Shown: in pieces, positions 1 through 64,000 of the stretch | Numbering within the stretch: the stretch's first letter is position 1 | Layout of the letters: every line of letters begins with the position of its first letter | Assembly (NCBI RefSeq): GCF_023093535.1 | Contig: NZ_CP095757.1 | Span: 3,658,001 to 3,722,000 of the forward strand | Origin: Halovivax limisalsi | GTDB taxonomy: Archaea > Halobacteriota > Halobacteria > Halobacteriales > Natrialbaceae | Direction of reading: 5' to 3' | Length of the DNA: 64,000 nucleotides | The notes under the pieces: generated by a model | What the model saw: only the letters and a program-made list of their open reading frames with translations | Told to the model about the DNA's origin: nothing | Databases searched by the model: none | Translations under genes and position numbers: made by a program

Positions 1-2
1 CC

Positions 3-1292
3 GACGAGAATTACTGGCACACGGTCGATTTCGGCGGCGAGGAGTACGACGATCCGGTGGTGTTCGCGACCATGCAGACGTACAACGGCGAGCATCCCTC
101 GCACGTGCGACTGCGCAACGTCGGCTCGGGGTCGTTCGAGCTCCAGATCGAGGAGTGGGACTACCTGAACGGGCCGCACGTCGAGGAGACGATCGGCTAC
201 CTCTATCTGGAATCGGGTACGCACACCCTCTCGGACGGTTCGCAACTGCACGTCGGGACGACGCAGTCGACCCACCAGTGGTTCAACGTGGAATTCATCC
301 CGGATTTCGAGAGCGAGCAGCCGGCCCTGCTCACCCAGTGCCAGACGTACAACGGGTACAACGAGGTCGTGACCCGAACGACGAACCTCGACGCTCACGG
401 GTTCGACGTCCGACTCCAGGAAGAAGAGGGAAGCGACGGCAGACACGACGTCGAGTCCGTCGGCTTCCTCGGCATCGCACGGCCCGGACGGAACACCCCC
501 AGCTACGAGACCGAGCGGGTGCTCGACACCGCGGTCGAGGGATTCAGCCTCGACGACTGCGTCTTCGCGTTCGACAACGACTTCCCCGCCGGCGAGTACA
601 CCTTGCCCAACCCGATCGACCTCGGTCCAGCCGGGTCGATCGACGAGATCGGTGACACGACCAACGGGATGTGCGGCGGGATGGTCCTCGCGGTTCGAGA
701 CTACTTCGAACACGGTCGCTCGCCCTGGCCGGACGACCTGGTCGAGCGGTCGCCGCCGAACTCGCCGGTCGACGACGATCAGCCGGCCGAAGACACGGCG
801 CTGTTCGATTTCCTCTCCGAACGGCTGTTCGATAGCTTCATGCCCGGAAACGGGAATCCGCTCGGGGCGGGGATCTACCAGACGCTGATGAACTCGCCGA
901 ACACCAAGAAGTGGGGTCAGGTGAAAAAGAGCCGGAACGAAGTCATGCGCCAGGAGTGGAGGAACGAGATCAAACCGGCGCTCGATTCCGACACGCTCTG
1001 TCCGATCGGGCTGATCCACGTCGACACGCACGGGAACATCTTCAAGACCGGGCTCAACCAGATCGGCGACAACCACCAGGTCCTGGCCTACGGCTACTCG
1101 ACGTACGACGATACGGTCGAGATCTACGTCTACGATCCGAACGCCCCGAACGACACCGAGCGGCGGATCCAGTTTACCGACACGGGCGACCTGAGCGACT
1201 GGTTCGAGCCGTCGTACGTCGGCTCCTCGAAGCCGGTCTACGCCTTCTTCGCGGTCCCCTACTCGCCGAAATCGCCGCCGCGGTTCGACTAG
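3..1292 (+). CDS. lectin-like repeats plus papain-like domain (5' end missing)
   Basis: The frame is open from base 3, so the gene begins upstream of the window; the GTG at 57 is only an internal codon. Two tandem segments share a QTYNG motif followed by a run ending in GYL or GFL; they look like small beta-rich, lectin-like repeats. The C-terminal half has NGMCGGM (about 660-680), then NHQVLAYGY near 1072-1098 and YDPN near 1132. This Cys-His-Asn/Asp order is that of papain-like or C39-like cysteine peptidases. The Cys and His are visible; activity is inferred. No signal peptide can be judged because the start is missing. The partner domain and substrate are unknown. Confidence 0.6.
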   Translation, partial: DENYWHTVDFGGEEYDDPVVFATMQTYNGEHPSHVRLRNVGSGSFELQIEEWDYLNGPHVEETIGYLYLESGTHTLSDGSQLHVGTTQSTHQWFNVEFIPDFESEQPALLTQCQTYNGYNEVVTRTTNLDAHGFDVRLQEEEGSDGRHDVESVGFLGIARPGRNTPSYETERVLDTAVEGFSLDDCVFAFDNDFPAGEYTLPNPIDLGPAGSIDEIGDTTNGMCGGMVLAVRDYFEHGRSPWPDDLVERSPPNSPVDDDQPAEDTALFDFLSERLFDSFMPGNGNPLGAGIYQTLMNSPNTKKWGQVKKSRNEVMRQEWRNEIKPALDSDTLCPIGLIHVDTHGNIFKTGLNQIGDNHQVLAYGYSTYDDTVEIYVYDPNAPNDTERRIQFTDTGDLSDWFEPSYVGSSKPVYAFFAVPYSPKSPPRFD

Positions 1293-1418
1293 CGATCCGG
1301 CGCGGGTCCGTGCGCCGACGGAGCCGAAGCGGCTCGACCTCCATCGATCCCCCGCTCGAGCGGCCGAATCTTCGATAGTGAGTTCTATATCCGAAAAACG
1401 TACAGAACAACAATCATC

Positions 1419-1469
1419 ATTATAAACCAGGTGTGGCAGGCAACGTTCAGTCCGACCCGTGAGTTTAAG
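1419..1469 (+). promoter_or_regulatory. candidate promoters of leuA
   Basis: Two TATA-like boxes lie before leuA: TTATAAA at 1419-1425 and TTTAAG at 1464-1469. The second lies about 30 bases before the ATG at 1497, the spacing of a leaderless haloarchaeal transcript starting at that ATG. The first would give a leader of about 50 bases. Neither fits direct leaderless use of the GTG at 1561. Confidence 0.45.
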
Positions 1470-1496
1470 TTCGTACGCTCATTTGGTACGGCTGCA

Positions 1497-1556
1497 ATGA
1501 CGACACCAGAGGGCGCCTCTGTCACCCGGCAGGGGAGTCGAGTTCTTCGACGGTAA
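1497..1556 (+). other. 19-codon frame overlapping the leuA 5' region
   Basis: An ATG at 1497 opens a frame that ends at TAA 1554-1556, just before the leuA GTG at 1561. In the leuA frame, the codons upstream of 1561 read GVEFFDGNE, which resembles N-terminal sequence I remember from haloarchaeal LeuA proteins, but that frame has no ATG or GTG before its stop at 1498. Removing one G from the GGGG run at 1532-1535 would join ATG 1497 to leuA in frame. Either this is the true LeuA N-terminus broken by an indel, or it is a separate upstream reading frame. Its stop overlaps a second tiny ATG frame encoding MKWLL. Confidence 0.5.
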
Positions 1557-1560
1557 TGAA

Positions 1561-2727
1561 GTGGCTACTGTAGCCGAGATTGACGACGTACAGTTCTTCG
1601 ATACGACGCTGCGAGACGGCGAGCAAGCGGCACGCATCTCCTTTACGTACGAGGAGAAACGTGAGATCGCCGCGGTGCTCGACGAGATGGGCGTCCACGT
1701 CATCGAGGCGGGCTTCCCGGTGAGCTCCGACGAGGAGTTCGAGGCGGTGCGCGACATCGCCGACGCGTGCGAGACGACCGTCTGCGGCCTCGCCCGGATC
1801 GTCGACGCCGACGTCGAGGCGGCGCTGGATTCTGGCGTGGACATGGTCCACGTCTTCGCGTCGACCTCGGACGTCCAGATCGAGGATTCGATGCACTCGA
1901 CGCGAGAGGCAGTCAAGCGCAAGTCCGTCGAGTGCGTCGAGCGCGTCACAGACGCGGGCGTCGAGTGTATGTTCTCGCCCATGGACGCGACGCGGACCGA
2001 CGCGGACTACCTCGCCGAGGTCGTCGAGGCGACGACGGAAGCGGGTGCGGACTGGATCAACATCCCCGACACGGTGGGCGTCTGTACGCCCGATCGGATG
2101 GGCGATCTCGTCGAGTTCGTCGGCGAGCACACCGACGCCGAGCTGGACGTGCACTGTCACGACGACTTCGGGATGGCGACCGCGAACTCCGTCGCCGGGA
2201 TCGAGGCCGGCGCCAGCCAGGCGCAGGTCTCGGTCAACGGGATCGGCGAGCGGGCCGGCAACGCGGCCACCGAGGAGGTCGTGATGGCGATCGAGTCCAT
2301 CTACGGCGTCGACACGGGCATCGACACCACCCGGTTCGTCGAGCTCTCCTCGCTGGTCGAGGAGCGAAGCGGCGTAACGATGCCGGCCAACAAGCCGGTC
2401 GTCGGCGAGAACGCGTTCAGTCACGAGAGCGGCATCCACGCCGCCGGCGTGATCGAGAACGCGGCGACGTTCGAACCCGGCGTGATGACCCCGGAGATGG
2501 TCGGCGCCGAGCGCGACTTCGTGCTGGGCAAGCACACCGGCACCCACAACGTCCGCAAGCACCTGCAGGAGGCGAGCTACGATCCGACCGACGAGCAGGT
2601 GCGGGCGGTGACCGCCCGCGTGAAGTCCTACGCCGCGACCGAGGGCGAGGTGACCGCGGAGGTCGTCGAGCGGATCGCCCGCGACGTCGGCGCCGACCGC
2701 GAGCGGGTCACCGAGGGCCGAGCCTGA
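1561..2727 (+). CDS. leuA: 2-isopropylmalate synthase (or citramalate synthase)
   Basis: Condenses acetyl-CoA with 2-oxoisovalerate, the first committed step of leucine synthesis. It is an HMGL-like TIM barrel: DTTLRDGEQ at residues 14-22, metal-binding HCHDD at 198-202, and GERAGNA shortly after. At 388 residues it ends soon after the barrel and lid region and lacks the C-terminal leucine-binding regulatory domain of long LeuA proteins, so feedback control by leucine through that domain is not expected. Citramalate synthase (pyruvate as acceptor) and homocitrate synthase share the fold; the leuCDB and ilv neighbours favour LeuA, with CimA the main alternative. The start is uncertain: GTG 1561 is the only in-frame start, but the true N-terminus may be ATG 1497 through an indel. 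Confidence 0.85.
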   Translation: MATVAEIDDVQFFDTTLRDGEQAARISFTYEEKREIAAVLDEMGVHVIEAGFPVSSDEEFEAVRDIADACETTVCGLARIVDADVEAALDSGVDMVHVFASTSDVQIEDSMHSTREAVKRKSVECVERVTDAGVECMFSPMDATRTDADYLAEVVEATTEAGADWINIPDTVGVCTPDRMGDLVEFVGEHTDAELDVHCHDDFGMATANSVAGIEAGASQAQVSVNGIGERAGNAATEEVVMAIESIYGVDTGIDTTRFVELSSLVEERSGVTMPANKPVVGENAFSHESGIHAAGVIENAATFEPGVMTPEMVGAERDFVLGKHTGTHNVRKHLQEASYDPTDEQVRAVTARVKSYAATEGEVTAEVVERIARDVGADRERVTEGRA

Positions 2728-2894
2728 TGGGCGCGACGAGCGTCGCGGCGCTCCCGCCGCAGCGAGCAGCTTCCGCGGTTCGAGGGGCCGAGCAGCGGCG
2801 ACGCCGCGATCCGCGAGCGACCGCCGCCGATTGCCGCGGCCCGCGCGCCGACGAGTGCGACCGACCCACAGCGCGTCGATTCGGAACGCACTGG

Positions 2895-2925
2895 CGAGAG
2901 ACGCAGCTATCGAGCTCGCGTCTCG
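2895..2925 (+). other. inverted repeat downstream of leuA
   Basis: GAGACGC at 2898-2904 pairs with GCGTCTC at 2918-2924 around a 13-base loop. It lies about 170 bases after leuA and 50 bases before the ilvB leader promoter. It could form an RNA hairpin, but no T-run follows, so a terminator role is unproven. The rest of 2728-2970 shows no gene I can support. Confidence 0.3.
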
Positions 2926-2973
2926 ATGGCGCGCTCGCGGCCGAGCGGGACGAGTATTGCACCCGACGACAGA

Positions 2974-2979
2974 TTTATG
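2974..2979 (+). promoter_or_regulatory. TATA-like box of the ilvB leader
   Basis: TTTATG lies about 28-30 bases before the GTG at 3007. That spacing would place the transcription start at or next to the GTG, making the leader frame the first codons of a leaderless mRNA. Confidence 0.45.
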
Positions 2980-3006
2980 CCGAGCCGTTGCATTTGGCTG
3001 CCCACA

Positions 3007-3090
3007 GTGAAACCGAGCGCTCCCACCCTCGACGGTCCGACGTTTTCGGGAGCAACGGTGCTCGTCGGTTCGATTATTGTAGGGGTCTAG
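3007..3090 (+). CDS. putative branched-chain leader peptide
   Basis: A 27-codon frame from GTG 3007 to TAG 3088-3090 lies 139 bases before the ilvB start. Its last 12 residues read ATVLVGSIIVGV, so 7 of 12 are Val, Leu or Ile. The Ile-Ile-Val codons are ATT ATT GTA, whereas ilvB and its neighbours mostly use ATC and GTC/GTG. The stop codon lies at the centre of a perfect 20-bp palindrome. An internal hairpin is possible (3037-3041 with 3064-3068, plus 3050-3053 with 3060-3063). This has the layout of a bacterial amino-acid attenuation leader: a short peptide rich in the pathway products, then a hairpin, then the biosynthetic operon. Translation and function are inferred. Confidence 0.45.
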   Translation: MKPSAPTLDGPTFSGATVLVGSIIVGV

Positions 3091-3098
3091 ACCCCTAC
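3079..3098 (+). promoter_or_regulatory. perfect 20-bp palindrome before ilvB
   Basis: GTAGGGGTCT followed by AGACCCCTAC is a perfect inverted repeat with no spacer. It contains the last codons and stop of the leader frame. As DNA it is a good candidate operator for a dimeric regulator such as an Lrp-type protein; as RNA it could form a hairpin with a tiny loop. The GGGTCT half could also pair with AGACCC near 3212-3217, just before the ilvB start, giving a possible alternative structure. Confidence 0.55.
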
Positions 3099-3229
3099 CT
3101 ACACCCTTCTCCACTGACCGAACGAATCGCCGACCCCCAGCCCGGCCTGTGTCTGCTGGCGCCACCGCGTTCTCAGTACGGGCGGCTGGAGGCCAATCGA
3201 GCACCAACCCCCAGACCCACCATGCAGAC

Positions 3230-5113
3230 ATGACAGATACGACGTCGACGCATCGCGAGACAGCGAGAACGGAGGAAGCGTCCGGCCGCGACGACGCTGC
3301 CGGCCGGTCCGCGGACGCAGAGCCGGCCGGCGGCACCGCGGCCACGGAAACGAATCCACCGACAGGCGGGACCAGCGACGCAGAGACGGAGGACGCCCCG
3401 GTCGCCACGGGCGCGGACGCCGTGGTTCGCGCGCTCGAGGCGGCCGGCGTCGAGCTGGCCTTCGGCGTGCAGGGCGGCGCGATCATGCCCGTCTACGACG
3501 CGCTCTCCAGCTCGTCGGTGACTCACGTGACGATGGCCCACGAGCAAGCGGCCGCCCACGCGGCGGACGCCTACGGTCTCGTGGCGAACGAACCCGGCGT
3601 CTGCCTCGCGACGTCCGGACCGGGAGCGACGAACCTCGTCACCGGCATCGCCGACGCGAACATGGATTCGGACGCGATGCTCGCCCTGACGGGACAGGTC
3701 CCGACCGACCTCGTCGGCAACGACGCCTTCCAGGAAACCGACACGGTCGGCGTCACGCGGCCCATCACGAAGGACAACTCGTTCGCCGACGACGCGAACA
3801 CGGTCGGCGCCGTCGTCGAAGACGCGTATCGGCTGGCCGGAAGCGGTCGACAGGGACCGACGCTGGTCGACCTGCCGAAGGACGTTTCGCTCGCCGACCT
3901 CGACGAGCGCGTCGCGTTCGACGACGCGGCGTCGACCGACGACACCGCGGACGGAGATCCGGCGCCGCGGGCCGACGACGCGGCGGTCGAGGCGGCCGCT
4001 CGCGCGATCGAATCGGCCGACCGACCCGTCTGCCTATTCGGTGGCGGCGTCGTCGCCGCCGACGCGAACGACGTCGCGACGGCGTTCGCGCGCGAGAACG
4101 AGATCCCGGTCGCGACGACGATGCCCGGGCTCGGATCGTTCCCCGAGGACGACGACCTCGCGCTGTCGTTCGCCGGGATGCACGGCACCGGCTACGCCAA
4201 CATGGCGATCACGCACACCGACTGCCTGATCGCCGTCGGAACCCGCTTCGACGACCGGTTGACCGGCGGCATCGAGGCGTTCGCGCCCGAGGCCGAGGTG
4301 ATCCACGTCGACATCGATCCGGCCGAGATCAGCAAGAACGTCCGCGCGGACTACCCGCTGATCGGCGACGCTGGCGCCGTCCTCGACCAGCTGTCCGAGG
4401 CCGTCGAGAGCGCACCGGCGGCCGAGTCGTGGCGCGAGCAGTGCGCCGAGTGGAAAGAGACGTATCCGCTGACCTACGGGATGCCGGACGACGAGCCGCT
4501 GAAGCCCCAGTTCGTGGTCGAAGCGTTCGACGCGGCGACGGCCGACGACGCGATCGTCACGACCGGCGTCGGCCAGCACCAGATGTGGGCGTGCCAGTTC
4601 TGGACGTTCACCGAACCGCGCACGTGGGTCTCCTCGCACGGCCTGGGAACGATGGGTTACGGCCTCCCGGCCGCGATCGGCGCGAGACTCGCGGCCGACG
4701 AGGCGGACGAGCCCGATCGCGACGTCGTCTGCTTCGAGGGCGACGCCTCGTTCCTGATGACGATCCAGGAGCTCTCCGTCGCCGTGCGCGAGAACCTCGA
4801 CGTCACCGTCGCCGTGCTCAACAACGAACACATCGGCATGGTGCGCCAGTGGCAGGACGCCTTCTTCGAGGGGCGGCGGACGGCCTCGGTGTACGACTGG
4901 ATGCCGGCGTTCGACGCGCTCGCCGAGGCGTTCGGCGCGCGCGGCTTCGCCGTCGACGACTCCGCCGACGTCGCCGACACCGTCGAGGCGGCGCTTTCCT
5001 ACGACGGTCCCTCGGTGATCGACTTCCACATCGACCCGGAGGAGAACGTCCTGCCGATGGTGCCGAGCGGCGGCGCGAACGGCGAATTCGCCCTCTCGGA
5101 GGATCACCTATGA
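3230..5113 (+). CDS. ilvB: acetolactate synthase large subunit
   Basis: Catalytic subunit of acetohydroxyacid synthase, which makes acetolactate from two pyruvates (valine, leucine) or acetohydroxybutyrate (isoleucine) with TPP, Mg and FAD. The catalytic Glu lies in MAHEQAAAH (E105 from ATG 3230); the TPP/Mg motif begins GDASFLM near residue 504 and continues through NNEHIGMVRQWQ. ATG 3230 is preferred over the GTG at 3149 because the extra 27 residues look like translated leader. A tiny ATG-CAG-ACA-TGA frame at 3222 overlaps this start. About 60 acidic low-complexity residues precede the catalytic core. The stop overlaps ilvN (ATGA at 5110). Confidence 0.95.
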   Translation: MTDTTSTHRETARTEEASGRDDAAGRSADAEPAGGTAATETNPPTGGTSDAETEDAPVATGADAVVRALEAAGVELAFGVQGGAIMPVYDALSSSSVTHVTMAHEQAAAHAADAYGLVANEPGVCLATSGPGATNLVTGIADANMDSDAMLALTGQVPTDLVGNDAFQETDTVGVTRPITKDNSFADDANTVGAVVEDAYRLAGSGRQGPTLVDLPKDVSLADLDERVAFDDAASTDDTADGDPAPRADDAAVEAAARAIESADRPVCLFGGGVVAADANDVATAFARENEIPVATTMPGLGSFPEDDDLALSFAGMHGTGYANMAITHTDCLIAVGTRFDDRLTGGIEAFAPEAEVIHVDIDPAEISKNVRADYPLIGDAGAVLDQLSEAVESAPAAESWREQCAEWKETYPLTYGMPDDEPLKPQFVVEAFDAATADDAIVTTGVGQHQMWACQFWTFTEPRTWVSSHGLGTMGYGLPAAIGARLAADEADEPDRDVVCFEGDASFLMTIQELSVAVRENLDVTVAVLNNEHIGMVRQWQDAFFEGRRTASVYDWMPAFDALAEAFGARGFAVDDSADVADTVEAALSYDGPSVIDFHIDPEENVLPMVPSGGANGEFALSEDHL

Positions 5114-5844
5114 GCGACGAGCGTGACGAGAACGACGCCGGCCTGCCGGGCCCATCCCCGTCGGAGCGACCCCATCCCAGGGGTCGGCGCAACACCGACG
5201 GGATCCGCATCGATCCGGTCGTCGAGGCCGAACACGAGCAGCGGCGAGCGGTCGTCTCCGCCTTGGTCGAGCACGAGCCGGGCGTGCTCGCACGGATCTC
5301 GGGGCTGGTCTCGCGCCGACAGTTCAACATCGAGAGCCTGACCGTCGGGCCGACGACCGTCGAGGGCCACGCCCGCATCACGATGGTCGTCGAGGAGACC
5401 GATCCCGGCCTCGACCAGTTGAAAAAGCAGCTGCGAAAGCTCCAGGTCGTCATCGCCGCCGGCGAGATCGCGGGCGAGACCGTCGCGCGCGAACTCGTCC
5501 TGATCAAGGTGCGCGGCGACCGACCCGAGGGCGTCCACGCGGTCACCGAGATGTACGGCGGCGAGACCCTCCACGCTGGCCCGCAAACGATCACCGTCCA
5601 GCTCACGGGCGCGGAGGACACCATCGACGCCGCGATCGACGCCTACCACCAGTTCGGCATCGTCGAGATCGCCCGCACTGGACCGACCGCCCTGGCCCGC
5701 GGCGACACCCCGACGACGCCGGGCGAACAGCCCGCGTCGAGCGCGTCCAAGGCCGATCCCACCGACAAGGCCGATTCGGCGAGCCGGACCGACCAGGCCA
5801 ACCAGACCCGCCCGGGGACAGCCGAACCATCCACAAGCGACTGA
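5110..5844 (+). CDS. ilvN: acetolactate synthase small subunit
   Basis: Regulatory subunit of acetohydroxyacid synthase; in the family it binds valine and activates IlvB. An ACT domain covers roughly residues 40-115 ([20 protein letters not shown], then [12 protein letters not shown]), followed by the conserved C-terminal domain with ELVLIKV and [17 protein letters not shown] hydrophilic N-terminal segment of about 35 residues and a 45-residue Ala/Ser/Asp/Lys-rich tail flank the core; such tails are common in haloarchaea. The start overlaps the ilvB stop by four bases and ilvC follows four bases after the stop, so translation is probably coupled. Confidence 0.93.
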
Positions 5845-5848
5845 CGCG

Positions 5849-7128
<1,280 letters not shown>

Positions 7129-7132
<4 letters not shown>

Positions 7133-7635
7133 CCCGGCGACCGACGTCGACCGAGCCGAACGACCGAACCGACACCGAGCGACGCGAACCGGAATCGAAC
7201 GACTCGACACAGATGACCGACGACACGACCACCCGAACCGAGGAATCGACCGCGAACCGAACCGGCGCGAGTAGCCGCGCGAAACCGTCTCGCCCGCGAC
7301 GACCCCGTCGACTGCGCGACGTGGATCACACCGCGCCCGTCGAGGGACCCGCCCGGACCTTCGAACGGAACAACGAGGGGCGGCCGCTGAAAACGGACGG
7401 CGGCGTCCCGGAGGCCGAGACACCGACGCAGTCCGGCGACGACCGACCCTCCGACGGCGGCGCCGACGTGGAGCGCGCCACCGAGGGGGACCGGGAGGAG
7501 CCGGCTACGGATGAAACGGACGACGAGGAGACGGACGCGGACCCGTCGCCGCGCCGGATGAGCGACGTCGACCACACCTCCCCCGTCGACGGCCACGTCC
7601 GCGTCTTCGACCGCGGGGACCAGGACGCCCAATGA
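7129..7635 (+). CDS. unknown protein with duplicated DVDHT motif
   Basis: A 168-residue, very hydrophilic protein encoded between ilvC and leuC with four-base overlaps on both sides, so it is part of the operon. It has no membrane segment and no recognised enzyme domain. Its most striking feature is a repeat of about 20 residues: [17 protein letters not shown] in the middle (about 7318-7370) and [17 protein letters not shown] at the C-terminus (about 7564-7615). The two copies differ mostly by conservative changes, whereas the linker is low-complexity and acidic. I remember small unnamed genes at this place in other haloarchaeal clusters, which suggests a conserved accessory role, but no function can be assigned from sequence. 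Confidence 0.75.
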
Positions 7636-9050
7636 GCGAGGGGACGCTCTACGACCGCGTGTGGGACGAACACCGGGTCCGGACGCTCCCGACCGGCCAG
7701 GATCAGCTGTTCGTCGGCCTGCACCTGGTCCACGAGGTCACCAGCCCGCAGGCGTTCGGCATGCTCGAAGAGCGGGGCTACGACGTCGCCTACCCCTCGC
7801 TCACGCACGCGACGGTCGATCACATTATCCCGACGGCCGACCAGTCGCGTCCGTTCGCCGACGACGCGGCCGAGGAGATGATGCGGGCCCTGGAGGCGAA
7901 CGTCTCGGCGGCGAATATCGACTTTTCGGACCCCGAGTCCGGTCGACAGGGCATCGTCCACGTCGTCGGGCCGGAGCAGGGACTCACCCAGCCCGGAACG
8001 ACCGTCGTCTGCGGCGACTCCCACACCGCGACCCACGGCGCGTTCGGCGCGCTCGCCTTCGGCATCGGCACCTCCCAGATCCGGGACGTGCTCGCGACCG
8101 GCTGCGTCGCCATGGAGAAACAGCGCGTCCGCCGGATCGAAGTCACCGGCGAACTCGGTCCGGGCGTCACCGCCAAGGACGTCATCCTGGCGATCATCCG
8201 CGAGCTGGGTACCGACGGCGGCGTCGGCTACGTCTACGAGTACGCGGGCGAAGCGATCGAGTCGATGGACATGGAGGGACGAATGAGCATCTGCAACATG
8301 TCGATCGAGGGCGGCGCCCGTGCCGGGTACGTCAACCCCGACGAGACCACCTACGCGTGGCTGGCCGAGACGCCCGCCTTCGCGGACGACCCCGGCCGAC
8401 TCGAGGAACTGAAACCGTACTGGGAGTCGATCCGCTCGGATCCCGACGCCACGTACGACGACGTCGTCCAGATCGACGCCTCGTCGCTCGAACCGATGGT
8501 GACCTGGGGGACGACCCCGGGGCAGGGCGTCGGCGTCTCCGAGCCGATCCCCGACCCGTCCGAGTTGCCCGACGACGAGCGAGACGTCGCCCGCGAGGCC
8601 CAGGAGCACATGCGCGTCACGCCCGGCGAGACCATGGACGGGTACGAGATCGACGTCGCCTTCCTCGGCTCCTGTACGAACGCGCGCCTGGCCGACCTGC
8701 GGGCCGCGGCCGAGGTCGTGTCGGGTCGCGAGGTCCACCCCGACGTCCGGGCGATGGTCGTCCCCGGCAGCCAGCGGGTCAAGGCCGCGGCCGAGCGCGA
8801 GGGCCTCGACGCGGTCTTCCGCGAGGCCGGCTTCGACTGGCGCGGCGCCGGCTGCTCGATGTGTCTGGGGATGAACGACGACCAGCTCGAGGGCGACGAG
8901 GCGTGTGCCTCCTCCTCGAACCGCAACTTCGTCGGCCGCCAGGGCAGTCCCGACGGTCGGACCGTACTGATGAGTCCGAAGATGGTCGCCGCGGCGGCCG
9001 TCACCGGCGCCGTCACGGACGTCCGGACGCTTCCGGAGGTGACGGTATGA
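7632..9050 (+). CDS. leuC: 3-isopropylmalate dehydratase large subunit
   Basis: With LeuD it isomerises 2-isopropylmalate to 3-isopropylmalate using a 4Fe-4S cluster (aconitase family). Visible cluster ligands are C348 in GSCTNARL and C408/C411 in AGCSMCLGMN. The substrate loop VCGDSHTATHGAFGALAFG is present. Length (472) matches bacterial-type LeuC. The start overlaps the previous stop and the stop overlaps leuD (ATGA at 9047), so LeuC and LeuD are probably made in balance. If LeuA acted as a citramalate synthase, the same enzyme could also process citramalate. Confidence 0.95.
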   Translation: MSEGTLYDRVWDEHRVRTLPTGQDQLFVGLHLVHEVTSPQAFGMLEERGYDVAYPSLTHATVDHIIPTADQSRPFADDAAEEMMRALEANVSAANIDFSDPESGRQGIVHVVGPEQGLTQPGTTVVCGDSHTATHGAFGALAFGIGTSQIRDVLATGCVAMEKQRVRRIEVTGELGPGVTAKDVILAIIRELGTDGGVGYVYEYAGEAIESMDMEGRMSICNMSIEGGARAGYVNPDETTYAWLAETPAFADDPGRLEELKPYWESIRSDPDATYDDVVQIDASSLEPMVTWGTTPGQGVGVSEPIPDPSELPDDERDVAREAQEHMRVTPGETMDGYEIDVAFLGSCTNARLADLRAAAEVVSGREVHPDVRAMVVPGSQRVKAAAEREGLDAVFREAGFDWRGAGCSMCLGMNDDQLEGDEACASSSNRNFVGRQGSPDGRTVLMSPKMVAAAAVTGAVTDVRTLPEVTV

Positions 9051-9715
9051 CCGGTGACGAGGCGGCCGAACCCACGACGGCTGGCCCGGACCCGGTCGAG
9101 CGCGTTCGCGGCACCGGCATTCCGGTTCGCGGCAACGAGATCGACACCGACCAGATCCTGCCGGCGCGCTTCCTGAAGGCGGTCACCTTCGAGGGACTCG
9201 GCCAGTTCGCGTTCTTCGACCAGCGATTTGATGAGAACGACGACCCGCTCGACCATCCGTTCAACGACGATCGCTTCACCGGCGCGTCGATCCTCGTGGT
9301 GAACTCGAACTTCGGCTGCGGCTCCTCGCGCGAACACGCCCCGCAGGCGCTGATGCGCTGGGGGATCGACGCCATCGTCGGCGAGAGCTTCGCCGAGATC
9401 TTCGCGGGCAACTGCCTCGGTCTGGGCATCCCGACCGTGACGGCCGATCACGAGTCGGTCGTCGCGCTGCAGGACTGGATCGAGGACAACCCCGACGATT
9501 CGATCGCGGTCTCCGTCGCGGCCGAAACCGTCACCTACGGCGGGACGACGCTCGACGTCACGGTGGACGAGGCCCAGCGGCGGGCGCTCGTCGACGGCAA
9601 CTGGGACACGACGGCGCTCATGCGCCAGAACGCCGAGTCCGTTCGCGAGACGGCCGAATCGCTCCCGTACGTCGACCTCGAGCCCGACGACGGCATCGGG
9701 CGGACGGGACAATGA
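9047..9715 (+). CDS. leuD: 3-isopropylmalate dehydratase small subunit
   Basis: Swivel-domain partner of LeuC. Diagnostic motifs are [16 protein letters not shown] near the N-terminus, the [17 protein letters not shown] loop that determines substrate choice, and [18 protein letters not shown]. The 222-residue length is typical of bacterial-type LeuD. The start at ATG 9047 overlaps the leuC stop, and the stop overlaps the leuB start (ATGA at 9712). Confidence 0.94.
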
Positions 9716-10773
9716 CCAGGACGTCGACTAGCAACGATGATGTGGAAGGCGTCGGCGAAATGAGCGGCACCGATCCGGACGCAGGCGGCGAAACGATCGT
9801 CGTGATTCCGGGCGACGGCGTCGGGCAGGAAGTCGTCCCGGCCGCCGTCGACGTGCTCGAGGCGCTCGATCCGGGCTTCGAATTCGCGTCCTACGAGGCC
9901 GGCGATCACGTCGCGGACGAGCGCGGCACGCCGCTGCCCGCGGAGACGCGCGCGGCCGTCGAGGCGGCCGACGCGACCCTGTTCGGCGCCGCGGGCGAGA
10001 CGGCCGCGGACGTGATCCTGCCCCTTCGGAGCGCCGTCGACTCCTTCGTCAACGTTCGCCCGGCCAGGGCGTACCCGGGCGTCGACGCCGTCCGGCCGGA
10101 GACCGACCTCGTCTTCCTCCGCGAGAACACCGAGGGCGTCTACGCCGGGCTGGAACACCGCCTCACCGACGACGTCGCGACGGGCACGCGACTCACGACC
10201 CGCGACGCATCCCAGCGCCTCGCCGAGTTCGCCTGTCGGTACCTCGACGACGTCGCGGCCGACGCGTTCACCGTCGTCCACAAGGCGAACGTCATGGGCG
10301 AGACCGACGGGCTCTTTCGCGAGGCCGTCTTCGACGTGGCGGCCGAGCGCGGCGTCGAGCCAGACGAGGTTCTCATGGACGCCTTCGCGACCCGGGTCTG
10401 TCTCGACCCGACGCAGTTCGACGTCGTCGTCTGTCCGAACCTCGCGGGGGACGTGCTCTCCGACCTTGCGGCCGGCCTCGTCGGCGGGCTCGGCCTCCTC
10501 CCCTCCGCAAACCTGGGGCCCGAGCGCGGGCTGTTCGAACCGGTCCACGGAACGGCGCCGGACATCGCCGGGGAGGGCGTCGCGAACCCGAGCGCGACGA
10601 TCCTCTCGGCCGCCATGCTGCTGGAATTCCTCGGGTACGACGAGGACGCGCGGGCGGTTCGCCGGGCCGTCGAGTCCGTTCTCGAGTCCGGTCCGCGAAC
10701 GCCCGACCTCGGCGGCGACGCGACGACCGACGACGTCACCGGGGCGATCGTCGCGCGCCTCGACACCGAGTGA
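9712..10773 (+). CDS. leuB: 3-isopropylmalate dehydrogenase
   Basis: Oxidatively decarboxylates 3-isopropylmalate to 2-oxoisocaproate with NAD. Motifs of the isocitrate/isopropylmalate dehydrogenase family are [49 protein letters not shown] and [20 protein letters not shown]. The N-terminus has about 20 extra hydrophilic residues; MSGTDPD (about 9760) is an alternative start. It is the last gene of the run that begins at ilvB; an opposite-strand gene ends 90 bases downstream. An NADP-isocitrate dehydrogenase is unlikely given the leuCD context. Confidence 0.92.
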
Positions 10774-10862
10774 CCGTCTCTGATCGGCAGCGCCGCTGTG
10801 TTTCCGCGTTCGCGCCGTCACCCGATCCTACCACGAATCACCCGTAGGACCCGCGATCAGCC

Positions 10863-12077
10863 TCAGAATCCGGTATCCACGTACGGCTGGTCGCGGGGGA
10901 AGAGCCGGTCGAGCGTCGCGACGACGTCGTCGGGCGCGTCGAGCCGGCCGAGTCGGGCGAGGTCGCTCGCCGTGCGATAGCCGACGACCACCTGCGAGAG
11001 CGTCCCCACGTCGAGGGAGAGGTCGGGATCGGCGCCGGGGACGCGTTCGCACGTCGGGGTGCCGTCCGCGACGACGAGGCGGAGCGGGTCGTCGTGCCAG
11101 TCGACGAGCGGATCCTCGACGGCGAGCGTCACGCTCTCCTCGTCGGCGGCCGGGTACGAGAGCGCCGGGAGCGTCTCGTGGGCGTCGACGAGGCGGACCA
11201 TCGGACCGTTCGACAGCTCGCAGTCGAGCTCCTCGGGGTCGGTCGCGAGGTCGCGAAGTGGGACGTCGGTCGGGAGGGTGAACGAGAGTTCCGAAATCTG
11301 GGAATCGTGGTTGGCGAGGTACGCACAGAGCGCGAGCAGTGCCTCGGTATCGCGGAACGCGAGATCCCGGACGCGCATCGATCGGTCGCCCCACGACCCC
11401 TCGACGAAGTAGACGAGATACCCGCGCGGCTCGCCGCCTCGCTCCCAGACGTACGCGTAGGGGTCATCGTCCCACCCGGTGAAGATCCGGTGGGTCCACC
11501 AGTCGTCGGAGCGGTCGATCGAGAGCGCGTACCGGCCCGCCATCGCGTCGTAGACGGACGCGAGACGCTCGTACTCCTCGGCCTCGACAGGTCGGAACGA
11601 ACCCGCCTCGTCGAGTCGATCCCGTGCGAACGAGAGGGCCGAGGGCTCGCACGTGTAGGCGTGGCGGGCGGAGGCGGTCTCCCAGCCGAACTGGCGGTAG
11701 AAGCGGTAGCGAAACGGCCAGAGGAGCGAGAAGCGATCGCCGCGGTCGCGATACTCGGCGAGCGAACGGGCGAGCAACTCCTCGACGTAGCCCTTCCGGC
11801 GGTGCTCCGGGGGTGAGGCGACCATCGAGAGGCCGGGCGAGGGATGGTGGTCGCCGCGGACGAGCGCGTCGAACCAGTGGTGCAGACAGACGACCAGCGG
11901 GTCGTCGGCCGCCGACTCGGTGTCGAAGAGGCCGCGGCGCGCGCCGAGTTGCATCCGTTCGTGGTCGTCCTCGGTCGGGTCGAAGTCGACCGGGCCCGAC
12001 TCGGGGGTGAAGCCGTAGCCGACGTACTCACTGAAGGCCTTCCGGTGGTCCTCGTCGAGGGGACGATACTCGATCAT
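10863..12077 (-). CDS. GNAT acetyltransferase, Eis-like
   Basis: A 404-residue protein of the Eis-like layout: an N-terminal GNAT acetyl-CoA fold (LSMVASPPEHRRKGYVEELL carries the acetyl-CoA loop RRKGY), a second GNAT-like domain, and a C-terminal SCP2-like domain with a terminal carboxylate that in Eis enzymes joins the active site. The family acetylates amines, including aminoglycosides and peptides; the haloarchaeal substrate is unknown. It is divergent from ilvD with 181 bases between the starts and convergent with leuB. No link to branched-chain metabolism is evident apart from position. Confidence 0.8.
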   Translation of the reverse strand: MIEYRPLDEDHRKAFSEYVGYGFTPESGPVDFDPTEDDHERMQLGARRGLFDTESAADDPLVVCLHHWFDALVRGDHHPSPGLSMVASPPEHRRKGYVEELLARSLAEYRDRGDRFSLLWPFRYRFYRQFGWETASARHAYTCEPSALSFARDRLDEAGSFRPVEAEEYERLASVYDAMAGRYALSIDRSDDWWTHRIFTGWDDDPYAYVWERGGEPRGYLVYFVEGSWGDRSMRVRDLAFRDTEALLALCAYLANHDSQISELSFTLPTDVPLRDLATDPEELDCELSNGPMVRLVDAHETLPALSYPAADEESVTLAVEDPLVDWHDDPLRLVVADGTPTCERVPGADPDLSLDVGTLSQVVVGYRTASDLARLGRLDAPDDVVATLDRLFPRDQPYVDTGF

Positions 12078-12171
12078 ACCTGACCTGATGGGTATCGATC
12101 CGTATACGTGTCGGTTTCAGTACCGATACGATCGATTTCACAGACCGGGCGAGTAGAGCGCTCACCGGGAC

Positions 12172-12187
12172 CGGGAACATGTTCCCG
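12172..12187 (+). promoter_or_regulatory. 16-bp palindrome upstream of ilvD
   Basis: CGGGAACATGTTCCCG is a perfect inverted repeat. It sits about 40 bases upstream of the CTTAAG box and about 70-85 bases before the ilvD ATG, between two divergent genes. This is a position for an activator or repressor site; the regulator is unknown. Confidence 0.45.
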
Positions 12188-12228
12188 CAGGCCCCGAACT
12201 CCCGAACAGTTTTGCACGACTGACGAGG

Positions 12229-12234
12229 CTTAAG
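12229..12234 (+). promoter_or_regulatory. TATA-like box of ilvD
   Basis: CTTAAG lies 25-30 bases before ATG 12259. The spacing supports a leaderless transcript and selects ATG 12259 rather than GTG 12253 as the start. Confidence 0.5.
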
Positions 12235-12258
12235 GTCTTCCGGCGCCGCTACGTGAGT

Positions 12259-13986
12259 ATGTCACAGGAGACCCCCGAGACGCGAGAGAAACCCCCGGAT
12301 CTGCCGAGCAACGACGTCACCGAGGGCCCCGATCGCGCGCCCCACCGGGCGATGTTCTACGCGATGGATTACGACGAGAACGACCTCGCTTCGCCGATGA
12401 TCGGCGTCGCGAACCCGGCGGCCGACATCACGCCCTGTAACGTCCACCTGGACGACCTCGCCGACGCGGCGTGGAACGGCGTCGACGAGGCGGGCGGCAT
12501 GCCGATCGGGTTCGGCACGATCACCATCTCCGACGCGATCTCGATGGGCACGGAGGGGATGAAGGCCTCGCTCGTCTCGCGCGAGGTGATCGCCGACTCC
12601 GTCGAACTCGTCGCCTTCGGCGAGCGACTCGACGGCCTCGTGACGCTGGCCGGCTGCGACAAGAACCTGCCGGGCATGATGATGGCCGCGATCCGGACCG
12701 ACCTGCCGACCGTCTTCTGCTACGGCGGCACCATCCTCCCCGGCGAGTTCCACGGCGACGACGTCACCATCCAGGACGTCTTCGAGGGCGTCGGCGCCCA
12801 CGCCGAGGGGAACCTCTCGCGCGAGGAACTCGAAGAACTCGAACACGCCGCCTGTCCGGGTCCCGGCTCCTGCGCCGGCATGTACACCGCGAACACGATG
12901 GCCTCGATGAGCGAGGCGCTCGGGCTCGCCCCGCTCGGCTCCGCGACCGCACCCGCCGTCACGGACGAGCGCGAAGCGATCGCCGCCGAGGCGGGCGAAC
13001 TCGCGCTCGAGGCGGTCGAGGCCGATCGGCGCCCCTCCGACATCCTCACCCGGAAGTCGTTCGAGAACGCCATCACGCTCGACGTCGCGATCGGCGGGTC
13101 GACGAACTCCGTCCTCCACCTGCTGGCCCTGGCCGCGGAGGCCGGCGTCTCCCTCTCGATCGAGGACTTCGACGAGATCTCCCGGCGGACGCCCCACATC
13201 GTCGACGTCCGCCCCGGCGGGGCCCACGTGATGGCCGACCTCCACCAGCAGGGCGGGATTCCGGTCGTCCTCCGACGGCTCCTCGAGGCCGACTTGCTCC
13301 ACGGCGACGCGATGACGATCACCGGTCGAACGATCGCGGACGAACTCGACGCGCTCTCGCTGCCGGCCGACGACGCGGTCGATCCGGGGGTCGTCCGCCC
13401 GATCGACGACCCCATCCACGAAGAGGGCGCGCTCGTCATCCTCACCGGCAACCTCGCCCCCGACGGCTCGGTGCTGAAGGTGACCGGCGACGACGAACTC
13501 TACCACCGGGGGCCGGCCCGGGTCTTCGAGCGCGAGGAGGACGCCATGGAGTGGGTTCAGTCGGGCGGCATCGAGTCCGGCGACGTCGTCATCATCCGCA
13601 ACGAGGGGCCCTGCGGCGGGCCCGGCATGCGCGAGATGCTCGGCGTCACGGCGGCCGTCGTCGGCCAGGGCCACGAGGACGACGTCGCGCTGCTGACCGA
13701 CGGTCGCTTCTCCGGCGCGACCCGCGGCCCGATGATCGGTCACGTCGCGCCGGAGGCGTTCGACGGCGGGCCGATCGCCGCGGTCGAAGACGGCGATACG
13801 GTGACCGTCGACATCCCGAACCGCGACCTGTCCGTCGACCTCTCGGACGCGGAGATCGACGCCCGCCTGGCGGCGCGGGACGATCCCGAACCCGCCTACA
13901 CCGCCGGCGTCCTCGCGAAGTACGGCCGGGCCTTCGGCTCGGCGGCCAACGGCGCGGTGACCAACCCGGGCGCGAAGGACGACTGA
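12259..13986 (+). CDS. ilvD: dihydroxy-acid dehydratase
   Basis: Dehydrates 2,3-dihydroxyisovalerate and 2,3-dihydroxy-3-methylvalerate to the 2-oxoacids, the penultimate step of valine and isoleucine synthesis. Cluster ligands are visible as C133 in GCDKNLPG and C199/C205 in CPGPGSCAGMYTANTM; the C-terminal half has GPCGGPGMREML and LLTDGRFSGATRGPMIGHV. The length (575) is typical of the IlvD family. It is transcribed alone, away from ilvBNC, with its own TATA box and upstream palindrome. The related 6-phosphogluconate and sugar-acid dehydratases are less likely given the nearby ilv and leu genes. Confidence 0.95.
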   Translation: MSQETPETREKPPDLPSNDVTEGPDRAPHRAMFYAMDYDENDLASPMIGVANPAADITPCNVHLDDLADAAWNGVDEAGGMPIGFGTITISDAISMGTEGMKASLVSREVIADSVELVAFGERLDGLVTLAGCDKNLPGMMMAAIRTDLPTVFCYGGTILPGEFHGDDVTIQDVFEGVGAHAEGNLSREELEELEHAACPGPGSCAGMYTANTMASMSEALGLAPLGSATAPAVTDEREAIAAEAGELALEAVEADRRPSDILTRKSFENAITLDVAIGGSTNSVLHLLALAAEAGVSLSIEDFDEISRRTPHIVDVRPGGAHVMADLHQQGGIPVVLRRLLEADLLHGDAMTITGRTIADELDALSLPADDAVDPGVVRPIDDPIHEEGALVILTGNLAPDGSVLKVTGDDELYHRGPARVFEREEDAMEWVQSGGIESGDVVIIRNEGPCGGPGMREMLGVTAAVVGQGHEDDVALLTDGRFSGATRGPMIGHVAPEAFDGGPIAAVEDGDTVTVDIPNRDLSVDLSDAEIDARLAARDDPEPAYTAGVLAKYGRAFGSAANGAVTNPGAKDD

Positions 13987-14002
13987 CGGGCACTCAAACC
14001 GG

Positions 14003-14239
14003 TTACTCTCGCTCCCGACGTCGCTCCGGGTCGTCGGCGTCCTCGCTCTCGAATCGGATCGAGATCCACGGAGCGATCTCGATCCGCGAGAGATCGGTAC
14101 TGAAGAAGACGAGCAGGAGAACCCCCGCACCGAAGAAAACCGCAGTCGGATTGCCGTCCAGTTTGACGACGGCGAGCCCGAAGCTCACCGTCAGGAGGGC
14201 AAAGCGGAGCGCGGTCGTCGATCGGTCGCTCGTCGTCAT
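14003..14239 (-). CDS. small membrane protein, unknown
   Basis: About 78 residues from ATG 14239, or 88 from GTG 14269. Two closely spaced hydrophobic segments (ALRFALLTVSFGLAVV and AVFFGAGVLLLVFF) predict a small integral membrane protein with a charged C-terminal tail ending in ERRRERE. It is convergent with ilvD. No family is recognised; similar small two-helix proteins are common next to unrelated haloarchaeal genes. Confidence 0.6.
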   Translation of the reverse strand: MTTSDRSTTALRFALLTVSFGLAVVKLDGNPTAVFFGAGVLLLVFFSTDLSRIEIAPWISIRFESEDADDPERRRERE

Positions 14240-14548
14240 GGTCAGTGAGTCCCGCTCCACTGGCGACACCGCATCCGAATCGTCGGTTCCGGCCGGCCGA
14301 TATCGGGATCGGTCGCAGTCCGTGAACGGGCGTCCCGAAGCCTAGCCGGCGACGGTAATCAGTACCTGTATCCGCGTTCCGATACTGATGTCGGCGGGCG
14401 AACCGCCGATTCGACGGGCGTCGCGGCCGATCGATGGCCGATCGGCATTTCCGAAAGGAGTTCCGTCAGTGACCAGTCGCGCCGAGCGACGTGGGGAGTG
14501 GAGTCGATTGGATCGGCCGGCGTCGACGGCGGGCGTATCGCGTCGTTA

Positions 14549-14995
14549 CTACTGTTTGAGTTTCGCGACGTTCTGGCGGATCGATCCGAGCAGGCCCTCG
14601 TGGGTCTCCGCACCCAGAGCGCGCTGGAGCGTCGAATTCTCCGGTTCGTCCTGGACGACGACCTCGAGGTACGGTTCGAGCTGCTCGAACGTGTCCGAGA
14701 GGATCACGGAGTGATCGTCCGTATCGTGCTCGACGACGCCCGCCTCGGCCAGCTTCGGCACGTGACACTGGACGGACGAGACGTAGACGCTCTTGTAGTC
14801 GTTCTGGGCCACCTCGTCGGGGGGAACGTTGTGTTCCCAGCCGGCGACCGTCTCGGCCAGCCGGGAGAGTTCGACCGGTTCGGTTCGCCCTCTGAGTGCG
14901 TACAGGAGGTAGCGCCGACGCCGGTTTGCGAGTAACTCCAGGATAGTATCCGCCGTGAGTTGCTCGGCGTCCTCCTGCTGGGGAAACGACTCCAT
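14549..14995 (-). CDS. DUF7344 winged-helix regulator
   Basis: A 148-residue cytoplasmic protein of a haloarchaeal helix-turn-helix family. The segment ILELLANRRRRYLLYALRG is the typical first helix pair, followed by SRLAETVAGWE and SVYVSSVQCHVPKLAEAGVV, where VQCHVPKLAEAG is the recognition-helix region. A C-terminal extension of about 50 residues with acidic character follows. These proteins are inferred to be transcription regulators because of the fold; the target is unknown. It lies alone upstream of tRNA-Phe on the opposite strand. Confidence 0.75.
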   Translation of the reverse strand: MESFPQQEDAEQLTADTILELLANRRRRYLLYALRGRTEPVELSRLAETVAGWEHNVPPDEVAQNDYKSVYVSSVQCHVPKLAEAGVVEHDTDDHSVILSDTFEQLEPYLEVVVQDEPENSTLQRALGAETHEGLLGSIRQNVAKLKQ

Positions 14996-15174
14996 AACAG
15001 TCCCTTACCCTGCTGAAGGCAAAAACGTGGCTTGAATATCTGCCTGGTCAATAACGAGGCCCCTGACTCTCGGTCAACGAGACACTACGCCCGAGGATCG
15101 TCGATACCGCGACCATACCGCGGCGGGGCGCCATTCGAAATCCTTTTTTGTCCCATCGACCCAGAACCGAGTAG

Positions 15175-15248
15175 GCCGCCTTAGCTCAGACTGGGAGAGC
15201 ACTCGACTGAAGATCGAGCTGTCCCCGGTTCAAATCCGGGAGGCGGCA
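15175..15248 (+). tRNA. tRNA-Phe (GAA)
   Basis: Acceptor stem GCCGCCT (15175-15181) pairs with AGGCGGC (15241-15247), with discriminator A at 15248. The D arm TAGCTCAGACTGGGAGAGCA, the anticodon loop ACTGAAGAT with GAA, and the T arm CCGGTTCAAATCCGG are all present. CCA is not encoded. The 3' end from the T arm onward is repeated five more times downstream, so this gene is the integration target of the adjoining elements. Confidence 0.95.
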
Positions 15249-15282
15249 TTTCTGCTGCGAGCAATCCGCGAGCAGCAGAAAT
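15248..15282 (+). other. hairpin directly after tRNA-Phe
   Basis: ATTTCTGCTGC (15248-15258) pairs perfectly with GCAGCAGAAAT (15272-15282), an 11-bp stem with the 13-base loop GAGCAATCCGCGA. It begins at the tRNA discriminator base. Related hairpins with paired base changes occur at 17172-17206 and 17304-17338, and a looser one after tRNA-Pro. It may be a 3' processing or termination structure, or an arm of an integration site. Confidence 0.7.
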
Positions 15283-15360
15283 GGAAACCGGACGGATTCT
15301 GAACCCTGCAAGTCGCAGCCCGGAAAGCGACCGCAGGGAGCAACCCGGAACGTCTTGCTT

Positions 15361-15384
15361 CGGTTCAAATCCGGGAGGCGGCAT
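15361..15384 (+). repeat. partial tRNA-Phe 3' end, copy 2
   Basis: GGTTCAAATCCGGGAGGCGG plus CAT repeats the T arm and 3' acceptor strand of tRNA-Phe without the rest of the gene. This is what site-specific integration into a tRNA 3' end leaves behind (an att core). It lies about 135 bases after the intact copy. A short hairpin (GACCG with CGGTC) follows near 15391-15413. Confidence 0.75.
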
Positions 15385-15507
15385 ATTCTGAGATCAAGAC
15401 CGTGAGCGTAGCGAGCGGTCGCAGATCGAAGAAACGACGCCGACCGGGTTTGAAGTAAACGAGCCCAACCCGCGCAGGCCGGAGGCCGAGCAGGAACGTC
15501 TCGGCGT

Positions 15508-15529
15508 GGTTCACAATCCGGGAGCCACA
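15508..15529 (+). repeat. partial tRNA-Phe 3' end, copy 3 (degenerate)
   Basis: GGTTCACAATCCGGGAG is a variant of the tRNA-Phe T arm with one extra base (TTCACAATCC for TTCAAATCC), followed by CCACA instead of GCGGCA. The sequence upstream (GAACGTCTCGGCGT) is shared with the copy at 17282, so they come from related elements. It is the last copy before the ATPase gene. The AT-rich stretch from 15660 to 15715 probably holds that gene's promoter. Confidence 0.65.
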
Positions 15530-15737
15530 ATCATACTGCGGTTCGAATGCCAGAGAGCGACGATCTCGGTTCTCGACGTTCTCTCACCCTCCGATCGCCA
15601 ACCGTCCAGCCGATAGGCGGACCGCTGTACTTCGAGTACCGGATGCTCCGTGGATGGGGATTAGTAAAAACGGAATTAGTAAAATGACGATTTAGATAAT
15701 CGGCAGCATTATTACGAGCAAAGACGAACGGCGGTAC

Positions 15738-17138
15738 ATGTCTCACCCGCGCTTTATCGACCGCGAGGACGAACGCTCCCTCCTCGAATCGCGGTTCGAG
15801 AGCGACAGAGCCGAGTTGATCGTCCTGTACGGCCGCCGGCGACTCGGCAAGAGCGCACTCGTTCGTGAAGCGGTTCGCGGCCGTCAGGACGCCGTCTACT
15901 GGCAGGCGACAGAGGAGACACCGGAGGTGCAGCTTGCGGACTTTGTCGCCGCTGCCAGTGAGACGTTTCCAGTCATTGAGGACATACAGCGCGACTGGGA
16001 AGCGCTGCTTCGGGCGCTGGGTCGCCAGGACGCAGTCGTCGTACTCGACGAATTTCCCTACCTCGTCGAGTCGGATGACGCACTTCCCTCAAAGCTTCAG
16101 CGCGTCTGGGACACGCACTTAGAAGAGACGGGCACGTCGCTGGTGCTTGTCGGGTCGTCGATCAGCATCATGGAAGACAAGGTCCTCACCGGTGGCAGTC
16201 CGTTGTATGGCCGACGGACCGCAACGATCGACCTCCCGCCACTCGATCTGGCGGACGCACGGCAGTTCTATCCCGACGACGATCCGGATAGCGTCATCAG
16301 GGCCTGGGGTATCTTCGGGGGAACGCCGTACTATCTCCAGGCGGTGGACCCGTCTCGCTCGCTCGCCGAGAACGTCCAATCACAGATCCTCTCGGAACAT
16401 GGCGTCCTCCACAACGAGCCGGAGTTCCTGTTACGAACGGAGTTCGGGATTCGTGAACCGCAGACGTACTACACGATTTTGCGTGCGATCGCGACCGGGA
16501 AACGGGCGGCCAACGAAATCGCGGACTTCGCTGGTGTCGACTCGAACGCGCTTGGATCGTATCTCTCGAAGCTTCGGCGTCTCAGACTCATCGAACGGGA
16601 CATTCCCGTGACTGCGAACCCGAATTCGACGCGGAAGAGTCGCTACCGACTGAGAGAGCCGTTGTTCCGATTCTGGTTCCGGTACGTCTACGGTCAACAG
16701 GGCAAGCTCGCACAGCTCGGTAATGACGCATACGAGCAGGTAGTCGATCCGACGTTCAACGACTACATGGGGACGATGTTTGAGCAGGTCTGTCAGAATG
16801 CGCTACCGTCGGTACTACCTAAGACCTACCAGGGGATCGGCTACTGGTGGTATCAGCGACACGAAATCGACGTCGTCGGACTCGCAAGCGACGGAACGCT
16901 CGTGGTTGGCGAATGCAAGTACACCAGCCGGAAGATGACCGAAGGCGACCTGTCTGACCTCGAACGAACTGCGTCACAGGTTCGGTGGACACCACCGAAC
17001 GGGGCCGATCGAGAACAGCACTACTGTTGTTTCTGTCGCGCCGGGTTTTCCGACGACCTGAAGCAAGTCGCTGCGGATCGATCGGACGTATCGCTCCTCA
17101 CGCCTGCGGACATCGTACCGGGTGACGGTACCGAGTGA
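15738..17138 (+). CDS. archaeal ATPase, AAA with DUF234 C-terminus
   Basis: A 466-residue P-loop ATPase of the archaeal family. Walker A is YGRRRLGKSALV near residue 35, Walker B is VVVLDEFPYLV near residue 98, and LVLVGSSISIM looks like sensor 1. A winged-helix segment (ANEIADFAGVDSNALGSYLSKLRRLRLIERDIP) follows, then a DUF234 / nuclease-like domain with EIDVVGLASDGTLVVGECKY, whose E-D-ExK pattern resembles PD-(D/E)XK nucleases. Such ATPases are abundant and mobile in archaea; the biological role is unknown. It is flanked by tRNA-Phe 3' fragments and its stop lies 10 bases before copy 4, so it looks like the only cargo gene of an integrated island. Confidence 0.8.
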   Translation: MSHPRFIDREDERSLLESRFESDRAELIVLYGRRRLGKSALVREAVRGRQDAVYWQATEETPEVQLADFVAAASETFPVIEDIQRDWEALLRALGRQDAVVVLDEFPYLVESDDALPSKLQRVWDTHLEETGTSLVLVGSSISIMEDKVLTGGSPLYGRRTATIDLPPLDLADARQFYPDDDPDSVIRAWGIFGGTPYYLQAVDPSRSLAENVQSQILSEHGVLHNEPEFLLRTEFGIREPQTYYTILRAIATGKRAANEIADFAGVDSNALGSYLSKLRRLRLIERDIPVTANPNSTRKSRYRLREPLFRFWFRYVYGQQGKLAQLGNDAYEQVVDPTFNDYMGTMFEQVCQNALPSVLPKTYQGIGYWWYQRHEIDVVGLASDGTLVVGECKYTSRKMTEGDLSDLERTASQVRWTPPNGADREQHYCCFCRAGFSDDLKQVAADRSDVSLLTPADIVPGDGTE

Positions 17139-17148
17139 GGTGTGTCAT

Positions 17149-17174
17149 CCGGTTCAAATCCGGGAGGCGGCATT
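17149..17174 (+). repeat. partial tRNA-Phe 3' end, copy 4
   Basis: A perfect copy of the tRNA-Phe T arm and acceptor 3' strand, from CCGGTTCAAATCCGGGAG through GCGGCATT. With the intact gene at 15225-15250 it brackets the ATPase and forms the clearest attL/attR pair of the array. Confidence 0.75.
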
Positions 17175-17206
17175 GCTGTCGCGAACAATTCGTGAGCGAC
17201 AGCGAT
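17172..17206 (+). other. covarying hairpin after copy 4
   Basis: ATTGCTGTCGC (17172-17182) pairs with GCGACAGCGAT (17196-17206), again 11 pairs (one T-G) and a 13-base loop, GAACAATTCGTGA. Compared with the hairpin after tRNA-Phe, three stem positions have changed on both sides so that pairing is kept. Confidence 0.7.
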
Positions 17207-17281
17207 GGAAACCCGAGCGAATTTGAATCAGACGAGTCGCAGCCCGCGCAGGCCGGAGGCCGAGCAGGAACGTCTCGGCGT

Positions 17282-17305
17282 GGTTCACAATCCGGGAGGC
17301 GGCAT
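17282..17305 (+). repeat. partial tRNA-Phe 3' end, copy 5
   Basis: GGTTCACAATCCGGGAGGCG followed by GCA carries the same TTCACAATCC variant as copy 3. It is followed by a third hairpin (17304-17338) with ten pairs, one G-A mismatch and a 13-base loop. Confidence 0.7.
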
Positions 17306-17403
17306 TTCTGGTGCGAGCAATTCGCGAGCAACAGAGATGGAAACCGGACGGATTTGAAGGAGAGAACACGCAGCGCGAGCGGAGCGAGCGACCGTGTTCG
17401 CGT

Positions 17404-17426
17404 GGTTCACAATCCGGGAGGCGCCA
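17404..17426 (+). repeat. partial tRNA-Phe 3' end, copy 6 (outer end)
   Basis: GGTTCACAATCCGGGAGGCG then CCAC is the last recognisable copy and probably marks the outer boundary of the island. The preceding stretch GAGCGGAGCGAGCGACCG belongs to the same repeated unit type. Confidence 0.6.
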
Positions 17427-17485
17427 CGGATTGCTAGGACGCAGTATCCGCTTCAAAAGCGAGGGGTGTGCCGAAATCCGCACCC

Positions 17486-17656
17486 GTGAGCCGGGGCGTG
17501 ACGGGTCGCTGCCCGCACTGCGGCGAACCCGTCCGTCGGTACCTATCAGCACCCGCGCCGCGGGAGAGCTTCAGACCTGTCCCTGTGACGCCGAATCGGA
17601 GCCGATCGGTTCCGAGGACCGGGCTTCGAGCGACGTCCGTCGCGATTCACTGAGCC
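17486..17656 (+). pseudogene. possible frameshifted small zinc-ribbon gene
   Basis: From GTG 17486 one frame reads SRGVTGRCPHCGEPVRRYL, a typical zinc-knuckle start. The second Cys pair (GELQTCPCDAESEPIGSED) lies in a different frame about 25 codons later, so the two halves cannot be joined without an indel. The combined sequence would be a small CxxC...CxC zinc protein. It sits just outside the tRNA-Phe island. Alternatively the match is chance in GC-rich DNA. The remainder of 17427-17791 shows nothing else. Confidence 0.3.
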
Positions 17657-17791
17657 GATCCAGTGGACGGACTCGAGGCAGCTGTCACGCTCGACGGTCC
17701 GCTCGAGAGACCGAGCTGCGCGCACGACGGCTGGGTTGAAACCGACGATCCGCGATAGCAAACTGGTCGGGTTCTCCCCGGCACGTCCCCG

Positions 17792-18436
17792 TTACGTCGC
17801 CCTCGACCGCCTGTACGCATCGAACAGCGCCGGCAGGCCGAGCGGGAGCGCCAGCGCACCGTAGGTCGCCTCCGTCGCGACGGCGAGCGACGATCGGCGG
17901 ACGACGAGCCCGAACGCGACGACGCCGATCGATGCGACGAGGTACGCCAAGTTGCTCCACAGCGGGTCGTACGTCGAGCAGTACGCCCAGCAGACGAACG
18001 TGTACGCCGGCGCGTTCCACGTCGCGGGCGTGGGTTTCGGCCAGAAGAACCGACAGTACGTCGTCAGCGTTATCATCGCGACGGTCGGCAGTCCGACGAG
18101 CCACGTGGCTGGACCGAATCGCCAGCGACCCGCTACCCGCTCGTAGCCCCGAAGGAACGCCGCGGGCGCACACGCGATCCACAGCCAGATGCCGACCGTA
18201 TAGCTCACCGGCCAGTGCTCGATCCGGGGCTGGGTGATCGGAATGCGGTAGGCCCCCGGCAGTGAGAACCAGGGGAATGACGGGTCGGGAACCGCGTTCG
18301 TGAACAGCGCGAGCAGACAGAGGGTAGTTCCGACGACGAGGCCCCAGAGTCCGTACCGGGTATACGTCGCCAGCCAGTCAGGGAGTTGTCGTTCCGGGCG
18401 CCCGACCGTCGTTGAATCGGCGGTGTTTCTGCTCAT
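17792..18436 (-). CDS. multi-pass membrane protein, unknown
   Basis: A 214-residue protein with about five hydrophobic segments (for example GLWGLVVGTTLCLLALFTNA, YTVGIWLWIACAPAAFL, WLVGLPTVAMITLTTYC and YLVASIGVVAFGLVV). Several Trp, Cys and Pro residues lie in loops. Its start is seven bases after the stop of the YHS permease gene on the same strand, so it is probably co-transcribed with that gene, but no family is recognised. Confidence 0.7.
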   Translation of the reverse strand: MSRNTADSTTVGRPERQLPDWLATYTRYGLWGLVVGTTLCLLALFTNAVPDPSFPWFSLPGAYRIPITQPRIEHWPVSYTVGIWLWIACAPAAFLRGYERVAGRWRFGPATWLVGLPTVAMITLTTYCRFFWPKPTPATWNAPAYTFVCWAYCSTYDPLWSNLAYLVASIGVVAFGLVVRRSSLAVATEATYGALALPLGLPALFDAYRRSRAT

Positions 18437-18443
18437 GGGTCAA

Positions 18444-19844
18444 TCAGTGGTGGTCGTGTCCGCCGGTGGCTGCCCCCGAAGCGACGGGTTCGATCTGATC
18501 AAACTCGCCGGGCATCTCCTCGAACCGACGCTTGCACGCGTTCGAGCAGAAGTGGTACGTCTCGCCGTCACGGGTCACAGTCGGTCCAGAATCATCGGTC
18601 CGCATCCCGCAGACTGGATCGCGATACTGACCGGGAGCCCCGAGGCCCCGACGGTAGACAAAGAGAAGGAACCCGGAGAGCGCGAACGCGATCAGGTTGA
18701 GGTAGAACGTGTAGTTCAGTTCGAAGTACGTTTGCTCGGACGCGGTCGTCCCACCGGCGAGGTTGGGGACGATGCCGAGCGCGTCGAACAGCTGTTCCAT
18801 GAGAAAGCCCGTGAAGGCCATCGTCACGAAGAAGACGCCGAGGATGTAGGCCATCACCGTCAGGCCGTAGTACTTGCGGTAGACGTTGAGGACGGGGATC
18901 GTGATCAGGTCGGCGTAGACGAAGGCGATGACGCCGGCGAAGCTGACGCCGCCGCCCCATAGCGCGACGGCGAAGGGGACGTTCCCCATGCTCCCGACGA
19001 AACTGAGGACGGCGATGGCCACGCCCATGACGGCGTTCTCCGCGCTCGCGAGCAACCCGTCGCCCTGGAGGAACAGCGAGTTCCAGACCCACTGCGGGAC
19101 GAAGACGATGACGAACCCGGAGATGAGGAAGCCAGCGATGACGTCCTTGTAGAGCATCGACCACTCCTTGCGGTACTGGTTGCCGATCTTGTACCAGCCG
19201 CCCCACGACAGGAGTTCGTCGCGCCAGCCACCGGTGCTGGCCGCTTCCTGCCGGTAGGTCTCCACGCAGCCCTCCGAGCAGAATTTGAGCGTCTCCCCGC
19301 CGTCGGTGACGATGGAATGCTCGTCGTTGCCTTCCATTCCGCAGGTTGGATCCTCGCTGACGCCGTGCTCGTGGTCGCGCTCGTTCAGTTCCTCTCGGAC
19401 GTCCTCGAAGAGATTCTCGGGCAGGGTCAGGTGGACGATGACCGCCATCACCGCGATGAGGATCACGCCGCCGAGCAGTTCGGCGACGAGGAACTCCCAG
19501 CCAAGCAGGATGAGGATCATCAGCCCGAGTTCGACGATGAGGTTCGTCGAGGCGAACATGAACGCGAGGAAGTTCACGACGTGGGCACCTTTTTTGAAGA
19601 GCCCCCTGCCGATGGCGACGGCGCCGAAGCTACAGCCGCTGCTAGCAGCCCCGAACAGCGTCGCTTTCGTCAGGCCGGCGACGTCGCCCTCACCGAGGAC
19701 GGACGCCATCCGCTCCTTGGAGACGTAGACCTGGACGAGGCTGGTGATCACCAGCCCCATGATGATCGCCCACGCCGCCGTCCAGAGGAAGCCGACGCCG
19801 ATCCGCAGCGCCTCGAACGCCTGGGGGAGGAGTTCGGCCTGCAT
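18444..19844 (-). CDS. ArsP/SO_0444-like permease with two YHS domains
   Basis: A 466-residue membrane permease of the DUF318 / ArsP-like family, members of which export metal(loid)s or organoarsenicals. Two blocks of membrane helices carry the paired motifs ATLFGAASSGCSFGAVAIG and LSFVGSMGNVPFAVALWGGG. A YHS metal-binding domain (DPTCGM ... FCSEGC) is inserted between the blocks, and a second YHS domain (DPVCGM ... FCSNAC) lies near the C-terminus before a GGHDHH tail. The Cys and His residues suggest binding of Cu, Zn or a similar ion. The neighbouring HMA chaperone and SHOCT gene support a metal-efflux role; the ion is not known. Confidence 0.85.
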   Translation of the reverse strand: MQAELLPQAFEALRIGVGFLWTAAWAIIMGLVITSLVQVYVSKERMASVLGEGDVAGLTKATLFGAASSGCSFGAVAIGRGLFKKGAHVVNFLAFMFASTNLIVELGLMILILLGWEFLVAELLGGVILIAVMAVIVHLTLPENLFEDVREELNERDHEHGVSEDPTCGMEGNDEHSIVTDGGETLKFCSEGCVETYRQEAASTGGWRDELLSWGGWYKIGNQYRKEWSMLYKDVIAGFLISGFVIVFVPQWVWNSLFLQGDGLLASAENAVMGVAIAVLSFVGSMGNVPFAVALWGGGVSFAGVIAFVYADLITIPVLNVYRKYYGLTVMAYILGVFFVTMAFTGFLMEQLFDALGIVPNLAGGTTASEQTYFELNYTFYLNLIAFALSGFLLFVYRRGLGAPGQYRDPVCGMRTDDSGPTVTRDGETYHFCSNACKRRFEEMPGEFDQIEPVASGAATGGHDHH

Positions 19845-19853
19845 CGTTCGGCC

Positions 19854-20279
19854 CTACCGGTCCGATTCGAGTCGTTCGCGACGCCGTTCGAACTCCTCGT
19901 CGTCGATTTCGCCCCGAGCGTAGGCGGATCGGAGCTCTTCGAGGGCTGGATCGGTCGATTTCGACCGAGACCTCAGGGCCCGATAGCCGAGGTACCCGGC
20001 ACCGACGAGGAGCGCCAGGAACAGCAGTTGCATTACAGCCCAGACGACGAACATCCAGCCCGGTACCACGTCGCCGGCTCCCCACATCGGGTGCCCCCAG
20101 TCACCACCCATTGTGGGGCCCATCATACCGAATCCCATCGCAAACGCTGGAAGGATGAAAAGCACCACGATGATTGCGAGGGCGATCCAGACGAGTTGCC
20201 GGTCCGTCGTATCGGGAGTCATGGCCATCACCGTCGAGTCGCGTCGAAACGCGATCTCTACCTGTACGTACGGGAGCAT
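19854..20279 (-). CDS. SHOCT-domain membrane protein
   Basis: Two membrane segments (LVWIALAIIVVLFILPAFAMGF and WMFVVWAVMQLLFLALLVGAGY) are followed by a C-terminal SHOCT motif, DPALEELRSAYARGEIDDEE. Between the helices is a Met/Gly/His-rich loop (MGFGMMGPTMGGDWGHPMWG) of a kind that can bind copper or other soft metals. It lies just upstream of the YHS permease on the same strand, so they form an operon. A TATA-like TTAGTTT about 28 bases upstream of ATG 20279 favours that start; ATG 20228 or 20222 is possible and resembles family starts more closely. Confidence 0.8.
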   Translation of the reverse strand: MLPYVQVEIAFRRDSTVMAMTPDTTDRQLVWIALAIIVVLFILPAFAMGFGMMGPTMGGDWGHPMWGAGDVVPGWMFVVWAVMQLLFLALLVGAGYLGYRALRSRSKSTDPALEELRSAYARGEIDDEEFERRRERLESDR

Positions 20280-20478
20280 CGTTCAATGCCGTTGTCCTTC
20301 GGGGAGTAAACTAATCCGGCCTCCAGCTATTGTAATCGAAACCTTCTGTCGCTGAGACATCGGGATCGAGCGTTGGATGTGAGTCAGTTGGCCCCGAACC
20401 GACCGATTCGATAGCCGGCACGCACTTCAGTTTCGAAGGCACAATCGAGAAAGTCCGCCGGGACGTAGATGGGGTACC

Positions 20479-20676
20479 ATGTCCAGAACGCTAACCGTCG
20501 AAGGGATGAGCTGTGGCCACTGCGAGCAGACCGTCGAGGAGGCCCTCGAAGGCGTCGCCGGGGTGAACGGTGTGACGGCCGATCGCGAGAGCGATCAGGC
20601 GACAGTCGAGGGCGACGCCGACCCGGACGACCTCGTCGCTGCCGTCGAAGACGCCGGGTACGACGCGAGCGCCTGA
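20479..20676 (+). CDS. HMA-domain metal chaperone, CopZ-like
   Basis: A 65-residue heavy-metal-associated domain with the GMSCGHCEQTVEEAL motif; the two cysteines bind Cu(I) or a similar ion. The end DDLVAAVEDAGYDA is the usual last helix and strand. It is divergent from the SHOCT/permease operon across a 199-base region. In the family it delivers metal to P-type ATPases or permeases or senses it. A decayed second copy with the same upstream DNA lies at 23995-24325. Confidence 0.9.
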   Translation: MSRTLTVEGMSCGHCEQTVEEALEGVAGVNGVTADRESDQATVEGDADPDDLVAAVEDAGYDASA

Positions 20677-20720
20677 CGACGAGATGCAGTACGACTCGAC
20701 GACCGAGCTACCATCCGTCG

Positions 20721-20928
20721 TTACTCGGGCGACCACTCGCACGCGTCGCCGGCGGTGAGGCCGTTCTCTTCGACGGACGCCGACAAGCACGCGTAGTTGC
20801 AGAAGTACGTCGGCGAGCCACAGTCGTCGGTGCAATCGCGGACGCAAATGGGCTCGTGGTCGAAGATTCGGGACTGGCAGCACGCACAGGTCTGGCCCTT
20901 CGTCGGGGCTCAAGACGGTGGTCGACAT
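20721..20928 (-). pseudogene. Cys-rich metal-binding protein, frameshifted
   Basis: From ATG 20928 the frame begins MSTTVLSPDEG and then leaves the coding frame. One base away, a frame reads QTCACCQSRIFDHEPICVRD, then CTDDCGSPTYFCNYACLSAS and a short tail ending CEWSPE at a stop (20721-20723). Removing one base from GGGCC near 20895-20899 joins them into a protein of about 69 residues with nine to ten cysteines. YFCNYAC resembles the Cys pair of TRASH/YHS metal-binding domains, and the gene lies next to metal-handling genes. It is either a recent pseudogene or an intact gene with a sequencing indel. The metal-binding role is inferred. Confidence 0.55.
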
Positions 20929-21076
20929 GGGCGGTAGTACGTCGGCGGTCCAGGAAATCGGTTCGCGTACTGCGGACGGTCGAGACGACGAGGAGACCGC
21001 TCACGCCTCGGCATCGCGAACACCATCATCAGACCGGCCGCGGCTCGATCGGCCGGCACCGTATCGTCGTGGAGAA

Positions 21077-21808
21077 TCAGGTGACGGTCATCCGGCGATA
21101 GAATGCGCCGGTCGTGATGGCGGTGAGGACGCCGAGGTAGAGGAGCGTCCAGCCGACCGATGCAATCTCGACGGTGCCGGTGAAACCGGCTTCCATTGCG
21201 ACGCGAAGTGGGTAGTGACCGGGGAGGAATTGGGCGGCGGGTGGCGGGTTCGTTGCGAGGGGGTTCTGGAAGATGAAGAGGTCGATCATCGAGCCGAAGA
21301 GGATGAGGTAGACGCCAGTGATGCGCGCAAGCAGGACGCCTGCGAGCACGCCGACCATCCCGTAGACGAGTGCCGTGAGACCCGTACCGAGGACGAACCA
21401 GCCGACGTGTTCCGGTTCGAACGCGGTGAGCATCACGCCGACGGAGACGACGGTAGCGACGGCCGCGACGCCGAGGAGAAGGCCGACGCGAGCGAGGACG
21501 ACCTGGTGGGCGCGGTAGCCGGCGACGACGAGCCGCGAGTCAGCGACTGCCGAGCTGTGCATCAGGAACAGCCCGGTAATGCCCGACAGCAACGCCGCGG
21601 TCATTGGGGTGGTGAACGCTGGAAATGCCTCGTCGAGCGGCGTCCGCACGACTTCGCCACCCAGGTGGACGACGGCAGTTCCCTCGGGCGCGACGAGCGT
21701 GAACAGGTAGATGACGTAGGCGGGGGCGAACACGAGGAGTGCCAGGAGTAACGGCGTCCGACGCAGTTCCGTCGCCCCACTTCGGAGAGCGGTGCCGACG
21801 CGAGTCAC
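21077..21808 (-). CDS. ABC exporter permease subunit
   Basis: A 243-residue membrane protein with six hydrophobic segments and a short cytoplasmic N-terminus (LRSGATELRRTPLLLALLVF), like ABC-2-type permeases. Its start overlaps the stop of the second permease (21805-21808), and the ATPase gene is upstream, giving one three-gene operon. The substrate is unknown. Transporters of this layout export drugs, lipids or peptides. The MarR/GbsR-type gene divergent from the operon suggests induction by the transported compound. Confidence 0.8.
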   Translation of the reverse strand: MTRVGTALRSGATELRRTPLLLALLVFAPAYVIYLFTLVAPEGTAVVHLGGEVVRTPLDEAFPAFTTPMTAALLSGITGLFLMHSSAVADSRLVVAGYRAHQVVLARVGLLLGVAAVATVVSVGVMLTAFEPEHVGWFVLGTGLTALVYGMVGVLAGVLLARITGVYLILFGSMIDLFIFQNPLATNPPPAAQFLPGHYPLRVAMEAGFTGTVEIASVGWTLLYLGVLTAITTGAFYRRMTVT

Positions 21809-22578
21809 GCTGACCCTCCGTTCGACGTGAGCCAGCCATTCCCAGCCGTGTGGCCGTAGGCGACGAACGCGATGACGAGTAATCCGAGTACCCAGCCGAG
21901 TGCGGGGAGGAGGTGGCCCGATGCAACTTCGCCGTCCAGCACTGCGTTGACGAAGAGTTCGTGAGAATGAAACAGTGGAACGAAGCCGGTCACACCTATC
22001 TCACCGACGAGGGGGAGCGTCGTCGATGCGTCGATCGGGAAGAGCCCTGACGAGAGGGCGTTGTCGATGTCGGCCATGAACACGAGGACGATCGAGCCTT
22101 CGAGTTCTCGCGGGACGAGCGTCCCGACGATCACCCCCATCAGTCCGTAAATGAGAGCGGCGAGGACGAGGAAACCGAACGCGAGCGCGGGGGCAGCGAC
22201 CTCGACGGTGTCGATGAGCGTGGCGAGGGCGACGGTTGCGCCGGCGACCGCGACGATGAGCATTGTGAGGAGGCGCGTCGCGAGGAGTTCCCACCGGGGG
22301 AAGCCGGCGATGACGGCGCGTTCGTCACCGCGACGAGCACTGATGACCTGGAAGAGGCCGACGAGGCCGGCGAGAAACGCGACGGCAAACAGCGTCCCGG
22401 TCATGCGGCCGACGGTCGCTGGATCCGCACCGAGGGTGGGGAGTTGTGGGAACGATTTCACGGCGACGCCGTACATTTCGATGACGATCGGCGGGAGGGC
22501 GAGCAGCATGACCAGCGTGAGGGGCTGGCGAGCGAGTTCGGTAACACGGAGTCGGGTGACGGTCGTGAGGCGGCTCAT
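21805..22578 (-). CDS. ABC exporter permease subunit
   Basis: A 257-residue ABC-2-like permease from ATG 22578 with a cytoplasmic start (LTTVTRLRVTELARQPLTLV) and six membrane segments (for example LFAVAFLAGLVGLFQVISA and LLATRLLTMLIVAVAGATVA). It resembles the downstream permease in length and layout, so the two probably form a heterodimeric channel. The start is next to the stop of the ATPase gene; a much longer reading frame upstream in this frame only shadows the ATPase gene. Confidence 0.82.
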   Translation of the reverse strand: MSRLTTVTRLRVTELARQPLTLVMLLALPPIVIEMYGVAVKSFPQLPTLGADPATVGRMTGTLFAVAFLAGLVGLFQVISARRGDERAVIAGFPRWELLATRLLTMLIVAVAGATVALATLIDTVEVAAPALAFGFLVLAALIYGLMGVIVGTLVPRELEGSIVLVFMADIDNALSSGLFPIDASTTLPLVGEIGVTGFVPLFHSHELFVNAVLDGEVASGHLLPALGWVLGLLVIAFVAYGHTAGNGWLTSNGGSA

Positions 22579-22579
22579 G

Positions 22580-23335
22580 TCATCCCTCCTGCTCTGCGGC
22601 TTCGTCGGGGTCGGTCGGGGTCTGTGCACCGTGTACTGAATCCCTGGTCTGTCGTGGGACGGCCGCTTGCTCGGAGAGGGTTCCGTCTTCGAGTTCGAGG
22701 ATGCGATCGAAGCGTTCGCGTTCGCTGATGAGGTGCGAGATGATGGCGATCGTGGTGCCGTTCTCGACGAGGGAGTCTGTGAGGTTCCAGAACGCGAGGT
22801 AGGTTTCCCAGTCGAAGCCGGTGTAGGGTTCGTCGAGGAGTAGCAGGTCGGGTTCGTGGAGGAGCGCGATGGCGAGATTGACTTTCTGTCGGTTGCCACC
22901 CGAAAGATGGTCGACGCGGTACTCGAGGAACTCGTCGAAGTCGAGGCGGTCGGCGAGTGCGTCGCGGCGATCCACGACGCGTTCGTCGTGGAGGTCGTAG
23001 GCTTCACCGAACAGGTCGAAACTCTCCGCGACGGTGAGCCGATCGTACAGGAGCGTCTCCTGCGGACACCATCCGATCGTTCCGTCTCGCGTGACGTGGC
23101 CGGCGTCGGCCTGAAGCGCGCCGACGAGGATCTTCATCAACGTCGACTTGCCGGAGCCGTTGCCGCCGACGATCCCGACGATTTCGCCCTCGGTGAGTGT
23201 GACGTCCGCGCCGGTCAGGACCTCGACTGAACGACCCACGAAGGGGACCAGGGACTGGTAGGTCTTTACGAGACCAGTGGCTTCGAGAACGACTGAGCCA
23301 TCGACGTCGCCGTTAGAGGTCGGTTTGTCCAACAT
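22580..23335 (-). CDS. ABC exporter ATP-binding subunit
   Basis: A 251-residue ABC ATPase: Walker A VGGNGSGKSTLMKIL, Q-loop CPQETLLYDRLTV, signature LSGGNRQKVNLAIALL, Walker B LLLLDEPYTGFD and switch His in IAIISHLI. First gene of the exporter operon. Its ATG (23333-23335) touches the palindromic sites at 23336-23361, so the promoter lies under the probable operator. Confidence 0.92.
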   Translation of the reverse strand: MLDKPTSNGDVDGSVVLEATGLVKTYQSLVPFVGRSVEVLTGADVTLTEGEIVGIVGGNGSGKSTLMKILVGALQADAGHVTRDGTIGWCPQETLLYDRLTVAESFDLFGEAYDLHDERVVDRRDALADRLDFDEFLEYRVDHLSGGNRQKVNLAIALLHEPDLLLLDEPYTGFDWETYLAFWNLTDSLVENGTTIAIISHLISERERFDRILELEDGTLSEQAAVPRQTRDSVHGAQTPTDPDEAAEQEG

Positions 23336-23361
23336 ATTCGGAATTATCCGAATATTCGGAT
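23336..23361 (+). promoter_or_regulatory. overlapping palindromic operator of regulator and ABC operon
   Basis: Three alternating half-sites: ATTCGGA (23336-23342), TCCGAAT (23347-23353) and ATTCGGA (23354-23360). The inner pair forms the perfect 16-bp palindrome ATCCGAATATTCGGAT (23346-23361). The array lies in the core promoter of the ABC operon and just upstream of the BRE/TATA of the regulator, the place for an autoregulating repressor. Confidence 0.6.
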
Positions 23362-23399
23362 CGAAACGTATTATGCCTTACGCTGGCTACAAACGACTA

Positions 23400-23951
23400 A
23401 TGAGTGACACCGATCCGGAAACCGAGTTCGACGTGAGCGAGGACGTCGAAACGGCGCGGGAAACAGTCATCGAGGCAATGGAGAGATCCGCCGACATTTA
23501 CGGGTTAAATCGAAGCTACGGTCGCCTGTACGGACTCCTCTACTTCGCCGACGAACCGGTATCCCTCGATACACTCGTCGAGGAGAGTGGCTATGCGAAG
23601 TCGACGGTGAGCACTGCAATGCAAGACATGGAACGGCTGCACCTGGTCTACCGTCGATCCGTCCCGGGCGAAGGGAAGAAAGCGTTCTACGAAGCGGAGC
23701 GCAACTTCTGGGTGGTGGTTCAAGAGTTCCTCAGGCGGGAAGTCCAGCGCGAAATCTCGGTTATGACGAGCGCCCTGAACGAGGCCGAACAGTCCCTCAC
23801 GGAAGCCGATGACCCGCAAGCGCAGGAAGATCTCGAAAAAGTTCGCGACCTGGGGCAGATGTACGAACGGAGTCAGCGTCTCGTGAATATTCTCACCGGG
23901 TCGTCCGTGGATCGACTCGCTGGCTTGCTCGATCGATTACGACGAGACTGA
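23400..23951 (+). CDS. GbsR/MarR-type transcription regulator
   Basis: A 183-residue winged-helix protein of the GbsR branch of MarR regulators. GLNRSYGRLYGLLYFADEPV is the first helix pair, SLDTLVEESGYAKSTVSTAM carries the recognition helix, and HLVYRRSVPGEGKKAFYEAE is the wing. A long C-terminal helix (about residues 95-170) should dimerise. ATG 23400 is chosen because GTATTATG lies about 27 bases upstream with a CGAAA element before it; ATG 23373 would add nine residues. It is divergent from the ABC exporter with palindromic half-sites between, so it probably controls both. Confidence 0.85.
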   Translation: MSDTDPETEFDVSEDVETARETVIEAMERSADIYGLNRSYGRLYGLLYFADEPVSLDTLVEESGYAKSTVSTAMQDMERLHLVYRRSVPGEGKKAFYEAERNFWVVVQEFLRREVQREISVMTSALNEAEQSLTEADDPQAQEDLEKVRDLGQMYERSQRLVNILTGSSVDRLAGLLDRLRRD

Positions 23952-23994
23952 TTCCGAGTTGTCGCCGATTGCAACGCTGCTAGTCGATTATAAT

Positions 23995-24325
23995 CGTCAT
24001 CGAGTCGCGATGGAACGCGATCGCTATCTAGAGAGACGGGTGCATCGTTCAATGCCATTGCCCTTCGAATAGGAAACTAATACGGCCCCAGCTAGTTACA
24101 ATCGAAAGGACGTGTGGCGGTCACTTCGCGTTCGAGCGTCGGATGTGAGTCGATCGCATCGGAACGGCCCGAATCGAGACCCTGGTCCGACTCCGGTTTC
24201 GAAGGCGCAATCGAAAAAGTCCGCCGGTGCGTAAATAGATGTCCAGAACGCTAACCGTCGTAGGGATGACCTGCGGCCACTGCGAGCAAACCGTCGAGGA
24301 GGCGGGCTTCGACGCGAGCCCCTGA
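23995..24325 (+). pseudogene. decayed copy of the HMA chaperone locus
   Basis: This stretch matches 20225-20676 in outline: CATCGTTCAATGCC, the AGGAAACTAATACGG-like promoter block, CAATCGA(A/G)AAAGTCCGCCGG and the gene start ATGTCCAGAACGCTAACCGT recur in order. The small frame at 24239-24325 keeps the metal-binding GMTCGHCEQTVEEA and then jumps to GFDASP, leaving 28 residues. The 37 residues lost lie between imperfect 11-base repeats (GTCGAGGAGGC and GTCGAAGACGC), so a slippage or recombination deletion is likely. On the other strand, the matching SHOCT gene start has a stop after five codons. The rest up to 24555 shows no gene. Confidence 0.7.
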
Positions 24326-24555
24326 CCGCGAGTGGCGTGACCCCGGTTCAACGTTGCAGGCGCGCGATACGGGACTCCCCGGCTGTTCGCCGAGCGGTTC
24401 GAATCCCATCGCGGGAGTCTCGCACCGCGTCTCGTGCGAACCAGTTCGACACAAGAGAATGCGGACAGTAGCGGGGCTCGAGCGGCCGGATCGGAGCGCC
24501 GGAAGGGACGGACGACCGGATGGCGAGCGCGCGAGAGTCGGGACGATCGCTCGGA

Positions 24556-25203
24556 TCAGGTGTAGAAGTACGCGAGAACGCCGACGACGTCGATGAGAAC
24601 GTGTCCGATCACGACGGGAAACAACGATCGGGTGCGAACGTACACGGCGGTGAAGAGTCCGGCGACGACGGCGATCTGCAGAACGGTCCCGGCCGGATAC
24701 GAGGGAGCGTGTGCGACCGTGAACAGCCCCCAGGTGATGGTCCCCGCCAGGAGCGGCGTATATCCCGCATCGGTCAACCGTTCGATCGGATAGCCCCGGA
24801 AGAGCACCTCCTCCGTGACGCCCGCCGTGATCGCACTGAAGAGACCGACGGCCAGCGACGGGCGGGAGATCCCATCTCGAACCGGCAGTCCGAAGTTGCT
24901 GACGATCGAATCGGTGATCACGAACACGCCAACCCCGAGAACCACGATCGCGAGGATCCGCGCGGCGTCAATCAGTCGCGGGCGGCGGAGCCCGATCGAA
25001 GACAACGGTTGCTCCTCGAACCGTACCACGATCACGACGAGTATCAAGACGAGTAGCCACTTGACGAGATCTCCCTCGAGAGCCCCGATCTCGACGGGCA
25101 GGGCCGCGAGCACCGGCAACGCGAACAGTGCGAGTACGAGCCCGATCGCCGTCCACGGCCGTTCGAGTCCGTCGACGTCGTCCGGTAGCAACCCGGCGTT
25201 CAT
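24556..25203 (-). CDS. CPBP intramembrane metalloprotease
   Basis: A membrane protein of 215 residues with about seven hydrophobic segments and the CPBP/CAAX-protease motifs: EEVLFRG (Glu-Glu-x3-Arg), FTVAHAPSY, and HVLIDVVG near the C-terminus. In eukaryotes relatives trim prenylated proteins; in prokaryotes many serve in bacteriocin immunity or unknown processing. ATG 25203 is preferred: AATTATGT lies about 27 bases upstream, and the longer frame begins with TTG. The gene is transcribed alone, and its substrate is unknown. Confidence 0.88.
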   Translation of the reverse strand: MNAGLLPDDVDGLERPWTAIGLVLALFALPVLAALPVEIGALEGDLVKWLLVLILVVIVVRFEEQPLSSIGLRRPRLIDAARILAIVVLGVGVFVITDSIVSNFGLPVRDGISRPSLAVGLFSAITAGVTEEVLFRGYPIERLTDAGYTPLLAGTITWGLFTVAHAPSYPAGTVLQIAVVAGLFTAVYVRTRSLFPVVIGHVLIDVVGVLAYFYT

Positions 25204-25489
25204 ACGGTACAATTAATATGTTTTCTACATAATTCTTTGTTCGACCGCGGCGAGCGGCCGCCGAGGTCGACGGAGGCGACTCGCCCGCCGCTGGGATACG
25301 ACGATCGGCAGTTGACGTCCTCCCACGCTGCGGCCGCGGACCGCTCCTCGTACAGCGGTACCGGCGGGTGGCACCCCCGCGAGCCGCTCGGTCGGACGAA
25401 CGATGAACCGCCCGACTGCCAGTCCCCGGCGACGTCGAACGCGCGACCTCGCGGACAGCGGCGGTGACCGGCGACGCGAACCGCGGCGC

Positions 25490-26233
25490 TCAGCCGTCGA
25501 GAGCGCCCTCGACCGCGGACCCGATCAGTCCGGCGTCGGAGCCGTAGATAACGAAATCCATCTCCTCGCGGTAGGCCCGCACGTCCGCGGCCGCCGTCGC
25601 GAAGGTCCCGACGCCGACGTCCGCGGCGCGGGCGGCCTCGACGATGCGGTCGATCGCCGCGTCGAGTTCCGGGTCGGTCTTCGAGACGCCGAGCGAGAGC
25701 GAGAGGTCCGTCGGACCGATCATCAGCGCCGTGACGCGCTCGGCGTCGGCGATAGCATCGACGGTTTCGAGGCCGGCTTCGGTCTCGATCTGCGGGACGA
25801 TTCCCAGTTCCTCGCGGACCCACTCGAAGTACGCCTCGCGGTCGCGCGCCCCGAACTCGCCCGCACGCGTCCCCATCGAGAGACTCCGGTCGTCCTCGTA
25901 TTGGGTTTCCGCCAGGACGTTCCGCACGGCCGCCGGCGATTCGACCTGCGGGATCATCAGCGCGTGTGCCCCCGCGTCCAGGAAGCAGTTCACGAAGTCG
26001 AACTCCGTGGTCGCCAGCCTGACCATCACCCGGAGGCCGCCCGCGTCCGCGGCTCGAACGATCGATTCGACGGTTTCGAGGTCGACCGACGTGTGCTGGC
26101 GATCCACCACGAGAAAGTCGAGCGGTGACGCGCCGAGCGCCTCCGCCAGCGTCGGCGACTTACTCTTGAAGAACGTGCCGATCGAGGTCGGTCGGTCGGA
26201 CAGCTGTGCGGTCATCGACTGGGGGTCGGCCAT
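25490..26233 (-). CDS. HpcH/HpaI-type aldolase
   Basis: A 247-residue TIM-barrel class II aldolase of the 4-hydroxy-2-oxovalerate/2-keto-3-deoxy family. Motifs: FLVVDRQHTSVD (metal/substrate region), a catalytic Arg in RVMVRL, MIPQVESPAAVRNVL, PQIETEAGLETVDAI with the metal-binding Glu, and GPTDLSLSLGV with the metal-binding Asp. It cleaves or forms a 2-oxoacid from pyruvate and an aldehyde; the natural substrate is unknown. ATG 26233 is selected by a TTTATCC box about 27 bases upstream. The window shows no pathway partners. Confidence 0.85.
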   Translation of the reverse strand: MADPQSMTAQLSDRPTSIGTFFKSKSPTLAEALGASPLDFLVVDRQHTSVDLETVESIVRAADAGGLRVMVRLATTEFDFVNCFLDAGAHALMIPQVESPAAVRNVLAETQYEDDRSLSMGTRAGEFGARDREAYFEWVREELGIVPQIETEAGLETVDAIADAERVTALMIGPTDLSLSLGVSKTDPELDAAIDRIVEAARAADVGVGTFATAAADVRAYREEMDFVIYGSDAGLIGSAVEGALDG

Positions 26234-26328
26234 ATCCCGAGTTGCGGGCGCCGGCGGATAAAGTCGCCGAGAGCGCACTCGCGACGCGGGATCGAGGAAT
26301 TCCCACCGGACCCGCAGGCAACCGCGAC

Positions 26329-26688
26329 TTACCAGATCAGCGCCGGTCCGAACCGGAGCAGCCAGAGGGTCCCCATGCCGACGGCGATCGTGTAGATGAT
26401 GTCCTCGGTTCGCCAGGCGACCAGGGTGGCGATCATCGCCGCGACGAGGCGCTCGTCCAGCAGGGTCTCCGCGATCGACGGCCGGACCGTCACGACCGAA
26501 GGGACGACGAGCGCCGCGAGGACGGCCGCGGGGACGTATCGGAGAACGCGGGAGAGCCGCGGCGGGACCGAGTCGATCCGGCCGAACAGGTAGATGAACG
26601 AGAACCGGATCGCGTACGTGCAGAGACCGATCGCGACGATCGCGCTCCAGACACCCGCGTGCGACCACCCCGTCACGCGTCCCACCAC
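26329..26688 (-). CDS. azlD: branched-chain amino acid exporter small subunit
   Basis: A 119-residue protein with four hydrophobic segments, including AIVAIGLCTYAIRFSFIYL, RYVPAAVLAALVVPSVV and LVAAMIATLVAWRTEDII, typical of AzlD. With AzlC it exports branched-chain amino acids or analogues. Its start lies 16 bases inside the 3' end of azlC. Since this region also holds the ilv-leu cluster, control of internal branched-chain pools is plausible. Confidence 0.87.
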   Translation of the reverse strand: MVGRVTGWSHAGVWSAIVAIGLCTYAIRFSFIYLFGRIDSVPPRLSRVLRYVPAAVLAALVVPSVVTVRPSIAETLLDERLVAAMIATLVAWRTEDIIYTIAVGMGTLWLLRFGPALIW

Positions 26689-27374
26689 GCGTCGACGGCC
26701 GCGCCGGCCGCGATCCCGATCAGGGCCGCGAGGGGCAGGTCGGCGTTCAACGGGACGCCGATCGTCGCGAGCACGAGGGTGCTGGCACCGGCGACCACGC
26801 CCGCGGCCGTCGTGCCCGCGTCTTTCAACGCCGGCACGAGCAACGAGAGAAACACCAGCGGCAACGCGAAGTCCAGTCCGAGCGCGTCCGGGACGCTCGC
26901 ACCGAGGAGCGCGCCGACGACCGTCCCGAGCTGCCAGACGACCCAGATCGTCGCCCCGATGCCGAGGTAGTACCAGAGGCGGTGTCGCGCGTCGTTCGTC
27001 TCGTACTCCGTCACGGCCATCGCGTAGGCCTGGTCGGTCAACACGTAGGCGGCGAGTCCCCGAACGCGGAGGGAAAACGCCTGGAGATAGGGCGCGATCG
27101 ACGCCGAGTACATCACCATCCGCACGTTGATGACGACCGCGGTGCCGACGACCACGAGAAACGGGGCGTTCGACCCGATGAGGTCGATCGCGGCCAACTG
27201 CGCGGCGCCGGCGAACACGACGGCGGACATCCCGGCGGCTTCCGTCACAGTCAACCCCGCTCCGATCGCGGTGATACCGGTGATCAGCGCGAACGGAACG
27301 AGCCCGACGACGATCGGACCCGCCGCGCGAACGCCGGCGATCAGATCGGGATGGAGTCGCTCGCGAAGGGGCAT
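26673..27374 (-). CDS. azlC: branched-chain amino acid exporter large subunit
   Basis: A 233-residue AzlC-family permease: GIRAAGPI-like start (LIAGVRAAGPIVVGLVPFAL), then ALITGITAIGAGLT, SAVVFAGAAQLAAIDLIG, and VINVRMVMYSASIAPYL. About six to eight membrane segments. ATG 27374 is the start that gives a normal N-terminus; the frame continues upstream but looks non-coding there. It overlaps azlD. The family moves Leu/Ile/Val and related compounds out of the cell. Confidence 0.9.
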   Translation of the reverse strand: MPLRERLHPDLIAGVRAAGPIVVGLVPFALITGITAIGAGLTVTEAAGMSAVVFAGAAQLAAIDLIGSNAPFLVVVGTAVVINVRMVMYSASIAPYLQAFSLRVRGLAAYVLTDQAYAMAVTEYETNDARHRLWYYLGIGATIWVVWQLGTVVGALLGASVPDALGLDFALPLVFLSLLVPALKDAGTTAAGVVAGASTLVLATIGVPLNADLPLAALIGIAAGAAVDAWWDA

Positions 27375-27547
27375 AGCCCGATCACGGTGGTGCACCCGTG
27401 AAACCGTACCGATTCGGCCCGGCCGGACCGCCCCGTCGGCCGGTCGCCCCGACTCCGGGCTCGATCGATCGACCAGCCCGACGCCACCGGCCCCCGCGCT
27501 GCACAGGCCGGGGACAGTCGTATTACGGGCGGACACAAACGGGTTCT

Positions 27548-28126
27548 ATGAGGCTCGCGCACGTCTCGCTTCTCGAGAACTTCGGATATCGGTCCGTGCT
27601 CATTCACGGGATCATGGTGCTCGCGTTCGCCAACGCGGTGTTTCTCGGGCTGCTCGTCGGGGGGCAGGTCGGCGCGGTCGCGTTCGCCTCGCTCCTCGGG
27701 TTCACCGGCGGCCTCTGGATTAGCCAGTCGATCCACTCGCTGGGAACGGCGCCGACCACCGATTACGAGGGCGTGCTGAACGAACTCGTCGAACGGAGCG
27801 GGGTGAGAGAGACCAACCGAGCCATGTACCGATTCGGCCGCACCCTCACCCTCATCGCGGCGGTCACCGCGATATCGTTACTGACCTCCGCGCAGATCCT
27901 CTCGGGAGCGGTTCTCGCTGGCGGCGTGGTGGCCATCGGCGCGATCGCCGTCGTGACCGCCATCGTCGGGTTCATGATCGCGCTCGGCGCGTCCTACGAC
28001 GAGGCCCAGCGAGGGACCGAAGACGCCTTCGAGGAGTCCGCGGACGCCATCGACGTCGAAGGTCCCCGGGACGCCGATCAGTACGAGGGCGACGCGGAAG
28101 CCGGTCGGGAGTCGCCGCGTTCGTAG
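27548..28126 (+). CDS. membrane protein with acidic tail, unknown
   Basis: A 192-residue protein with two pairs of membrane helices (IHGIMVLAFANAVFLGLLVG, AVAFASLLGFTGGLWI, then LIAAVTAISLLTSAQI and VLAGGVVAIGAIAVVTAIVG) separated by a 50-residue soluble loop, and an acidic C-terminal tail. A TATTACG box lies about 27 bases before ATG 27548, supporting a leaderless start. No family is recognised. It is divergent from azlC. Confidence 0.65.
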   Translation: MRLAHVSLLENFGYRSVLIHGIMVLAFANAVFLGLLVGGQVGAVAFASLLGFTGGLWISQSIHSLGTAPTTDYEGVLNELVERSGVRETNRAMYRFGRTLTLIAAVTAISLLTSAQILSGAVLAGGVVAIGAIAVVTAIVGFMIALGASYDEAQRGTEDAFEESADAIDVEGPRDADQYEGDAEAGRESPRS

Positions 28127-28429
28127 GCGGGCCAGCGCTCCGCAGTCCTGAACCGGGCGGTGACGAGGCGGACCGCAGTCCGGGTCGCCGACCGGGTGAC
28201 GAGGGCGCCGAGACCTCTCGAACGATGGCGAATCGGTCACTCGACTCCTCGCCCGGCCCATCAAGCGCGCGCCATCGGACCGGTCGGCGATCCGCGCGCC
28301 GGGGCGACACCGCTCCGCAAGGAACCTCGAACGGTTGCCGAAGTCCGTGGGGCTACCAACTCACAGCCCGAACGCGATACGATCGACCGACAGGACCGCC
28401 GGGTCGAGCGGCGGCGGTGCGGGTCCGCC
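28127..28429. other. intergenic, no gene seen
   Basis: GC-rich stretch of about 300 bases between two convergent genes. All open frames here read as Arg-rich shadow translations. No clear hairpin with a T-run was found. Confidence 0.4.
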
Positions 28430-30154
28430 TCAGGCCTCGTCCTGTTCGTCACCGTGCAGCGACATCCCGTCGTCGACGACCTCCATCGGTCGCATCATTT
28501 CGTGGTCTTCGTGTTCCAGGTTGTGGCAGTGGAACGGGAAGACGCCCGGATAGTCGCCGAACTCGACCGTCAGCTTGACTTCCTTTTCGGGCCGGATCAT
28601 GACGGTGTCCTTCTCGCACAGCTGGTACGGTCGGGGATCGTTGAACTCCGGTCGGCCGAGGTCACGCGACCCCTCGACCCAGAAGCGCACCAGGTGCAGG
28701 TGCAGCGGGTGCGACATCATCGTCTCGTTCTTGATGATCCAGGTCTCGGTCGTCCCGAGTTGGGGCTCGTACTGGATCGGGTCGAACGTACTGCGGTCGT
28801 TGAGCCGGTGGACCATCGTCCCGTCGTCGAGCATCTCCATCTGCATCGTGACCTCGCGCTCCTGGGCGGTGTCGTCGGGGTCCGGCCGCTCGACGGTGGG
28901 GAAGTCGATGGCCTCCGGATCGGTGGACGGGTCCGAGACCGAGCCTTCCCGGACGTGGAACTGCATCACCTCGTCCAGATCCGGCGACGGACTGGCGGTG
29001 TTGGGGTTGTGGTGTTCGCCGTGCGGGAAGGGGAAGAGGGCGTGGTTCGTGACGGTGAACGTATCGCCCGCCCAGTCGGAGAAGTCGATCGTGAACTCGG
29101 CGCGTTCGAACGGCGCGATCAGCATGGTCCCGATGTCGCCGTAGGGACCGACGCCCACGACGTTCTCGAGGTAGCCGTGCCCGGTGGAGAACCACTTCAT
29201 CGTCGGCACGTCGCCGTCATCTTGCGTCTCGTTTCGCAGCCTGAGCCCCCAGGTGCGGCCGTTCGAGGGGTTGAGCAATCGGAAGCGATAGCGGCGCGGT
29301 TCGACCTCCATGTACGGCCAGACCGCCCCGTTGACCAGCGCCTTCTCGCCGCCGTGGCTCGCGACGAACTCCTCGGGGTAGTAGATCGAACCGTCGTCGT
29401 TGAACGAGCGATCGACAAGGACGAGCGGGACGTCGTACTCGCCGCCGGGGAGCTGGCGCTCCGCGTCGTTGCGCTCGCGGATGAGATACGGCCCGATCAG
29501 TCCGGCGTGGTTGTTCAGCCGACTGATTCCGCGCGTGTGATCGTGGTAGGTCGTCGTCAGGCGCGTCTGCTGGTTCGGGAGGACCTGGACGTCCTTCGTA
29601 CGACGCGGGCCGGTCTCGCCGTCGGGCGAGATCCACATGTCCGCCTGGCCGTCGTCTTCGTCGGGCACGTTGAGTCCGTGGAAGTGAATCGAATTGCGAA
29701 CCTCCGGAACCGGCCCGTCGTGGTTGGGGTAGTTCTCCGTCGTGGTGCCGGCGATGCGTTCGTCGACGGTGAACAGGTGCTCGTTCGGCAGTGAACTGTT
29801 ATCTATTCGCACCGCGAGCTGTCGACCGCGACGCCCGGCGATGACGGGACCAGGGAACTGGCCGTCGAAGCCCCACATCGTCGTCTCCGGGAGGTCCGGG
29901 TGGACCGACGTCGAGAACTCCTCGAGCGGAACCTCGTGCAAGGGACCGCCACCGTACCAGCCGTCCGGTTCGCGTACCTCGAGTCGCGGCAGGGGCTGAA
30001 CGTACTTCTCGAGTTCCGGCCCCTCGTGATCGGTCGGCGAGGGGTCGATCGATCCGTCCTGGCCGGCGACGCCGTAGCCGGCGACCCCCGCCAGCGTCGT
30101 CGCGCCCCCGATCTCGATGAGGCGACGGCGCGAGAGCGGCGCCACTACCACCAC
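28430..30154 (-). CDS. secreted multicopper oxidase
   Basis: A 574-residue laccase/CotA-like oxidase with three cupredoxin domains. Copper ligands are visible: SIHFHG and YHDHT (type 2/3), HPLHLHLVRF and HCHNLEHEDHEMM (type 1 and 3; the last Met is the axial ligand). The N-terminus has a twin-arginine motif (LSRRRLIEIGG) and hydrophobic stretch, so it is probably exported folded by Tat. Substrates could be phenolics, Cu(I) or Mn(II). The start is uncertain: GTG 30154 is in frame, but TATAAAT near 30230 points to a transcript start near 30200, where a GTG opens a different frame; one G less in the GGGGG run near 30160 would join them. Confidence 0.88.
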   Translation of the reverse strand: MVVVAPLSRRRLIEIGGATTLAGVAGYGVAGQDGSIDPSPTDHEGPELEKYVQPLPRLEVREPDGWYGGGPLHEVPLEEFSTSVHPDLPETTMWGFDGQFPGPVIAGRRGRQLAVRIDNSSLPNEHLFTVDERIAGTTTENYPNHDGPVPEVRNSIHFHGLNVPDEDDGQADMWISPDGETGPRRTKDVQVLPNQQTRLTTTYHDHTRGISRLNNHAGLIGPYLIRERNDAERQLPGGEYDVPLVLVDRSFNDDGSIYYPEEFVASHGGEKALVNGAVWPYMEVEPRRYRFRLLNPSNGRTWGLRLRNETQDDGDVPTMKWFSTGHGYLENVVGVGPYGDIGTMLIAPFERAEFTIDFSDWAGDTFTVTNHALFPFPHGEHHNPNTASPSPDLDEVMQFHVREGSVSDPSTDPEAIDFPTVERPDPDDTAQEREVTMQMEMLDDGTMVHRLNDRSTFDPIQYEPQLGTTETWIIKNETMMSHPLHLHLVRFWVEGSRDLGRPEFNDPRPYQLCEKDTVMIRPEKEVKLTVEFGDYPGVFPFHCHNLEHEDHEMMRPMEVVDDGMSLHGDEQDEA

Positions 30155-30586
30155 CCCCTGCCGCGATCCGATCGGACGGCTGTGACACGGTCGTCCTCAC
30201 GACGTTGTTCGGGATACGTGTGCACCATGATTTATACAGTATATTCGAACCTCAATTAATCTTTCTGTGGGTAATATTTCAAGTGGTGCGATCGGCGGCC
30301 ACAGGGCGCACTACCGCATACGAGCCGACCGCGCCGGAAGTCCGACGGCAATGACGGAGTTGGCCAGCACCGCAGTCGCTCGATCCGAGTGGTTGGGTGG
30401 CACGCGCCGAGTACGGCCGCGATCCAGTCGACAACCGAACGGGCGGTTCACCGAAAACGCCCGACTCAGCGACGGTGCGGCCGTCGCCGATCGGCATCGT
30501 CGGACCACCGGACGACCGCGACCCGTGGTGTCTATCGGCTGATCAATCAGAAGAATTTTACACTCGTCTTGCGCGGATAGTAGTAC
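30155..30586. promoter_or_regulatory. divergent AT-rich promoter region
   Basis: Two TATA-like stretches are seen: GATTTATACAGTATATTC near 30226-30244, which read on the minus strand gives TATAAAT for the oxidase, and ATTTTACAC near 30552-30560, about 30 bases before the acyltransferase ATG. The middle 250 bases are GC-rich without a supportable gene. Confidence 0.45.
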
Positions 30587-31690
30587 ATGGGGGAGCGAAT
30601 CCACAGTATCGACACCCTGCGAGCGCTCACGATGGGGTTCATCGTGGCGCTCCACGCGGAAGCGTTCGAGGGCGTCGGGGACTGGGGAAACGCCGTCTAC
30701 TTCGGACTCGACGCGGTCGGTCGCTTCGCCGTCCCCTTCTTCTTCCTGACGGCCGGCTACCTCTTCGCGAAGAAACACGAGGCGATGCCCGGCTACGCGG
30801 AGCAATACCTCTCGCGGATCGCGTCGATCTACGGCTTCGCGGTGTGTCTGTACGTCCCGCTCTTCGTGGCCACGATGACCGTGACCGCCGTGCGAGGCGG
30901 TGGCGCGCCAGGAACCGCCGCGCTCACGGCGGTGACCACGGCGCTGTCCCCGATCGACCTCCTCTACTACGGCGACTCGATGGTCTATCACCTGTGGTTC
31001 CTCCCCGCCCTCGTCGTCTCCGTCGCACTCGTCTACGCGTTCGTGCGGGCCGGATTGTCCCGCTACCTGCTCCCGATCGCGTTCGCCATCCACCTCGTCG
31101 GCCTCACCGGCGAGAGCTATACGATGATCGCGAACCTCCCGATCGAGACCCGTGACGGCCTCTTCTTCGGGTTCTTCTACACCAGTCTCGGCTACGCGAT
31201 CCGGTCGAACGGCTGGGAGCCGGGTCCGGACCGCCGTCGCCTGTTCGCCGGACTGACCGTCCTCGGGGCGCTCGCACACGCGGTCGAACGCTACGCGCTC
31301 GGCTACGTCGTCACCGACGCGACGATCGCCGGGTCAGTCTACACGCCCGAGTACACGCTGGTAACGGTCTTCTACTCCGTCGCCCTCTTCGGGTTCGTCC
31401 TCTCGTACCCCTCGCTCGGCCGCGCCAGCGGCGTCTCGACGCTCGGCCGATACGCCGTCTGGATCTACATCGTGCACCCGATCGTCCTCTTCGCGCTCGG
31501 CGGCGTCGCCGGATACGCCGGCGTGGCTTCGGCCCCCGTGGCCGTGCGGGTGGCCTGGCACCTCGCCGTCACGCCGGTCGCCTACGCTGGTTCGCTCGCG
31601 GGAGTCCTCCTGGTCACCGCCGCTCGGCCGGTCGAACGCGTCCAGACCGCGGGGAGCATCCTTCGACGGCGGACGAGAACGGGCCCGTGA
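30587..31690 (+). CDS. membrane acyltransferase (acyltransferase 3 family)
   Basis: A 367-residue integral membrane protein with about ten helices. The N-terminus SIDTLRALTMGFIVALHAEAF is the family signature (R-A and catalytic-type H). Further features are GRFAVPFFFLTAGYLFAKK and YIVHPIVLFALGG. Family members acylate exported sugars, lipids or glycans; the haloarchaeal substrate might be a surface glycan or lipid. A TATA-like ATTTTACA lies about 30 bases upstream. It appears to be a single-gene unit. Confidence 0.87.
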   Translation: MGERIHSIDTLRALTMGFIVALHAEAFEGVGDWGNAVYFGLDAVGRFAVPFFFLTAGYLFAKKHEAMPGYAEQYLSRIASIYGFAVCLYVPLFVATMTVTAVRGGGAPGTAALTAVTTALSPIDLLYYGDSMVYHLWFLPALVVSVALVYAFVRAGLSRYLLPIAFAIHLVGLTGESYTMIANLPIETRDGLFFGFFYTSLGYAIRSNGWEPGPDRRRLFAGLTVLGALAHAVERYALGYVVTDATIAGSVYTPEYTLVTVFYSVALFGFVLSYPSLGRASGVSTLGRYAVWIYIVHPIVLFALGGVAGYAGVASAPVAVRVAWHLAVTPVAYAGSLAGVLLVTAARPVERVQTAGSILRRRTRTGP

Positions 31691-31811
31691 ATCGGTCCGC
31701 CGGTCGGCCGGAATTTTCGCTCCGGCAGGTCCCTGCACCCGTCGATGACGCAGCCGTTAGATGCCCATCACGTCCGCACAATGAGACCGCCGACCGCCTC
31801 CGGAACGGACG

Positions 31812-32150
31812 TTACAGCGGTGCCCCCGCCAGCACCAGCGTCGCGGGCTCCGACCCGGTGTTCTCGAGCTGCCGGCGTTCCTCGGGATCGAGGCGGATCG
31901 CCTCGCCCGCCTCCAGCGTGACCGTCTCCGGCTCGAGATCGACGGCGACCGTGCCGTCGACCACGTAGTAGACCTCTTCCTGTCCGGTCTCGGACTCGTC
32001 GTGCGGTTTCCCGGCCTGCCCAGCCTCGAGTTCGAGAACCGTCACGCCGAGGTGGTCGGTGTCGAGCGCGTCCTTCAGGAACCACATGCCGCCTGCCTCA
32101 TCGGGAATCACCGACTCGACGTCGCTCGTCGCGGCTGTATCGTAGCCCAT
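31812..32150 (-). CDS. small cupin protein
   Basis: A 112-residue single-domain cupin. Motif 1 is GKPHDESETGQEEVYYVVDGTV (H and E ligands, with one normal His replaced by Asp) and motif 2 is IRLDPEERRQLEN, where the usual His is replaced. The reduced metal ligand set suggests a ligand-binding rather than enzymatic role, although this is inference. No partner gene is evident; the dehydrogenase gene upstream is on the same strand 127 bases away. Confidence 0.85.
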   Translation of the reverse strand: MGYDTAATSDVESVIPDEAGGMWFLKDALDTDHLGVTVLELEAGQAGKPHDESETGQEEVYYVVDGTVAVDLEPETVTLEAGEAIRLDPEERRQLENTGSEPATLVLAGAPL

Positions 32151-32277
32151 GGTCGCAGGTACGTGAACGCCCCACCTAAACGCTCGGGATCCGATTATCG
32201 GTGCCCCTGGTCCGGACGTGACATCGCCTGCGACCGGCCGTGCGATCCCGGTTTGACGGGCACACTGGACCGGCCGA

Positions 32278-33333
32278 TCAGTCGAACGACGCCGGCGTCG
32301 CCCGGTCGGCGGCCTCGATGCGCTCTCGGGCGTAGGCCTCCGCGGCGTCCAGAACGGTCATCTCCGAGCCGTCGGCGCGTTCGAGCATGGTCTCGAGCCG
32401 GTCGCCGATCGCCCGGGCCTTGGCCATCGCGTCCTCGCGCGTGCCGCCGTGGTACTCCTCCGCGACGGTGATGAGCCCGCCCGCGTTGATCACGTAGTCG
32501 GGCACGTAACGGATATCCCGATCGGCGAGCGCGTCGGCGTGGCGCCGCTCGGCGAGGATGTTGTTCGCGGCACCGGCGACGATATCACAGGCGAGGCGCG
32601 GGATCGTCTCGTCGTTCACGACGCCGCCGATCGCACACGGCGCGAAGACGTCGCAGGACTCGTCGTAGACCGCGTCTGGGTCGACGACGTCGACGTCGTA
32701 GGACTCGCGAATCGAGGCGAGGTTCTCCTGACTGATGTCGGAGACCGTCACCGACGCACCGCGTTCGACCAGCTGGCCGGTCAGGGCCGACCCGACCTTG
32801 CCGAGCCCCTGGACGACGACGGAGACGTCCTCCAGGGAGTCCGTGCCGTACTCGAATTCGACCGCGGTCTCGATCCCACGACGGACGCCGGTGGCCGTGA
32901 TCGGCGACGGATCGCCGAGACCGTCCGCCCGGCCGGCGACGTACTCCGTCTCCGTCGCGATGACCTCCATGTCGGGAACCGAGGAGTTGACGTCGACGGA
33001 GGTGATGTAACGTCCGCCCATCGCCTCGACTGCGCGGCCGTAGGCCCGCAGGAGGGCGTCGGTCTTGATCGACTCGTGGTCGCCGACGATGACGGCCTTG
33101 GCTCCGCCCAGATCGAGGTCGGCCGCCGCGGCCTTCATCGTCATCGCCTTCGACAGGCGCAGGACGTCCGACAGGGCGTCGTCCTCCGTCTCGTAGTCGA
33201 GGATTCGCGTGCCGCCCAGGCCGGGGCCCAGCGTGGTATCGTGAACCGCGATAATGGCCTGAAGCCCCGTCTCCGGATCGGCGAAGTACGAAACCTGTTC
33301 GTGCCCGCCCTCGGACACCGCGTCGAACACCAT
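32278..33333 (-). CDS. Glu/Leu/Phe/Val dehydrogenase
   Basis: A 351-residue amino acid dehydrogenase closer to leucine/valine dehydrogenases than to glutamate dehydrogenases by length and motifs: GPGLGGTRILDY, a catalytic-type Lys in LSKAMTMKAAAADLDLGGAK, and a Rossmann motif VVQGLGKVGSAL. It would deaminate leucine, valine or isoleucine to 2-oxoacids with NAD, or run in reverse. This fits catabolism of the amino acids made by the ilv-leu genes. GAATTTT lies about 27 bases upstream of ATG 33333. Substrate preference cannot be read from the sequence. Confidence 0.88.
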   Translation of the reverse strand: MVFDAVSEGGHEQVSYFADPETGLQAIIAVHDTTLGPGLGGTRILDYETEDDALSDVLRLSKAMTMKAAAADLDLGGAKAVIVGDHESIKTDALLRAYGRAVEAMGGRYITSVDVNSSVPDMEVIATETEYVAGRADGLGDPSPITATGVRRGIETAVEFEYGTDSLEDVSVVVQGLGKVGSALTGQLVERGASVTVSDISQENLASIRESYDVDVVDPDAVYDESCDVFAPCAIGGVVNDETIPRLACDIVAGAANNILAERRHADALADRDIRYVPDYVINAGGLITVAEEYHGGTREDAMAKARAIGDRLETMLERADGSEMTVLDAAEAYARERIEAADRATPASFD

Positions 33334-33488
33334 GGCAGAACCTACGGGTGCTGGCTGAAAATTCTACCTCTTCGGCCACACTGACGACCGAATTACCGCG
33401 ATTGTGGTCACCGTGCGATCGAGGGGGACACGGCCGAACCGCCTTCGGCCCACTCCGCACGCGGTTGGGTAACTGTGCCAACCCCGCC

Positions 33489-34226
33489 TCACAGGTCGGT
33501 ATCGTCGCGGTCTCGACGGGTGTTCTTCCGGACCTTGCCGATGTATTCTTTCTTCGAGAGCGACCCGTTCTTGTACGCGACGGCCCAGTCAGGGTTGGCG
33601 ATCGCCGACCCGCGTCCGTCGGCCTGGGGAAGCTCGAAGTCGATGTGGATGCGGCCGACCGCCGACTGAAACTGCCTGTCGTCCGTAATCGCCACGCTTA
33701 CCGCCTCGAGAACCGTTTCCAGGTCGTTCACGAGTTCCGGTCCCCCGGCCGCCGCCGAGGTGAACGTGATCCGACAGGCCGACCGGTCGTACGCGATCGT
33801 GAGTTGCTCGATGCCGTCCGTTCCGACGACCGATCGAACGTTCGCGTCGCGAAGGCCGGGACGCCGTCTCCGGAGCCAGATCCCGGGTCGCTCCCGCCGC
33901 CGCGATCGCCGTCCCGGCCATCGTCGACCGGGTCGTCAGTGTCCGCCCCGTCCGCACGTTCGAGTCCATCGTTCCCGTCGTCTCCGTCCGGTCCGTCGGA
34001 CCCTCCACCACTGCCCGTGCCGTCCCCGGCTCCTGCGGACGGATCGCTCGTTTGGCCATCGCTGGAGCGGCCAGTGGGGGAGTTGCCTCGGGCACCGGCG
34101 CCGGTGACCCCGTCCGCCAGGCCGGCGAGCGTTCGGTACTCGACGTCGACGTCCGGTCGGGCCACGCAGCTCGAGAGTGCGGCGAGTGCGCCTGCCCCGC
34201 CCAACTGCAGTAGCCCGGCGCTTCAT
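33489..34226 (-). pseudogene. lipoprotein gene with two frameshifts
   Basis: The DNA reads as one lipoprotein in three pieces. From ATG 34226 the frame gives MKRR; one base away LLQLGGAGALAALSSC follows, so removing one G gives a typical twin-arginine lipoprotein signal with lipobox LSSC. A Gly/Ser/Asp-rich linker (about 33870-34130) follows. A further shift near 33830-33860 is needed to enter the C-terminal domain: GIEQLTIAYDRSACRITFTS, then LVNDLETVLEAVSVAI and HIDFELPQADGRGS, ending at 33489. The C-terminal domain is unrecognised. Either a decaying gene or sequencing indels; the second shift has the opposite sign to the first. Confidence 0.6.
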
Positions 34227-34420
34227 ACCAGGCCACTAGTTGGCCAAACTATTAATTTTTTCTACTATAGTCTAACTTTATTAAATGTATGTCGGTGGCG
34301 AGTTCGGCGCCTGCGCATCGAACGGGATCCGGCGCTCGGGCCAATTCGATCGTGATACCGGACTATCGGTGCCCCGCTGGCTCGGTCGACGTGCGGTTCG
34401 ATACCGAGCGCGAGGACGAC

Positions 34421-35350
34421 TCATTCGGCGGGGTCGATCGAAACGAGGTCGTCGAGGTCGGGCACGTCGGCGGAGACGTCTTCGATCTGGGCGAGGCGCT
34501 GTTCGTGTTTCTCCAGCGCGTAGGCCGCCAGTTCCGTCGGTTTCATCCCCGCCGACTGGCCCCCGAGGCCGAACCGCTCGTCCGTGGCGATGCCCTGGAC
34601 CAGCGGGAGGAGGTCGGTGACGGTCTCCTCGATCAGCGACGCATCGACCCGACCGGATTCGACGAGGGACGAAAGCTGGTTCATCCCGAAACCGACGTGG
34701 CGGCCCTCGTCGCTCCGGATCCGCTCGAAGCCCTCGACGAGGCCTGGAAGGTGGGGCAGGGCCTCGAACTCGCCGCCGAAGGAGCGACTCATGCCGTAGT
34801 AGCCGGTTTGGGCGAGGATGCCTTCGACCGTGAGGTGGTAGTGACTGTACGCGATCGCACGGGTTTCGGGCGAATCGTCCTCCAACAACCGCTGCGTGGC
34901 TCGTTTGTTGCGATCGAACAGTTCCAGGAACGAGTCGTCGAACCACTTCTCGTCACGCGGACTCGTGCGATCCCAGCCGAGGTGGTCCTCGACGCCCCAG
35001 ACCACCGTGCGCCAGTACCGATCGAAGAAATCCGCGTGCTTTGCCTCCTCGTAGAGCTGAGTGGTGAGAAACAGCTGGTCGTCGATATCCTCGAGGACGA
35101 CGGCGAACGGCGCCAGATCCTCGGTTACGGCGTCCTCGCCCGCACCGAACTTCGCGATTCCCGTCACGATGGCGTCGAGGTGGCGCCGGTCGAATTCGTC
35201 CGTCGCCTCCGCGTGGGCGAGCAGATTTTCCAGATCCGTCTCGAGATCGATCGCGGCCGGATCCCAGTGGCGCTCGACCGCATTCCGGTAGTACCGGTTC
35301 GACCGCGAGGCTCGGTCCATCACGGCCGTCGGCGTGTACGTCCGCTCCAT
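34421..35350 (-). CDS. R2-like ferritin-fold protein (NrdF/R2lox-like)
   Basis: A 309-residue protein with the four-helix di-metal carboxylate pattern: VVLEDIDDQLF, then TTQLYEEAKHADFF (E-x2-H), HLTVEGILAQTGY, and RIRSDEGRHVGFGMNQL (D/E-x2-H). These match the beta subunit of class I ribonucleotide reductase and the R2-like ligand-binding oxidases. No nrdA-like gene is adjacent, so either a stand-alone ligand-binding oxidase or an R2 with a distant partner. CTTAATT lies about 27 bases upstream of ATG 35350, favouring that start over longer frames. Confidence 0.85.
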   Translation of the reverse strand: MERTYTPTAVMDRASRSNRYYRNAVERHWDPAAIDLETDLENLLAHAEATDEFDRRHLDAIVTGIAKFGAGEDAVTEDLAPFAVVLEDIDDQLFLTTQLYEEAKHADFFDRYWRTVVWGVEDHLGWDRTSPRDEKWFDDSFLELFDRNKRATQRLLEDDSPETRAIAYSHYHLTVEGILAQTGYYGMSRSFGGEFEALPHLPGLVEGFERIRSDEGRHVGFGMNQLSSLVESGRVDASLIEETVTDLLPLVQGIATDERFGLGGQSAGMKPTELAAYALEKHEQRLAQIEDVSADVPDLDDLVSIDPAE

Positions 35351-35707
35351 GCTTCGATTTCGGTCGGCGGTGCAATTAAGGGTGACGAGAACTGCCGGTG
35401 AGGACCGCCGGCCCTCGTCACTCGCCGCCGATCCGGCGGCAACTCGGGCGTCGAACCGAACGACGAACCATCGGCGTCGCCGGCAGCTCCGTCGCCGATA
35501 CCGACCCCGTCGATAGCCGCATCGACGGCCTCGATACGGCCCCGAAGCCGCCGGTTCTGAGTCCACCGCGACCATCTCCTCGCGCAGTGACCGCCTCCAA
35601 CGAGTATCACGGCGACCGCGCCGGTGGCACGCACGGCTTCCCTCCGTCGCGACGGAACCGAGCGGTGCAAGCGTTTATAGTGTTAGATGTTGAAATGTTT
35701 TCCAGTG
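35351..35707. promoter_or_regulatory. divergent promoter region of R2-like and repeat-protein genes
   Basis: TATA-like boxes lie at 35373-35379 (minus strand, CTTAATT) and 35674-35680 (plus strand, TTTATAG, about 30 bases before ATG 35708). Between them is GC-rich DNA without a supportable gene. Confidence 0.5.
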
Positions 35708-37348
35708 ATGTTACCGACCGATGCGGCCGATGACAAAGGGACGGGTGTTTCGCGTCGACGCGTCCTCGAAAGCGCCGGCGTCGCGGGCGTGGGAGCGACG
35801 GGGATCGCGGGCGCGACAGCCCGCACGAGCGCACCCTGCGAACCGCGGTGGGAGACCGAAACGTGCGTCGTCACCGTCGAGGAGGCGCCGTTACTCGAGG
35901 CCTGCGGGGACGACGACCCCGCAACCGTTCCCGCGGGGACGGAGGCCATAGTGCTGGATTACACCTGTTGTGCCGAAACGGACGAGTACTACTACGTCGA
36001 GTGGTGCGAGTCGGACTACCCCGAGGGATGGGTCGCCGAGGCGGTGCTGGAACGGGCACCGTCCTGCTGTGGCACCTGTTCGTTCCGCTGGGAAGTCGAA
36101 ACCTGCGTCACGACGACCGGTGCCGAGGTCCCGGTGTACGAGGAGGAGTGCGCTCAAGAGCCCGGTGCAATCACGCCCAGCGGGGCGAAGGGGGTCATCC
36201 ACGAGCGGGTCTGTTGTGAAGACGAGGAGGGTAACCGGGTCCCGCGGTACGGGATCGAGTGGTGCCACGCCGACCTTCCCGACGGGTGGGTAACCCAGAC
36301 GGACCTCACCGCCTCCGACGGCTGTTGTGACTCCTGCGAGCCGCGGTGGGGGCCCGACACCTGCGTCGAGACGGCTGTCGACGGCGTGCCGATCTTCGAC
36401 GAGGAGTGTTCCGGCGACCCGATTGAACTGCTCCCGCAGGGAATGCAGGCGACCGTCCTCGAAGGCGGGTGCTGCGAGGGTCCGACCGGACCGACGCCGG
36501 GCTACTACGTCGACTGGTGTGACTCCGACCTCGAAATCGCGTGGATCCGGCAGGCGGACCTGGTGGAGTCGAGCGGTTGCTGTGGCACGTGCGAACCGCA
36601 GTGGGGGCCCGAGACGTGCGTGGAAACGGCCGGCGACGAGGTCCCAATCTTCGACGAGGAGTGTTCCGGAGACCCGTTCGAATACCTTCCTCAGGGGGTA
36701 CAAGCCACCATCCTCGAGAGCGGCTGCTGCGAGGGCGCGGACGGACCGACGCCCGGCTACTACGTCGACTGGTGTGACCCCGATCTCCCGGTCGCGTGGA
36801 TCCGGGAGGCGGACCTCGTCGAATCGAGCGGTTGCTGCGAGCAGTGTACATTCGAGTGGGACGTCGACGACTGCATCCGGGTTCGGTTCGACGAACCGCC
36901 GATTTTCGACGCGGCGTGTGCGAACGAGCCGATGTCCGTCGAGGCGCGAGCCGTCGTCACCGACCGACGCTGCTGTGAGATCGACGGCGAACTGCGGCCG
37001 CGCTACGCCCTGGAGTGGTGTGACGCGACGCTCCCCGACGGGTGGGTCGACGAGGCGGCCGTGGTCGGCTCGGCCCGCTGCTGTGACTGCGACCTGCAGT
37101 TAGAACCTGGTCAGTGCGTCATCACGTACGACTACAGTGTCGCCCTCTACGACGAGCCGTGCGCGGGGGAGTACGAAGTACTGATTCCGGAGCGGACGAA
37201 GGGAGTCGTCCGCGAGGGCGCCTGCTGTGAGTTCAACGGCGATCCCTGGTCGGGCTACTACGTCGAGTGGTGCGATCCGGACCTCCGGGACGGCTGGGTC
37301 GCCGACTACGCGGTATCCGCGTCGGACGGCTGCTGTGACGAGCAATAG
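35708..37348 (+). CDS. secreted protein with six 8-Cys repeats
   Basis: A 546-residue exported protein. A twin-arginine signal (SRRRVLESAGVAGVGATG) precedes six tandem units of about 76-88 residues starting near 35836, 36065, 36321, 36577, 36832 and 37076. Each unit has a W-containing start, a TCV strand, an EEC, a CC pair, Y-x-(V/I)-(E/D)-WC, an acidic DLPDGW-like turn and a closing GCC. A complete unit has eight cysteines, about 48 in all, probably in disulfides outside the cell. Units 3 and 4 are nearly identical, so recent duplication. The GWV/AWI turn near the unit end recalls bacterial SH3 domains. Function is unknown; surface binding is possible. ATG 35708 is chosen by TTTATAG about 30 bases upstream. 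Confidence 0.85.
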   Translation: MLPTDAADDKGTGVSRRRVLESAGVAGVGATGIAGATARTSAPCEPRWETETCVVTVEEAPLLEACGDDDPATVPAGTEAIVLDYTCCAETDEYYYVEWCESDYPEGWVAEAVLERAPSCCGTCSFRWEVETCVTTTGAEVPVYEEECAQEPGAITPSGAKGVIHERVCCEDEEGNRVPRYGIEWCHADLPDGWVTQTDLTASDGCCDSCEPRWGPDTCVETAVDGVPIFDEECSGDPIELLPQGMQATVLEGGCCEGPTGPTPGYYVDWCDSDLEIAWIRQADLVESSGCCGTCEPQWGPETCVETAGDEVPIFDEECSGDPFEYLPQGVQATILESGCCEGADGPTPGYYVDWCDPDLPVAWIREADLVESSGCCEQCTFEWDVDDCIRVRFDEPPIFDAACANEPMSVEARAVVTDRRCCEIDGELRPRYALEWCDATLPDGWVDEAAVVGSARCCDCDLQLEPGQCVITYDYSVALYDEPCAGEYEVLIPERTKGVVREGACCEFNGDPWSGYYVEWCDPDLRDGWVADYAVSASDGCCDEQ

Positions 37349-37398
37349 GGGCCCGCAGTCGACCGGCCGCGAAAGCCCGGATCGGCTCGCAACCGGTC

Positions 37399-39612
37399 TC
37401 AGTCCGCCGCGATCTCGACGTTGGCCTCGTCGGCCTTCCCGAGCGCCTCGACGAGCAGTTCGGCGACGTCGACGATCTCGATGTCGTCCTCGAAGCCGCC
37501 GGTCTTGCGGCCGTCCTCGTACATCGTCATGCACATCGGGCAGGCGACGACGAACTTCTCGACGGCCGCGCCGGCCTCGGTATCCTCCAGGGCCTCTCGC
37601 AGGCGCTCTTCGCTCGGTTTGGGCTCTTCCTCGAAGTCCATCCAGAGGCCGCCGCCACCGCCGCCGCAGCAGAACGAATCCGCGCGGTTGCGCGGCATCT
37701 CGTGGAGGTCGGCGCCCGTCGCCCGGATGAGTTCCCGCGGGGCCTCGTACTCGTCGTTGTACCGGCCGAGGTGACACGGATCGTGGTAGGTGACCGTGTA
37801 GTCGAGTTCGGTCCCCGTGAGGTCGAGTTTCCCCTCGGTGACGAGTTCCTCGATGGCCTGCGTCCAGTGGAGGACGTCGATCTCGCCGTCGGCGTTCCAC
37901 GAGTCGGTGTACTCGAACGGCATCATCGGGTCGTCCGCGAACTCCTCGAAGTCGAGCTCCGGATACTCGTTTTCGAACGTGTTGTAGGAGTGTGGGTCCG
38001 TACAGACGATGGTGTCGAAGTCACAGTCGTCCCACGTTTCGACGTGGTGGCCGGCGAGTTCGACGTAGAGGAACTCCTCGCCGACGCGGCGGATGTCGTT
38101 GCCGTCGTACTTCTCGTCCTCGAAGAGGATGCCGAAGCTGACGTCGGCCTCCTGTAAGATCGTCGCGAGCGAGCGAGCGACCCGCTTGTTGCGGTCGTCG
38201 TAGCTCGGGTAGTCGCCGACGTACCAGAGGTAGTCGACTTCCTCCTCGCGGGCGTCAGTGAGGTCGAACTCGAGCTCGTCGGCCCAGTCCGCCCGATCCC
38301 GGGGGCTGTTCCCGAACGTGTTGCCGTCCTGCATCACGTTCTGGAAGACGTCCTGCATAGACGAGCGGACGTCGCCCTGGTCGGTCAGCTGGCGGTTGAG
38401 CTTCGTGAAGCTCTTCAGGTGCTCGATCTCGACGGGACAGGCGTCCATGCAGGCCATGCATGCCATGCAAGACTCCATCGTCTCGCTATCGATGACCGAT
38501 GCGCCCCCGTCGGCGATGATCGGTTTCTCCTCGGTCTCGCCGGCGTCGAGTTCCTCGCGGTACTGTTTCAGGTCCAAGATTACGTTCCGCGGGTCGAGCG
38601 GGCGATCGGAGGCTTTCGCCGGGCAGGCGGCCGAACAGCGGCCGCACTTGGTGCAGGCGTCCTGGTCGAGCATCTCCTTCCAGGTGAAGTCCTCGATGGA
38701 TTCGGCGTTCGTCGCGTCCAGATCCGACGGGACGTTGGGGAGGCGCCGGCCCGCCTTCTCGTCGCGCGTGACGACGTTCGCGAACGACGAGAACATGTGG
38801 AACGGCTTGGCGTAGGGGATCCACGCGATGAAGAAGAAGGCGTTCAGCGAGTGGAGCCACCAGATCGCCCAGTGGACGTTCTCGACGTTGAACCCGGCCG
38901 TATTGAAGCCGGCCGCCTCCGGACCGAGCGTCGACAGGCCCATCGCGTCGAACCCGAGCGCGAGCGCGTAGCCGACGAAGCTGACCCGCTCGAAGTCGGG
39001 AATGCCCATCGAGTAGATGCGAAGGCCTTCGAGCAGGAAGCCGCCCGCGCCGAGGAAGAACAGCGTCCAGACGAAGACGTCGTCCTCCAGAGAGGTGTGG
39101 CGGTCGAGTAACCGGTGATTGCCGACCCAGTATCGCCGGTAGATCGCCATCCCGAGCCCGACGACGAACAGCAGCCCCATGGCGTCGACGATGAACTGGT
39201 AGGAGAGGTAGAAGTCGCCGATCCAGAACGATGGTTGCTGGAAGATCTTCTGGACGGCGTACTCGTCGACCATGATGATCACCGTCGCGATGAACAGGGT
39301 CAGAAAGCCCCACATGATGAACGCGTGCATCAGGCCGCCGTAGAGGTCGCGGTTGAACTGCTTCTCGTTCGAGAGGACGATCTTCGTCGCCCCGACGACG
39401 CGTTCGTGGATCTCGTCGACGCGCGGGAACGGATCGTCGCTGGCTCGCGCGTACCGGGCGAACCGGCTCACGAACCCATAGAGAAAGACGAGAATCGCGA
39501 TCGTCGCGAACAGGTAGAAGATCGCGTATTCGGTGTCGGTGATACCCCAGTACGTCTCGCGAGTCGCCTCGCTCGTCGCGAGGGTAACGGCACCGTCGAC
39601 GCCTCCAGACAT
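37399..39612 (-). CDS. HdrD-like Fe-S oxidoreductase with membrane anchor
   Basis: A 737-residue fusion. The N-terminal third has about six membrane helices like the gamma subunit of nitrate reductase or HdrE (YAIFYLFATIAILVFLYGFV; WWLHSLNAFFFIAWIPY). Then come two 4Fe-4S motifs (CTKCGRCSAACP and CMACMACMDACP) and two CCG-type domains (the first partly degenerate; the second with HDPCHLGRYN, SFCCGGGGGGLW and CPMCMTMYED). It should pass electrons between quinone and a soluble donor or acceptor; haloarchaea lack the methanogen heterodisulfide, so the partner may be another thiol or a flavoprotein such as ETF. AGTTAAGG lies about 27 bases before ATG 39612. Confidence 0.9.
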   Translation of the reverse strand: MSGGVDGAVTLATSEATRETYWGITDTEYAIFYLFATIAILVFLYGFVSRFARYARASDDPFPRVDEIHERVVGATKIVLSNEKQFNRDLYGGLMHAFIMWGFLTLFIATVIIMVDEYAVQKIFQQPSFWIGDFYLSYQFIVDAMGLLFVVGLGMAIYRRYWVGNHRLLDRHTSLEDDVFVWTLFFLGAGGFLLEGLRIYSMGIPDFERVSFVGYALALGFDAMGLSTLGPEAAGFNTAGFNVENVHWAIWWLHSLNAFFFIAWIPYAKPFHMFSSFANVVTRDEKAGRRLPNVPSDLDATNAESIEDFTWKEMLDQDACTKCGRCSAACPAKASDRPLDPRNVILDLKQYREELDAGETEEKPIIADGGASVIDSETMESCMACMACMDACPVEIEHLKSFTKLNRQLTDQGDVRSSMQDVFQNVMQDGNTFGNSPRDRADWADELEFDLTDAREEEVDYLWYVGDYPSYDDRNKRVARSLATILQEADVSFGILFEDEKYDGNDIRRVGEEFLYVELAGHHVETWDDCDFDTIVCTDPHSYNTFENEYPELDFEEFADDPMMPFEYTDSWNADGEIDVLHWTQAIEELVTEGKLDLTGTELDYTVTYHDPCHLGRYNDEYEAPRELIRATGADLHEMPRNRADSFCCGGGGGGLWMDFEEEPKPSEERLREALEDTEAGAAVEKFVVACPMCMTMYEDGRKTGGFEDDIEIVDVAELLVEALGKADEANVEIAAD

Positions 39613-39941
39613 GTCCTAGGGGCCGGAGCAAACCACCTTAACTCTTGTTACACCCGTACGCGCTTGCGGTTTCGCGGTGGCGCCGACACCGCTTCGAACG
39701 GGACGCCACGGCGGTCCGACCGACGATGGGCGCCGTCCCGATATCGACCTCCCGCGGCCCGTTCGCCCGCGGTTCGGGCGCCGTTCGACGCGCGTCGGCC
39801 GGTTCGGACACTCCGCGAGCATTTCGAACGCCGTTCGACGCGTGCCGGCGTCCGTTCGGCGGGTCGACCCACGGTCACCGGACGATCCGTTCTCGCAATC
39901 CAGGCGCTGATCGATCTCACCCGGAAAAATTCCTGCGGCCG
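39613..39941. other. intergenic, promoter at one side only
   Basis: About 330 GC-rich bases between the Fe-S oxidoreductase start and the HalOD1 gene stop. Apart from the oxidoreductase promoter near 39635-39645 no gene or structure is supported. Confidence 0.4.
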
Positions 39942-40223
39942 CTATTCGATCGCCGGTTCTCGGCGGTCGCCCGCACGCTCCCCGGCCGACGGTTCGCTCC
40001 CGATCGAGATGTCGCCCGCGGCCGTGACGGTCACCTCGTACCCGCAGTACGCGAACGTGACCGACCCGTCGCGAGCGCGCTGGCTCGTCGTAGTCGGTTC
40101 GAACAGAGCATCCAGCGCCTCCGGATCGATAACGTCGTGAAGCGGCGGTCTGAGCTCGGTCGGATCGACACCTTCGCGGTCGGCTACTTCACTGACTATG
40201 TGTACCCCCATCTCCCCACGCAT
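39942..40223 (-). CDS. HalOD1 output-domain protein
   Basis: A 93-residue single-domain protein of the haloarchaeal HalOD1 family: HIVSEVADREGVDPTELRPP, then HDVIDPEALDALFE and VTFAYCGYEVTVTAAGDISI. In larger proteins this domain follows receiver or PAS domains, so a signalling output role is inferred. TTTTTATG lies about 27 bases upstream of ATG 40223, supporting the longer start over ATG 40211. A second HalOD1 gene lies at 61702-62043. Confidence 0.82.
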   Translation of the reverse strand: MRGEMGVHIVSEVADREGVDPTELRPPLHDVIDPEALDALFEPTTTSQRARDGSVTFAYCGYEVTVTAAGDISIGSEPSAGERAGDRREPAIE

Positions 40224-40407
40224 GACCGGATCGAACCAATCCCTACATAAAAATCCCTACGATACGTGCAGAATAAAGCCGGTTTCAGATACCGATGGGT
40301 ATCGATGAAAGCACGGCTTGAACGTACCAGCACGATATGATGATGGCGGTAATCGACCACTTACCCGACCGTTGGATCGGGTGGCGACCCGGGTTTCGTT
40401 ACCGAGG

Positions 40408-42270
40408 CTATCCCGCGTCGACTCGAAGCGGTTCAGCCGCTTTGTCGGCCGCTCGCGTGGCGATCTGGACGGTCGTTCCATCGACCGTGACGTACAGTGT
40501 CGCCGGAGTAGTGTCGGATTGGACGTGGAATTCGAGGTCCCCGACGCGCTCGGTCGCGTTCGGTCGTGGGATCGGGACCGAACCGATCGCCGCGGCGTCT
40601 CGTTCGACTCGAATTTCGAAGGCATCACCCGTTGGGACGATCTCGATGCGGCGATCGGCGATCGTCGCGTCGACCCGCGCGCCGTCGGACCGGAACGACC
40701 GGGTGGTCTCGCCGTCGTGGACGAGGTCGACCGCGTACGCCGTCTCGTTGCCGAGGACCGTCCAGCCGATGCGCTCCGCACGAACCGTCTCGTACCAGCC
40801 GACGCCACCGACGGCGATCGTCGTCTCGCGTTCGTGTTCGAGGATCGTGGCGCGCTCGGCCACGGTGAACAGTTCCCGATCGTCACTGGCGACCAGCACG
40901 CCGTCGAAGGTCGACTGGTCGCCGGCCCCCGGAAACGCGAGCAGTCGCCGGTCGGCGGTCACGTTCTCCTCGTAGGTGACCGTGTAGTCGCCGACGGACA
41001 CCGCGCCGCTCCCCGGCACGTCGTCGCCCACGAGCGCGAACCCGTACGGGACGCCGACGAGGGCGACGACGGCCGTAAACGCGACGAGCCCCGCGAACGC
41101 GGTTTGTCGACGCGTGACCCGGCCACCGGTGAGGGAGGACGGCAAGAGCGGCGGGAGGGCGGGCAGGACGAGGAGGACGTACGCGGCTGCGGAGACGCCG
41201 ATGACGAACGCGGCCCCGGGAACAGACAGCGAGCCGACGACCGACAGACCGAACAGGATCGTCAGCGCGCCGAGCCAACCCGCGGCCAGTCGGCGGCGGC
41301 TCGGCACCCACCGGACGCCGGCCAGGGGACGCGGAAGCGGGCGGTCGCTCCCGGCCACGGCGACAGTGACGACGACCGACAGCGCGAGGAAGAACGCGAC
41401 GCCGACGCCCCGGTACATGACGAAGGTGTCCGCATCACCAGGCCAGACGAGCAACCAGACCGACTGGACGAGCCCGACGAGCACGATCGCCGCGAAGACG
41501 GACATCGGCCGCGGCCGGACGGATCTGGCGCGAGAGAGTCCAATCGCGGCGACGACGCCGAGCAGGAACCCCAGCAGGTGGGCGTGAAATCCGACGCCGG
41601 CCCACCCCGGCGGCTGCGGCGCTCCCGACTCGATCCCCGCCCTGAGAACCGGGCTCGTGAGGGCGTCGTAGAGCACGCCCAGGGCCGAACTGGCGACGAC
41701 ACCTCCGATGGCGAGGCGCGGCGCCGCGACCGCCGCGAACCCGAGAAGGGCGTAGACCGCGCCCGAAAAGCCGAGCCCCGGCCCGAGCGAGAACACGGCG
41801 GTGAGGAAGGCTGCGACGAAGAGCGCGAGCGGGAACAGCGCGACCGCCCGGACCCAGGGGCTCGAGCGCAGCCCGGAACCCGGACGAGCACGTCCGGGTT
41901 CATCGGGTGGATAGTGTCCCCAGGTCCACTCGACGATCGCTCCGAAGACGACCGTCGCCGTGAGGTTCGAGACGAGGTGAGCCGTCGACGCGTGGGCCAG
42001 TCCGGCGGTCACCAGCCCCAGCGGATAGAAGTACGACCACGAGACGAACGCGTACGTCGACGGCTCGTCCGGGTGGACGAGGCCGTACTGCACGACGAGG
42101 TAGAACGTCGCGAGGACCGCGACCGTCAGCGCCGTCCCCCAGGGAACGCCGTACAGCAGGCGCCGACGGAGGCGGGCGTGGCCCGCCCGCACGTCGCCGG
42201 TCCGGGCCGCGTACCCCAGCGCGAGAGCCATCGCCCCGACGACGACCAGCTGCGTTGTCGAAGGCAGCAT
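40408..42270 (-). CDS. rhomboid family intramembrane protease, long form
   Basis: A 620-residue protein. The N-terminal half carries the rhomboid core: HLVSNLTATVVFG, catalytic Ser in GLGFSGAVYALLG, and His in VGFHAHLLGFLLG. It is followed by about five extra membrane helices (to around residue 430) and a soluble outer domain of about 190 residues with beta-strand character (DYTVTYEENVTADRRLLAFP). Rhomboids cut membrane proteins within or next to the membrane; the C-terminal domain may select substrates. It is the last chromosomal gene before the tRNA-Pro island. Nothing else overlaps on its plus strand. Confidence 0.87.
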   Translation of the reverse strand: MLPSTTQLVVVGAMALALGYAARTGDVRAGHARLRRRLLYGVPWGTALTVAVLATFYLVVQYGLVHPDEPSTYAFVSWSYFYPLGLVTAGLAHASTAHLVSNLTATVVFGAIVEWTWGHYPPDEPGRARPGSGLRSSPWVRAVALFPLALFVAAFLTAVFSLGPGLGFSGAVYALLGFAAVAAPRLAIGGVVASSALGVLYDALTSPVLRAGIESGAPQPPGWAGVGFHAHLLGFLLGVVAAIGLSRARSVRPRPMSVFAAIVLVGLVQSVWLLVWPGDADTFVMYRGVGVAFFLALSVVVTVAVAGSDRPLPRPLAGVRWVPSRRRLAAGWLGALTILFGLSVVGSLSVPGAAFVIGVSAAAYVLLVLPALPPLLPSSLTGGRVTRRQTAFAGLVAFTAVVALVGVPYGFALVGDDVPGSGAVSVGDYTVTYEENVTADRRLLAFPGAGDQSTFDGVLVASDDRELFTVAERATILEHERETTIAVGGVGWYETVRAERIGWTVLGNETAYAVDLVHDGETTRSFRSDGARVDATIADRRIEIVPTGDAFEIRVERDAAAIGSVPIPRPNATERVGDLEFHVQSDTTPATLYVTVDGTTVQIATRAADKAAEPLRVDAG

Positions 42271-42571
42271 TGCTCGGCGATTTGGAGCGTGGACGCCTAA
42301 CTGTTCTGGAGACCGACCGGTCTCTCACCTGTCGCCGCCCGTTCGAGACAGTCTCGAGAAGTTCGCGGACACGCCCGGACGATCCGACGTCTGAGATGGC
42401 AACCACAGACGACGTGTCCGCACCCCGGGCTACCACACACCCATACATAGTTATTTTGGCAGAACCGTCCGATTTGCGTCGGTATCACCGTCGACGGGCG
42501 GTCGCACGGCCCGATACCGGGTATCCGGAACGGGTAGACCCGGCTTCCGAGACGCTCTCCGCTCCGTTCGG

Positions 42572-42725
42572 GTTTCGCCGCTCACATTCGCGGTTCTCAC
42601 TCCGTTCCGAACCGCGCTTCCTTCGGCTACGCGGGCGTGGGACTCGTCTCGTTCGACTCCGCACGTGGCCACGCTCCGCTGCTCCCGTTCCTTCGTCGCG
42701 AAGAAGTGGGACCGCGCGGCATTGA
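42572..42725 (+). repeat. outer end of the tRNA-Pro island
   Basis: Bases 42572-42645 repeat 47598-47672 almost exactly (GTTTCGCCGCTCACATTCGC and following). Bases 42707-42725 (TGGGACCGCGCGG then TTGAA) repeat the 3' end of tRNA-Pro at 47730-47748. The pair defines a direct repeat around the 5-kb region between, as left by integration into the tRNA 3' end. Confidence 0.7.
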
Positions 42726-42778
42726 AGCAGCGCGGTTTTCGCTGCGCAGTTCGGCGTTCGACTGGGTGGATTCCGTTC

Positions 42779-43501
42779 TCATGATTCGGCCTCGATGTCG
42801 AGTTTGCTCAGGTGCGGTCGTCGACGATTCTCCATCCGCTCTCGCTTTGTCGCCTTGTCGTAGTACTCGTCAATCACGTCCTGCGAGGCGTTCACGCGGT
42901 CAGCAGTGACCTCGCGGGGAACGCCACGGTCTCGGTGCCAGGTGATCGACCCGGTACGAACGTGATGCGGGGCCCGAGACGATGGACACTGACTGCATTT
43001 CGAGTGGCTACGGTACTCGCAGAAATCGGGATCAACACCGTGCGGGCACTCCTTCCGAATGCACGGGAGCGTAGCCCGATACATCCAAACCCGTACGGTA
43101 TTCGGGTCCGGTCGCCCCTGCATCGACGTGAACAGCGGTTGCCGTCCGTGGTCGTCGTGGTTGTCCCACCGGTCGCCCTGGATGTACTCGGAGATCGTCG
43201 CCGCGACTCGGTCGTTCAGCGCGACGACTCGCTCACCGTTCTGCTTGTTCTTGAGCGGCGTTCCCGTTTCGGGTCGGTGGACGAACTCGAGCGTTCGGTC
43301 TCCTCGGTCGAAGTCACGGAGATCGAGCGCTCGGAGGCCACCGAGCCGGGCACCGGTATGCCAAGCTGTTTCGAGCAGCGCGTGACGAAGGCAGCCGCGA
43401 AGCGTCTCGTCGTCCCGGGAGTACGCGATCAACTCGTCACAGCGAACAGAGGCTCGGCGCACAGCACGGCGGAACGGTTTCCCATTAGACGCTTACCTTA
43501 T
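42779..43501 (-). pseudogene. truncated tyrosine recombinase (integrase)
   Basis: The frame encodes the catalytic half of a phage-type integrase: Arg in WHTGARLGGLRALDL, a Lys-containing beta-hairpin (TGTPLKNKQNGERVV), HHVRTGSITWHRDRG with the H-x2-R box, and the Tyr in DVIDEYYDKA. A GTG at 43462 could start 227 residues, but coding similarity continues upstream (SNGKPFRRAVRRAS) to a stop near 43501, so the usual 100-150-residue N-terminal DNA-binding domain is missing. It lies next to the att copy at 42707, the normal place for an integrase gene. It is probably inactive. The Cys/His cluster (CPHGVDPDFC ... CSQCPSS) inside is a zinc-finger-like insertion. Confidence 0.75.
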
Positions 43502-43913
43502 TAACCATATATGATTCCTCACCATTGTTATGAATAAATCGGATACTGTCGACACTAACACCATCCAATGTTATCCTCCCCGAATACTTAACGGCGCCTT
43601 CACAACGCCCGGTTTCTACATCGTCCGTTTTCAAAGCTATTACATCACAGATAATCCGCCGGTCATCTTCACTTGTAGGTAAATATGCATATGAACGTAA
43701 CCCATCATCGGCGGAAACAGCTGACATTACTCCAGTAAAGTGGATAGTCTTCCTTCTTTCACCCATTTGGGCATCAACTGTGTCATCGGTATCATTGCAT
43801 AATCTTCTGTCAATATCGACTGAAGATCTGGCAACTCTTTCATCGTCTCTGAATAACATACATCCAGAAAGGAATGGTAAGGCAGTTACTCCAAAAAACG
43901 ATCTCCGGTTCAT
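43485..43913 (-). CDS. small lipoprotein
   Basis: A 142-residue protein with a lipobox signal: MNRRSFFGVTALPFLSGC, twin-arginine and Cys at position 18. The mature part has several beta-like segments and two Cys, with no recognised family. Its DNA is clearly AT-richer than the flanking chromosome, as in much of the island. Its 3' end overlaps the truncated 5' end of the integrase, so the junction may be a deletion or insertion boundary. Confidence 0.7.
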   Translation of the reverse strand: MNRRSFFGVTALPFLSGCMLFRDDERVARSSVDIDRRLCNDTDDTVDAQMGERRKTIHFTGVMSAVSADDGLRSYAYLPTSEDDRRIICDVIALKTDDVETGRCEGAVKYSGRITLDGVSVDSIRFIHNNGEESYMVNKVSV

Positions 43914-44029
43914 ATTTATTTGTCTTTAATAGATTTACTTATTCCTTTCGCTAATAGGAAGCACATTATTGGCGGACAAAATAGTTCGGCCGTGGTGAAT
44001 CATCATACGGCGCATTATTTCACTTTTAA

Positions 44030-44780
44030 TGGTACGGTTGATGTAATAGACTAAGGCACACACCAATACAATTGCACAAAACCAAATTCGCGCACGCACG
44101 GCGACCGAGCCTGCACTTAATCACCGAGAAAACGGTTTCAACAGCGCGCTCTGACCGTAGAGTGCCCCATTGATCCGCGCGTTATGCACGCGGTCGATGG
44201 GGCAGAATTCTCGATCCATAATTAGGTGTCTTACGTCCTCTTTCCAGGGTTTATCGCGTAATTGTTTCCAATCGGCATCGTTTTCAGCGGCAGGCCTGTG
44301 CTACTCGCCCGCCTCAACGGGAACAAGTTGCCAACCGGTCTGCGTGTCGTGACGTTTCCTGGTTGTGCAGTGAACTCCGAGGAAAGCTCGTGAGGCTGTA
44401 TCGACGAGCGCGGTCGTTTTGAAGTGTTTGAAAACGGTAATTCGCCGTCTGAAGCAGTGTCAGCTGGCGTTCACGCGTTCTAATAACGTCCCATTCAACA
44501 CAGTGTGACCAGATGGTTCTTGAAGCTGTGCCGAGAGGCGCAGAAGCACTCGCCAGACCGCCATCTTGATCCTATCATACGCACTCACTGGGGTCAAGTG
44601 GTCAGGGAGATCGGCCTTGAGAGGCCGATCCCCGTTAACATTTTTGGCCTCTCGCTCAGGAGATCGGGGCCTCGCAGTAGGACTGCTCCAAGTAAATTCA
44701 GGAGACAGTGTAACTAAAACGACGGCGTAGCCGGCGAACCTGCCGCCACCCTGGGGCGGGGAATTCGCCTTGGCCACCAA
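44030..44780 (-). pseudogene. decayed IS5-like (ISH) transposase
   Basis: Read on the minus strand, stretches match haloarchaeal IS5-type transposases in order, with stops and frameshifts between: LQEPSGHTVLNGTLLERVNAS, then FKTTALVDTASRAFLGVHCT, then DVRHLIMDREFCPIDRVHNA, and in another frame ERAVETVFSVIKCRLG. The D in the VLNGT region is already lost. No terminal inverted repeats were found. It is old mobile-element debris in the island. Confidence 0.65.
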
Positions 44781-45581
44781 CAGTACTTTTCCGGTCTAGC
44801 GAGAAATTTTGGACATGAACCATCCGCTGTTTCCCGCTTCAACTCCCTAGCTCTGACGGATCAAGCCAGCGCCGTCCTGCGGTAACCAGAACCAACAGTT
44901 CAAATAATCTCGTCGAAAGCTGATCGCTTCGAATGCATAAGATTCTCCGGTACAAATGAAAGACTCTAAGATACGGTGTACTTTTCTTTTGAGACGCCTC
45001 AGCGCAGCAATCACAACCATGACAACTGCGAGTGTCTCTCTCATGGTTTTACGATCGCGTTGCCATCCGCCTATTTGCCTTCGTTTTGAATAATCGCTTC
45101 TCGTTGGTAGTTCTCATCGTCTTCTAAGGGTTCGTATACTGGAGGCCCCTCCGTGTTGCGGTGAACGACTTCTCTTAGGCCAGCCTGAGAAGAAGTCGCA
45201 TAGTTGTTTTGTCAGTGGATTTCGGGGGGACGACGCGCTTATCCCTGCTGCAATCAACGCGTGTGAACACCTTCAGCAAAGTTTTCATGGCCACGTTTCA
45301 AGAAGGGAAAACGAACGCGGGGCCCAGTCGCACTCACGCCCTACCAGCCCACAGTGACATAGACACACTCATTCAATGAGGCCAACGAGACCAATGGCCA
45401 ACACGTCAAGCGTTCTGGGAACTGCTCAACGCTCTGCCAAAGCGACTGATAAGCCACATAACCCCCCATATTCCGAACCCATATACTTCGCCTTACTTAA
45501 TAATATGAACTAGGAGCTATTAATAGTATAGAATTTTTAAATCATAAAATTTAAAAGTATAGGGAGGGCATTGCTATTTGC
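44781..45581. other. island region without a supportable gene
   Basis: AT-richer DNA with only short open frames; one minus-strand frame at 44847-45044 has no family match I recognise. The stretch just before 45582 is very AT-rich (about 45480-45560) and probably holds the promoter of the next gene. Confidence 0.4.
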
Positions 45582-46559
45582 ATGTCCACTAAAGATGGTC
45601 GACGGAAATTAATGAAACGGATAGCATTTACGGCAAGCGGGGCTTCCTTGGTAGGGAATGTAGCTGCCAAGGACATTAGACATGCAGATCATGATGATTT
45701 TGAAGAGGTGGACACGTACGACGAGGAGACGGAATACGGGTATCAGAAATATACAGCCAATGGCGGCGATGACTTGGTAGATGAAATAATAACTGGGACC
45801 TCCATTCACCTTATAGAAATTCTAGAAAATGAATATGACGGGTATCTGTGCAAGTTTAGAGTTGGATTCTGTGCTCGAAATGGAAAGCAGACCATAGAAC
45901 TAGGGTATCAGGGAAGCAAAATCAAAGCCACTGATGGTGATCTCTGGATCTCAACCTCACCTGATCTAGTCGGCCATTATCCACCAATAACCGATCAATC
46001 CTCAAACATTGCTAACGATATTGCGTATACTGTTCTTAAAGGTGCTGCCGGCGTTGCCTACGGTTCAGGCGCAACTGCTGGAATTGTTGCCACAGAAGTG
46101 GTCACCACAGCAGCATTTGCAGATGGTCAGGAAAAGTATGACAATTCAGCTAAGTATGAGTGGGACTATCTGGGGGATTGGGGCACGAAGGGTGATTCCG
46201 CACACGAAATAGGCCATCATTTCGAATTCCGGATTGAACATCACAAAGATATTAATCCAAAATTTGAACTCTCCCAGTATGCTGAATATTGGGATTCTGG
46301 TGGAAAATGCAGGCCGTTTGACGATGACTGGTATTGTGGTGGGCCCGACCCAGAGGAGGACAATAATGTAGCTTGGACCAACAAAGAGTATAAGGCCGTG
46401 ATCATGGGTGACAATAATGGAATTATAACTGATGCACATAGGCAGAAACTCCCACAAGAAGAGATTGCCAATGATACACATTTACAGGAGTTTGCAAATG
46501 GAGGGGACCTCTATAGGGTAATTCCACAGGAACCAATAGTGGTTAAGAATACAAAATAA
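45582..46559 (+). CDS. orphan secreted protein, AT-rich
   Basis: A 325-residue protein with a twin-arginine-like signal (GRRKLMKRIAFTASGASL then VGNVAA). Codon use is much more AT-rich than in the surrounding genes, including many AAT, ATA and GGA codons, so it was probably acquired. The mature protein is acidic, with an Ala/Gly/Thr-rich hydrophobic stretch (VLKGAAGVAYGSGATAGIVA) that could insert into a membrane, a HEIGHHFEF segment that recalls HExxH zinc proteases but lacks the exact spacing, and two Cys late (GGKCRPFDDDWYCGG). A toxin or halocin-like role is conceivable but unsupported. A hairpin with T-run follows directly. Confidence 0.65.
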   Translation: MSTKDGRRKLMKRIAFTASGASLVGNVAAKDIRHADHDDFEEVDTYDEETEYGYQKYTANGGDDLVDEIITGTSIHLIEILENEYDGYLCKFRVGFCARNGKQTIELGYQGSKIKATDGDLWISTSPDLVGHYPPITDQSSNIANDIAYTVLKGAAGVAYGSGATAGIVATEVVTTAAFADGQEKYDNSAKYEWDYLGDWGTKGDSAHEIGHHFEFRIEHHKDINPKFELSQYAEYWDSGGKCRPFDDDWYCGGPDPEEDNNVAWTNKEYKAVIMGDNNGIITDAHRQKLPQEEIANDTHLQEFANGGDLYRVIPQEPIVVKNTK

Positions 46560-46578
46560 GAGCGTAAACGCTCCTTTT
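46560..46578 (+). terminator. terminator of the orphan secreted gene
   Basis: GAGCG TAAA CGCTC followed by CTTTT: a 5-bp stem with 4-base loop and a short T-run, beginning one base after the stop codon. Confidence 0.6.
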
Positions 46579-46734
46579 CCGACTCTCTATTGACGAGAGT
46601 TGGGGGACGACCAACTGGTGGCGAAAATACAATTGGAGAACGAGCGGATGCAGGTCAGAATAGAGGTTGAAGGGGTGATCCGTTGGCGGTTTCTGGTATA
46701 TGGCCAATATGGGCCAATTCACTGGTTATAGCGC

Positions 46735-47310
46735 CTACTTGCTGTGGGAGTCTTGTGGAACGCGAAGCGACACCTCGAGAGTTGACACCTTATATCCAAT
46801 TATATCTACTGGAACTATCGATCGTTGATTTGGTTCGCAATATGCAGGATTCGCCATCGGCCCCGCTCGATCGACCGTCCACACCAGGTACAAAGGCTGA
46901 ATTATTCTCCAACAGCGGCAAACCGCCGAATCTCGTCGCACTCAGCGTTATGCTGATCTACCTTACTGATCGATGTGACCAACTATATGCTACCGTCGGT
47001 CCCGCAACGAACGAATTTCGACCCGGCAGGCTCTTTCTGACGCATACTACCTACATCACCCGTATCATTCTCCCCGAATTGACCGAGAAATATACGTGGA
47101 TGTCGCCGTGTTTCCGCCAGCCCGGGTGTAGCAACAGACCGTGGTAGTCCGCTGAAGTTTGGGTCTACGATGCGAACCTCACGGAAATCGCAACGCCGTC
47201 GAACGGCTCTTCCAAGAGATCGAAGAGGAAACTTGGAGATTGATCAACTGCTTTAGAAAAGCCGAACCAGAGGCCGCCGAACCGAGGAATCAAAGTTACG
47301 CATACTGCTT
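46735..47310 (+). pseudogene. decayed IS6-like (ISH14/15 type) transposase
   Basis: Segments matching IS6-type haloarchaeal transposases appear in order: VEREATPRELTPYIQLYLLE, PPNLVALSVMLIYL (DDE first Asp lost), DQLYATVGPATNEFRPGRLF, and in another frame CEPHGNRNAVERLFQEIEEE and NCFRKAEPEAAE. Catalytic acids and frame are disrupted. It is a second piece of mobile debris in the tRNA-Pro island. Bases 47311-47590 show nothing else. Confidence 0.7.
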
Positions 47311-47597
47311 GAATAGACGCATCTGAACAATGTTTCGGTATAAGACATTACCATTGTCAACACAAACGCGCCGTAATTCAAGACATAGGTACCGCAGTTG
47401 CGACGTGGTTACGAATCAGCCGGCCGTCGAGTTCGACACTCTTGCCGAAAACCTTCGATTGAATAGTCTAGACCGGCGGTTACGCGAATATTTCCAGAAA
47501 TCGGTGTAGTTATCCAATCCAATTTGTTTATATTCTGAATAGGGGCCGCGGATTTGGCCCACGCCGGGATGCTCCAGCTCGCCCCACTCAGTTCGCA

Positions 47598-47672
47598 GTT
47601 TCGCCGCTCACATTCGCGGTTCTCACTCCGTTCAGAACCACGTCTCCTTCGGCTGTGCGGGCGTACGACTCA
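47598..47672 (+). repeat. inner copy of the island direct repeat
   Basis: Near-identical to 42572-42645 (GTTTCGCCGCTCACATTCGC and following, with a few changes). It lies about 60 bases outside the tRNA-Pro 3' end and, with the other copy, marks the ends of the island. Confidence 0.7.
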
Positions 47673-47693
47673 TTTTCAAACCGTGCGCTTTCA

Positions 47694-47728
47694 ATGGCTG
47701 CTGCTCACGACTCGCTTACAGCAGCAAT
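47694..47728 (-). other. hairpin directly after tRNA-Pro
   Basis: Read on the minus strand, ATTGCTGCTG pairs with CAGCAGCCAT (one T-C mismatch) around a 15-base loop containing AAGCGAG and CGTGAG. It starts two bases after the tRNA-Pro discriminator and resembles the hairpins after the tRNA-Phe 3' ends. Confidence 0.55.
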
Positions 47729-47729
47729 A

Positions 47730-47802
47730 TGGGACCGCGCGGATTTGAACCGCGGTCACGGGCACCCAAGGCCCGAAGTATACCAGACTAACCCACGGTC
47801 CC
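47730..47802 (-). tRNA. tRNA-Pro (TGG)
   Basis: On the minus strand GGGACCG (from 47802) pairs with CGGTCCC before the discriminator A at 47730. The anticodon stem CGGGC/GCCCG encloses the loop CTTGGGT with anticodon TGG. The T arm is GCGGTTCAAATCCGC. CCA is not encoded. A CTTTACG box lies about 27 bases upstream. The gene is the integration target of the island at lower coordinates. Confidence 0.93.
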
Positions 47803-47850
47803 GTAGGGGTCGTTCGCCGCAGAGTACGTAAAGAGTTTCGTTTCAGCCGA

Positions 47851-48546
47851 TCAGCCGCCGAGGGCGCGCTCGATCTCCTCGTCCGTAGCCTCCGAGAACC
47901 CGCCCGTCTCCCAGGGATACTCGGTCGCCCCGGTCGTATCGACGTCGGCCAGCAACGCGGCGACCTCCTCGTCGGTGGCCTCGGGCATCGAGTTCGTCGC
48001 GCTCTCGTCGACGATGGTGTCGTCGAAGATCTCGAGGAACGCCGAGACGACCGCGTCCGGGTGGCGGGCGGGATCGAGGTGGTAGTGCGCCAGGGCGCCG
48101 ACGCTCTCCAGACGCCGATTCAGGTAGACGGTGAACTCGAAGACCGTCTCGGGATCGGTCTGGCGCAGGAGCGCGTCGAGCGAGGCGAAACAGACGCCGA
48201 TGCGATGATCGTGCCACTGCTTGCAGAAGCGACTGATCGAAACCCCGATGGCGCCCATGTCGGTCGGGTCGGAGACCGTATCGACCGCGACCGGGCCGGT
48301 GAAATCCGGCTCGCCGCCGTCCTCCGCGGCGCGGATCACGTCGCCGACCGACAACACGCCGAGCTGGCGGTCGCCGCCCGACGGCGTCTCCGGTTCGCGC
48401 TCCTGCCCGGCGAACGTGACCTGCAAGAGCGCGGTGCAATCGTCGTGGGTACACAATGACGCGCACCCCTCGGCGTGCGCCCGGGAGTCGCACAAGACGA
48501 GGACGTTCGCCGGCGGCTCGATCGAATCTGGTGACACTGAATCCAT
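47851..48546 (-). CDS. DUF7504-like signalling protein
   Basis: A 231-residue cytoplasmic protein resembling the haloarchaeal DUF7504 group (RecA/KaiC-like fold without a clear P-loop): ANVLVLCDSRAHAEGCAS start, VLSVGDVIRAAEDG, TDMGAIGVSISRFCKQW, and RIGVCFASLDALLRQTDPET. The C-terminal 35 residues contain the repeated pattern ATDEEVAALLADV / ATDEEIERALGG. These proteins often lie next to HTH or PAS genes and are thought to be signalling components; the ligand is unknown. A GTATTATC box lies about 27 bases upstream of ATG 48546. Confidence 0.7.
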   Translation of the reverse strand: MDSVSPDSIEPPANVLVLCDSRAHAEGCASLCTHDDCTALLQVTFAGQEREPETPSGGDRQLGVLSVGDVIRAAEDGGEPDFTGPVAVDTVSDPTDMGAIGVSISRFCKQWHDHRIGVCFASLDALLRQTDPETVFEFTVYLNRRLESVGALAHYHLDPARHPDAVVSAFLEIFDDTIVDESATNSMPEATDEEVAALLADVDTTGATEYPWETGGFSEATDEEIERALGG

Positions 48547-48773
48547 GCGCTTCTCGTCGGCGATATCCGATAATACACCCCACCTCCCTTTATATTTCCG
48601 GCCACAGATGGGCTATTGAAACTGGTTGTGGTGAATGGTAACCGAAGTTACTATTCGGGTGCCCCACCCCCGCAGTTGGTCGGCAGTGGATCCGGAAATA
48701 TCGAACGGAACCGCCGAGGGCAGTATCGATGCTCGAACACCGCCAGCGGCGTCGTCTCGGACGGGTCGTCGAC

Positions 48774-50834
48774 CTACAGGTCGGCGTCTCGCAGTTCGAT
48801 GTCGGCGATCAGGTCGTAGGGGTGTGCGTCCTTCCGGATGCCGTCGAGGAGGGTGAAGGCCTCGCCCGGATCGAGGAAGTGTTCGGTGACGACCCGACCC
48901 AGCGGCGTCGGCTCGAAGCCGTCGATGAAGTCGTACTCGAGCAGTTTGCCGACGGCGTGTTTCGTCGGCACCTCGCCCAGCATGCGGTCGTTGAGTCGCT
49001 TGGCGTCGCGCCCGCCGACGGTGACGTTCGCGAGCGTCTCCTCGACGGCCGCGTCCTCGTCGTAGTGGGTCATCACCGACTCCATCTCGCCCTTGAGGAG
49101 TTTGAACGCGATCTCGTCTTCCGTCCCCTCCATCGAGTTGTGGTACGCGCAGTCGGGTTCGACGAGGACGTAGACTTTCCCCTCGTCGTGGTAATCGGGG
49201 CGCCCCGCGCGGCCGAGCATCTGGTGGAACTCCTGGACGGAGAGCCACTCGATTCCCATCGCCAGGGAGTCGAAGACGACCTGCGAGGCGGGAAAGTCGA
49301 CCCCGGCCGCCAGCGCGGCCGTCGTGACGACCGCCGCGAGCTCCTGGTCGCCGAACTTGCGCTCGACGGTCTTGCGACGCTTGTAATCCAACCCGGCGTG
49401 GTAGGGCGCCGCGTCGTACTCGAGCTTGCGCGAGATCTCGTGACAGCGCCGGCGGGAGTTCGTGAAGATGATCGTCTGCCCCCGATAGCCCTTCGAGGAC
49501 TTGGTGTCGAACTCGCGCTTGACGAGCTTGTTCGCCACGCGAACCTTCTCCCCGCCGTCGGCGAAGGTGACGTGGCGCTCGATCGGGACCGGGCGCTCCT
49601 CGAACTCGATCAGCGTCGACTCCAGCGTCCGCGCGAGGTGCTCGGGATTGCCGACGGTCGCCGACAGGTAGACCCACTGTGCACCGTCGTACCCTGTTCG
49701 TTCGGCCGCCCGGTTCTCCGTTACGTACTTGAGCCGGGAGATGAGCCCGTCGAGGCGGTGGCCGCGTTCGGGCTCTTTGAGGGTGTGGACCTCGTCGATG
49801 ACGACGGTGCCGATGTCGCCCATCTCCTTGCCCGTCCGCAGTGCGTGGTCGATCCCCTCGTAGGTGCCGACGATCACGTCGGCGTTCGGGTCGAACCGGT
49901 TGCCCGAGTCGGCGATCCGGCTCGCCCCGACGCGGATGGAGACGTCGACGAGGTGGCCGTACTCGTCCCGGAAGTCCTCGTGCTTCTGGTTGGCCAGCGC
50001 GACCAGCGGCACCAGGAAGAGCAGCTTTCCCTTGCCCTTCAGGACGCGGTCGATCCCCGCCAGCTCCCCGACCAGCGTCTTGCCGGTCGCCGTCGCGCTC
50101 ACGACGAGCTGGTCCTCGCCCGAAAGCAGTCCGTTCTCGACCGAGAGGCTCTGGACCGGCAGCAGGGTATCGAATCGATCCTCCAGAAGCGCCTGCAGGT
50201 CCGGATGCAGGTCCAGCGTGTCGACGCGAACCGGGTCGACCTCGTCGGTCGTCGCGCTGATCGTATCGAACTTGGTCAACTCCGGATCGAGCCGTCCCTG
50301 CAGGAGGTTGACGATGCGCTGGAGGTCCTGGACCTCCATCATCAGCTCCTCCAGGCGCTCTTTCGCCGCGCCGGTGACGCCGCCGGTGTAGGAGAGCTGG
50401 CGTTCGAGTTCCTGCCGGGCGCAGTCCCGGCAGATCCAGTCGCGATCGTCCTTGACGGCCGTCTCGGTCGTCACCGGCGAGTACCGGCCGGCCGACGCGC
50501 AGTAGCGACAGGTCCGCACCGCCTTCGCCTTGTCCTCGAGCTGGTAGCCCGAGAGCATCGCCAGCAGTTCGTCGCGTTTCTCGGCCGGCGTCTGCTCTGA
50601 AATCCGGATCCGCCGGGCCCGGCGGGCCAGCTCGACGAACTCGTCGGGCTGGCGCGGCTGCTCGCTCGAACCGTCCTTGAGGCGGAACTTCGCGGGCCGC
50701 GGGCCCGCCGAGGTCTCCGAGAGGTCGAGTTTCGCCCGGAACAGCCGCTCGCCGTCACGCTCGACGACGACCAGGTAGTCGTCGCCGGTCGCGTGACAGA
50801 AGAGCGTCTCGACCTGCTGGAGCTGCTTCGACAC
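48774..50834 (-). CDS. Ski2-like DEAD/DEAH-box helicase
   Basis: A 686-residue superfamily 2 helicase. Motif I: VVSATATGKTLVGEL; motif II: VVIDEVHTLKE; motif III: YLSATVGNPEHL; motif VI: HQMLGRAGRPDYHDEGKVYV, as in Ski2/Hel308 enzymes. The N-terminal 230 residues include a zinc-ribbon-like Cys set (CRYCASAGRYS ... CRDCARQ). Likely acts in RNA processing or DNA repair. GTG 50834 is chosen as start because CTTAAAATCC lies about 27 bases upstream; the longer frame to 51125 lies over intergenic DNA and the neighbour. Confidence 0.9.
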   Translation of the reverse strand: MSKQLQQVETLFCHATGDDYLVVVERDGERLFRAKLDLSETSAGPRPAKFRLKDGSSEQPRQPDEFVELARRARRIRISEQTPAEKRDELLAMLSGYQLEDKAKAVRTCRYCASAGRYSPVTTETAVKDDRDWICRDCARQELERQLSYTGGVTGAAKERLEELMMEVQDLQRIVNLLQGRLDPELTKFDTISATTDEVDPVRVDTLDLHPDLQALLEDRFDTLLPVQSLSVENGLLSGEDQLVVSATATGKTLVGELAGIDRVLKGKGKLLFLVPLVALANQKHEDFRDEYGHLVDVSIRVGASRIADSGNRFDPNADVIVGTYEGIDHALRTGKEMGDIGTVVIDEVHTLKEPERGHRLDGLISRLKYVTENRAAERTGYDGAQWVYLSATVGNPEHLARTLESTLIEFEERPVPIERHVTFADGGEKVRVANKLVKREFDTKSSKGYRGQTIIFTNSRRRCHEISRKLEYDAAPYHAGLDYKRRKTVERKFGDQELAAVVTTAALAAGVDFPASQVVFDSLAMGIEWLSVQEFHQMLGRAGRPDYHDEGKVYVLVEPDCAYHNSMEGTEDEIAFKLLKGEMESVMTHYDEDAAVEETLANVTVGGRDAKRLNDRMLGEVPTKHAVGKLLEYDFIDGFEPTPLGRVVTEHFLDPGEAFTLLDGIRKDAHPYDLIADIELRDADL

Positions 50835-50974
50835 GTCCCCCCGTAGACGGGCGGATTTTAAGAGTCGTTCGCATCGTCTCGGCGCGACGCGCCGGCCAGG
50901 CTGTCCGAATCGCGGGCCGCCAGGCGGCGATGGCGACGGACCGGTTCGCCCGCCGATTGCACCGCCGGCCAGGC

Positions 50975-52099
50975 TCAATAGGCGTAGCTTCGGTCCGCCA
51001 GTTCGAACGTGCCGACGTCGGTGCGCGCAAGGGGCGCGTACCGGTCTTCTGGGACGCTCTCGAGATAGTCCGCGAACGTCTCGCGGAAGCCGGCGGGCGG
51101 ATCCGCCCACAGGTCGACGGCACACTCGACGAGCGCGTCCCGGGAGACCGATGCGTCGGCCCGCTGCGTTGCTATGCCGTCCTCGAACGGGCCCCGCGAC
51201 GCCACCGTCCGGCCGTCTACCCGAACCGCGTCGCCAGCCGGCTGGCCGGTCAGACCGTAGAAGGACGACGCCGCGAGCTCTCGCATGAGCGTTCTCTCGT
51301 CCCGGCAGAACATGCAGGGCCGGTCGGCCGGTTGAAACTGGACGCCGCGCTCTCGGTGGCGCTCACACTCGCGTCGGTCGAGCGATCCGATCGATCGCGC
51401 TTCGACGTCGAGCCCATCGTCGTCGAGTTCGACGAGGAAGTAGCCGCCGTAGACCGGGTCTTCGGTCTCGGGATGCAAGTAGTGGAGAAACGCCGCGTTG
51501 AGGCGGCGGTCCAGATGGCGGCCCCGATGGGTATTTCCGCAGAAGTGCGCGAGCCCGTCGAAGTGGTCGACGATCGACCACTTCTCCACGTGGGTGACCA
51601 GGATCTCGCCCTCGCTCGCGTCGTACGGCGCGTTCGTGAACGTGTGGTCGCCGACCGTCACGCGGCCGCCCTCGGGGATTTCGGTTCCGACGTCGAGATC
51701 GGTCGGGAGGTCGCCGAAGAAGTCCTGGTTTCCGTAGACCCACACCAATCCGTGCGTGGCGCGGTCGTCGAGCCGTCGGAGGAGCGGTTCGACGGCCGCG
51801 AGTTGCTCGGCGCCGCGTTGCGTTCCCGCCTCCACGTCGGCCTCGCGTCTCGCGGTTCCCTTCCGGTCACCGCTCGCTCGTTCCGAGGCCTCACGTCGGT
51901 CGGCCTCGCGTCTCGCGGTTCCCTTCCGGTCACCGCTCGCTCGTTCCGAGGCCTCGCGTCTGGCAACTCGCCAGGCGCGAGTGAAATCGCCGACGTGAAC
52001 GACGTAGTCGAGCGCTTCGCCCTCGGCGTCGTCCAGCACGCGCCGGAGCGACGACGTGTCACCGTGGTTGTCGCCGAGCACGAGGAACCGATCGGACAT
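50975..52099 (-). CDS. calcineurin-like metallophosphoesterase with repeat insertion
   Basis: A 374-residue metallophosphoesterase: DNHGD (residues 9-13), HVGDFTRAW, YGNQDFFGD, and GNTHRGRHLDRR in place of the usual GHTH. Metal ligands are recognisable, so phosphodiesterase or phosphatase activity is likely, with unknown substrate. Between the second and third motifs there is a tandem insertion of two 21-residue copies (core ASERASGDRKGTARREA) encoded by a 63-base direct repeat. The C-terminal 130 residues have a CMFCRDE motif, perhaps a metal site. Confidence 0.85.
   Translation of the reverse strand: MSDRFLVLGDNHGDTSSLRRVLDDAEGEALDYVVHVGDFTRAWRVARREASERASGDRKGTARREADRREASERASGDRKGTARREADVEAGTQRGAEQLAAVEPLLRRLDDRATHGLVWVYGNQDFFGDLPTDLDVGTEIPEGGRVTVGDHTFTNAPYDASEGEILVTHVEKWSIVDHFDGLAHFCGNTHRGRHLDRRLNAAFLHYLHPETEDPVYGGYFLVELDDDGLDVEARSIGSLDRRECERHRERGVQFQPADRPCMFCRDERTLMRELAASSFYGLTGQPAGDAVRVDGRTVASRGPFEDGIATQRADASVSRDALVECAVDLWADPPAGFRETFADYLESVPEDRYAPLARTDVGTFELADRSYAY
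51838..51963 (+). repeat. 63-bp tandem repeat inside the phosphoesterase gene
   Basis: Two copies, 51838-51900 and 51901-51963, nearly identical, keep the reading frame (21 codons each). The unit is rich in CTCGCG and GCTCGCTCG and codes for an Arg/Ala/Glu-rich stretch between conserved motifs. Confidence 0.85.
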
Positions 52100-52195
52100 A
52101 GTGGTGAGTGGTGGCCCGCTCGGCTAATCGTTGTGGCCCGTCGTCGCGTGACAAACCCGGTCGGCCCGCTCGGCGAAAGGTATAGACCCGAGGGC

Positions 52196-53122
52196 TCACT
52201 CCTCGACGGCGCGGTGGGGGAGGATCGTCGGCCCCGATTCGCCGTAGCCGACCGAGGCGACGACGCCGAACACCTCCTCGAGGAGGACGTCCGTGACGAC
52301 CTCGTCCGGGGGCCCCCAGTCGTAGACCGAGCCCTCTTTGAGCGCGACGAGGTTGTCGGCGTACCGGGCCGCCTGGCCGATGTCGTGGAGGACGATGCCG
52401 ACGGTCACGTCGTGATCGGCCGAGAGGCGTTCGACCACGTCGAGCACGCGCAGCTGGTGGTGCAGGTCGAGGTACGTCGTCGGCTCGTCGAGGAGCAGGA
52501 CGTCCGTCTCCTGGGCGAGGACCATGGCGACCCAGACGAGTTGCTTCTGGCCGCCGCTCAGCGAGTCGAGGTCGGCCGAGCGCAGGTGCTCGATCCCGAC
52601 GCGTTCGATCGCGCGTTCGATGGCCGCGCGGTCCGCGTCGTCCGGCCCCTCGAAGAACCCGCGGTAGGGGTACCGGCCGTGATCGAGCAACTCCTCGACG
52701 CTGATCGATCCCGGCGAGTCGCGCTCCTGGGAGAGCAGCCCCACGTGACGGGCGAACTCCTTGTTCCCGAACGACCGGACGTCGGTGTCGTCGAACAGTA
52801 CTTCCCCAGCCTCGGGCTCGAGCTGGCGGGCGAGCGCTCGCAGCAGGGTCGACTTGCCGCTGCCGTTCGGACCGACCAGTGCGGTCACCTCGCCGGCCGG
52901 GAGGTCGATCCGCTCGACCTCGACGATCGGCTCGTCGGTCGACGGATAGCCGAGGGCGAGCGAGTCACCGACGAGCTGGCTGGCCGTTCCGGTCCCGTCC
53001 GCGTCGGACGGCTGGCGATCGCCCGTCTCCGCTGCGGCCCGACCGTCGGGCCGGTCCGGGTCCTCGGCGGGTGGTTCGGAGTCGGTACGGTCGGTCTCTC
53101 GGTGGTGAAGTGGTTCGGACAC
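52196..53122 (-). CDS. iron-siderophore/heme/cobalamin ABC ATPase
   Basis: A 308-residue ATPase of the FecE/BtuD type: Walker A VGPNGSGKSTLLRAL, signature LSGGQKQLVWVAMVLAQ, Walker B VLLLDEPTTYLD, switch His in IVLHDIGQAARYADN. The first 55 residues are an acidic low-complexity extension. Third gene of the importer operon, following the permease by two bases. Confidence 0.92.
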   Translation of the reverse strand: MSEPLHHRETDRTDSEPPAEDPDRPDGRAAAETGDRQPSDADGTGTASQLVGDSLALGYPSTDEPIVEVERIDLPAGEVTALVGPNGSGKSTLLRALARQLEPEAGEVLFDDTDVRSFGNKEFARHVGLLSQERDSPGSISVEELLDHGRYPYRGFFEGPDDADRAAIERAIERVGIEHLRSADLDSLSGGQKQLVWVAMVLAQETDVLLLDEPTTYLDLHHQLRVLDVVERLSADHDVTVGIVLHDIGQAARYADNLVALKEGSVYDWGPPDEVVTDVLLEEVFGVVASVGYGESGPTILPHRAVEE

Positions 53123-53124
53123 GG

Positions 53125-54297
53125 TTAGAGTTCACCCAGGTTGGTGCGTCGACGCATCAGGTAGACGAAGTAGGTGCCGCCGATGATGCCGGTCACGACG
53201 CCGACCGGCAGCTGGACCGGCGTGTCGACGAGCAACTGGGCGCCCAGGCGGGCGCCGACGTCGGCGACGACCAGCAGCGCCGGCCCGACGAAACAACAGC
53301 CCACCAGCAGCCGCCAGTGGGAGCTCCCGACGATCGTCCGCACCATGTGCGGGACGATGAGGCCGACGAAGGCGACGACGCCGGCGACCGCGATGGCCGA
53401 GGACGCCGCCAGGATCGCCACCGCCGACAGGCCGAAGCGGATCCGCTCGACCGACATCCCCAGCGCGGACGCGGTCTCCTCGCCCAGCGAGAGGACGTCG
53501 AGCTGCCGCGCGCCGGCGATCGACAGGGCGATCGTGGCGACCGTCCACGGGAAGACGATGCGAACCTCGCCCCAGCCCGCGCCGGTCAGCGACCCCATCG
53601 TCCAGTTGATCGCCGTCTTGAACGTCGTGACGTCCTCGGCGAACGTGTAGGCGGCGTGCTGGAGCGACGTGCAGATGTAGGCGATGACGATGCCGGCGAG
53701 GACGAGTCTGACGGGGCTGGTGCCGCCCTTCCAGGCGATCGTGTAGACGACGAGGAACGCCGCTGCGCCGCCGAGGCCCGCGAGCAGCGGCAGCGAACCC
53801 GCCAGCCCGGGGGCGAACACCAGCGCCAGGATGACGACGAACGCGGCCCCGTTGGTGACCCCGAGCGTGTAGGGACTCGCCAACTCGTTCCGGGTGACCG
53901 CCTGGAAGATGGTGCCGCTGACCGCGAAGTTGAGTCCGACCATGATGCCGACCAGCACGCGCGGAATCCGGTGGTGCCAGACGACCTTCGTGTTCCGCGC
54001 CAGCTCCGGTAGCTGGTAGCTCTCCGGGACGAACAGCAGCGTTCGCATCAGGTCCTCACCGAGGAACAGCGAGAGGAGGACGTGCGGGTCGTACCAGACG
54101 TCGGCGTCCAGCAGCGCGAACCAGACCTCGCGCAGCGACATGCTGTAGTCGCCGAATCGAACCTGTATCACGAGCCCGGTCACGACGAGCGCGAGGCTGC
54201 CGAGGACGACGGCCGCGAGGCTCGGGTCGAGCCGACGGAGTCGGTCCGCCAGCGCGGGCGGGCGAGCCGATTCCGCCCCCGATGCCGGGCCGGCCAT
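53125..54297 (-). CDS. FecCD-family ABC permease
   Basis: A 390-residue permease with about nine to ten membrane helices and family motifs: RIPRVLVGIMVGLNFAVSGT, ITLGVTNGAAF-type segment (YTLGVTNGAAFVVILALVF) and GVVAFVGLIVPHMVRTIVGS, the ATPase contact. It imports iron-siderophore, heme or cobalamin together with the genes on either side. GTG/ATG start at 54297; the stop is two bases before the ATPase gene. Confidence 0.93.
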   Translation of the reverse strand: MAGPASGAESARPPALADRLRRLDPSLAAVVLGSLALVVTGLVIQVRFGDYSMSLREVWFALLDADVWYDPHVLLSLFLGEDLMRTLLFVPESYQLPELARNTKVVWHHRIPRVLVGIMVGLNFAVSGTIFQAVTRNELASPYTLGVTNGAAFVVILALVFAPGLAGSLPLLAGLGGAAAFLVVYTIAWKGGTSPVRLVLAGIVIAYICTSLQHAAYTFAEDVTTFKTAINWTMGSLTGAGWGEVRIVFPWTVATIALSIAGARQLDVLSLGEETASALGMSVERIRFGLSAVAILAASSAIAVAGVVAFVGLIVPHMVRTIVGSSHWRLLVGCCFVGPALLVVADVGARLGAQLLVDTPVQLPVGVVTGIIGGTYFVYLMRRRTNLGEL

Positions 54298-54299
54298 GG

Positions 54300-55409
54300 T
54301 CAGGCGTCGCCCGTGACGATGTCTCCGACCCGATCGCGGTCGAAGAGAGGTCCGTCGAACCGATCGGGGAACAGTTCACCCGCGACCCGCTCGAGCGTAA
54401 ACAGGTGCGAGATCGGACCGAGGTAGACCGGCCCGGCCCGGTACACGCGGCCCGCCTCGACGGCCGTCAAATCCCCGCCGAGACCGTGGTCTTCCATGTA
54501 CGCGACCGTCGTGGATTCGAACTCGTCTCGGCTCTTGTGTTCGTGACCCCGGAGGAAGATGACGTCCGGATCGACATCGAGCAGCGTCTCGTAGCCGATC
54601 TGCGTGCGGTTGTTCGTGCTGATCCCCTCGACCCCGGTCCCCGCGAACGCGTCCTCGAGCCCCAGGTCGCGGAAGTGTTTGGAATCGACGCCGCCGCCGT
54701 CGATCCGGCCCGGGGAGAACTGGTCGGGCTCCTCGCCGCCGTAGATCGCGACGGCGTTCGGGCGCTCCGACGCGGGCGGTAGCGCCGCGTCGACGCTCTC
54801 GAGGATCTCGTCGTGATACGCCGAGAACGCCTCGTAGCGATCCTCGCGCTGGAATACCTTGGCGATCTTCTCGAACGCCTCGTACAGCGTGTAGTACTCG
54901 TAATCGTGCCACGAGTCGGTGCGCCTGAAGATCGTGTTGCCGACGAACGGGGCGATCGAGGCGATCTCGTCGACGTCGTCGGCGTCGAGCGAGCCGAAGT
55001 TGTACTCGAACCAGTTGGGATCGACCAGGTGGACGTCGACGTCCAGATCGTAGAAGCGTTCGACGTCGATGCCGTCGTCCCACAGTTGCGCGAGTTCGTC
55101 CCCGCTCGTGTACGGAATCCCGAGCTCGTCGAAGTTCCCGGTGAGGAATCGACCCTTGTTTCCGACGGCCCGGAGCCCGTCGCCGACGCCGAGGGCGACG
55201 CCCATCTCCGCGTAGGTCGATTCGTAGCTGAGGTACGTCTCCGGTACCGAGTCGAACTCGACGGTTCCGACGGGCGCCATCGACACCTCGTAGGGGTCGG
55301 CGTCGCCGTTCGAATCATCGCCGTCCTCGGTTCCACTCACACAGCCAGCCAGCAGCGAAGCCGCCGCCGCGGACGCGGCGAGCGTCTCCCGTCGCGATGT
55401 CGGTCTCAT
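54300..55409 (-). CDS. ABC substrate-binding lipoprotein (iron-type)
   Basis: A 369-residue periplasmic-binding-like lipoprotein of the FecB/BtuF class. Signal and lipobox: SRRETLAASAAAASLLAGC, a twin-arginine-like start with Cys at 22. Two Rossmann-like lobes follow (YLSYESTYAEMGVALGVGDG; DPDVIFLRGHEHKSRDEFES; VYRAGPVYLGPISHLFTLER). Anchored outside the membrane it would deliver an iron complex to the permease. First gene of the operon; its promoter contains the TTAGG-N4-CCTAA palindrome. Confidence 0.9.
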   Translation of the reverse strand: MRPTSRRETLAASAAAASLLAGCVSGTEDGDDSNGDADPYEVSMAPVGTVEFDSVPETYLSYESTYAEMGVALGVGDGLRAVGNKGRFLTGNFDELGIPYTSGDELAQLWDDGIDVERFYDLDVDVHLVDPNWFEYNFGSLDADDVDEIASIAPFVGNTIFRRTDSWHDYEYYTLYEAFEKIAKVFQREDRYEAFSAYHDEILESVDAALPPASERPNAVAIYGGEEPDQFSPGRIDGGGVDSKHFRDLGLEDAFAGTGVEGISTNNRTQIGYETLLDVDPDVIFLRGHEHKSRDEFESTTVAYMEDHGLGGDLTAVEAGRVYRAGPVYLGPISHLFTLERVAGELFPDRFDGPLFDRDRVGDIVTGDA

Positions 55410-55418
55410 CGTTGCGGT

Positions 55419-55432
55419 TTAGGTTTGCCTAA
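55419..55432 (-). promoter_or_regulatory. iron-box-like palindrome (DtxR type)
   Basis: TTAGGTTTGCCTAA is an inverted repeat (TTAGG, 4 bases, CCTAA) 10-23 bases before the substrate-binding gene ATG, just downstream of a CTATTA TATA-like box. It matches the core of bacterial DtxR/IdeR boxes; haloarchaea have DtxR-type regulators, so iron repression is likely. Confidence 0.6.
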
Positions 55433-55560
55433 TAGTTGAAAAGCGCGTCGATTTGGGTCGTCCTAACCCAACGAGGAGTTCGACCGCGATCCGAGACTGA
55501 CGGCGAAGGCGGGAAGCAACCCGCAACGGCCGCCAGTCGACGGCGATCCCGCGACGATCC

Positions 55561-58500
55561 CTACACCCGGGCGGCGTCGAACACGGCGTCGAACACCTTC
55601 CGCTGGGCCTTCCGGAGGTGCTGGTGGAAGGTCGCCGGGGCGATGTCGAGGGAGGCGGCCACGTCCTCGCCCGATCGCTCTCGCGGCCAGTCGAAGTATC
55701 CCGCGTGGTGAGCCGTCTCCAGGGTCCGTCGCTGCTGGTCGGAGAGCGACGAGAGGACGTGCGTACTCGGCATCTCGACCTCCGGTTCGCGGGTGACCTG
55801 CCGCCGTCGCCGCAGGTCGACGTCGGGATAGGACGCCTCGAGCGTCTCGACCACCCGACGGACGTCGACGCTCGGCGCGAGTTGCACTCGAACCAGGCAG
55901 TCGCCGTCCTCGATGACGGTGCGTTCGGCGCGGCCGCCGAACGAGGCGACGGTCGAGAGGATCGGCGGTTCCGAGAGCCGCGCCTCGAACGTCGGCTCGG
56001 TCTCGCCCGTGATCGCGAGGGACTCCCAGAACGGCAGCGAGTCGGCGAGCGTCTCGAGCGCGTCGACGGCCTCGGGCGTCGTCGATCCGAAGACGAGGAA
56101 GTCCTCGTCCATCGGCATCGCGTGGTCGATCTCGATCCGACCAGCCGCCTCGGCCTCCGCCTCGAACGTCTCGAAGATGTCGCGGATCTCGAACTCGAGT
56201 TCGACGAGTTCGTCGCTCATCAGGGCCCGCTTGCGCTCCGCGGCCGCGATCGCGTGGCCGACGATCGAACCGAGTTGCGCGAGGAGATCGCCCACCCGGC
56301 CCTCGAAGGCCCGCGGACGATCGGCGTAGACGTTCAACACCCCGTAGATAGTCCCCTCGTCGACGATCGGGACCGCGGCCGAGGAGCGAACGTCGTGCCC
56401 GTCGATCGCCTCGCGCCAGGGCTCGAACCGGTCCTCGGTGGCGAGGTCGGTCGACGTCCGTAACTCGCCGGTCCGGAACGCGCGGCCGGTGGGGCCGTCG
56501 GCTCGCTCGTCGGCCGGATCGATCGAGATCGTGACGTCCTCGAGGTAGTCCGTCTCGCCGTCGGCGGTGCGAACGCTGACGGTCCGGCTGGTCGCGTCCG
56601 CCTCGCCGATCCAGGCGAGGCGGTACGAGGTCGCGTCGGCGAGGTGCGCACACACCGTCTCCTCGATCTCCGCGCGCGTCGACTGCTCGATGACGTCGAC
56701 CGTGATCTCGCGCAGCACCGCGTAGAGGTCGTTCATCGATGCCAGCTGCTCGCGCTGGTGGACCAGCGCTTGCTCCCGTTCGTGACGGTCGATCGCCGAC
56801 GCCAGGATCGTCGCGACGGACTGGACGAACGCCACGTCGTGATCGGCGACCGAGCCCTCGCTCGCGTCGGCGGCCACGAGCACGCCCCAGGGGTCGTCCG
56901 CGGGGCCGACGGGCGTCGCGACGACGCGTTCCGCGTCGCGGTCGGCCGCCCACGCCGCGAATCGGTCGTCGCCAGCGACGTCCTCGACGACGATCGGATC
57001 GCCGGTCTCGAACGCGCGGGTCGCCGGTCCCCGCTCGTCGACGTCCCTGGCGGCCTCGGCGGCAGCCTCGGCCGGCTCGCCGGCCCACCGGGAGACGCCG
57101 AGCGCGTCGGATTCCTCGTCGTGCTCGAGGACGACGCACCGATCGATCCCGAGCGTCTCGACGACGCGGTCCGCGGCGTCCGCGAGCACCGACGAGAGGT
57201 CGGCCGCGTCGACCGCCCGCTGGCCGAGATCGGCGACGGCGCTCTGCTGGTCGACCTGTCGTCGGAGCCGTCGCTCGCGTTCGACGCGCTCGCTGACGTC
57301 GCGGACGACGCCGACCTTCCAGACGGCGCCGTCGGCGCGTTCGAGCGGGGAGAACCGACTCTCCGCCCGCAGCGTGGTCCCGTCGGCCCGCTCGATGTCC
57401 GCCTCGAGGACGGCGCTGCCACCGCCGCTCTCGGCGAGCGCGGCGACGCGTTCGAACGAGTCGTCCGTCACGTCCTCGGAGACGACGAGCGAACTCGGGG
57501 CGCCGAGCAATTCGTCGCGGTCGTAGCCCGTCATCTCCACGTAGGCGTCGTTGACCGAGGTGAATCGAAACTCGTCGTCGAGGACGTAGATGCCGTCGCT
57601 GACGGTCTCGACGATCGTCTCGTAGCGCTTCAGTTCCCGCTCTCGCTCGATTCGCTCCGTGACGTCCCGGACGACGCCGACGCGCTCGTAGCCGTCGTCG
57701 GTCTCCATGAGCGAGAAGGTCGCCTCGCCGATCAGGGAGTCGCCGTCGGCGTCGGTGAGTTCCGCCCGGATCGACCCCGTCTCTCGCTCGCCGGCCGCCA
57801 GCTCCGATTCCAGTTCCGCGGCCCGTTCGAGCACCGCCTCGTCGTCGATTACGGTCGAGACGTCCGCGCCGAGCAGTTCCTCGCGACCGTGGCCGGCCAT
57901 CGCCTCGTAGGGTTCGTTGACCAGCGTGAACGCGCCGTCCTGGTCGACGGCGTAAATTCCCTCCTGGACCGTCTCGACGATGGTTTCGTAGCGTTCGAGC
58001 TCGCGTTCGCGCGCCTTGCGCTCGGTGACGTCGCGAACGTAGATCGACAGGCCGGAGTCGGACGGGTAGACGCGCACGTCGAACCAGGTATCGAGGGGTT
58101 CGTAGTACTGCTCGAACGAGGTCGTCTCTCCCGTCGAGCGGGCCGTCTCGAACGCGTCGGTGTCGAACTGCGCCGGGTCGAAGGCGTTCCAGACGTACTC
58201 GCCGGTGAGTTCGCTGACCTCGCGGCCGAGTAACGACGCCGCCCGTTCGTTGACGTAGACGAAGCGCAGCGACTCGTCGAGGGCGACGAACCCGTCGTCG
58301 ATCCGCGTGAAGACGTCGTCGAGCTCCGCGCGCAACTCGTCTCGCTGGCGTTCGAGCTGGTCGGCCTGGGCCTTGAGCTGGGTGATATCCTCGCCGGTCG
58401 TCACGACGCGTTTGATGTCGCCGTCCTCGTCGCGCACGGGCGCGGCGTTGACCGAGAGCCACCGCGACCCGCCGCCGGGAACCTCGACGCGAGCCTGCCA

Positions 58501-59358
58501 GTCGTACACCGCCTCCCCCGTCGACAGGACCCGCGACGCCGGATGATCCGCGACGGAAACCGGCTCCCCGTCGACGTCGTAGACCGGCCGGTCACCGGGG
58601 TCGTACCCGGACGCTTCGTCGTCGTCGATCTCGAGGATCTCCCTCGCTCGATCGTTGATACGCGTGATCTCGCCGTCGGGATCGACGACCATCGTTCCGA
58701 CGGGGTTCGTCTCGAGGATCCGTTCGACGAGGTCGCGCTCGCGCTGGAGGCGTCGTTCCTGTTCGCGTCGCTCGGTCATGTCCCGGGTCACCTTCGCGAA
58801 CCCGTCGAGATCGCCGTCCGCGTCGCGGATCGCCGTGATCGTGACGTTCGCCCAGAAGCGCGAGCCGTCGGCGCGAACCCGCCAGCCCTCGTCCTCGACG
58901 ACGCCCTCGTCGGCCGTCCGCGCCAGGTTGTCGGCCGGCACGCCCGCCTCGCGGTCCTCGTCCGTGTAGAACGCCGAGAAGTGTTCGCCCAGGATTTCCT
59001 CGGCGGCGTAGCCCTTGATGCGCTCGGCGCCGGGGTTCCAGCTCCGGACGTGACCGTCCGCGTCGAGCGTGAAGATGGCGTACTCGTCGACCGCTTCGAC
59101 GAGCCGGCGGAACTCCTCGCCCTCGCCGTCGTCGTCCGAACGCCACCAGACGCGGGCGTTCGCCCCGACCTTCTTCGTCTCGAGGCGATCGTGATCGACG
59201 AGTCGCTCCAGTCGCGCGTAGGTACTTCGTCGGCCGAGATCGAGCTGCTCCGCGACTTCCGGCGTCGTCCGGGGTTCCTCGGAGCGCTCGAAGACGGCCA
59301 GGGTTTCCCGAAGCGACGGGGTCAGCGAACCGGGATCCATGCCCGAACGAACCGCCAC
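55561..59358 (-). CDS. multi-PAS/GAF bacterioopsin-activator-type regulator
   Basis: A 1265-residue cytoplasmic sensor-regulator without membrane segments. N-terminal winged HTH (TTPEVAEQLDLGRRSTYARL); then five PAS modules to about residue 700, each ending in a VTERRE- or VTERIER-like linker; then two GAF domains (VLADAADRVVETLGIDRCVV and the VCAHLADATSYRLAWIGEAD region); finally a Bat-type HTH_10 (LSDQQRRTLETAHHAGYFDW, then PATFHQHLRKAQRKVFDAVF). Both ends therefore bind DNA in principle. PAS modules 4 and 5 are similar to each other (YETIVETVQEGIYAV / YETIVETVSDGIYVL), a sign of duplication. ATG 59340 is an alternative start. Ligands are unknown; redox or light sensing is possible. Confidence 0.88.
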   Translation of the reverse strand: MAVRSGMDPGSLTPSLRETLAVFERSEEPRTTPEVAEQLDLGRRSTYARLERLVDHDRLETKKVGANARVWWRSDDDGEGEEFRRLVEAVDEYAIFTLDADGHVRSWNPGAERIKGYAAEEILGEHFSAFYTDEDREAGVPADNLARTADEGVVEDEGWRVRADGSRFWANVTITAIRDADGDLDGFAKVTRDMTERREQERRLQRERDLVERILETNPVGTMVVDPDGEITRINDRAREILEIDDDEASGYDPGDRPVYDVDGEPVSVADHPASRVLSTGEAVYDWQARVEVPGGGSRWLSVNAAPVRDEDGDIKRVVTTGEDITQLKAQADQLERQRDELRAELDDVFTRIDDGFVALDESLRFVYVNERAASLLGREVSELTGEYVWNAFDPAQFDTDAFETARSTGETTSFEQYYEPLDTWFDVRVYPSDSGLSIYVRDVTERKARERELERYETIVETVQEGIYAVDQDGAFTLVNEPYEAMAGHGREELLGADVSTVIDDEAVLERAAELESELAAGERETGSIRAELTDADGDSLIGEATFSLMETDDGYERVGVVRDVTERIERERELKRYETIVETVSDGIYVLDDEFRFTSVNDAYVEMTGYDRDELLGAPSSLVVSEDVTDDSFERVAALAESGGGSAVLEADIERADGTTLRAESRFSPLERADGAVWKVGVVRDVSERVERERRLRRQVDQQSAVADLGQRAVDAADLSSVLADAADRVVETLGIDRCVVLEHDEESDALGVSRWAGEPAEAAAEAARDVDERGPATRAFETGDPIVVEDVAGDDRFAAWAADRDAERVVATPVGPADDPWGVLVAADASEGSVADHDVAFVQSVATILASAIDRHEREQALVHQREQLASMNDLYAVLREITVDVIEQSTRAEIEETVCAHLADATSYRLAWIGEADATSRTVSVRTADGETDYLEDVTISIDPADERADGPTGRAFRTGELRTSTDLATEDRFEPWREAIDGHDVRSSAAVPIVDEGTIYGVLNVYADRPRAFEGRVGDLLAQLGSIVGHAIAAAERKRALMSDELVELEFEIRDIFETFEAEAEAAGRIEIDHAMPMDEDFLVFGSTTPEAVDALETLADSLPFWESLAITGETEPTFEARLSEPPILSTVASFGGRAERTVIEDGDCLVRVQLAPSVDVRRVVETLEASYPDVDLRRRRQVTREPEVEMPSTHVLSSLSDQQRRTLETAHHAGYFDWPRERSGEDVAASLDIAPATFHQHLRKAQRKVFDAVFDAARV

Positions 59359-59558
59359 ACGAACACAAGAAAGTTCCGTCGACGGAGGCGACTACTCGCG
59401 TAACCGAAGCGATTCGAGTCGGAGAGCTATCATACGTAGCTGAATAGCTTTCTGCGATCACTTCGGCAATCACCGCCGAGCGAACCTACACAGCTCTAGT
59501 GATCACTTAGGGGGCCGAACGTCTTCTACACGAGGTAGCCGACGCCGACGTGATACCC

Positions 59559-59918
59559 ATGAGTGACACACTACACGAGTCCGGGGTCGACGGAGAGAAC
59601 TGGTCGAACGCGGTCGATCTCACCGCCGCGGAGCGCCACCGCCTCCTCGCAGTCGATCGACGGCGGATCGCCATCGCCGTGCTCGAGGGCCGGGTGACGT
59701 CGATCGATCTCGAGACTCTGGCCGGCGAGATCGCCGACCGAGAAGCGTCGACGGAACCGCCGTCGGCCGACCGGGCGACGACCATCTCCGTCGAACTCCA
59801 CCACAACCACCTCCCCCGCCTGGCCGGCCACGACATCGTTCGGTACGACCCGGTCGCCCAGGTCGTCCACCCGAACGGGGTGACGATCGACGAGCCCGAC
59901 GCACCGCATCGTGAGTGA
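59559..59918 (+). CDS. DUF7344-like small regulator
   Basis: A 119-residue protein of the same haloarchaeal winged-helix type as the gene at 14549: LTAAERHRLLAVDRRRIAIA, SIDLETLAGEIADREAS, then VELHHNHLPRLAGHDIVRYD, where HHNHLPRLAG is the recognition region. ATG 59559 is chosen over 59550. AGTGATCACT (59498-59507) is a 10-bp palindrome upstream and GATCACTT recurs at 59457, a possible autoregulatory site. Inferred transcription regulator. Confidence 0.75.
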   Translation: MSDTLHESGVDGENWSNAVDLTAAERHRLLAVDRRRIAIAVLEGRVTSIDLETLAGEIADREASTEPPSADRATTISVELHHNHLPRLAGHDIVRYDPVAQVVHPNGVTIDEPDAPHRE

Positions 59919-60119
59919 TCGCCGACGTCCGCGTGGGCGCCCCGTCGGGGTGAGTGCCCGCTCGTCTCCGCCACGCATCTACCTTGATCCTCGCCCGCGA
60001 GAACGCGCCCAGCAGCTTCGAACGCGTCGGTCACGAGCACGTTTATCAGCGGACACGGCAATACCACGGGGCTTGACCCCGAGGCGATTCACCGGGTTGC
60101 CACGCCGTGTCACGCCCAT

Positions 60120-60756
60120 GCGATCGCGCCACCGCTTCCGTCTGGCGATCGGCCTGATCGGCCCCGCCGCGCTGGTCGCCCCGTCTCCCGAAGCGGCTGG
60201 CGATTCACTGGAACGCCGCTGGCGGGCCGGACGGGACGATGGCCGCCGTCCCCGTCCTGGCGTTGCTCCCGGCGCTCGCGTCGGTGCTCGTCGGACTGCT
60301 CGCCGTGCTCCCCTTGATCGACCCGCTCGGCGCGAACGTCGAATCGTTCCGGCTCCACTACGACTGGTTCGTCGTCGCGCTGGCCGCGTTCCTGTCGATC
60401 ATCCACGTCGGGATCGTCGGCTTCAACCTCGGCCACGAGTTCGACTTCGCGCTGCTCGTGCTGGCGGCGGTCGCGGTCCTGTTGTACTACGTCGGCGTGC
60501 TCCTCACCCACGCCGAGCGCAACTGGTTCGTCGGCGTCCGGAGCCCCCTGGACGCTGCACTCCGCGGCGGTGTGGGATCGAACCAACGCGCTAGCCGGCC
60601 GCCTGTTCAAACTCACCGCCGGCGTCACGCTCGTCGGCCTCGCCTTCGGCGACCTGGCGATCAACTTCCTCCCGGTCCCGACGGTCGCGACCGCCGTCGG
60701 AACGTCCGCCTACTCCCATTACCTGTCCGAGCGACTCGACGACCTCGGGGGAGTCG
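60120..60756 (+). pseudogene. SdpI-like membrane protein, two frameshifts
   Basis: The DNA encodes one SdpI-type protein (DUF1648 plus SdpI domain) in three frames: MRSRHRFRLAIGLIGPAALV from ATG 60120; then AIHWNAAGGPDGTMAAVPVL and HAERNWFVGVRSP; then WTLHSAAVWDRTNALAGRLF and VGLAFGDLAI, with an end near 60756 that is approximate. Each shift is repaired by removing one C, from CCCC near 60180 and CCCCC near 60545. SdpI proteins confer immunity to a killing factor in Bacillus; in haloarchaea the role is unknown. Sequencing indels are as likely as true decay. Confidence 0.65.
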
Positions 60757-60994
60757 GGCCCGACGTGAGTCGCCTTCGGGGCAGTTCGGTTCGCCGGCGA
60801 ACCCCGCCGGTGACAGCTCTTCCTCGGGCGATCCACCCGGATCGTACCGTACTCGGCCCGGACGATCCGCTTCGCCTCCGCCCGACCGCGACGACGTCGC
60901 CGACCGCCAGCGCCTCCCGGCCGACCGACGTTCACGGACCCTCACAAGAATTCGGCCGAAGGGCCTTACGGAAACCGGGCTATCGTCCGAGTGA

Positions 60995-61696
60995 ATGTCA
61001 GATTCGACTCCCGGTGGTGCCCCCGGACGGGTCGTCGAGATCGAACTTCGCCTGCGGGATCCGTCGTACCCCTTCGTCGGCGCCTCGGACGCGGCCTCCT
61101 GCCGCGTCGCGCTCGCGAAACTGCTCCCCCGTCCCGACGATCGCTACGCCGAGTACTTCACCGTCAGCGACGACGCCGACGGCCGGATCGAGACGGCCGT
61201 CGCACAGCTCGAGACGGTCTCTGCCGCGCGGTTGGAGACGAGCGAGGGACGCTGCCTCTACGAATTTCTCGTTTCCGGCGACTGTCCCGCCGTGGACTTG
61301 GCCAAACGCGGCGCGTTGCCCCGCCAGGTGATCGGTGACGACGGGCAGGGTCGGATCGTCGCGGAGGTCCCCGCGCGGTACGATGCCGGCGCGATCATGG
61401 CGGGCTTTCTCTCCGCACACCCGGACGCGGCGGCCGTATCGAAGCGAGAGAAGGCGTCTATCGAGCCGCTCTTCGCCCGGTCGGCGATTCCCCGGTTGCT
61501 ACGATCGACCCTGACGGATCGCCAGCGGGAGGTGCTCGAAATGGCCTTCGAGATGGGGTACTACGACTGGCCGCGCCGCCATACCGGGAGCGAAATCGCC
61601 GATCGACTCGGAATCAGTTCCGCCACGTTCTCCGAGCACATCAGCGCCGCGGAACGGAAGCTCCTGGCGGCGATCTTCGAGGACGGGGCCGCCTAG
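60995..61696 (+). CDS. bacterioopsin-activator HTH regulator
   Basis: A 233-residue regulator with an N-terminal sensor-like half (RVVEIELRLRDPSYPFVGAS) and a C-terminal HTH_10 domain (LTDRQREVLEMAFEMGYYDW, RRHTGSEIADRLGISSATFS, then AAERKLLAAIFED). The same HTH type ends the 1265-residue protein nearby. Target genes are unknown; family members act on bacterioopsin or on respiratory and stress genes. Confidence 0.87.
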   Translation: MSDSTPGGAPGRVVEIELRLRDPSYPFVGASDAASCRVALAKLLPRPDDRYAEYFTVSDDADGRIETAVAQLETVSAARLETSEGRCLYEFLVSGDCPAVDLAKRGALPRQVIGDDGQGRIVAEVPARYDAGAIMAGFLSAHPDAAAVSKREKASIEPLFARSAIPRLLRSTLTDRQREVLEMAFEMGYYDWPRRHTGSEIADRLGISSATFSEHISAAERKLLAAIFEDGAA

Positions 61697-61701
61697 CCCA
61701 T

Positions 61702-62043
61702 TCACTGACGGTCGGCAGATGCGGAATCAGCCCCGTCGCGTTCGGCGACGAGCTCGACGACCGTCCGGCCGTCGGCGTACAGCGTGACCTCGCACGACTC
61801 GTAGCGAAATGAGAGTTGGAGTGACCCGTTCCCGCCGCGACGGTCGCCGTCGAAGAGCCGATCGAGAGCGTCCGGGTCGACGGTCTCGTACAGCGGCGCG
61901 AGATGCAGCGGCTCCCTATCCAATGCGCAGGCGACGGCCCGTATGACACTCCGGGTCGCTCGCTCGTTCGGGGAGCGCTCGTCGGTGACGGAGCGCGAAT
62001 CGCCGCCGTCGCTACGGGTGCCTCGGGTGTCGTCTGATTGCAT
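61702..62043 (-). CDS. HalOD1 output-domain protein
   Basis: A 113-residue protein: a hydrophilic, low-complexity N-terminal 35 residues, then HalOD1 (SVIRAVACALDREPLHLAPL, DPDALDRLFDGDRR, LSFRYESCEVTLYADGRTVV). It is convergent with the HTH regulator, with five bases between the stops. Signalling output role inferred. ATG 62043 is the likely start; longer frames run into repeat DNA. Confidence 0.8.
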   Translation of the reverse strand: MQSDDTRGTRSDGGDSRSVTDERSPNERATRSVIRAVACALDREPLHLAPLYETVDPDALDRLFDGDRRGGNGSLQLSFRYESCEVTLYADGRTVVELVAERDGADSASADRQ

Positions 62044-62134
62044 GTAGGGGATCAGTCTGTTCGATCGAAACTCACCAGCGTCCAGCCCTTGAAGGGACAC
62101 CCTCGACGTCGAGGGGGAGCGAACCGAACCGAAC

Positions 62135-62179
62135 TTTTTGCGCGGCGGGTTCGCCTCCGGCGAACCGCTTGCGCAAAAA
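62135..62179 (+). repeat. nested palindrome, dispersed-repeat type
   Basis: TTTTTGCGC (62135-62143) pairs with GCGCAAAAA (62171-62179); inside it GGTTCGCC (62148-62155) pairs with GGCGAACC (62159-62166) around a 3-base loop. I remember similar AACTTTTTGCGC...GCGCAAAAACTTCGATGAAAAAGG stretches in several haloarchaeal intergenic regions. Origin and function are unknown. The rest of 62044-62450 shows no gene. Confidence 0.6.
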
Positions 62180-62450
62180 CTTCGATGAAAAAGGCCGACG
62201 GCTCGGCCTCCGGCCTCGCCGTCGGTGATCGACATTGCACAACCCGCACAGCAACAGCCACCGCATAGCCCGCACAGCACCACTCACCGGGGGAGCGGCG
62301 ATAGGAGCCGAACGGCGCCGTTCCCTCACAGCGAAACCGACACGCTCGCGACGCTGGCGAGTCGGTTTCGAGAGTGGAGCCGAACAGCCGTTCAAGGGTC
62401 CCAGTGGACTGGGCACAGCGGTCTGGGTGCGCGGACCCCTTCGTCCGGAC

Positions 62451-63500
62451 ATGGCACGGCGACCGATCGAGGGGACCGAAGACGTCCCCTTCGCTATCGA
62501 GACGCACGGGCTGGGAAAGGACTACGGGGCGGGCGAGGATCGCGTGACGGCCGTCGCGGGGCTCGACCTGACCGTCGAGCGCGGCGAGGTGTTCGGTCTG
62601 CTGGGGCCGAACGGCGCGGGGAAGTCGACGACGATCGACGTGCTCCTGGGACTCGCACGCCCGACGGCGGGGCGCGCGTCGGTGCTCGGCCACGACGCGG
62701 AAACCGAGCGGCAGGCGATTCGCGAGCGGATCGGCGTCCTGCCGGAGGGGCTGGGACTCTACGACCGCCTCACCGGGCGACGACACCTCGAACTCGCGAT
62801 CGAGTGGGCCGACGCGACGGACGACCCAGACGCCCTGCTCGAACGCGTCGGACTGGCCGACGCGGACGCGGCCAGACCGGCCGCCGAGTACTCGACCGGG
62901 ATGGCCCAGCGACTCGCGCTGGCGATGGCGTTGATCGGCGAGCCGGACCTCCTCGTCCTCGACGAACCGTCGTCGGGGCTCGATCCGCACGGGATCAAGC
63001 GCCTGCGGTCGATCATCCGCGAGGAAGCCGAACGCGGGGCGACGGTGGTGTTTTCGAGCCACGTCCTCGGGCAGGTCGAGGCCGTCTGCGATCGCGTCGC
63101 GATCCTGGCCGACGGGGAACTGGTCGCCGTCGATCCGATCGACGACCTCCGCCGCGCCGTCGGCCGCGGCAGCGAGTTGCGACTGCGGATCCCCGAGGCG
63201 CCGTCGATCGACGTCGACGGAATGGAAGGCGTCGCGGCGACCCGCTACGCCGACGGGACGCTCATCGTCGAAACGTCCGAGCCGGCGGCCAAGGCCGACG
63301 TCGTCACCCGCCTCGCCGCGACCGACGTTCCGATTCTCGACATCGACGCCTCCGACCCCTCGCTGGAGGCGGTCTTCACCGCCTACACGAGGGGGACCGC
63401 GGGCGCGGCCGATCGGCCGTTCCACGAGCCGGAACGCGCACCGTCGGCCGAGGCGCGGCGCGACGAACCGGCCGGCCACCCGGAGGTGGCCGGCGAATGA
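62451..63500 (+). CDS. ABC exporter ATP-binding protein
   Basis: A 349-residue ATPase of the CcmA/NosF type: Walker A LLGPNGAGKSTTIDVLLG, an atypical signature YSTGMAQRLALAMALIG, Walker B LLVLDEPSSGLD, switch His in VVFSSHVLGQVE. A C-terminal domain of about 120 residues (FTAYTRGTAGAADRPFHEPE tail) is typical of ABC-2 partners. ATG 62451 is the start after the spacer; the frame further upstream is not coding. It overlaps the permease gene by four bases (ATGA). Confidence 0.9.
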   Translation: MARRPIEGTEDVPFAIETHGLGKDYGAGEDRVTAVAGLDLTVERGEVFGLLGPNGAGKSTTIDVLLGLARPTAGRASVLGHDAETERQAIRERIGVLPEGLGLYDRLTGRRHLELAIEWADATDDPDALLERVGLADADAARPAAEYSTGMAQRLALAMALIGEPDLLVLDEPSSGLDPHGIKRLRSIIREEAERGATVVFSSHVLGQVEAVCDRVAILADGELVAVDPIDDLRRAVGRGSELRLRIPEAPSIDVDGMEGVAATRYADGTLIVETSEPAAKADVVTRLAATDVPILDIDASDPSLEAVFTAYTRGTAGAADRPFHEPERAPSAEARRDEPAGHPEVAGE

Positions 63501-64000
63501 CGGCGACCTGGCGCAAGGTCGCGCGGAAAGACGTCGAGGACGGCGTGCGCTCGAAGGTGTTCTGGGGAATTACGGGCACCTTCGTCGCGTTCGTCGTCAC
63601 GTCCCTGCTCGCGGCCGAGGAACTGGTCCGCGGCGCGGAGACCGTCACCCCGGAGATCGCGCTGGCCGGCGTCGCCATGCTGGCCCAGCTGTTCGTCCCC
63701 GGCGTCGCCCTCGTCGCCGGCTACACGGCCGTGACCGGCGAACTCCGGTCGGGGAGTCTGCGGGTCCTCCTCGGCTTCCCGTTCACCCGGGGCGCGATCG
63801 TCGGCGGCAAGCTCGTCGGGCGGGCCGCCCTCACGCTGGCCGGACTGGCGGTCGGGCTCGGCGTCTCGGCCGCTCTCGTCGTCGGGCTCTACGGCGTACC
63901 GCCGCTCGGCAGGACCGTCGGCTTCGTCGCCGCCACGGCCCTGCTGGGTGTCGTCTTCACAGCCCTGGCGGTGGGCGGGTCGGCCCTCGCGTCGACGCGA
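63497..64000 (+). CDS. ABC-2 type permease (3' end outside window)
   Basis: At least 168 residues from ATG 63497: TWRKVARKDVEDGVRSKVFW, then membrane helices ITGTFVAFVVTSLLAA, ALAGVAMLAQLFVPGVALVA, and LTLAGLAVGLGVSAALVVGL. The motif SGSLRVLLGFPFTRGAIVGG is the conserved cytoplasmic coupling region of NosY-like permeases. With the ATPase before it, it forms an exporter of unknown substrate. The gene continues past the window end. Confidence 0.87.
   Translation, partial: MTATWRKVARKDVEDGVRSKVFWGITGTFVAFVVTSLLAAEELVRGAETVTPEIALAGVAMLAQLFVPGVALVAGYTAVTGELRSGSLRVLLGFPFTRGAIVGGKLVGRAALTLAGLAVGLGVSAALVVGLYGVPPLGRTVGFVAATALLGVVFTALAVGGSALASTR

Follow-up and report, generated by a model that had tools for sequence, protein, structure and literature searches.

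A probable tRNA-sensing attenuator in the leader of ilvB, conserved across the archaeal class Halobacteria

The ilvB gene of Halovivax limisalsi lies in a cluster with the order leuA-ilvB-(ilvN)-ilvC-leuC, as derived from the list of open reading frames in the 64-kb stretch of DNA analysed here (the window) and from Pfam matches for leuA, ilvB and ilvC. The original prediction had placed a TATA-like box, a GTG start codon and a frame of 27 codons with a branched-chain amino acid tail directly upstream of ilvB, and the sequence reads exactly as claimed (Table 1). Likewise, the stop codon was confirmed to sit at the centre of a perfect 20-bp palindrome, GTAGGGGTCTAGACCCCTAC, whose end is separated from the ilvB ATG by 132 bases. 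Searching the 64-kb window and the 3.9-Mb genome with up to three mismatches allowed uncovered no second copy of this palindrome. When both window strands were scanned for a TATA-like box followed by a start codon, 10–40 codons and a stop inside a hairpin of at least 7 bp, two matches were obtained, and a tail with Ile, Leu or Val at four of its last six residues was present only at the ilvB leader, the tail of the other match being devoid of branched-chain residues. The TATA box itself includes another in-frame ATG, at 2977; GTG 3007 is favoured as the leader start, because 65 of 66 related loci have their start 31–35 nt past this box. This spacing suggests that the 5′ end of the transcript coincides with the leader start codon and that the mRNA would be leaderless.

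Table 1. Features of the ilvB leader locus (window positions) and the related valS leader of H. limisalsi (contig positions).
Feature	Position	Strand	Basis or remark
TATA-like box TTTATG	2974–2979	+	Sequence; GTG 3007 or its vicinity predicted as transcript start (leaderless mRNA)
Leader ORF, 27 codons, VKPSAPTLDGPTFSGATVLVGSIIVGV*	3007–3090	+	Opened by GTG 3007, closed by TAG 3088–3090; homologous frames in relatives
H1 5′ arm, ACCG 3012–3015 and GCTCCC 3019–3024	3012–3024	+	Fold, genus alignment, covariation
H1 3′ arm, GGGAGC 3048–3053 and CGGT 3056–3059	3048–3059	+	Partner of 3012–3024; own-versus-swapped test
H3 5′ arm, GTCGG 3064–3068 and CGATT 3071–3075	3064–3075	+	Overlaps first Ile control codon
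Proposed control codons ATT ATT GTA (Ile-Ile-Val)	3073–3081	+	Genome-rare codons; enriched in leader tails
H2, stop-codon hairpin GTAGGGGT-CTAG-ACCCCTAC	3079–3098	+	Stop TAG in loop; hairpin at equivalent place in relatives
17-nt G-free pyrimidine-rich tract with TTC	3099–3115	+	Proposed release/termination tract
H3 3′ arm, AATCG 3125–3129 and CCGAC 3130–3134	3125–3134	+	Own-versus-swapped z −4.4, antiparallel diagonal
Mini-ORF MQT*, TGA overlapping ilvB start (ATGA)	3222–3233	+	Sequence; overlap repeated in several relatives
ilvB, acetolactate synthase large subunit (TPP enzyme)	3230–5113	+	Pfam TPP_enzyme_N/M/C
valS leader MPSPVAATRRSDGPLGAVFVGAS* with GGGGCGTCCTAGCCCC	near 3,004,560–3,004,644 of the contig		Loci L208/L221

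Comparison of the DNA 5′ of ilvB from 70 loci of the order to which H. limisalsi belongs revealed the leader element in 66. The other four (L037, L039, L049 and L058) belong to the divergent families f9 and f11, lack a leader and carry a different gene directly abutting ilvB. In the element, a TATA box is followed about 32 nt later by the start codon of a frame of 15–31 codons, in frame with the tail, and the stop codon is accompanied by a hairpin (GGGGC...GCCCC); the tail follows the consensus (Ile/Leu)-x-Ile-Val-Gly-(Ala/Val) or a close variant. Start codon and hairpin are 45 to 87 nt apart among the 66 loci, with eleven different spacings, every one of them a multiple of three. In a second, named set of loci from another collection, which partly overlaps with the first, 70 leaders were detected automatically and the hairpin and tail were also present in the other nine readable loci, giving 79 of 79. 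Within Halorubrum the stop codon in the loop exchanges between TGA, TAA and TAG while the hairpin arms are kept.

A covariance model of tail and hairpin matched 270 of the 292 genomes of the class, usually with one copy each, and searching the rest of the phylum outside Halobacteria yielded nothing convincing. Weak matches in other classes (G445, G475 and G374) had no recognisable leader or branched-chain gene nearby and were rejected, as were additional hairpin-pattern matches in G091, G031 and G053, which arose by chance at places without a leader. The comparison of ilvB 5′ regions across haloarchaea called for by the original prediction found frame, stop codon and rare Ile/Val codons to be conserved throughout Halobacteria, apart from f9 and f11. 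The outcome that had been named as contrary evidence, a palindrome kept while the frame is lost, came out the opposite way, the perfect palindrome varying in both arms and loop. By these comparisons the ilvB leader is no coincidence. We also observed a recurrent inverted repeat resembling GCAACGxTTGCC about 20–45 nt 5′ of the leader TATA box (e.g. in L013, L016, L034 and L044), degenerate in H. limisalsi, which is possibly a transcription factor binding site.

The codons of the tail are unusual. As had been stated for the gene cluster, ATT and GTA are rare, representing 5% of the Ile and 3% of the Val codons in four of its genes. In the named genomes ATT accounts for 73.5% of the Ile codons in leader tails versus 4.9% in ilvB genes, and GTA for 87.6% of the Val codons versus 0.3%; the enrichment of ATT corresponds to a Fisher p of about 1e-117, calculated with related sequences. 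Of the last five leader codons, 68% encode Ile, Leu or Val, versus 15% of the earlier ones. No amino acid (synonymous) constraint was detected in the leader body, where pairs of close relatives gave a third-position share of 0.343 versus 0.334 expected, and a conserved-peptide reading of the body was dropped for want of a third-position excess. Apparently, selection keeps the frame open, retains a stop codon at its end and preserves the rare tail codons, leaving the peptide body free to vary, so that translation and the tail codons matter and the body does not, which is the pattern predicted for a codon-hunger sensor. The GTA codon is invariant even where it is unpaired and may have a role at the RNA level.

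Joint folding of 27 Halorubrum leaders revealed two helices. One is the hairpin at the stop codon, H2; the other, H1, was unexpected and found unprompted, and in it the first nucleotides of the leader pair with a segment just 5′ of the Ile/Val codons. Candidate pairings were assessed by an alignment-free test in which the duplex energy of two segments from one leader is set against that obtained when the segments are exchanged between species. For H1 the own segments gave −23.9 kcal/mol versus −19.3 kcal/mol for swapped ones, and none of 20000 permutations was as good, with the reservation that such permutations preserve the segments and not the phylogeny, so that lineage-specific composition could add a little. 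With a z of −9.9, H1 was by far the strongest among 65 region pairs. Compensatory pair changes were also seen in Natrialbaceae, and covariation strongly supports H1 as a predicted RNA helix. A third helix, H3, is moderately supported: it would join the Ile/Val codon region to a segment 30–75 nt past H2, with a z of −4.4 and a signal lying along the antiparallel diagonal. H1 and H3 share one strand and are mutually exclusive, and neither competes with H2; the Ile/Val codons are placed exactly between H1 and H2. A hairpin equivalent to H2 occurs in all 66 relatives, the stop codon lying just beyond it (offset 24) in seven of them. Covariation was uninformative for H2 as an RNA, arguing neither for nor against it, because its G-C core is nearly invariant. 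No covarying antiterminator helix that would compete with H2 was found among the 65 region pairs.

Directly past H2 the sequence is depleted of G, which amounts to 4% in the first 18 nt versus 24–25% further on. These G-poor tracts of 17–18 nt contain TT+C in 70% of cases versus 22% of control windows, and TTT or longer in 21%, which is a short and weak T tract by archaeal standards. Intergenic termination sites of Haloferax volcanii comprise T stretches that end in C, and 59% of transcripts were terminated in vivo by a hairpin tested in this species (PMC7237163). H2 together with the tract is therefore a plausible candidate terminator.

The extra matches of the covariance model proved to sit 5′ of valS, encoding valine--tRNA ligase (NF009687). 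In the H. limisalsi genome the pattern GGGGCN{2,7}TAGCCCC occurs only in the valS leader, and of 30 loci found with it in relatives 24 are valS leaders, whose tail codons are usually GTT TTC GTA (Val-Phe-Val). Ile is present in 67 of 71 distinct ilvB tails versus one of 17 valS tails, the latter having been collected by a pattern that fixes part of codon −1 and leaves the codons before it free. The difference between Ile-containing ilvB tails and Val-Phe-Val valS tails indicates that the codons are matched to the enzyme encoded downstream. The valS leaders of H. limisalsi and relatives (L195-L200, L210-L238) are accompanied by a strongly conserved box, CGTTTCGACGGATGTATTG, on their downstream side. 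No valS leader was found in three of seven genomes examined (f5, f14 and f17), and a generic scan detected no leader before ileS in seven genomes or before leuS in one genome. One further full leader, MRQLDTDSHTAPASGGAVGARLIVGV*, was identified in a single genome (L152; G101:C2:397923-397943, minus strand), where it precedes an ORF of 45 amino acids with a DVDHT motif. The window has two DVDHT repeats related to this ORF in the ilvC-leuC interval (about 7250–7632); the ORF matched no Pfam family.

A separate peculiarity was observed at leuA (window 1498–1570 and L072-L151), where a +1 frameshift is apparently needed. A TATA-preceded ATG opens a short frame (MTTPEGASVTRQGSRVLRR* in H. limisalsi), and the conserved LeuA N-terminus (VEFFQGT.. 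/ VEFFDGN..) is read in the +1 frame across a near-invariant block, GGTCGAGTTCTTCCAGGGCAC. Upstream of this block, ATG, GTG and TTG are all missing from the LeuA frame at 53 of 78 loci, and frame 0 carries the rare codons GTT CTT (Val, Leu). The site is a possible leucine-sensing programmed frameshift.

Taken as a whole, the ilvB leader is probably an archaeal ribosome-mediated attenuator that senses charged tRNA-Ile and tRNA-Val. Comparison established a conserved translated frame, control codons, H1, H2 at the stop codon and a valS copy with matched codons; the leader thereby combines a short frame, pathway codons before a hairpin and an RNA structure that a ribosome could alter. Sensing of charged tRNA by the ribosome appears well supported, as H1, H3 and the valS copy with its Val codons all speak for it, whereas we infer the stalling, the direction of control and the output, be it premature termination or translation. 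In the proposed mechanism, transcription would start at the leader start codon and the first ribosome would load on the 5′ end of the RNA and trail the polymerase. Scarcity of charged tRNA-Ile or tRNA-Val would stall it at the rare Ile/Val codons. A ribosome footprint reaches about 12–15 nt downstream, so that a ribosome with an Ile/Val codon in its A-site would cover the 5′ arms of H2 and H3 and the 3′ part of H1, leaving the leader RNA open, and expression would continue into ilvB-N-C and the leu genes. With plentiful amino acids the ribosome would reach the stop codon in H2 and leave, H2 (and H1 or H3) would fold, and most transcripts would terminate at the G-free TT+C tract or shortly beyond it, in the manner of the hairpin or T-stretch-plus-C terminators of Haloferax. 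Timing would matter here, as a ribosome that has reached the stop codon would keep H2 covered for as long as it is not released. In the default state, with no ribosome present, H1 would close the start region and H2 would form, turning expression off. The same module with Val codons would act at valS.

Premature termination relieved by starvation is the simplest reading of the output, and its main rival is a translational readout, in which the full mRNA is always made and a stalled ribosome opens H2 and H3 so that the mini-ORF and ilvB are translated. This reading fits the position of the 3′ arm of H3 upstream of the ilvB start region, and it fits the order of events, as H3 can form only after the polymerase has cleared the G-free tract and passed the point of possible termination. 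The stop of the mini-ORF overlaps the ilvB start, which suggests translational coupling and is also seen in relatives such as L011, L013 and L017. Against this, no leader region covaries with the ilvB start among the 65 region pairs, the sole signal there (z −2.5) connecting two windows of the start region itself; the distance from hairpin to ilvB ranges from 70 to 330 nt; and the conserved tract directly past H2 resembles a terminator. We regard a translational readout as possible but the less likely output.

Three further explanations dispense with sensing of charged tRNA altogether. A regulatory nascent peptide of the SecM/erm type, whose C-terminal ..IVGA would arrest the ribosome on a small molecule instead of codon hunger, might be suspected from the high conservation of the last residues, Ile/Phe-Val-Gly-Ala/Val, and from the Gly-Ala common to ilvB and valS leaders. 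Gly-Ala/Val is dictated, however, by the GGGGC/GGGGT hairpin arm, the tail alternates between I-I-V, R-I-V, V-I-V and V-F-V, upstream residues are not conserved, and rare synonymous codons are maintained that a peptide mechanism does not need, which makes this explanation improbable. The original prediction had itself offered the alternative of a protein operator with a coincidental peptide, that is, a palindromic DNA site for a dimeric regulator, and both the perfect 20-bp palindrome near the promoter of H. limisalsi and the nearly invariant GGGG/CCCC core might suggest it. It is largely refuted and very improbable: the loop ranges from 3 to 9 nt, a variation in half-site spacing that a rigid dimer would not tolerate, the arms change register with pairing kept (L066; valS leaders L199, L258 and L259), and conservation extends to the frame, its stop and the rare codons, the latter matching the downstream enzyme. 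Variable loop and shifting register fit an RNA, not a DNA dimer site. Least credible of all is that the frame encodes an ordinary small protein or is a constitutive, non-sensing uORF, for although it is short and looks translated, its body shows no amino acid conservation and its near-universal coupling to ilvB, covarying helices and amino-acid-matched codons would be left without a reason.

Attenuation by translation of a leader peptide is a textbook bacterial mechanism, and we know of no archaeal case. The absence of an archaeal precedent stated in the original prediction agrees with our search of the open literature, which returned none, subscription literature lying outside its scope and the absence of prior art thus being unproven; no Rfam family, including the actinobacterial ilvB leader motifs, matched at or near its gathering score. 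The layout had also been likened to that of bacterial ilv and leu attenuators. This holds for the translated leader, the control codons and the structure, and for two traits of the enterobacterial trp, his, leu and ilv systems: codons for the pathway product, with the RNA fold proposed to depend on where the ribosome stands, and control of both biosynthesis and an aminoacyl-tRNA synthetase gene. It does not extend to the 2:3 antiterminator of those systems, and the lack of any helix competing with H2 indicates that the leader is not a classical four-segment device or a copy of trp or leu; here the stalled ribosome is proposed to mask the hairpin directly, and TBP, the archaeal polymerase and a candidate terminator of the hairpin/T-C type would be involved. 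In E. coli pyrBI a ribosome close behind the polymerase prevents formation of a hairpin that overlaps the leader frame. The ribosome of the haloarchaeal leader is proposed to block an overlapping hairpin in the same way; the signals differ, being charged tRNA here and UTP-dependent polymerase pausing at pyrBI.

The ilvB leaders of Actinobacteria, comprising the ilvB-II motif and its relatives, resemble the haloarchaeal element in that a frame with branched-chain codons overlaps or adjoins a hairpin before ilvBNC, and the leader mRNA of C. glutamicum is treated as leaderless and carries a GUA Val control codon (PMC1262725, PMC10272879, PMC11857589). Their hairpin is followed by poly-U, and three competing hairpins exist in C. 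glutamicum, whereas the haloarchaeal leader has its stop within the hairpin in most species, no competing antiterminator and a short T tract, and also occurs at valS. The proposed output element resembles the hairpin and T-stretch-plus-C terminators of Haloferax volcanii, which were described as general 3′ ends with no leader or sensing reported (PMC7237163).

We think it likely that Halobacteria evolved an attenuator class of their own, in which a leaderless ORF is combined with a covarying H1 that shuts the start region and with a hairpin at the stop codon that a starved ribosome would mask directly. The class would serve a small regulon made up of valS, the ilvB-leu operon and, possibly, leuA with a counterpart that senses leucine. 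If this is true, it would be the first case of amino acid sensing by leader translation in Archaea, and transcription and translation in archaea would be so closely coupled that a ribosome can direct gene expression. It would also give a reason why haloarchaea keep the very rare codons ATT and GTA at one place, and would provide a natural switch for probing archaeal termination as well as a class-wide example testable in Haloferax volcanii.

Follow-up and report, generated by a model that had tools for sequence, protein, structure and literature searches.

A structured, gene-less repeat behind the tRNA genes of haloarchaea that appears to use tRNA gene ends as landing sites

Integron arrays and CALINs with attC sites have been reported in archaeal MAGs (PMC9668308), in a paper whose main text does not contain the word Halobacter-. 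In haloarchaea, the elements that integrate at tRNA genes by means of SNJ2-type or HF2/HSTV-2 integrases have been reviewed (PMC8371274). Other described sequences that invite comparison include the short palindromic repeats of the REP/REPIN and MITE types, and tRNA 3′ trailers and tRNA-linked ncRNAs. Here, we describe a repeat unit of Halovivax limisalsi (GCF_023093535.1) and its relatives that shares features with each of these. The analysis followed up a 64,000-nt window of this genome (NZ_CP095757.1:3658001-3722000), within which the positions below are counted. Behind a tRNA gene, each unit is made up of two hairpins (HP1 and HP2) and a copy of tRNA nt 53-73.

As in integrons and CALINs, the units form tandem arrays behind a fixed site. 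The likeness to attC is one of principle: the site lies at the end of the unit, its arms are paired, a folded single strand would rebuild a double-stranded site, and the fold is conserved more than the sequence, as the covariation of HP2 indicates. Within a genus, there is also evidence that the proximal end has gained or lost units, as in integrons. Unlike in integrons, the site is the tail of a host tRNA and the fixed end is the tRNA gene, and whereas cassettes usually hold an ORF, the units hold none. With the SNJ2/HF2-type elements the units share the tRNA 3′ end as target and a tail copy, as a direct repeat, at the far border. However, they are only 100-160 bp long, carry neither an integrase nor any other gene, always have their identity block at nt 53-73 and contain two covarying hairpins, and the viral and plasmid att regions that were examined hold no unit. 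REP/REPIN sequences and MITEs are likewise short, non-coding, palindromic and present in many copies per genome, but the units are tied to tRNA 3′ ends and duplicate the tRNA tail, several unit-rich genomes have no RAYT/Y1, and terminal inverted repeats as in MITEs were not noticed in the units by eye. Position and strand are those of tRNA trailers and tRNA-linked ncRNAs, whereas the units are patchy, tandem and mosaic between tRNA types, persist away from the tRNA and have no Rfam match. No description of them was found in the open-access literature, and an earlier one elsewhere is possible; the units appear to be a repeat not reported before, with tRNA gene ends as its landing sites. The unit is a structured, non-autonomous repeat.

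The array in the window lies on the plus strand and is headed by tRNA-Phe (GAA) at 15175-15248 (ARAGORN; Rfam RF00005, 65.5 bits), whose 3′ tail (nt 52-73; 15227-15248) is copied at every unit border as direct repeat D3. HP2 was located with R1, a covariance model built from 19 units of this genome. The first unit comprises HP1 (15248-15282), HP2 (15294-15372; R1 66 bits, E 3.6e-12) and a tail copy identical to the tRNA tail (15362-15383; D3 100%). The HP1 region of the second unit (15384-15445) is of another sequence type, with a GA/GTA-loop hairpin at about 15401-15421, and is 83% identical to the first unit of another array (L105); its HP2 (15446-15519; R1 37.3 bits, E 6.8e-6) is partly decayed and is followed by a degenerate tail copy (15508-15526). 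An ATPase_2/DUF234 gene (15738-17138, plus strand; Pfam PF01637, PF03008) then stands between two tail copies; it is a guest in the tRNA-Phe array, outside any unit. A second identical tail copy (17151-17172; D3 100%) opens the second half of the array, which consists of a third unit (HP1 17172-17206; HP2 17219-17293, R1 55 bits, E 9.1e-10; tail copy with an extra C, TTCACAATCC, at 17282-17304) and a fourth (HP1 17304-17338; HP2 17350-17415, R1 63.6 bits, E 1.2e-11), and ends with the last tail copy (17404-17426).

The original prediction had placed a hairpin with an 11-bp stem and a 13-base loop behind tRNA-Phe and two of the tail copies, and HP1 is indeed found at 15248 (copy 1), 17172 (copy 4) and 17304 (copy 5). 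Relative to shuffled sequence, folding of 15248-15283 gives z = -5.8 (-5.75) as RNA and -4.7 (-4.72) as DNA, the hairpin of copy 4 (17172-17206) gives -5.5 as RNA, and that of copy 5 (about 17304-17338) is weaker (-2.8, RNA). The 11-bp stem is real, but the 13-base loop is actually GA, 2 bp, a 5-nt loop and GA, that is, a tandem G.A motif. The three paired changes claimed for copy 4 relative to copy 1 are all there (15251/15279, T-A to G-C; 15255/15275, C-G to T-A; 15256/15274, T-A to C-G), and a fourth compensatory double change (15261/15269, G-C to A-T) lies inside the supposed loop. One further pair becomes G-T and none is broken (P = 1.7e-4 against random placement of the same changes). 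At copy 5 the hairpin is present but has no compensatory change, and the equivalent of 15255/15275 is broken to G.A. The looser hairpin proposed behind tRNA-Pro (TGG; 47730-47802, minus strand, ARAGORN) also exists, as part of a decayed unit (47541-47729, minus strand) recognized by its sequence and tip motif, with HP1 at 47694-47729, a remnant of the tip hairpin at 47623-47633 and a decayed tail copy at about 47541-47560; it is not matched by the family model R1. What had been missed is the longer second hairpin, HP2, and the order-wide distribution of the units, in which HP1 forms only the first half.

This architecture was derived by inspecting what follows each of the 41 tRNA genes found in the genome and by folding the sequence between tail copies. 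At least 21 of the 41 are followed by units, which stand alone or recur in tandem every 100-160 nt or so, invariably share the strand of the tRNA and begin at its 3′ end; a short T run opens many of them. In HP2, the 5′ arm reads as the reverse complement of the neighbouring tRNA's T arm (e.g. GGATTTGAA); after it come a 5-bp helix, a T.T mismatch, two C-G pairs, an internal loop and an inner hairpin of the form GA / 2 bp / GNA / 2 bp / GA, and the 3′ arm is the T-arm part of the tail copy, itself a copy of the last 21 nt of the tRNA. The unit cores (219 distinct, 60-180 nt) are gene-less and too short for the usual cassette genes. Decayed or truncated units stand behind tRNA-Gly(CCC), tRNA-Met and tRNA-Pro(UGG).

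Both arms follow the local tRNA. Among units at tRNAs whose T arm differs from the common GGTTCAAATCC, to which the comparison was limited, the HP2 5′ arm is a better match to the local T arm in 34 cases and to the common one in 3, with 9 ties. When 221 tail copies were compared with their own tRNA, identity began sharply at nt 53, with 4% mismatches there versus about 70% just upstream, and extended to nt 73. The tail copy retains the acceptor half as well, although a complement of the acceptor strand in the linker is not tracked (mean rank 0.43).

Conservation of the fold is evident in both hairpins. HP2 was compared in 112 distinct sequences taken from relatives: pairing holds in 96.2% of cells, but in only 47-65% once the partner is shifted by one base. 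Cells changed on both sides number 190, compared with 54 ± 5 after shuffling, and the covariation score of 0.334 (0.133 when shuffled) was reached by none of 500 shuffles. One pair of the 5-bp helix occurs as C-G (47), A-T (38), G-C (14) and T-A (4). The HP2 alignment was fitted to the model and is biased towards it; units parsed by hand agree. For HP1, a set of 32 sequences picked by loop motif and not by outer-stem pairing has 61 double-changed cells versus 20 ± 4 in shuffled data, and again no shuffle in 500 reaches the score. The fold is under selection in both hairpins, and the original prediction of a structure kept by compensatory change is thereby borne out on the covariation analysis that it had called for. 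Recent duplication alone, which it had named as another possible source of the pairing, is excluded because the same fold, in other sequence, follows many tRNA types across the order. Its further proposal, that the hairpin serves more than tRNA maturation, also holds: since about half of the tRNAs of this genome and some whole genomes do without the hairpin, HP1 is not a simple part of maturation, and the unit acts as a separate, gene-less element. The hairpin's assignment to the att site of a mobile element is partly supported.

The structure belongs to the tRNA-sense strand, as judged from wobble pairs at the T-arm end, GA motifs and tip loops. At the T-arm end of HP2 there are 53 G.T cells and one A.C; because the tRNA dictates most of the tail side, the contrast between G.T and other mismatches is informative there. 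The 5-bp helix has no such asymmetry (4 G.T, 4 A.C), and that of HP1 is weak. G.A tandems and GNA tips are found on the tRNA-sense strand only. Structured RNAs usually favour GNRA tetraloops, but the HP2 tip is a C(GNA)G triloop in 71 of the 112 sequences and GNRA in none. GNA loops on two G-C pairs are known as extra-stable DNA mini-hairpins (PMC4686876). These tips therefore lean towards single-stranded DNA, while being compatible with RNA as well, and sense-strand features do not alone tell the two apart. The tip motif is no common feature of this DNA at large: it occurs four times in the window, three times inside a unit.

R1 matches 36 places in this genome; among 61 relatives, 55 have matches, as many as 38 in a single genome. 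In a phylum-wide sample, 40 of 43 genomes of the order have matches, as against none of 203 others of the phylum. The members of the order with no R1 match are G037, G044-G046, G050 and G053, some of which are small or incomplete genomes. A tRNA gene lies within 1.5 kb in 28 of the 30 best R1 loci. An exact-pattern search of 84,980 genomes returned 22 places, all in Halobacteria and in genera including Haloarcula, Halorubrum, Natronomonas, Halorhabdus and Halobacterium, and the exact patterns of two inner modules had no match in IMG/VR. Rfam covariance models at gathering score recognized the tRNA itself only and provided no family for the units; matches below the cut-off (sok, P10 and others) were taken as chance.

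Comparison of related loci indicates turnover of whole units. The tRNA-Phe gene is identical in at least 30 genomes, and the sequence behind it differs, with no unit, one of several types of unit, or up to five units. Two genomes of the same genus (loci L087 and L088) share a unit that is 93% identical over 150 nt; it is the first in L087 and the third in L088, where two extra tRNA-proximal units precede it, so whole units have been gained or lost beside the tRNA. Likewise, an empty locus (L104) and one with a single unit (L111) have a common flank behind the tRNA or the tail copy, respectively. Part of the presence and absence of units could reflect loss via homologous recombination between tail copies, and arrays often alternate two unit types, as tandem amplification would give. 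Mosaicism extends across tRNA types. For the 89 units whose inner module has a close match, the best match lay in another genome, at a different tRNA in 59 cases and at the same one in 11, which are raw counts, with comparisons of the former kind also being more numerous. Whole units at different tRNA types can be aligned at about 80%. An apparent 100% match between "Asp" and "Gly" units proved to be an artefact of two neighbouring tRNAs. Judging from these sequence comparisons, the units are probably mobile. Neither excision circles nor junctions were observed.

Two arrays hold larger inserts between tail copies, namely an integrase element in a tRNA-Gly array (L117, 955-3884; G029) and a methyltransferase insert in a tRNA-Tyr array (L116, 772-2565; G026). 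In both, the left tail is preceded by a unit, whereas the right tail continues into a longer copy of the tRNA, which fits the att site of the guest itself. This is the pattern to be expected from recombination of the guest with an array tail instead of the tRNA. The inserts have no HP1/HP2 ends. They look like later guests that landed on array tails, for which the arrays look like substitute attachment sites. The notion that units had been copied to both sides of the guest was dropped in favour of insertion at the array tail. The integrase of L117 is related to those of HF2 and HSTV-2; it had no match in IMG/VR, and the att regions of its relatives in phages and plasmids are without a unit. 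With R1, the surroundings of the HF2, HSTV-2 and HRTV-17 integrases, and of those of two plasmids, gave no match. Among viruses and plasmids whose integrase is directed to tRNAs, those read closely do have the tRNA tail. Tyrosine recombinases (PF00589) are encoded in 60 of the 61 genomes, the exception being a 59% complete genome, and genomes richer in units do not have more of these genes (Spearman -0.22, P 0.13).

The reading that we tentatively favour, at somewhat less than even chances, is that of a non-autonomous unit inserted at tRNA 3′ ends, the folded sense strand of which rebuilds a T-arm site, and which is moved in trans by tyrosine recombinases. The tRNA-sense strand would fold into HP1 and HP2 and, because the HP2 5′ arm is complementary to the host tRNA T arm, one strand of the unit would suffice to rebuild a double-stranded T-arm site. 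As single-stranded DNA, this folded strand may be the recombination substrate, and the unit would perhaps be moved, as with integron attC, by tRNA-directed tyrosine recombinases that integrated elements provide in trans. A broader version, in which an integron-like system operates on tRNA genes throughout the order, with gene-less cassettes, a rebuilt T-arm site, tyrosine recombinases in trans and a target set by the arm, is rather unlikely; if true, it would be categorically new. The main rival, that the unit works as RNA, is possible though on the unlikely side. As a pre-tRNA trailer, it would affect termination, 3′ processing or stability through folded HP1 and HP2, or be released as a small RNA, and HP2 would in addition mask the T loop of the tail copy from being taken for a tRNA. 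A trailer would fit the constant strand and start at the tRNA 3′ end, unit borders that coincide with the tRNase Z cleavage position, the sense-strand wobble pairs and the T run that opens many units, but not the whole genomes and the half or so of tRNAs that do without a unit, nor the array that persists 17.5 kb from its tRNA (tRNA-Tyr, L113). The acceptor half of the tail copy, conserved without a tracked partner, and tips that are GNA triloops and never GNRA also speak against it, and T5 runs are not clearly enriched behind arrays (0.43/kb, versus 0.34/kb inside).

It is improbable that the arrays are scars or decoys, that is, integration remnants kept as substitute landing sites that spare the tRNA gene, with pairing being secondary. 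For such a function the tail alone would be enough, and two covarying hairpins and a tRNA-fitted arm would be superfluous. The tRNA-Tyr element of this genome, moreover, seems to have used the tRNA itself, although the guests of L116 and L117 sit at the array tail and not at the tRNA, and the ATPase gene of the window likewise lies between tail copies. Across 47 unit-bearing genomes, integrase genes are slightly fewer where units are more numerous, as decoys might predict, in a correlation that is weak and ignores phylogeny (rho -0.32, P 0.03). Paired changes could also arise without selection, if template switching in replication perfects imperfect palindromes, and inverted repeats with a copied T arm are a natural substrate for this process. 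We consider such a mutational origin very improbable because template switching would repair unpaired motifs, yet the tandem G.A, T.T, CAG/AC loops and GNA tips stay unpaired at fixed places across the families of the order; the presence of the same inner module at different tRNAs would also be unaccounted for. Scarcely credible is a retroelement or an IS200/IS605-RAYT (REP-like) element, despite the short, structured, gene-less form and precise insertion of the unit and its hairpins and guide-like arm, which recall IS200/IS605. A reverse transcriptase was found in only 1 of the 61 relatives, and neither this genome nor six others with at least 20 units (two of the six incomplete) have the Y1 transposase (IS200/IS605, RAYT). 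Retro- and RAYT-type movement was rejected on these grounds for present-day genomes.

The units bear on how tRNA genes turn into integration hot spots and on whether folding of single-stranded DNA guides recombination in archaea. In many haloarchaea, a conserved structured element that is unnamed in Rfam would follow about half of the tRNA genes. The pieces of tRNA found behind haloarchaeal tRNAs, which are usually interpreted as prophage scars, are in many cases the borders of units. The many natural variants also offer a system for studying co-evolution between a nucleic-acid fold and tRNA sequence.

Several loci depart from the standard arrangement. A weak HP2 match (34.6 bits) at G000:C1:3778595-3778649 has no tRNA gene detected nearby and may be an orphan or displaced unit. 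At tRNA-Met (L114, G000:C1:1757735), the unit ends in the middle of HP2 before a foreign-looking, AT-rich stretch, and a second exact copy of the tail is absent from the genome. The tRNA-Tyr array (L113, G000:C1:3288692-3306658) stands apart from its tRNA, further downstream, because of a large insert that is probably an integrated element. Tail copies commonly have an extra base, TTCA(C/T)AATCC, as at 17282-17304, 17404-17426 and 15508-15526 in the window and in 14 distinct HP2s of the loci. Two HP2s have an extra C in the opposite arm instead (GGATTCTGAA); in either case one base would bulge, at the same place in the helix. The extra-base variant recurs with many inner types of HP2.

What the first reader, a model, noticed from the sequence alone, without database searches (positions are those of the whole stretch)
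35708..37348. Exported protein with about 48 cysteines in six SH3-like repeats
Each unit of 76-88 residues has eight cysteines in fixed order, including two CC pairs, plus a conserved W-C and a DLPDGW-like turn. Haloarchaeal secreted proteins are usually poor in cysteine, so such a disulfide-rich tandem array stands out. Units 3 and 4 are almost identical while others diverge, showing ongoing unit duplication. The gene is divergent from an R2-like di-metal protein, which might or might not be related.
Basis: partly seen in the sequence, partly recalled or inferred. Interest (0 to 1): 0.7.

Follow-up and report, generated by a model that had tools for sequence, protein, structure and literature searches.

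The report
Secreted array of disulfide-stapled SH3-like domains
A salt-loving archaeon (genus Halovivax) makes an exported protein of six small beta-barrel domains, each with eight cysteines in fixed places; the building block also occurs singly in related archaea, but the cysteine-packed array was found only in this genus and is probably a tough, multi-handed binding protein that works outside the cell.

Summary
The ORF at 35708-37348 (+) encodes a Tat-type signal followed by six units of 80-86 residues, each with eight cysteines in the same order: 48 Cys, 8.9% of the ORF against 0.8% in the rest of the window. AlphaFold2 predicts one unit as an SH3-like barrel with high confidence (pLDDT 93.8); two units fold as separate beads without fixed mutual orientation (pTM 0.55). 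There is no Pfam or PDB sequence match and no NCBIfam match above cut-off. The array was found in three of five sampled Halovivax species, always between the same neighbours; one copy has five units, one is frameshifted, and a fourth species keeps the flanks but lacks the gene. Units 3 and 4 are alike in all three carriers, so that duplication is old, not ongoing. Single-domain, Tat-type relatives in other Natrialbaceae carry only four or two of the eight cysteines, which suggests how the array grew and which cysteines pair. The R2-like neighbour is widespread without the array, so the link is only positional. Best reading: a secreted, multivalent, disulfide-stapled binding protein, analogous to bacterial SH3b targeting arrays; the ligand is unknown.

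The parts
35674..35684 (+). probable archaeal TATA box (TTTATAGTGTT), about 30 nt before the start codon
   Evidence: identical in the H. asiaticus and G001 upstream regions while the flanks diverge
35708..37348 (+). gene for the exported six-unit cysteine-rich protein (546 aa)
   Evidence: open frame with homologues in two other species, dN/dS about 0.2
35708..35836 (+). Tat-type signal region (SRRRVLESAG...ATARTSAP); no lipobox by published haloarchaeal rules
   Evidence: sequence; weak TAT-model match TIGR02811 E 0.046; RR-to-Cys distance and preceding Arg outside the TatLipo rule
35837..36076 (+). unit 1, 80 aa, 8 Cys
36077..36334 (+). unit 2, 86 aa, 8 Cys; the unit modelled
36335..36589 (+). 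unit 3, 85 aa, 8 Cys, 80% identical to unit 4
36590..36844 (+). unit 4, 85 aa, 8 Cys
36845..37087 (+). unit 5, 81 aa, 8 Cys
37088..37345 (+). unit 6, 86 aa, 8 Cys; missing in H. asiaticus
34421..35575 (-). neighbour, not part of the system: R2-like ligand-binding oxidase homologue (the conserved start is nearer 35360)
   Evidence: NCBIfam PRK08326 E 1e-38, below the curated cut-off; widespread without the array

Best explanation
The gene makes a Tat-exported protein, not lipid-anchored and with no obvious membrane anchor, made of six SH3-like beta-barrels strung like beads. Each barrel is stapled by up to four disulfides. It most likely acts as a multivalent binding or coating protein outside the cell: each barrel offers a weak site for a peptide or glycan of an extracellular polymer (own S-layer or envelope glycans, or a neighbour's cell wall), and the tandem array gives avidity. 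The cysteines keep the fold intact when salt drops or proteases are present. Shown: open gene under purifying selection, unit register, predicted fold, flexible linkage, family distribution. Inferred: export, disulfides, binding function and ligand.
For: Unit model pLDDT 93.8, pTM 0.83, strand order of an SH3 barrel. The structural second look is dominated by SH3-like barrels; many of the top rows are SH3b or targeting domains of NlpC/P60 enzymes, autolysins, LytB and endolysins (Z about 8, rmsd 2-3.5 A over 59-70 residues). Two-unit model: mean pLDDT 90.7, linker about 75, pTM only 0.55, i.e. independent beads. All eight Cys are invariant across units and species apart from the C1 lost to the frameshift in G001. 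Single-domain, Tat-type relatives carry 4 Cys (C2, C3, one of C4/C5, and a C-terminal Cys = C7/C8; L009-L011) or 2 Cys (C3 and C4/C5; L030): even numbers, nested, as expected for pairwise disulfides (profile-profile E 2e-6). Precedents: the C. perfringens autolysin has ten SH3b domains thought to bind wall peptide at many sites (PMC8470621); the haloarchaeal secreted halolysin SptA has a demonstrated disulfide that protects it from proteolysis in hypotonic conditions (PMC3158780).
Against: No direct evidence of secretion, disulfides or binding. Foldseek E-values are weak (best 0.02) and Z about 8 is middling, so membership in SH3b proper is not shown. Haloarchaea lack peptidoglycan (general knowledge), so the usual SH3b ligand is absent from the cell itself. 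No VKOR (disulfide oxidase) family hit in the three carriers of the gene; other oxidases were not looked for.
Confidence: 0.5

Rival explanations
1. The cysteines bind metal (a secreted metallothionein-like or thiolate-cluster array) and Tat exports the protein because it folds with metal in the cytoplasm.
For: Eight Cys per unit, two CC pairs, and a CC-x(1-2)-C run across each unit border; the carriers lack VKOR.
Against: Inside units the Cys are spread along a predicted beta-barrel, about 8-20 residues apart except for the CC pairs, not in CxC/CxxC clusters; relatives keep the domain with only 4 or 2 Cys; only two His in the protein.
Confidence: 0.12
2. It is an antagonistic protein: either a halocin-like toxin against other haloarchaea or the wall-targeting part of an antibacterial weapon.
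For: Patchy presence and loss in close relatives; SH3b-like fold resembles wall-targeting domains; archaea are known to secrete peptidoglycan hydrolases that kill bacteria (PMC12352652).
Against: No catalytic domain in the protein, no hydrolase recognised among the neighbours scanned; no halocin or toxin family match.
Confidence: 0.12
3. Multi-headed inhibitor of secreted proteases, like other disulfide-rich tandem proteins.
For: Tandem, cysteine-rich, exported, with small independent units.
Against: No inhibitor family match; SH3 barrels are not a usual inhibitor scaffold (general knowledge).
Confidence: 0.08
4. It works together with the neighbouring R2-like oxidase or the heterodisulfide-reductase-like protein (redox pair).
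For: Adjacent in three species.
Against: R2-like gene in 89 of 125 family genomes, array in 3; G003 keeps both neighbours without the array; the single-domain relatives lie in a different neighbourhood (by reading).
Confidence: 0.05

Closest known systems
Bacterial SH3 (SH3b) cell-wall-targeting arrays, e.g. the ten SH3b domains of Clostridium perfringens autolysin Acp (PMC8470621)
   Same: tandem SH3-like barrels on an exported protein with flexible linkers; related predicted fold
   Different: no catalytic domain, no Pfam SH3 match, eight Cys per unit, strongly acidic (net -91), in an archaeon without peptidoglycan
Single-domain Tat-type proteins of other Natrialbaceae (L009-L011 in genus g9; L030 in genus g20)
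   Same: homologous domain, Tat-type signal, shared subset of Cys positions
   Different: one unit, 4 or 2 Cys, no array; different gene neighbourhood
Disulfide-stabilised haloarchaeal secreted proteins such as halolysin SptA (PMC3158780)
   Same: secreted, and a disulfide protects against proteolysis in low salt
   Different: one demonstrated disulfide in a protease, against about 24 possible here; unrelated protein
Metallothioneins and other Cys-cluster proteins
   Same: high Cys content
   Different: exported, predicted folded barrel, Cys not clustered

Membership tests
SH3-like barrel fold | barrel with RT loop, distal hairpin and a 3-10 turn before the last strand | tested here: met
   confident AF2 model, strands 10-13, 17-21, 31-34, 38-48, 54-62, 70-73, helical turn 74-76, strand 77-79; structural neighbours are mostly SH3-like barrels. 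A prediction, not a solved structure.
Bacterial SH3 (SH3b) families in Pfam/NCBIfam | significant match to a curated family model | tested here: not met
   no Pfam family even at E 10 for units or single-domain relatives; no Pfam match at E 1 and no NCBIfam match above cut-off for the whole protein
Bacterial SH3 (SH3b) targeting modules | closest structural neighbours are SH3b targeting domains | tested here: inconclusive
   best Z 8.2-8.0 to SH3b-bearing NlpC/P60 enzymes, autolysin, LytB, endolysin, but tied with chromo-barrel, Tudor and KOW-like domains
Bacterial SH3 (SH3b) targeting modules | attached to a wall hydrolase catalytic domain | tested here: not met
   the ORF holds only signal and six units
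Bacterial SH3 (SH3b) targeting modules | binds peptidoglycan or its cross-bridge peptides | not testable with these tools
   needs a binding assay
Haloarchaeal Tat substrates | twin-arginine signal | tested here: met
   twin Arg + hydrophobic stretch in all three species by reading; formal TatFind not run
Haloarchaeal Tat lipoproteins | lipobox Cys 12-21 residues after the RR, no charged residue before it | tested here: not met
   first Cys is about 26 residues after the twin Arg, preceded by Arg and Pro (rule from PMC2945643)
Metallothionein-like metal binders | clustered CxC/CxxC thiolates and metal content | tested here: inconclusive
   spacing does not fit clusters within units; metal content not testable

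The most novel reading that the evidence does not exclude
A cysteine-stapled SH3b-like array is an archaeal, catalysis-free, multivalent wall- or envelope-binding weapon or adhesin, showing that archaea built a large disulfide-rich extracellular scaffold from one tiny barrel inside one genus.
Probability: 0.15. Interest if true: 0.65.

Novelty: new variant of a known kind. Interest (0 to 1): 0.42.

Why it matters
Haloarchaeal proteins hold very few cysteines. A secreted protein with nearly 9% Cys, with single-domain relatives holding 4 and 2, is a readable series for how disulfide-rich extracellular arrays arise. It also raises a testable question about how these archaea oxidise so many cysteines in a Tat-exported protein.

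Tried and rejected
Pfam, NCBIfam and PDB sequence searches gave nothing meaningful. Viral contigs, plasmids and phages: no relatives. Weak class- or order-wide profile hits, many with stop codons inside the frame (L036-L048; L068-L069), were taken as chance and not read one by one. The G018 hit shares only the Tat signal region with an unrelated larger protein. Functional link to the R2-like gene rejected on distribution. 'Ongoing duplication' rejected. Structural families absent from the second-look list are not excluded by it. Literature searches found no report on this protein or on Cys-rich SH3 arrays in archaea.

Full report
OBSERVATION. The ORF 35708-37348 (+) gives 546 residues with a twin-arginine signal (SRRRVLESAGVAGVGATGIAGATA) and 48 cysteines, all after the signal. 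They fall into six units (protein 44-123, 124-209, 210-294, 295-379, 380-460, 461-546) of 80-86 residues with eight Cys each: C1-x8-C2 ... C3 ... C4C5 ... YYVEW-C6 ... DLPDGWV ... C7C8. Under within-unit shuffling, 19,999 of 20,000 trials gave no column with Cys in all six units; eight are seen. Cys is 8.86% of the ORF against 0.81% in the other likely ORFs of the window. Mature net charge is about -91. The frame is under purifying selection (dN/dS about 0.17-0.24). A TTTATAGTGTT box about 30 nt before ATG 35708 is identical in all three species that have the gene, which supports that start and suggests the gene is transcribed.

DISTRIBUTION. In 149 relatives the array is found only in two other genomes of the genus (a third hit, G018, is the signal region only). 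A scan of 84,980 species genomes with the unit alignment confirmed only H. asiaticus (the scan is motif-based and may omit close records). H. asiaticus has five units, lacking unit 6. G001 has six units but a one-base deletion between units 2 and 3, either recent or a sequencing error, since the part after it still shows low dN/dS. G003 (3.22 Mb, one contig) keeps both flanking genes but has a small gene plus a PIN-domain gene, probably a toxin-antitoxin pair, in place of the array. Traces of that stretch remain beside the array in G001 and next to the R2-like gene in H. asiaticus, so G003 probably lost the array by deletion. G002, the fifth genome, lacks it. The gene is thus accessory in this genus.

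UNIT HISTORY. Orthologous units cluster together: u1 66-94%, u2 62-87%, u5 60-85%, u6 76%. u3 against u4 is 80% in the window genome, 74% in G004 and 72% in G001, about as alike as orthologous u3 or u4 pairs between species (76-88%). The u3/u4 duplication therefore happened before or near the split of these species (or the copies were homogenised); it is not evidence of present-day duplication. Unit number does vary.

FOLD. With 11 units from two species as the alignment, AlphaFold2 predicts unit 2 at pLDDT 93.8 and pTM 0.83 with the strand order of an SH3-like barrel. Foldseek finds no strong match (best E 0.02), but the structural second look is filled by SH3-like barrels. Top rows include NlpC/P60-type enzymes whose matched part is their N-terminal SH3b region (2evr, 3npf, 2hbw), staphylococcal autolysin repeats (4epc), pneumococcal LytB (4q2w) and a phage endolysin (4krt), tied with chromo-barrel, Tudor and KOW-like domains (Z about 7-8). 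This supports the fold class but not membership in SH3b, for which Pfam matches are absent. A two-unit model keeps both barrels confident (mean pLDDT 90.7) but has a weaker linker (about 75) and pTM 0.55: beads on a string.

SINGLE-DOMAIN RELATIVES. The unit profile found short Tat-type ORFs in three genomes of another genus of the family (E 1e-4 to 1e-3), and these led to a fourth in a further genus. Profile-profile comparison links them to the units (E 2e-6, probability 89%, 63 columns). The first three have four Cys (C2, C3, one of C4/C5, and a C-terminal Cys corresponding to C7/C8); the fourth has two (C3 and C4/C5), lacking C2 and the C-terminal Cys together. In the SH3 strand order the start of strand 1 (C2) lies next to the end of the last strand (C7/C8). 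I infer that C3 pairs with C4/C5 and C2 with C7/C8, and that the array added C1, C6 and the second member of each CC pair.

MECHANISM. The protein has no recognisable catalytic domain, no lipobox by the TatLipo rule (PMC2945643) and no C-terminal hydrophobic stretch. The best-supported reading is a freely secreted, multivalent binding protein. Tandem SH3b domains in bacteria serve this purpose on walls (PMC8470621), and a disulfide protects a haloarchaeal secreted protease in low salt (PMC3158780). The ligand is open: own envelope or matrix polymers seem likelier than bacterial walls, though archaea do attack bacterial walls (PMC12352652). No VKOR family member was found in the three carriers, so how the disulfides would be made is open.

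NEIGHBOURS. The divergent gene is an R2-like oxidase homologue (NCBIfam PRK08326, E 1e-38, below cut-off), present in 89 of 125 family genomes, whereas the array is in three. The convergent gene is a CCG/Fe-S heterodisulfide-reductase-like protein, kept in G003 without the array. Neither is tied to the array by distribution.

VERDICT. Real, unusual and, as far as searched, genus-restricted; a new cysteine-stapled variant of a known domain class. Function is inferred from fold and architecture only.

Noticed in passing
L061:6330-7036 (G003): Small gene plus PIN-domain gene, probable VapBC-like toxin-antitoxin pair, sits where the array gene is in the other species; remnants survive beside the array in G001 (L062) and near the R2-like gene in H. 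asiaticus (L026).
   Followed up: partly
L003/L005 (G001:C1 about 1769900): One-base deletion between units 2 and 3 splits the array gene in G001; the downstream frame still shows low dN/dS, so recent or a sequencing error.
   Followed up: partly
window 34421-35575 (-): R2-like ligand-binding oxidase homologue, common in the family (89 of 125 genomes, often two copies), scoring below NCBIfam cut-offs; perhaps its own archaeal subgroup.
   Followed up: partly
window 32278-33333 (-): Glu/Leu-type dehydrogenase most like tryptophan dehydrogenase ScyB (364 bits, cut-off 600), in an archaeon.
   Followed up: no
window 33370-34430: About 1 kb between the ScyB-like gene and the R2-like gene without a counterpart in the other species (about 120 bases there in G003 and H. 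asiaticus).
   Followed up: no
window 37399-39612 (-): Heterodisulfide-reductase-like Fe-S protein, 89-91% DNA identity across the genus, higher than its neighbours.
   Followed up: no
window 28430-30154 (-): Multicopper oxidase most like o-aminophenol oxidase PhsA.
   Followed up: no
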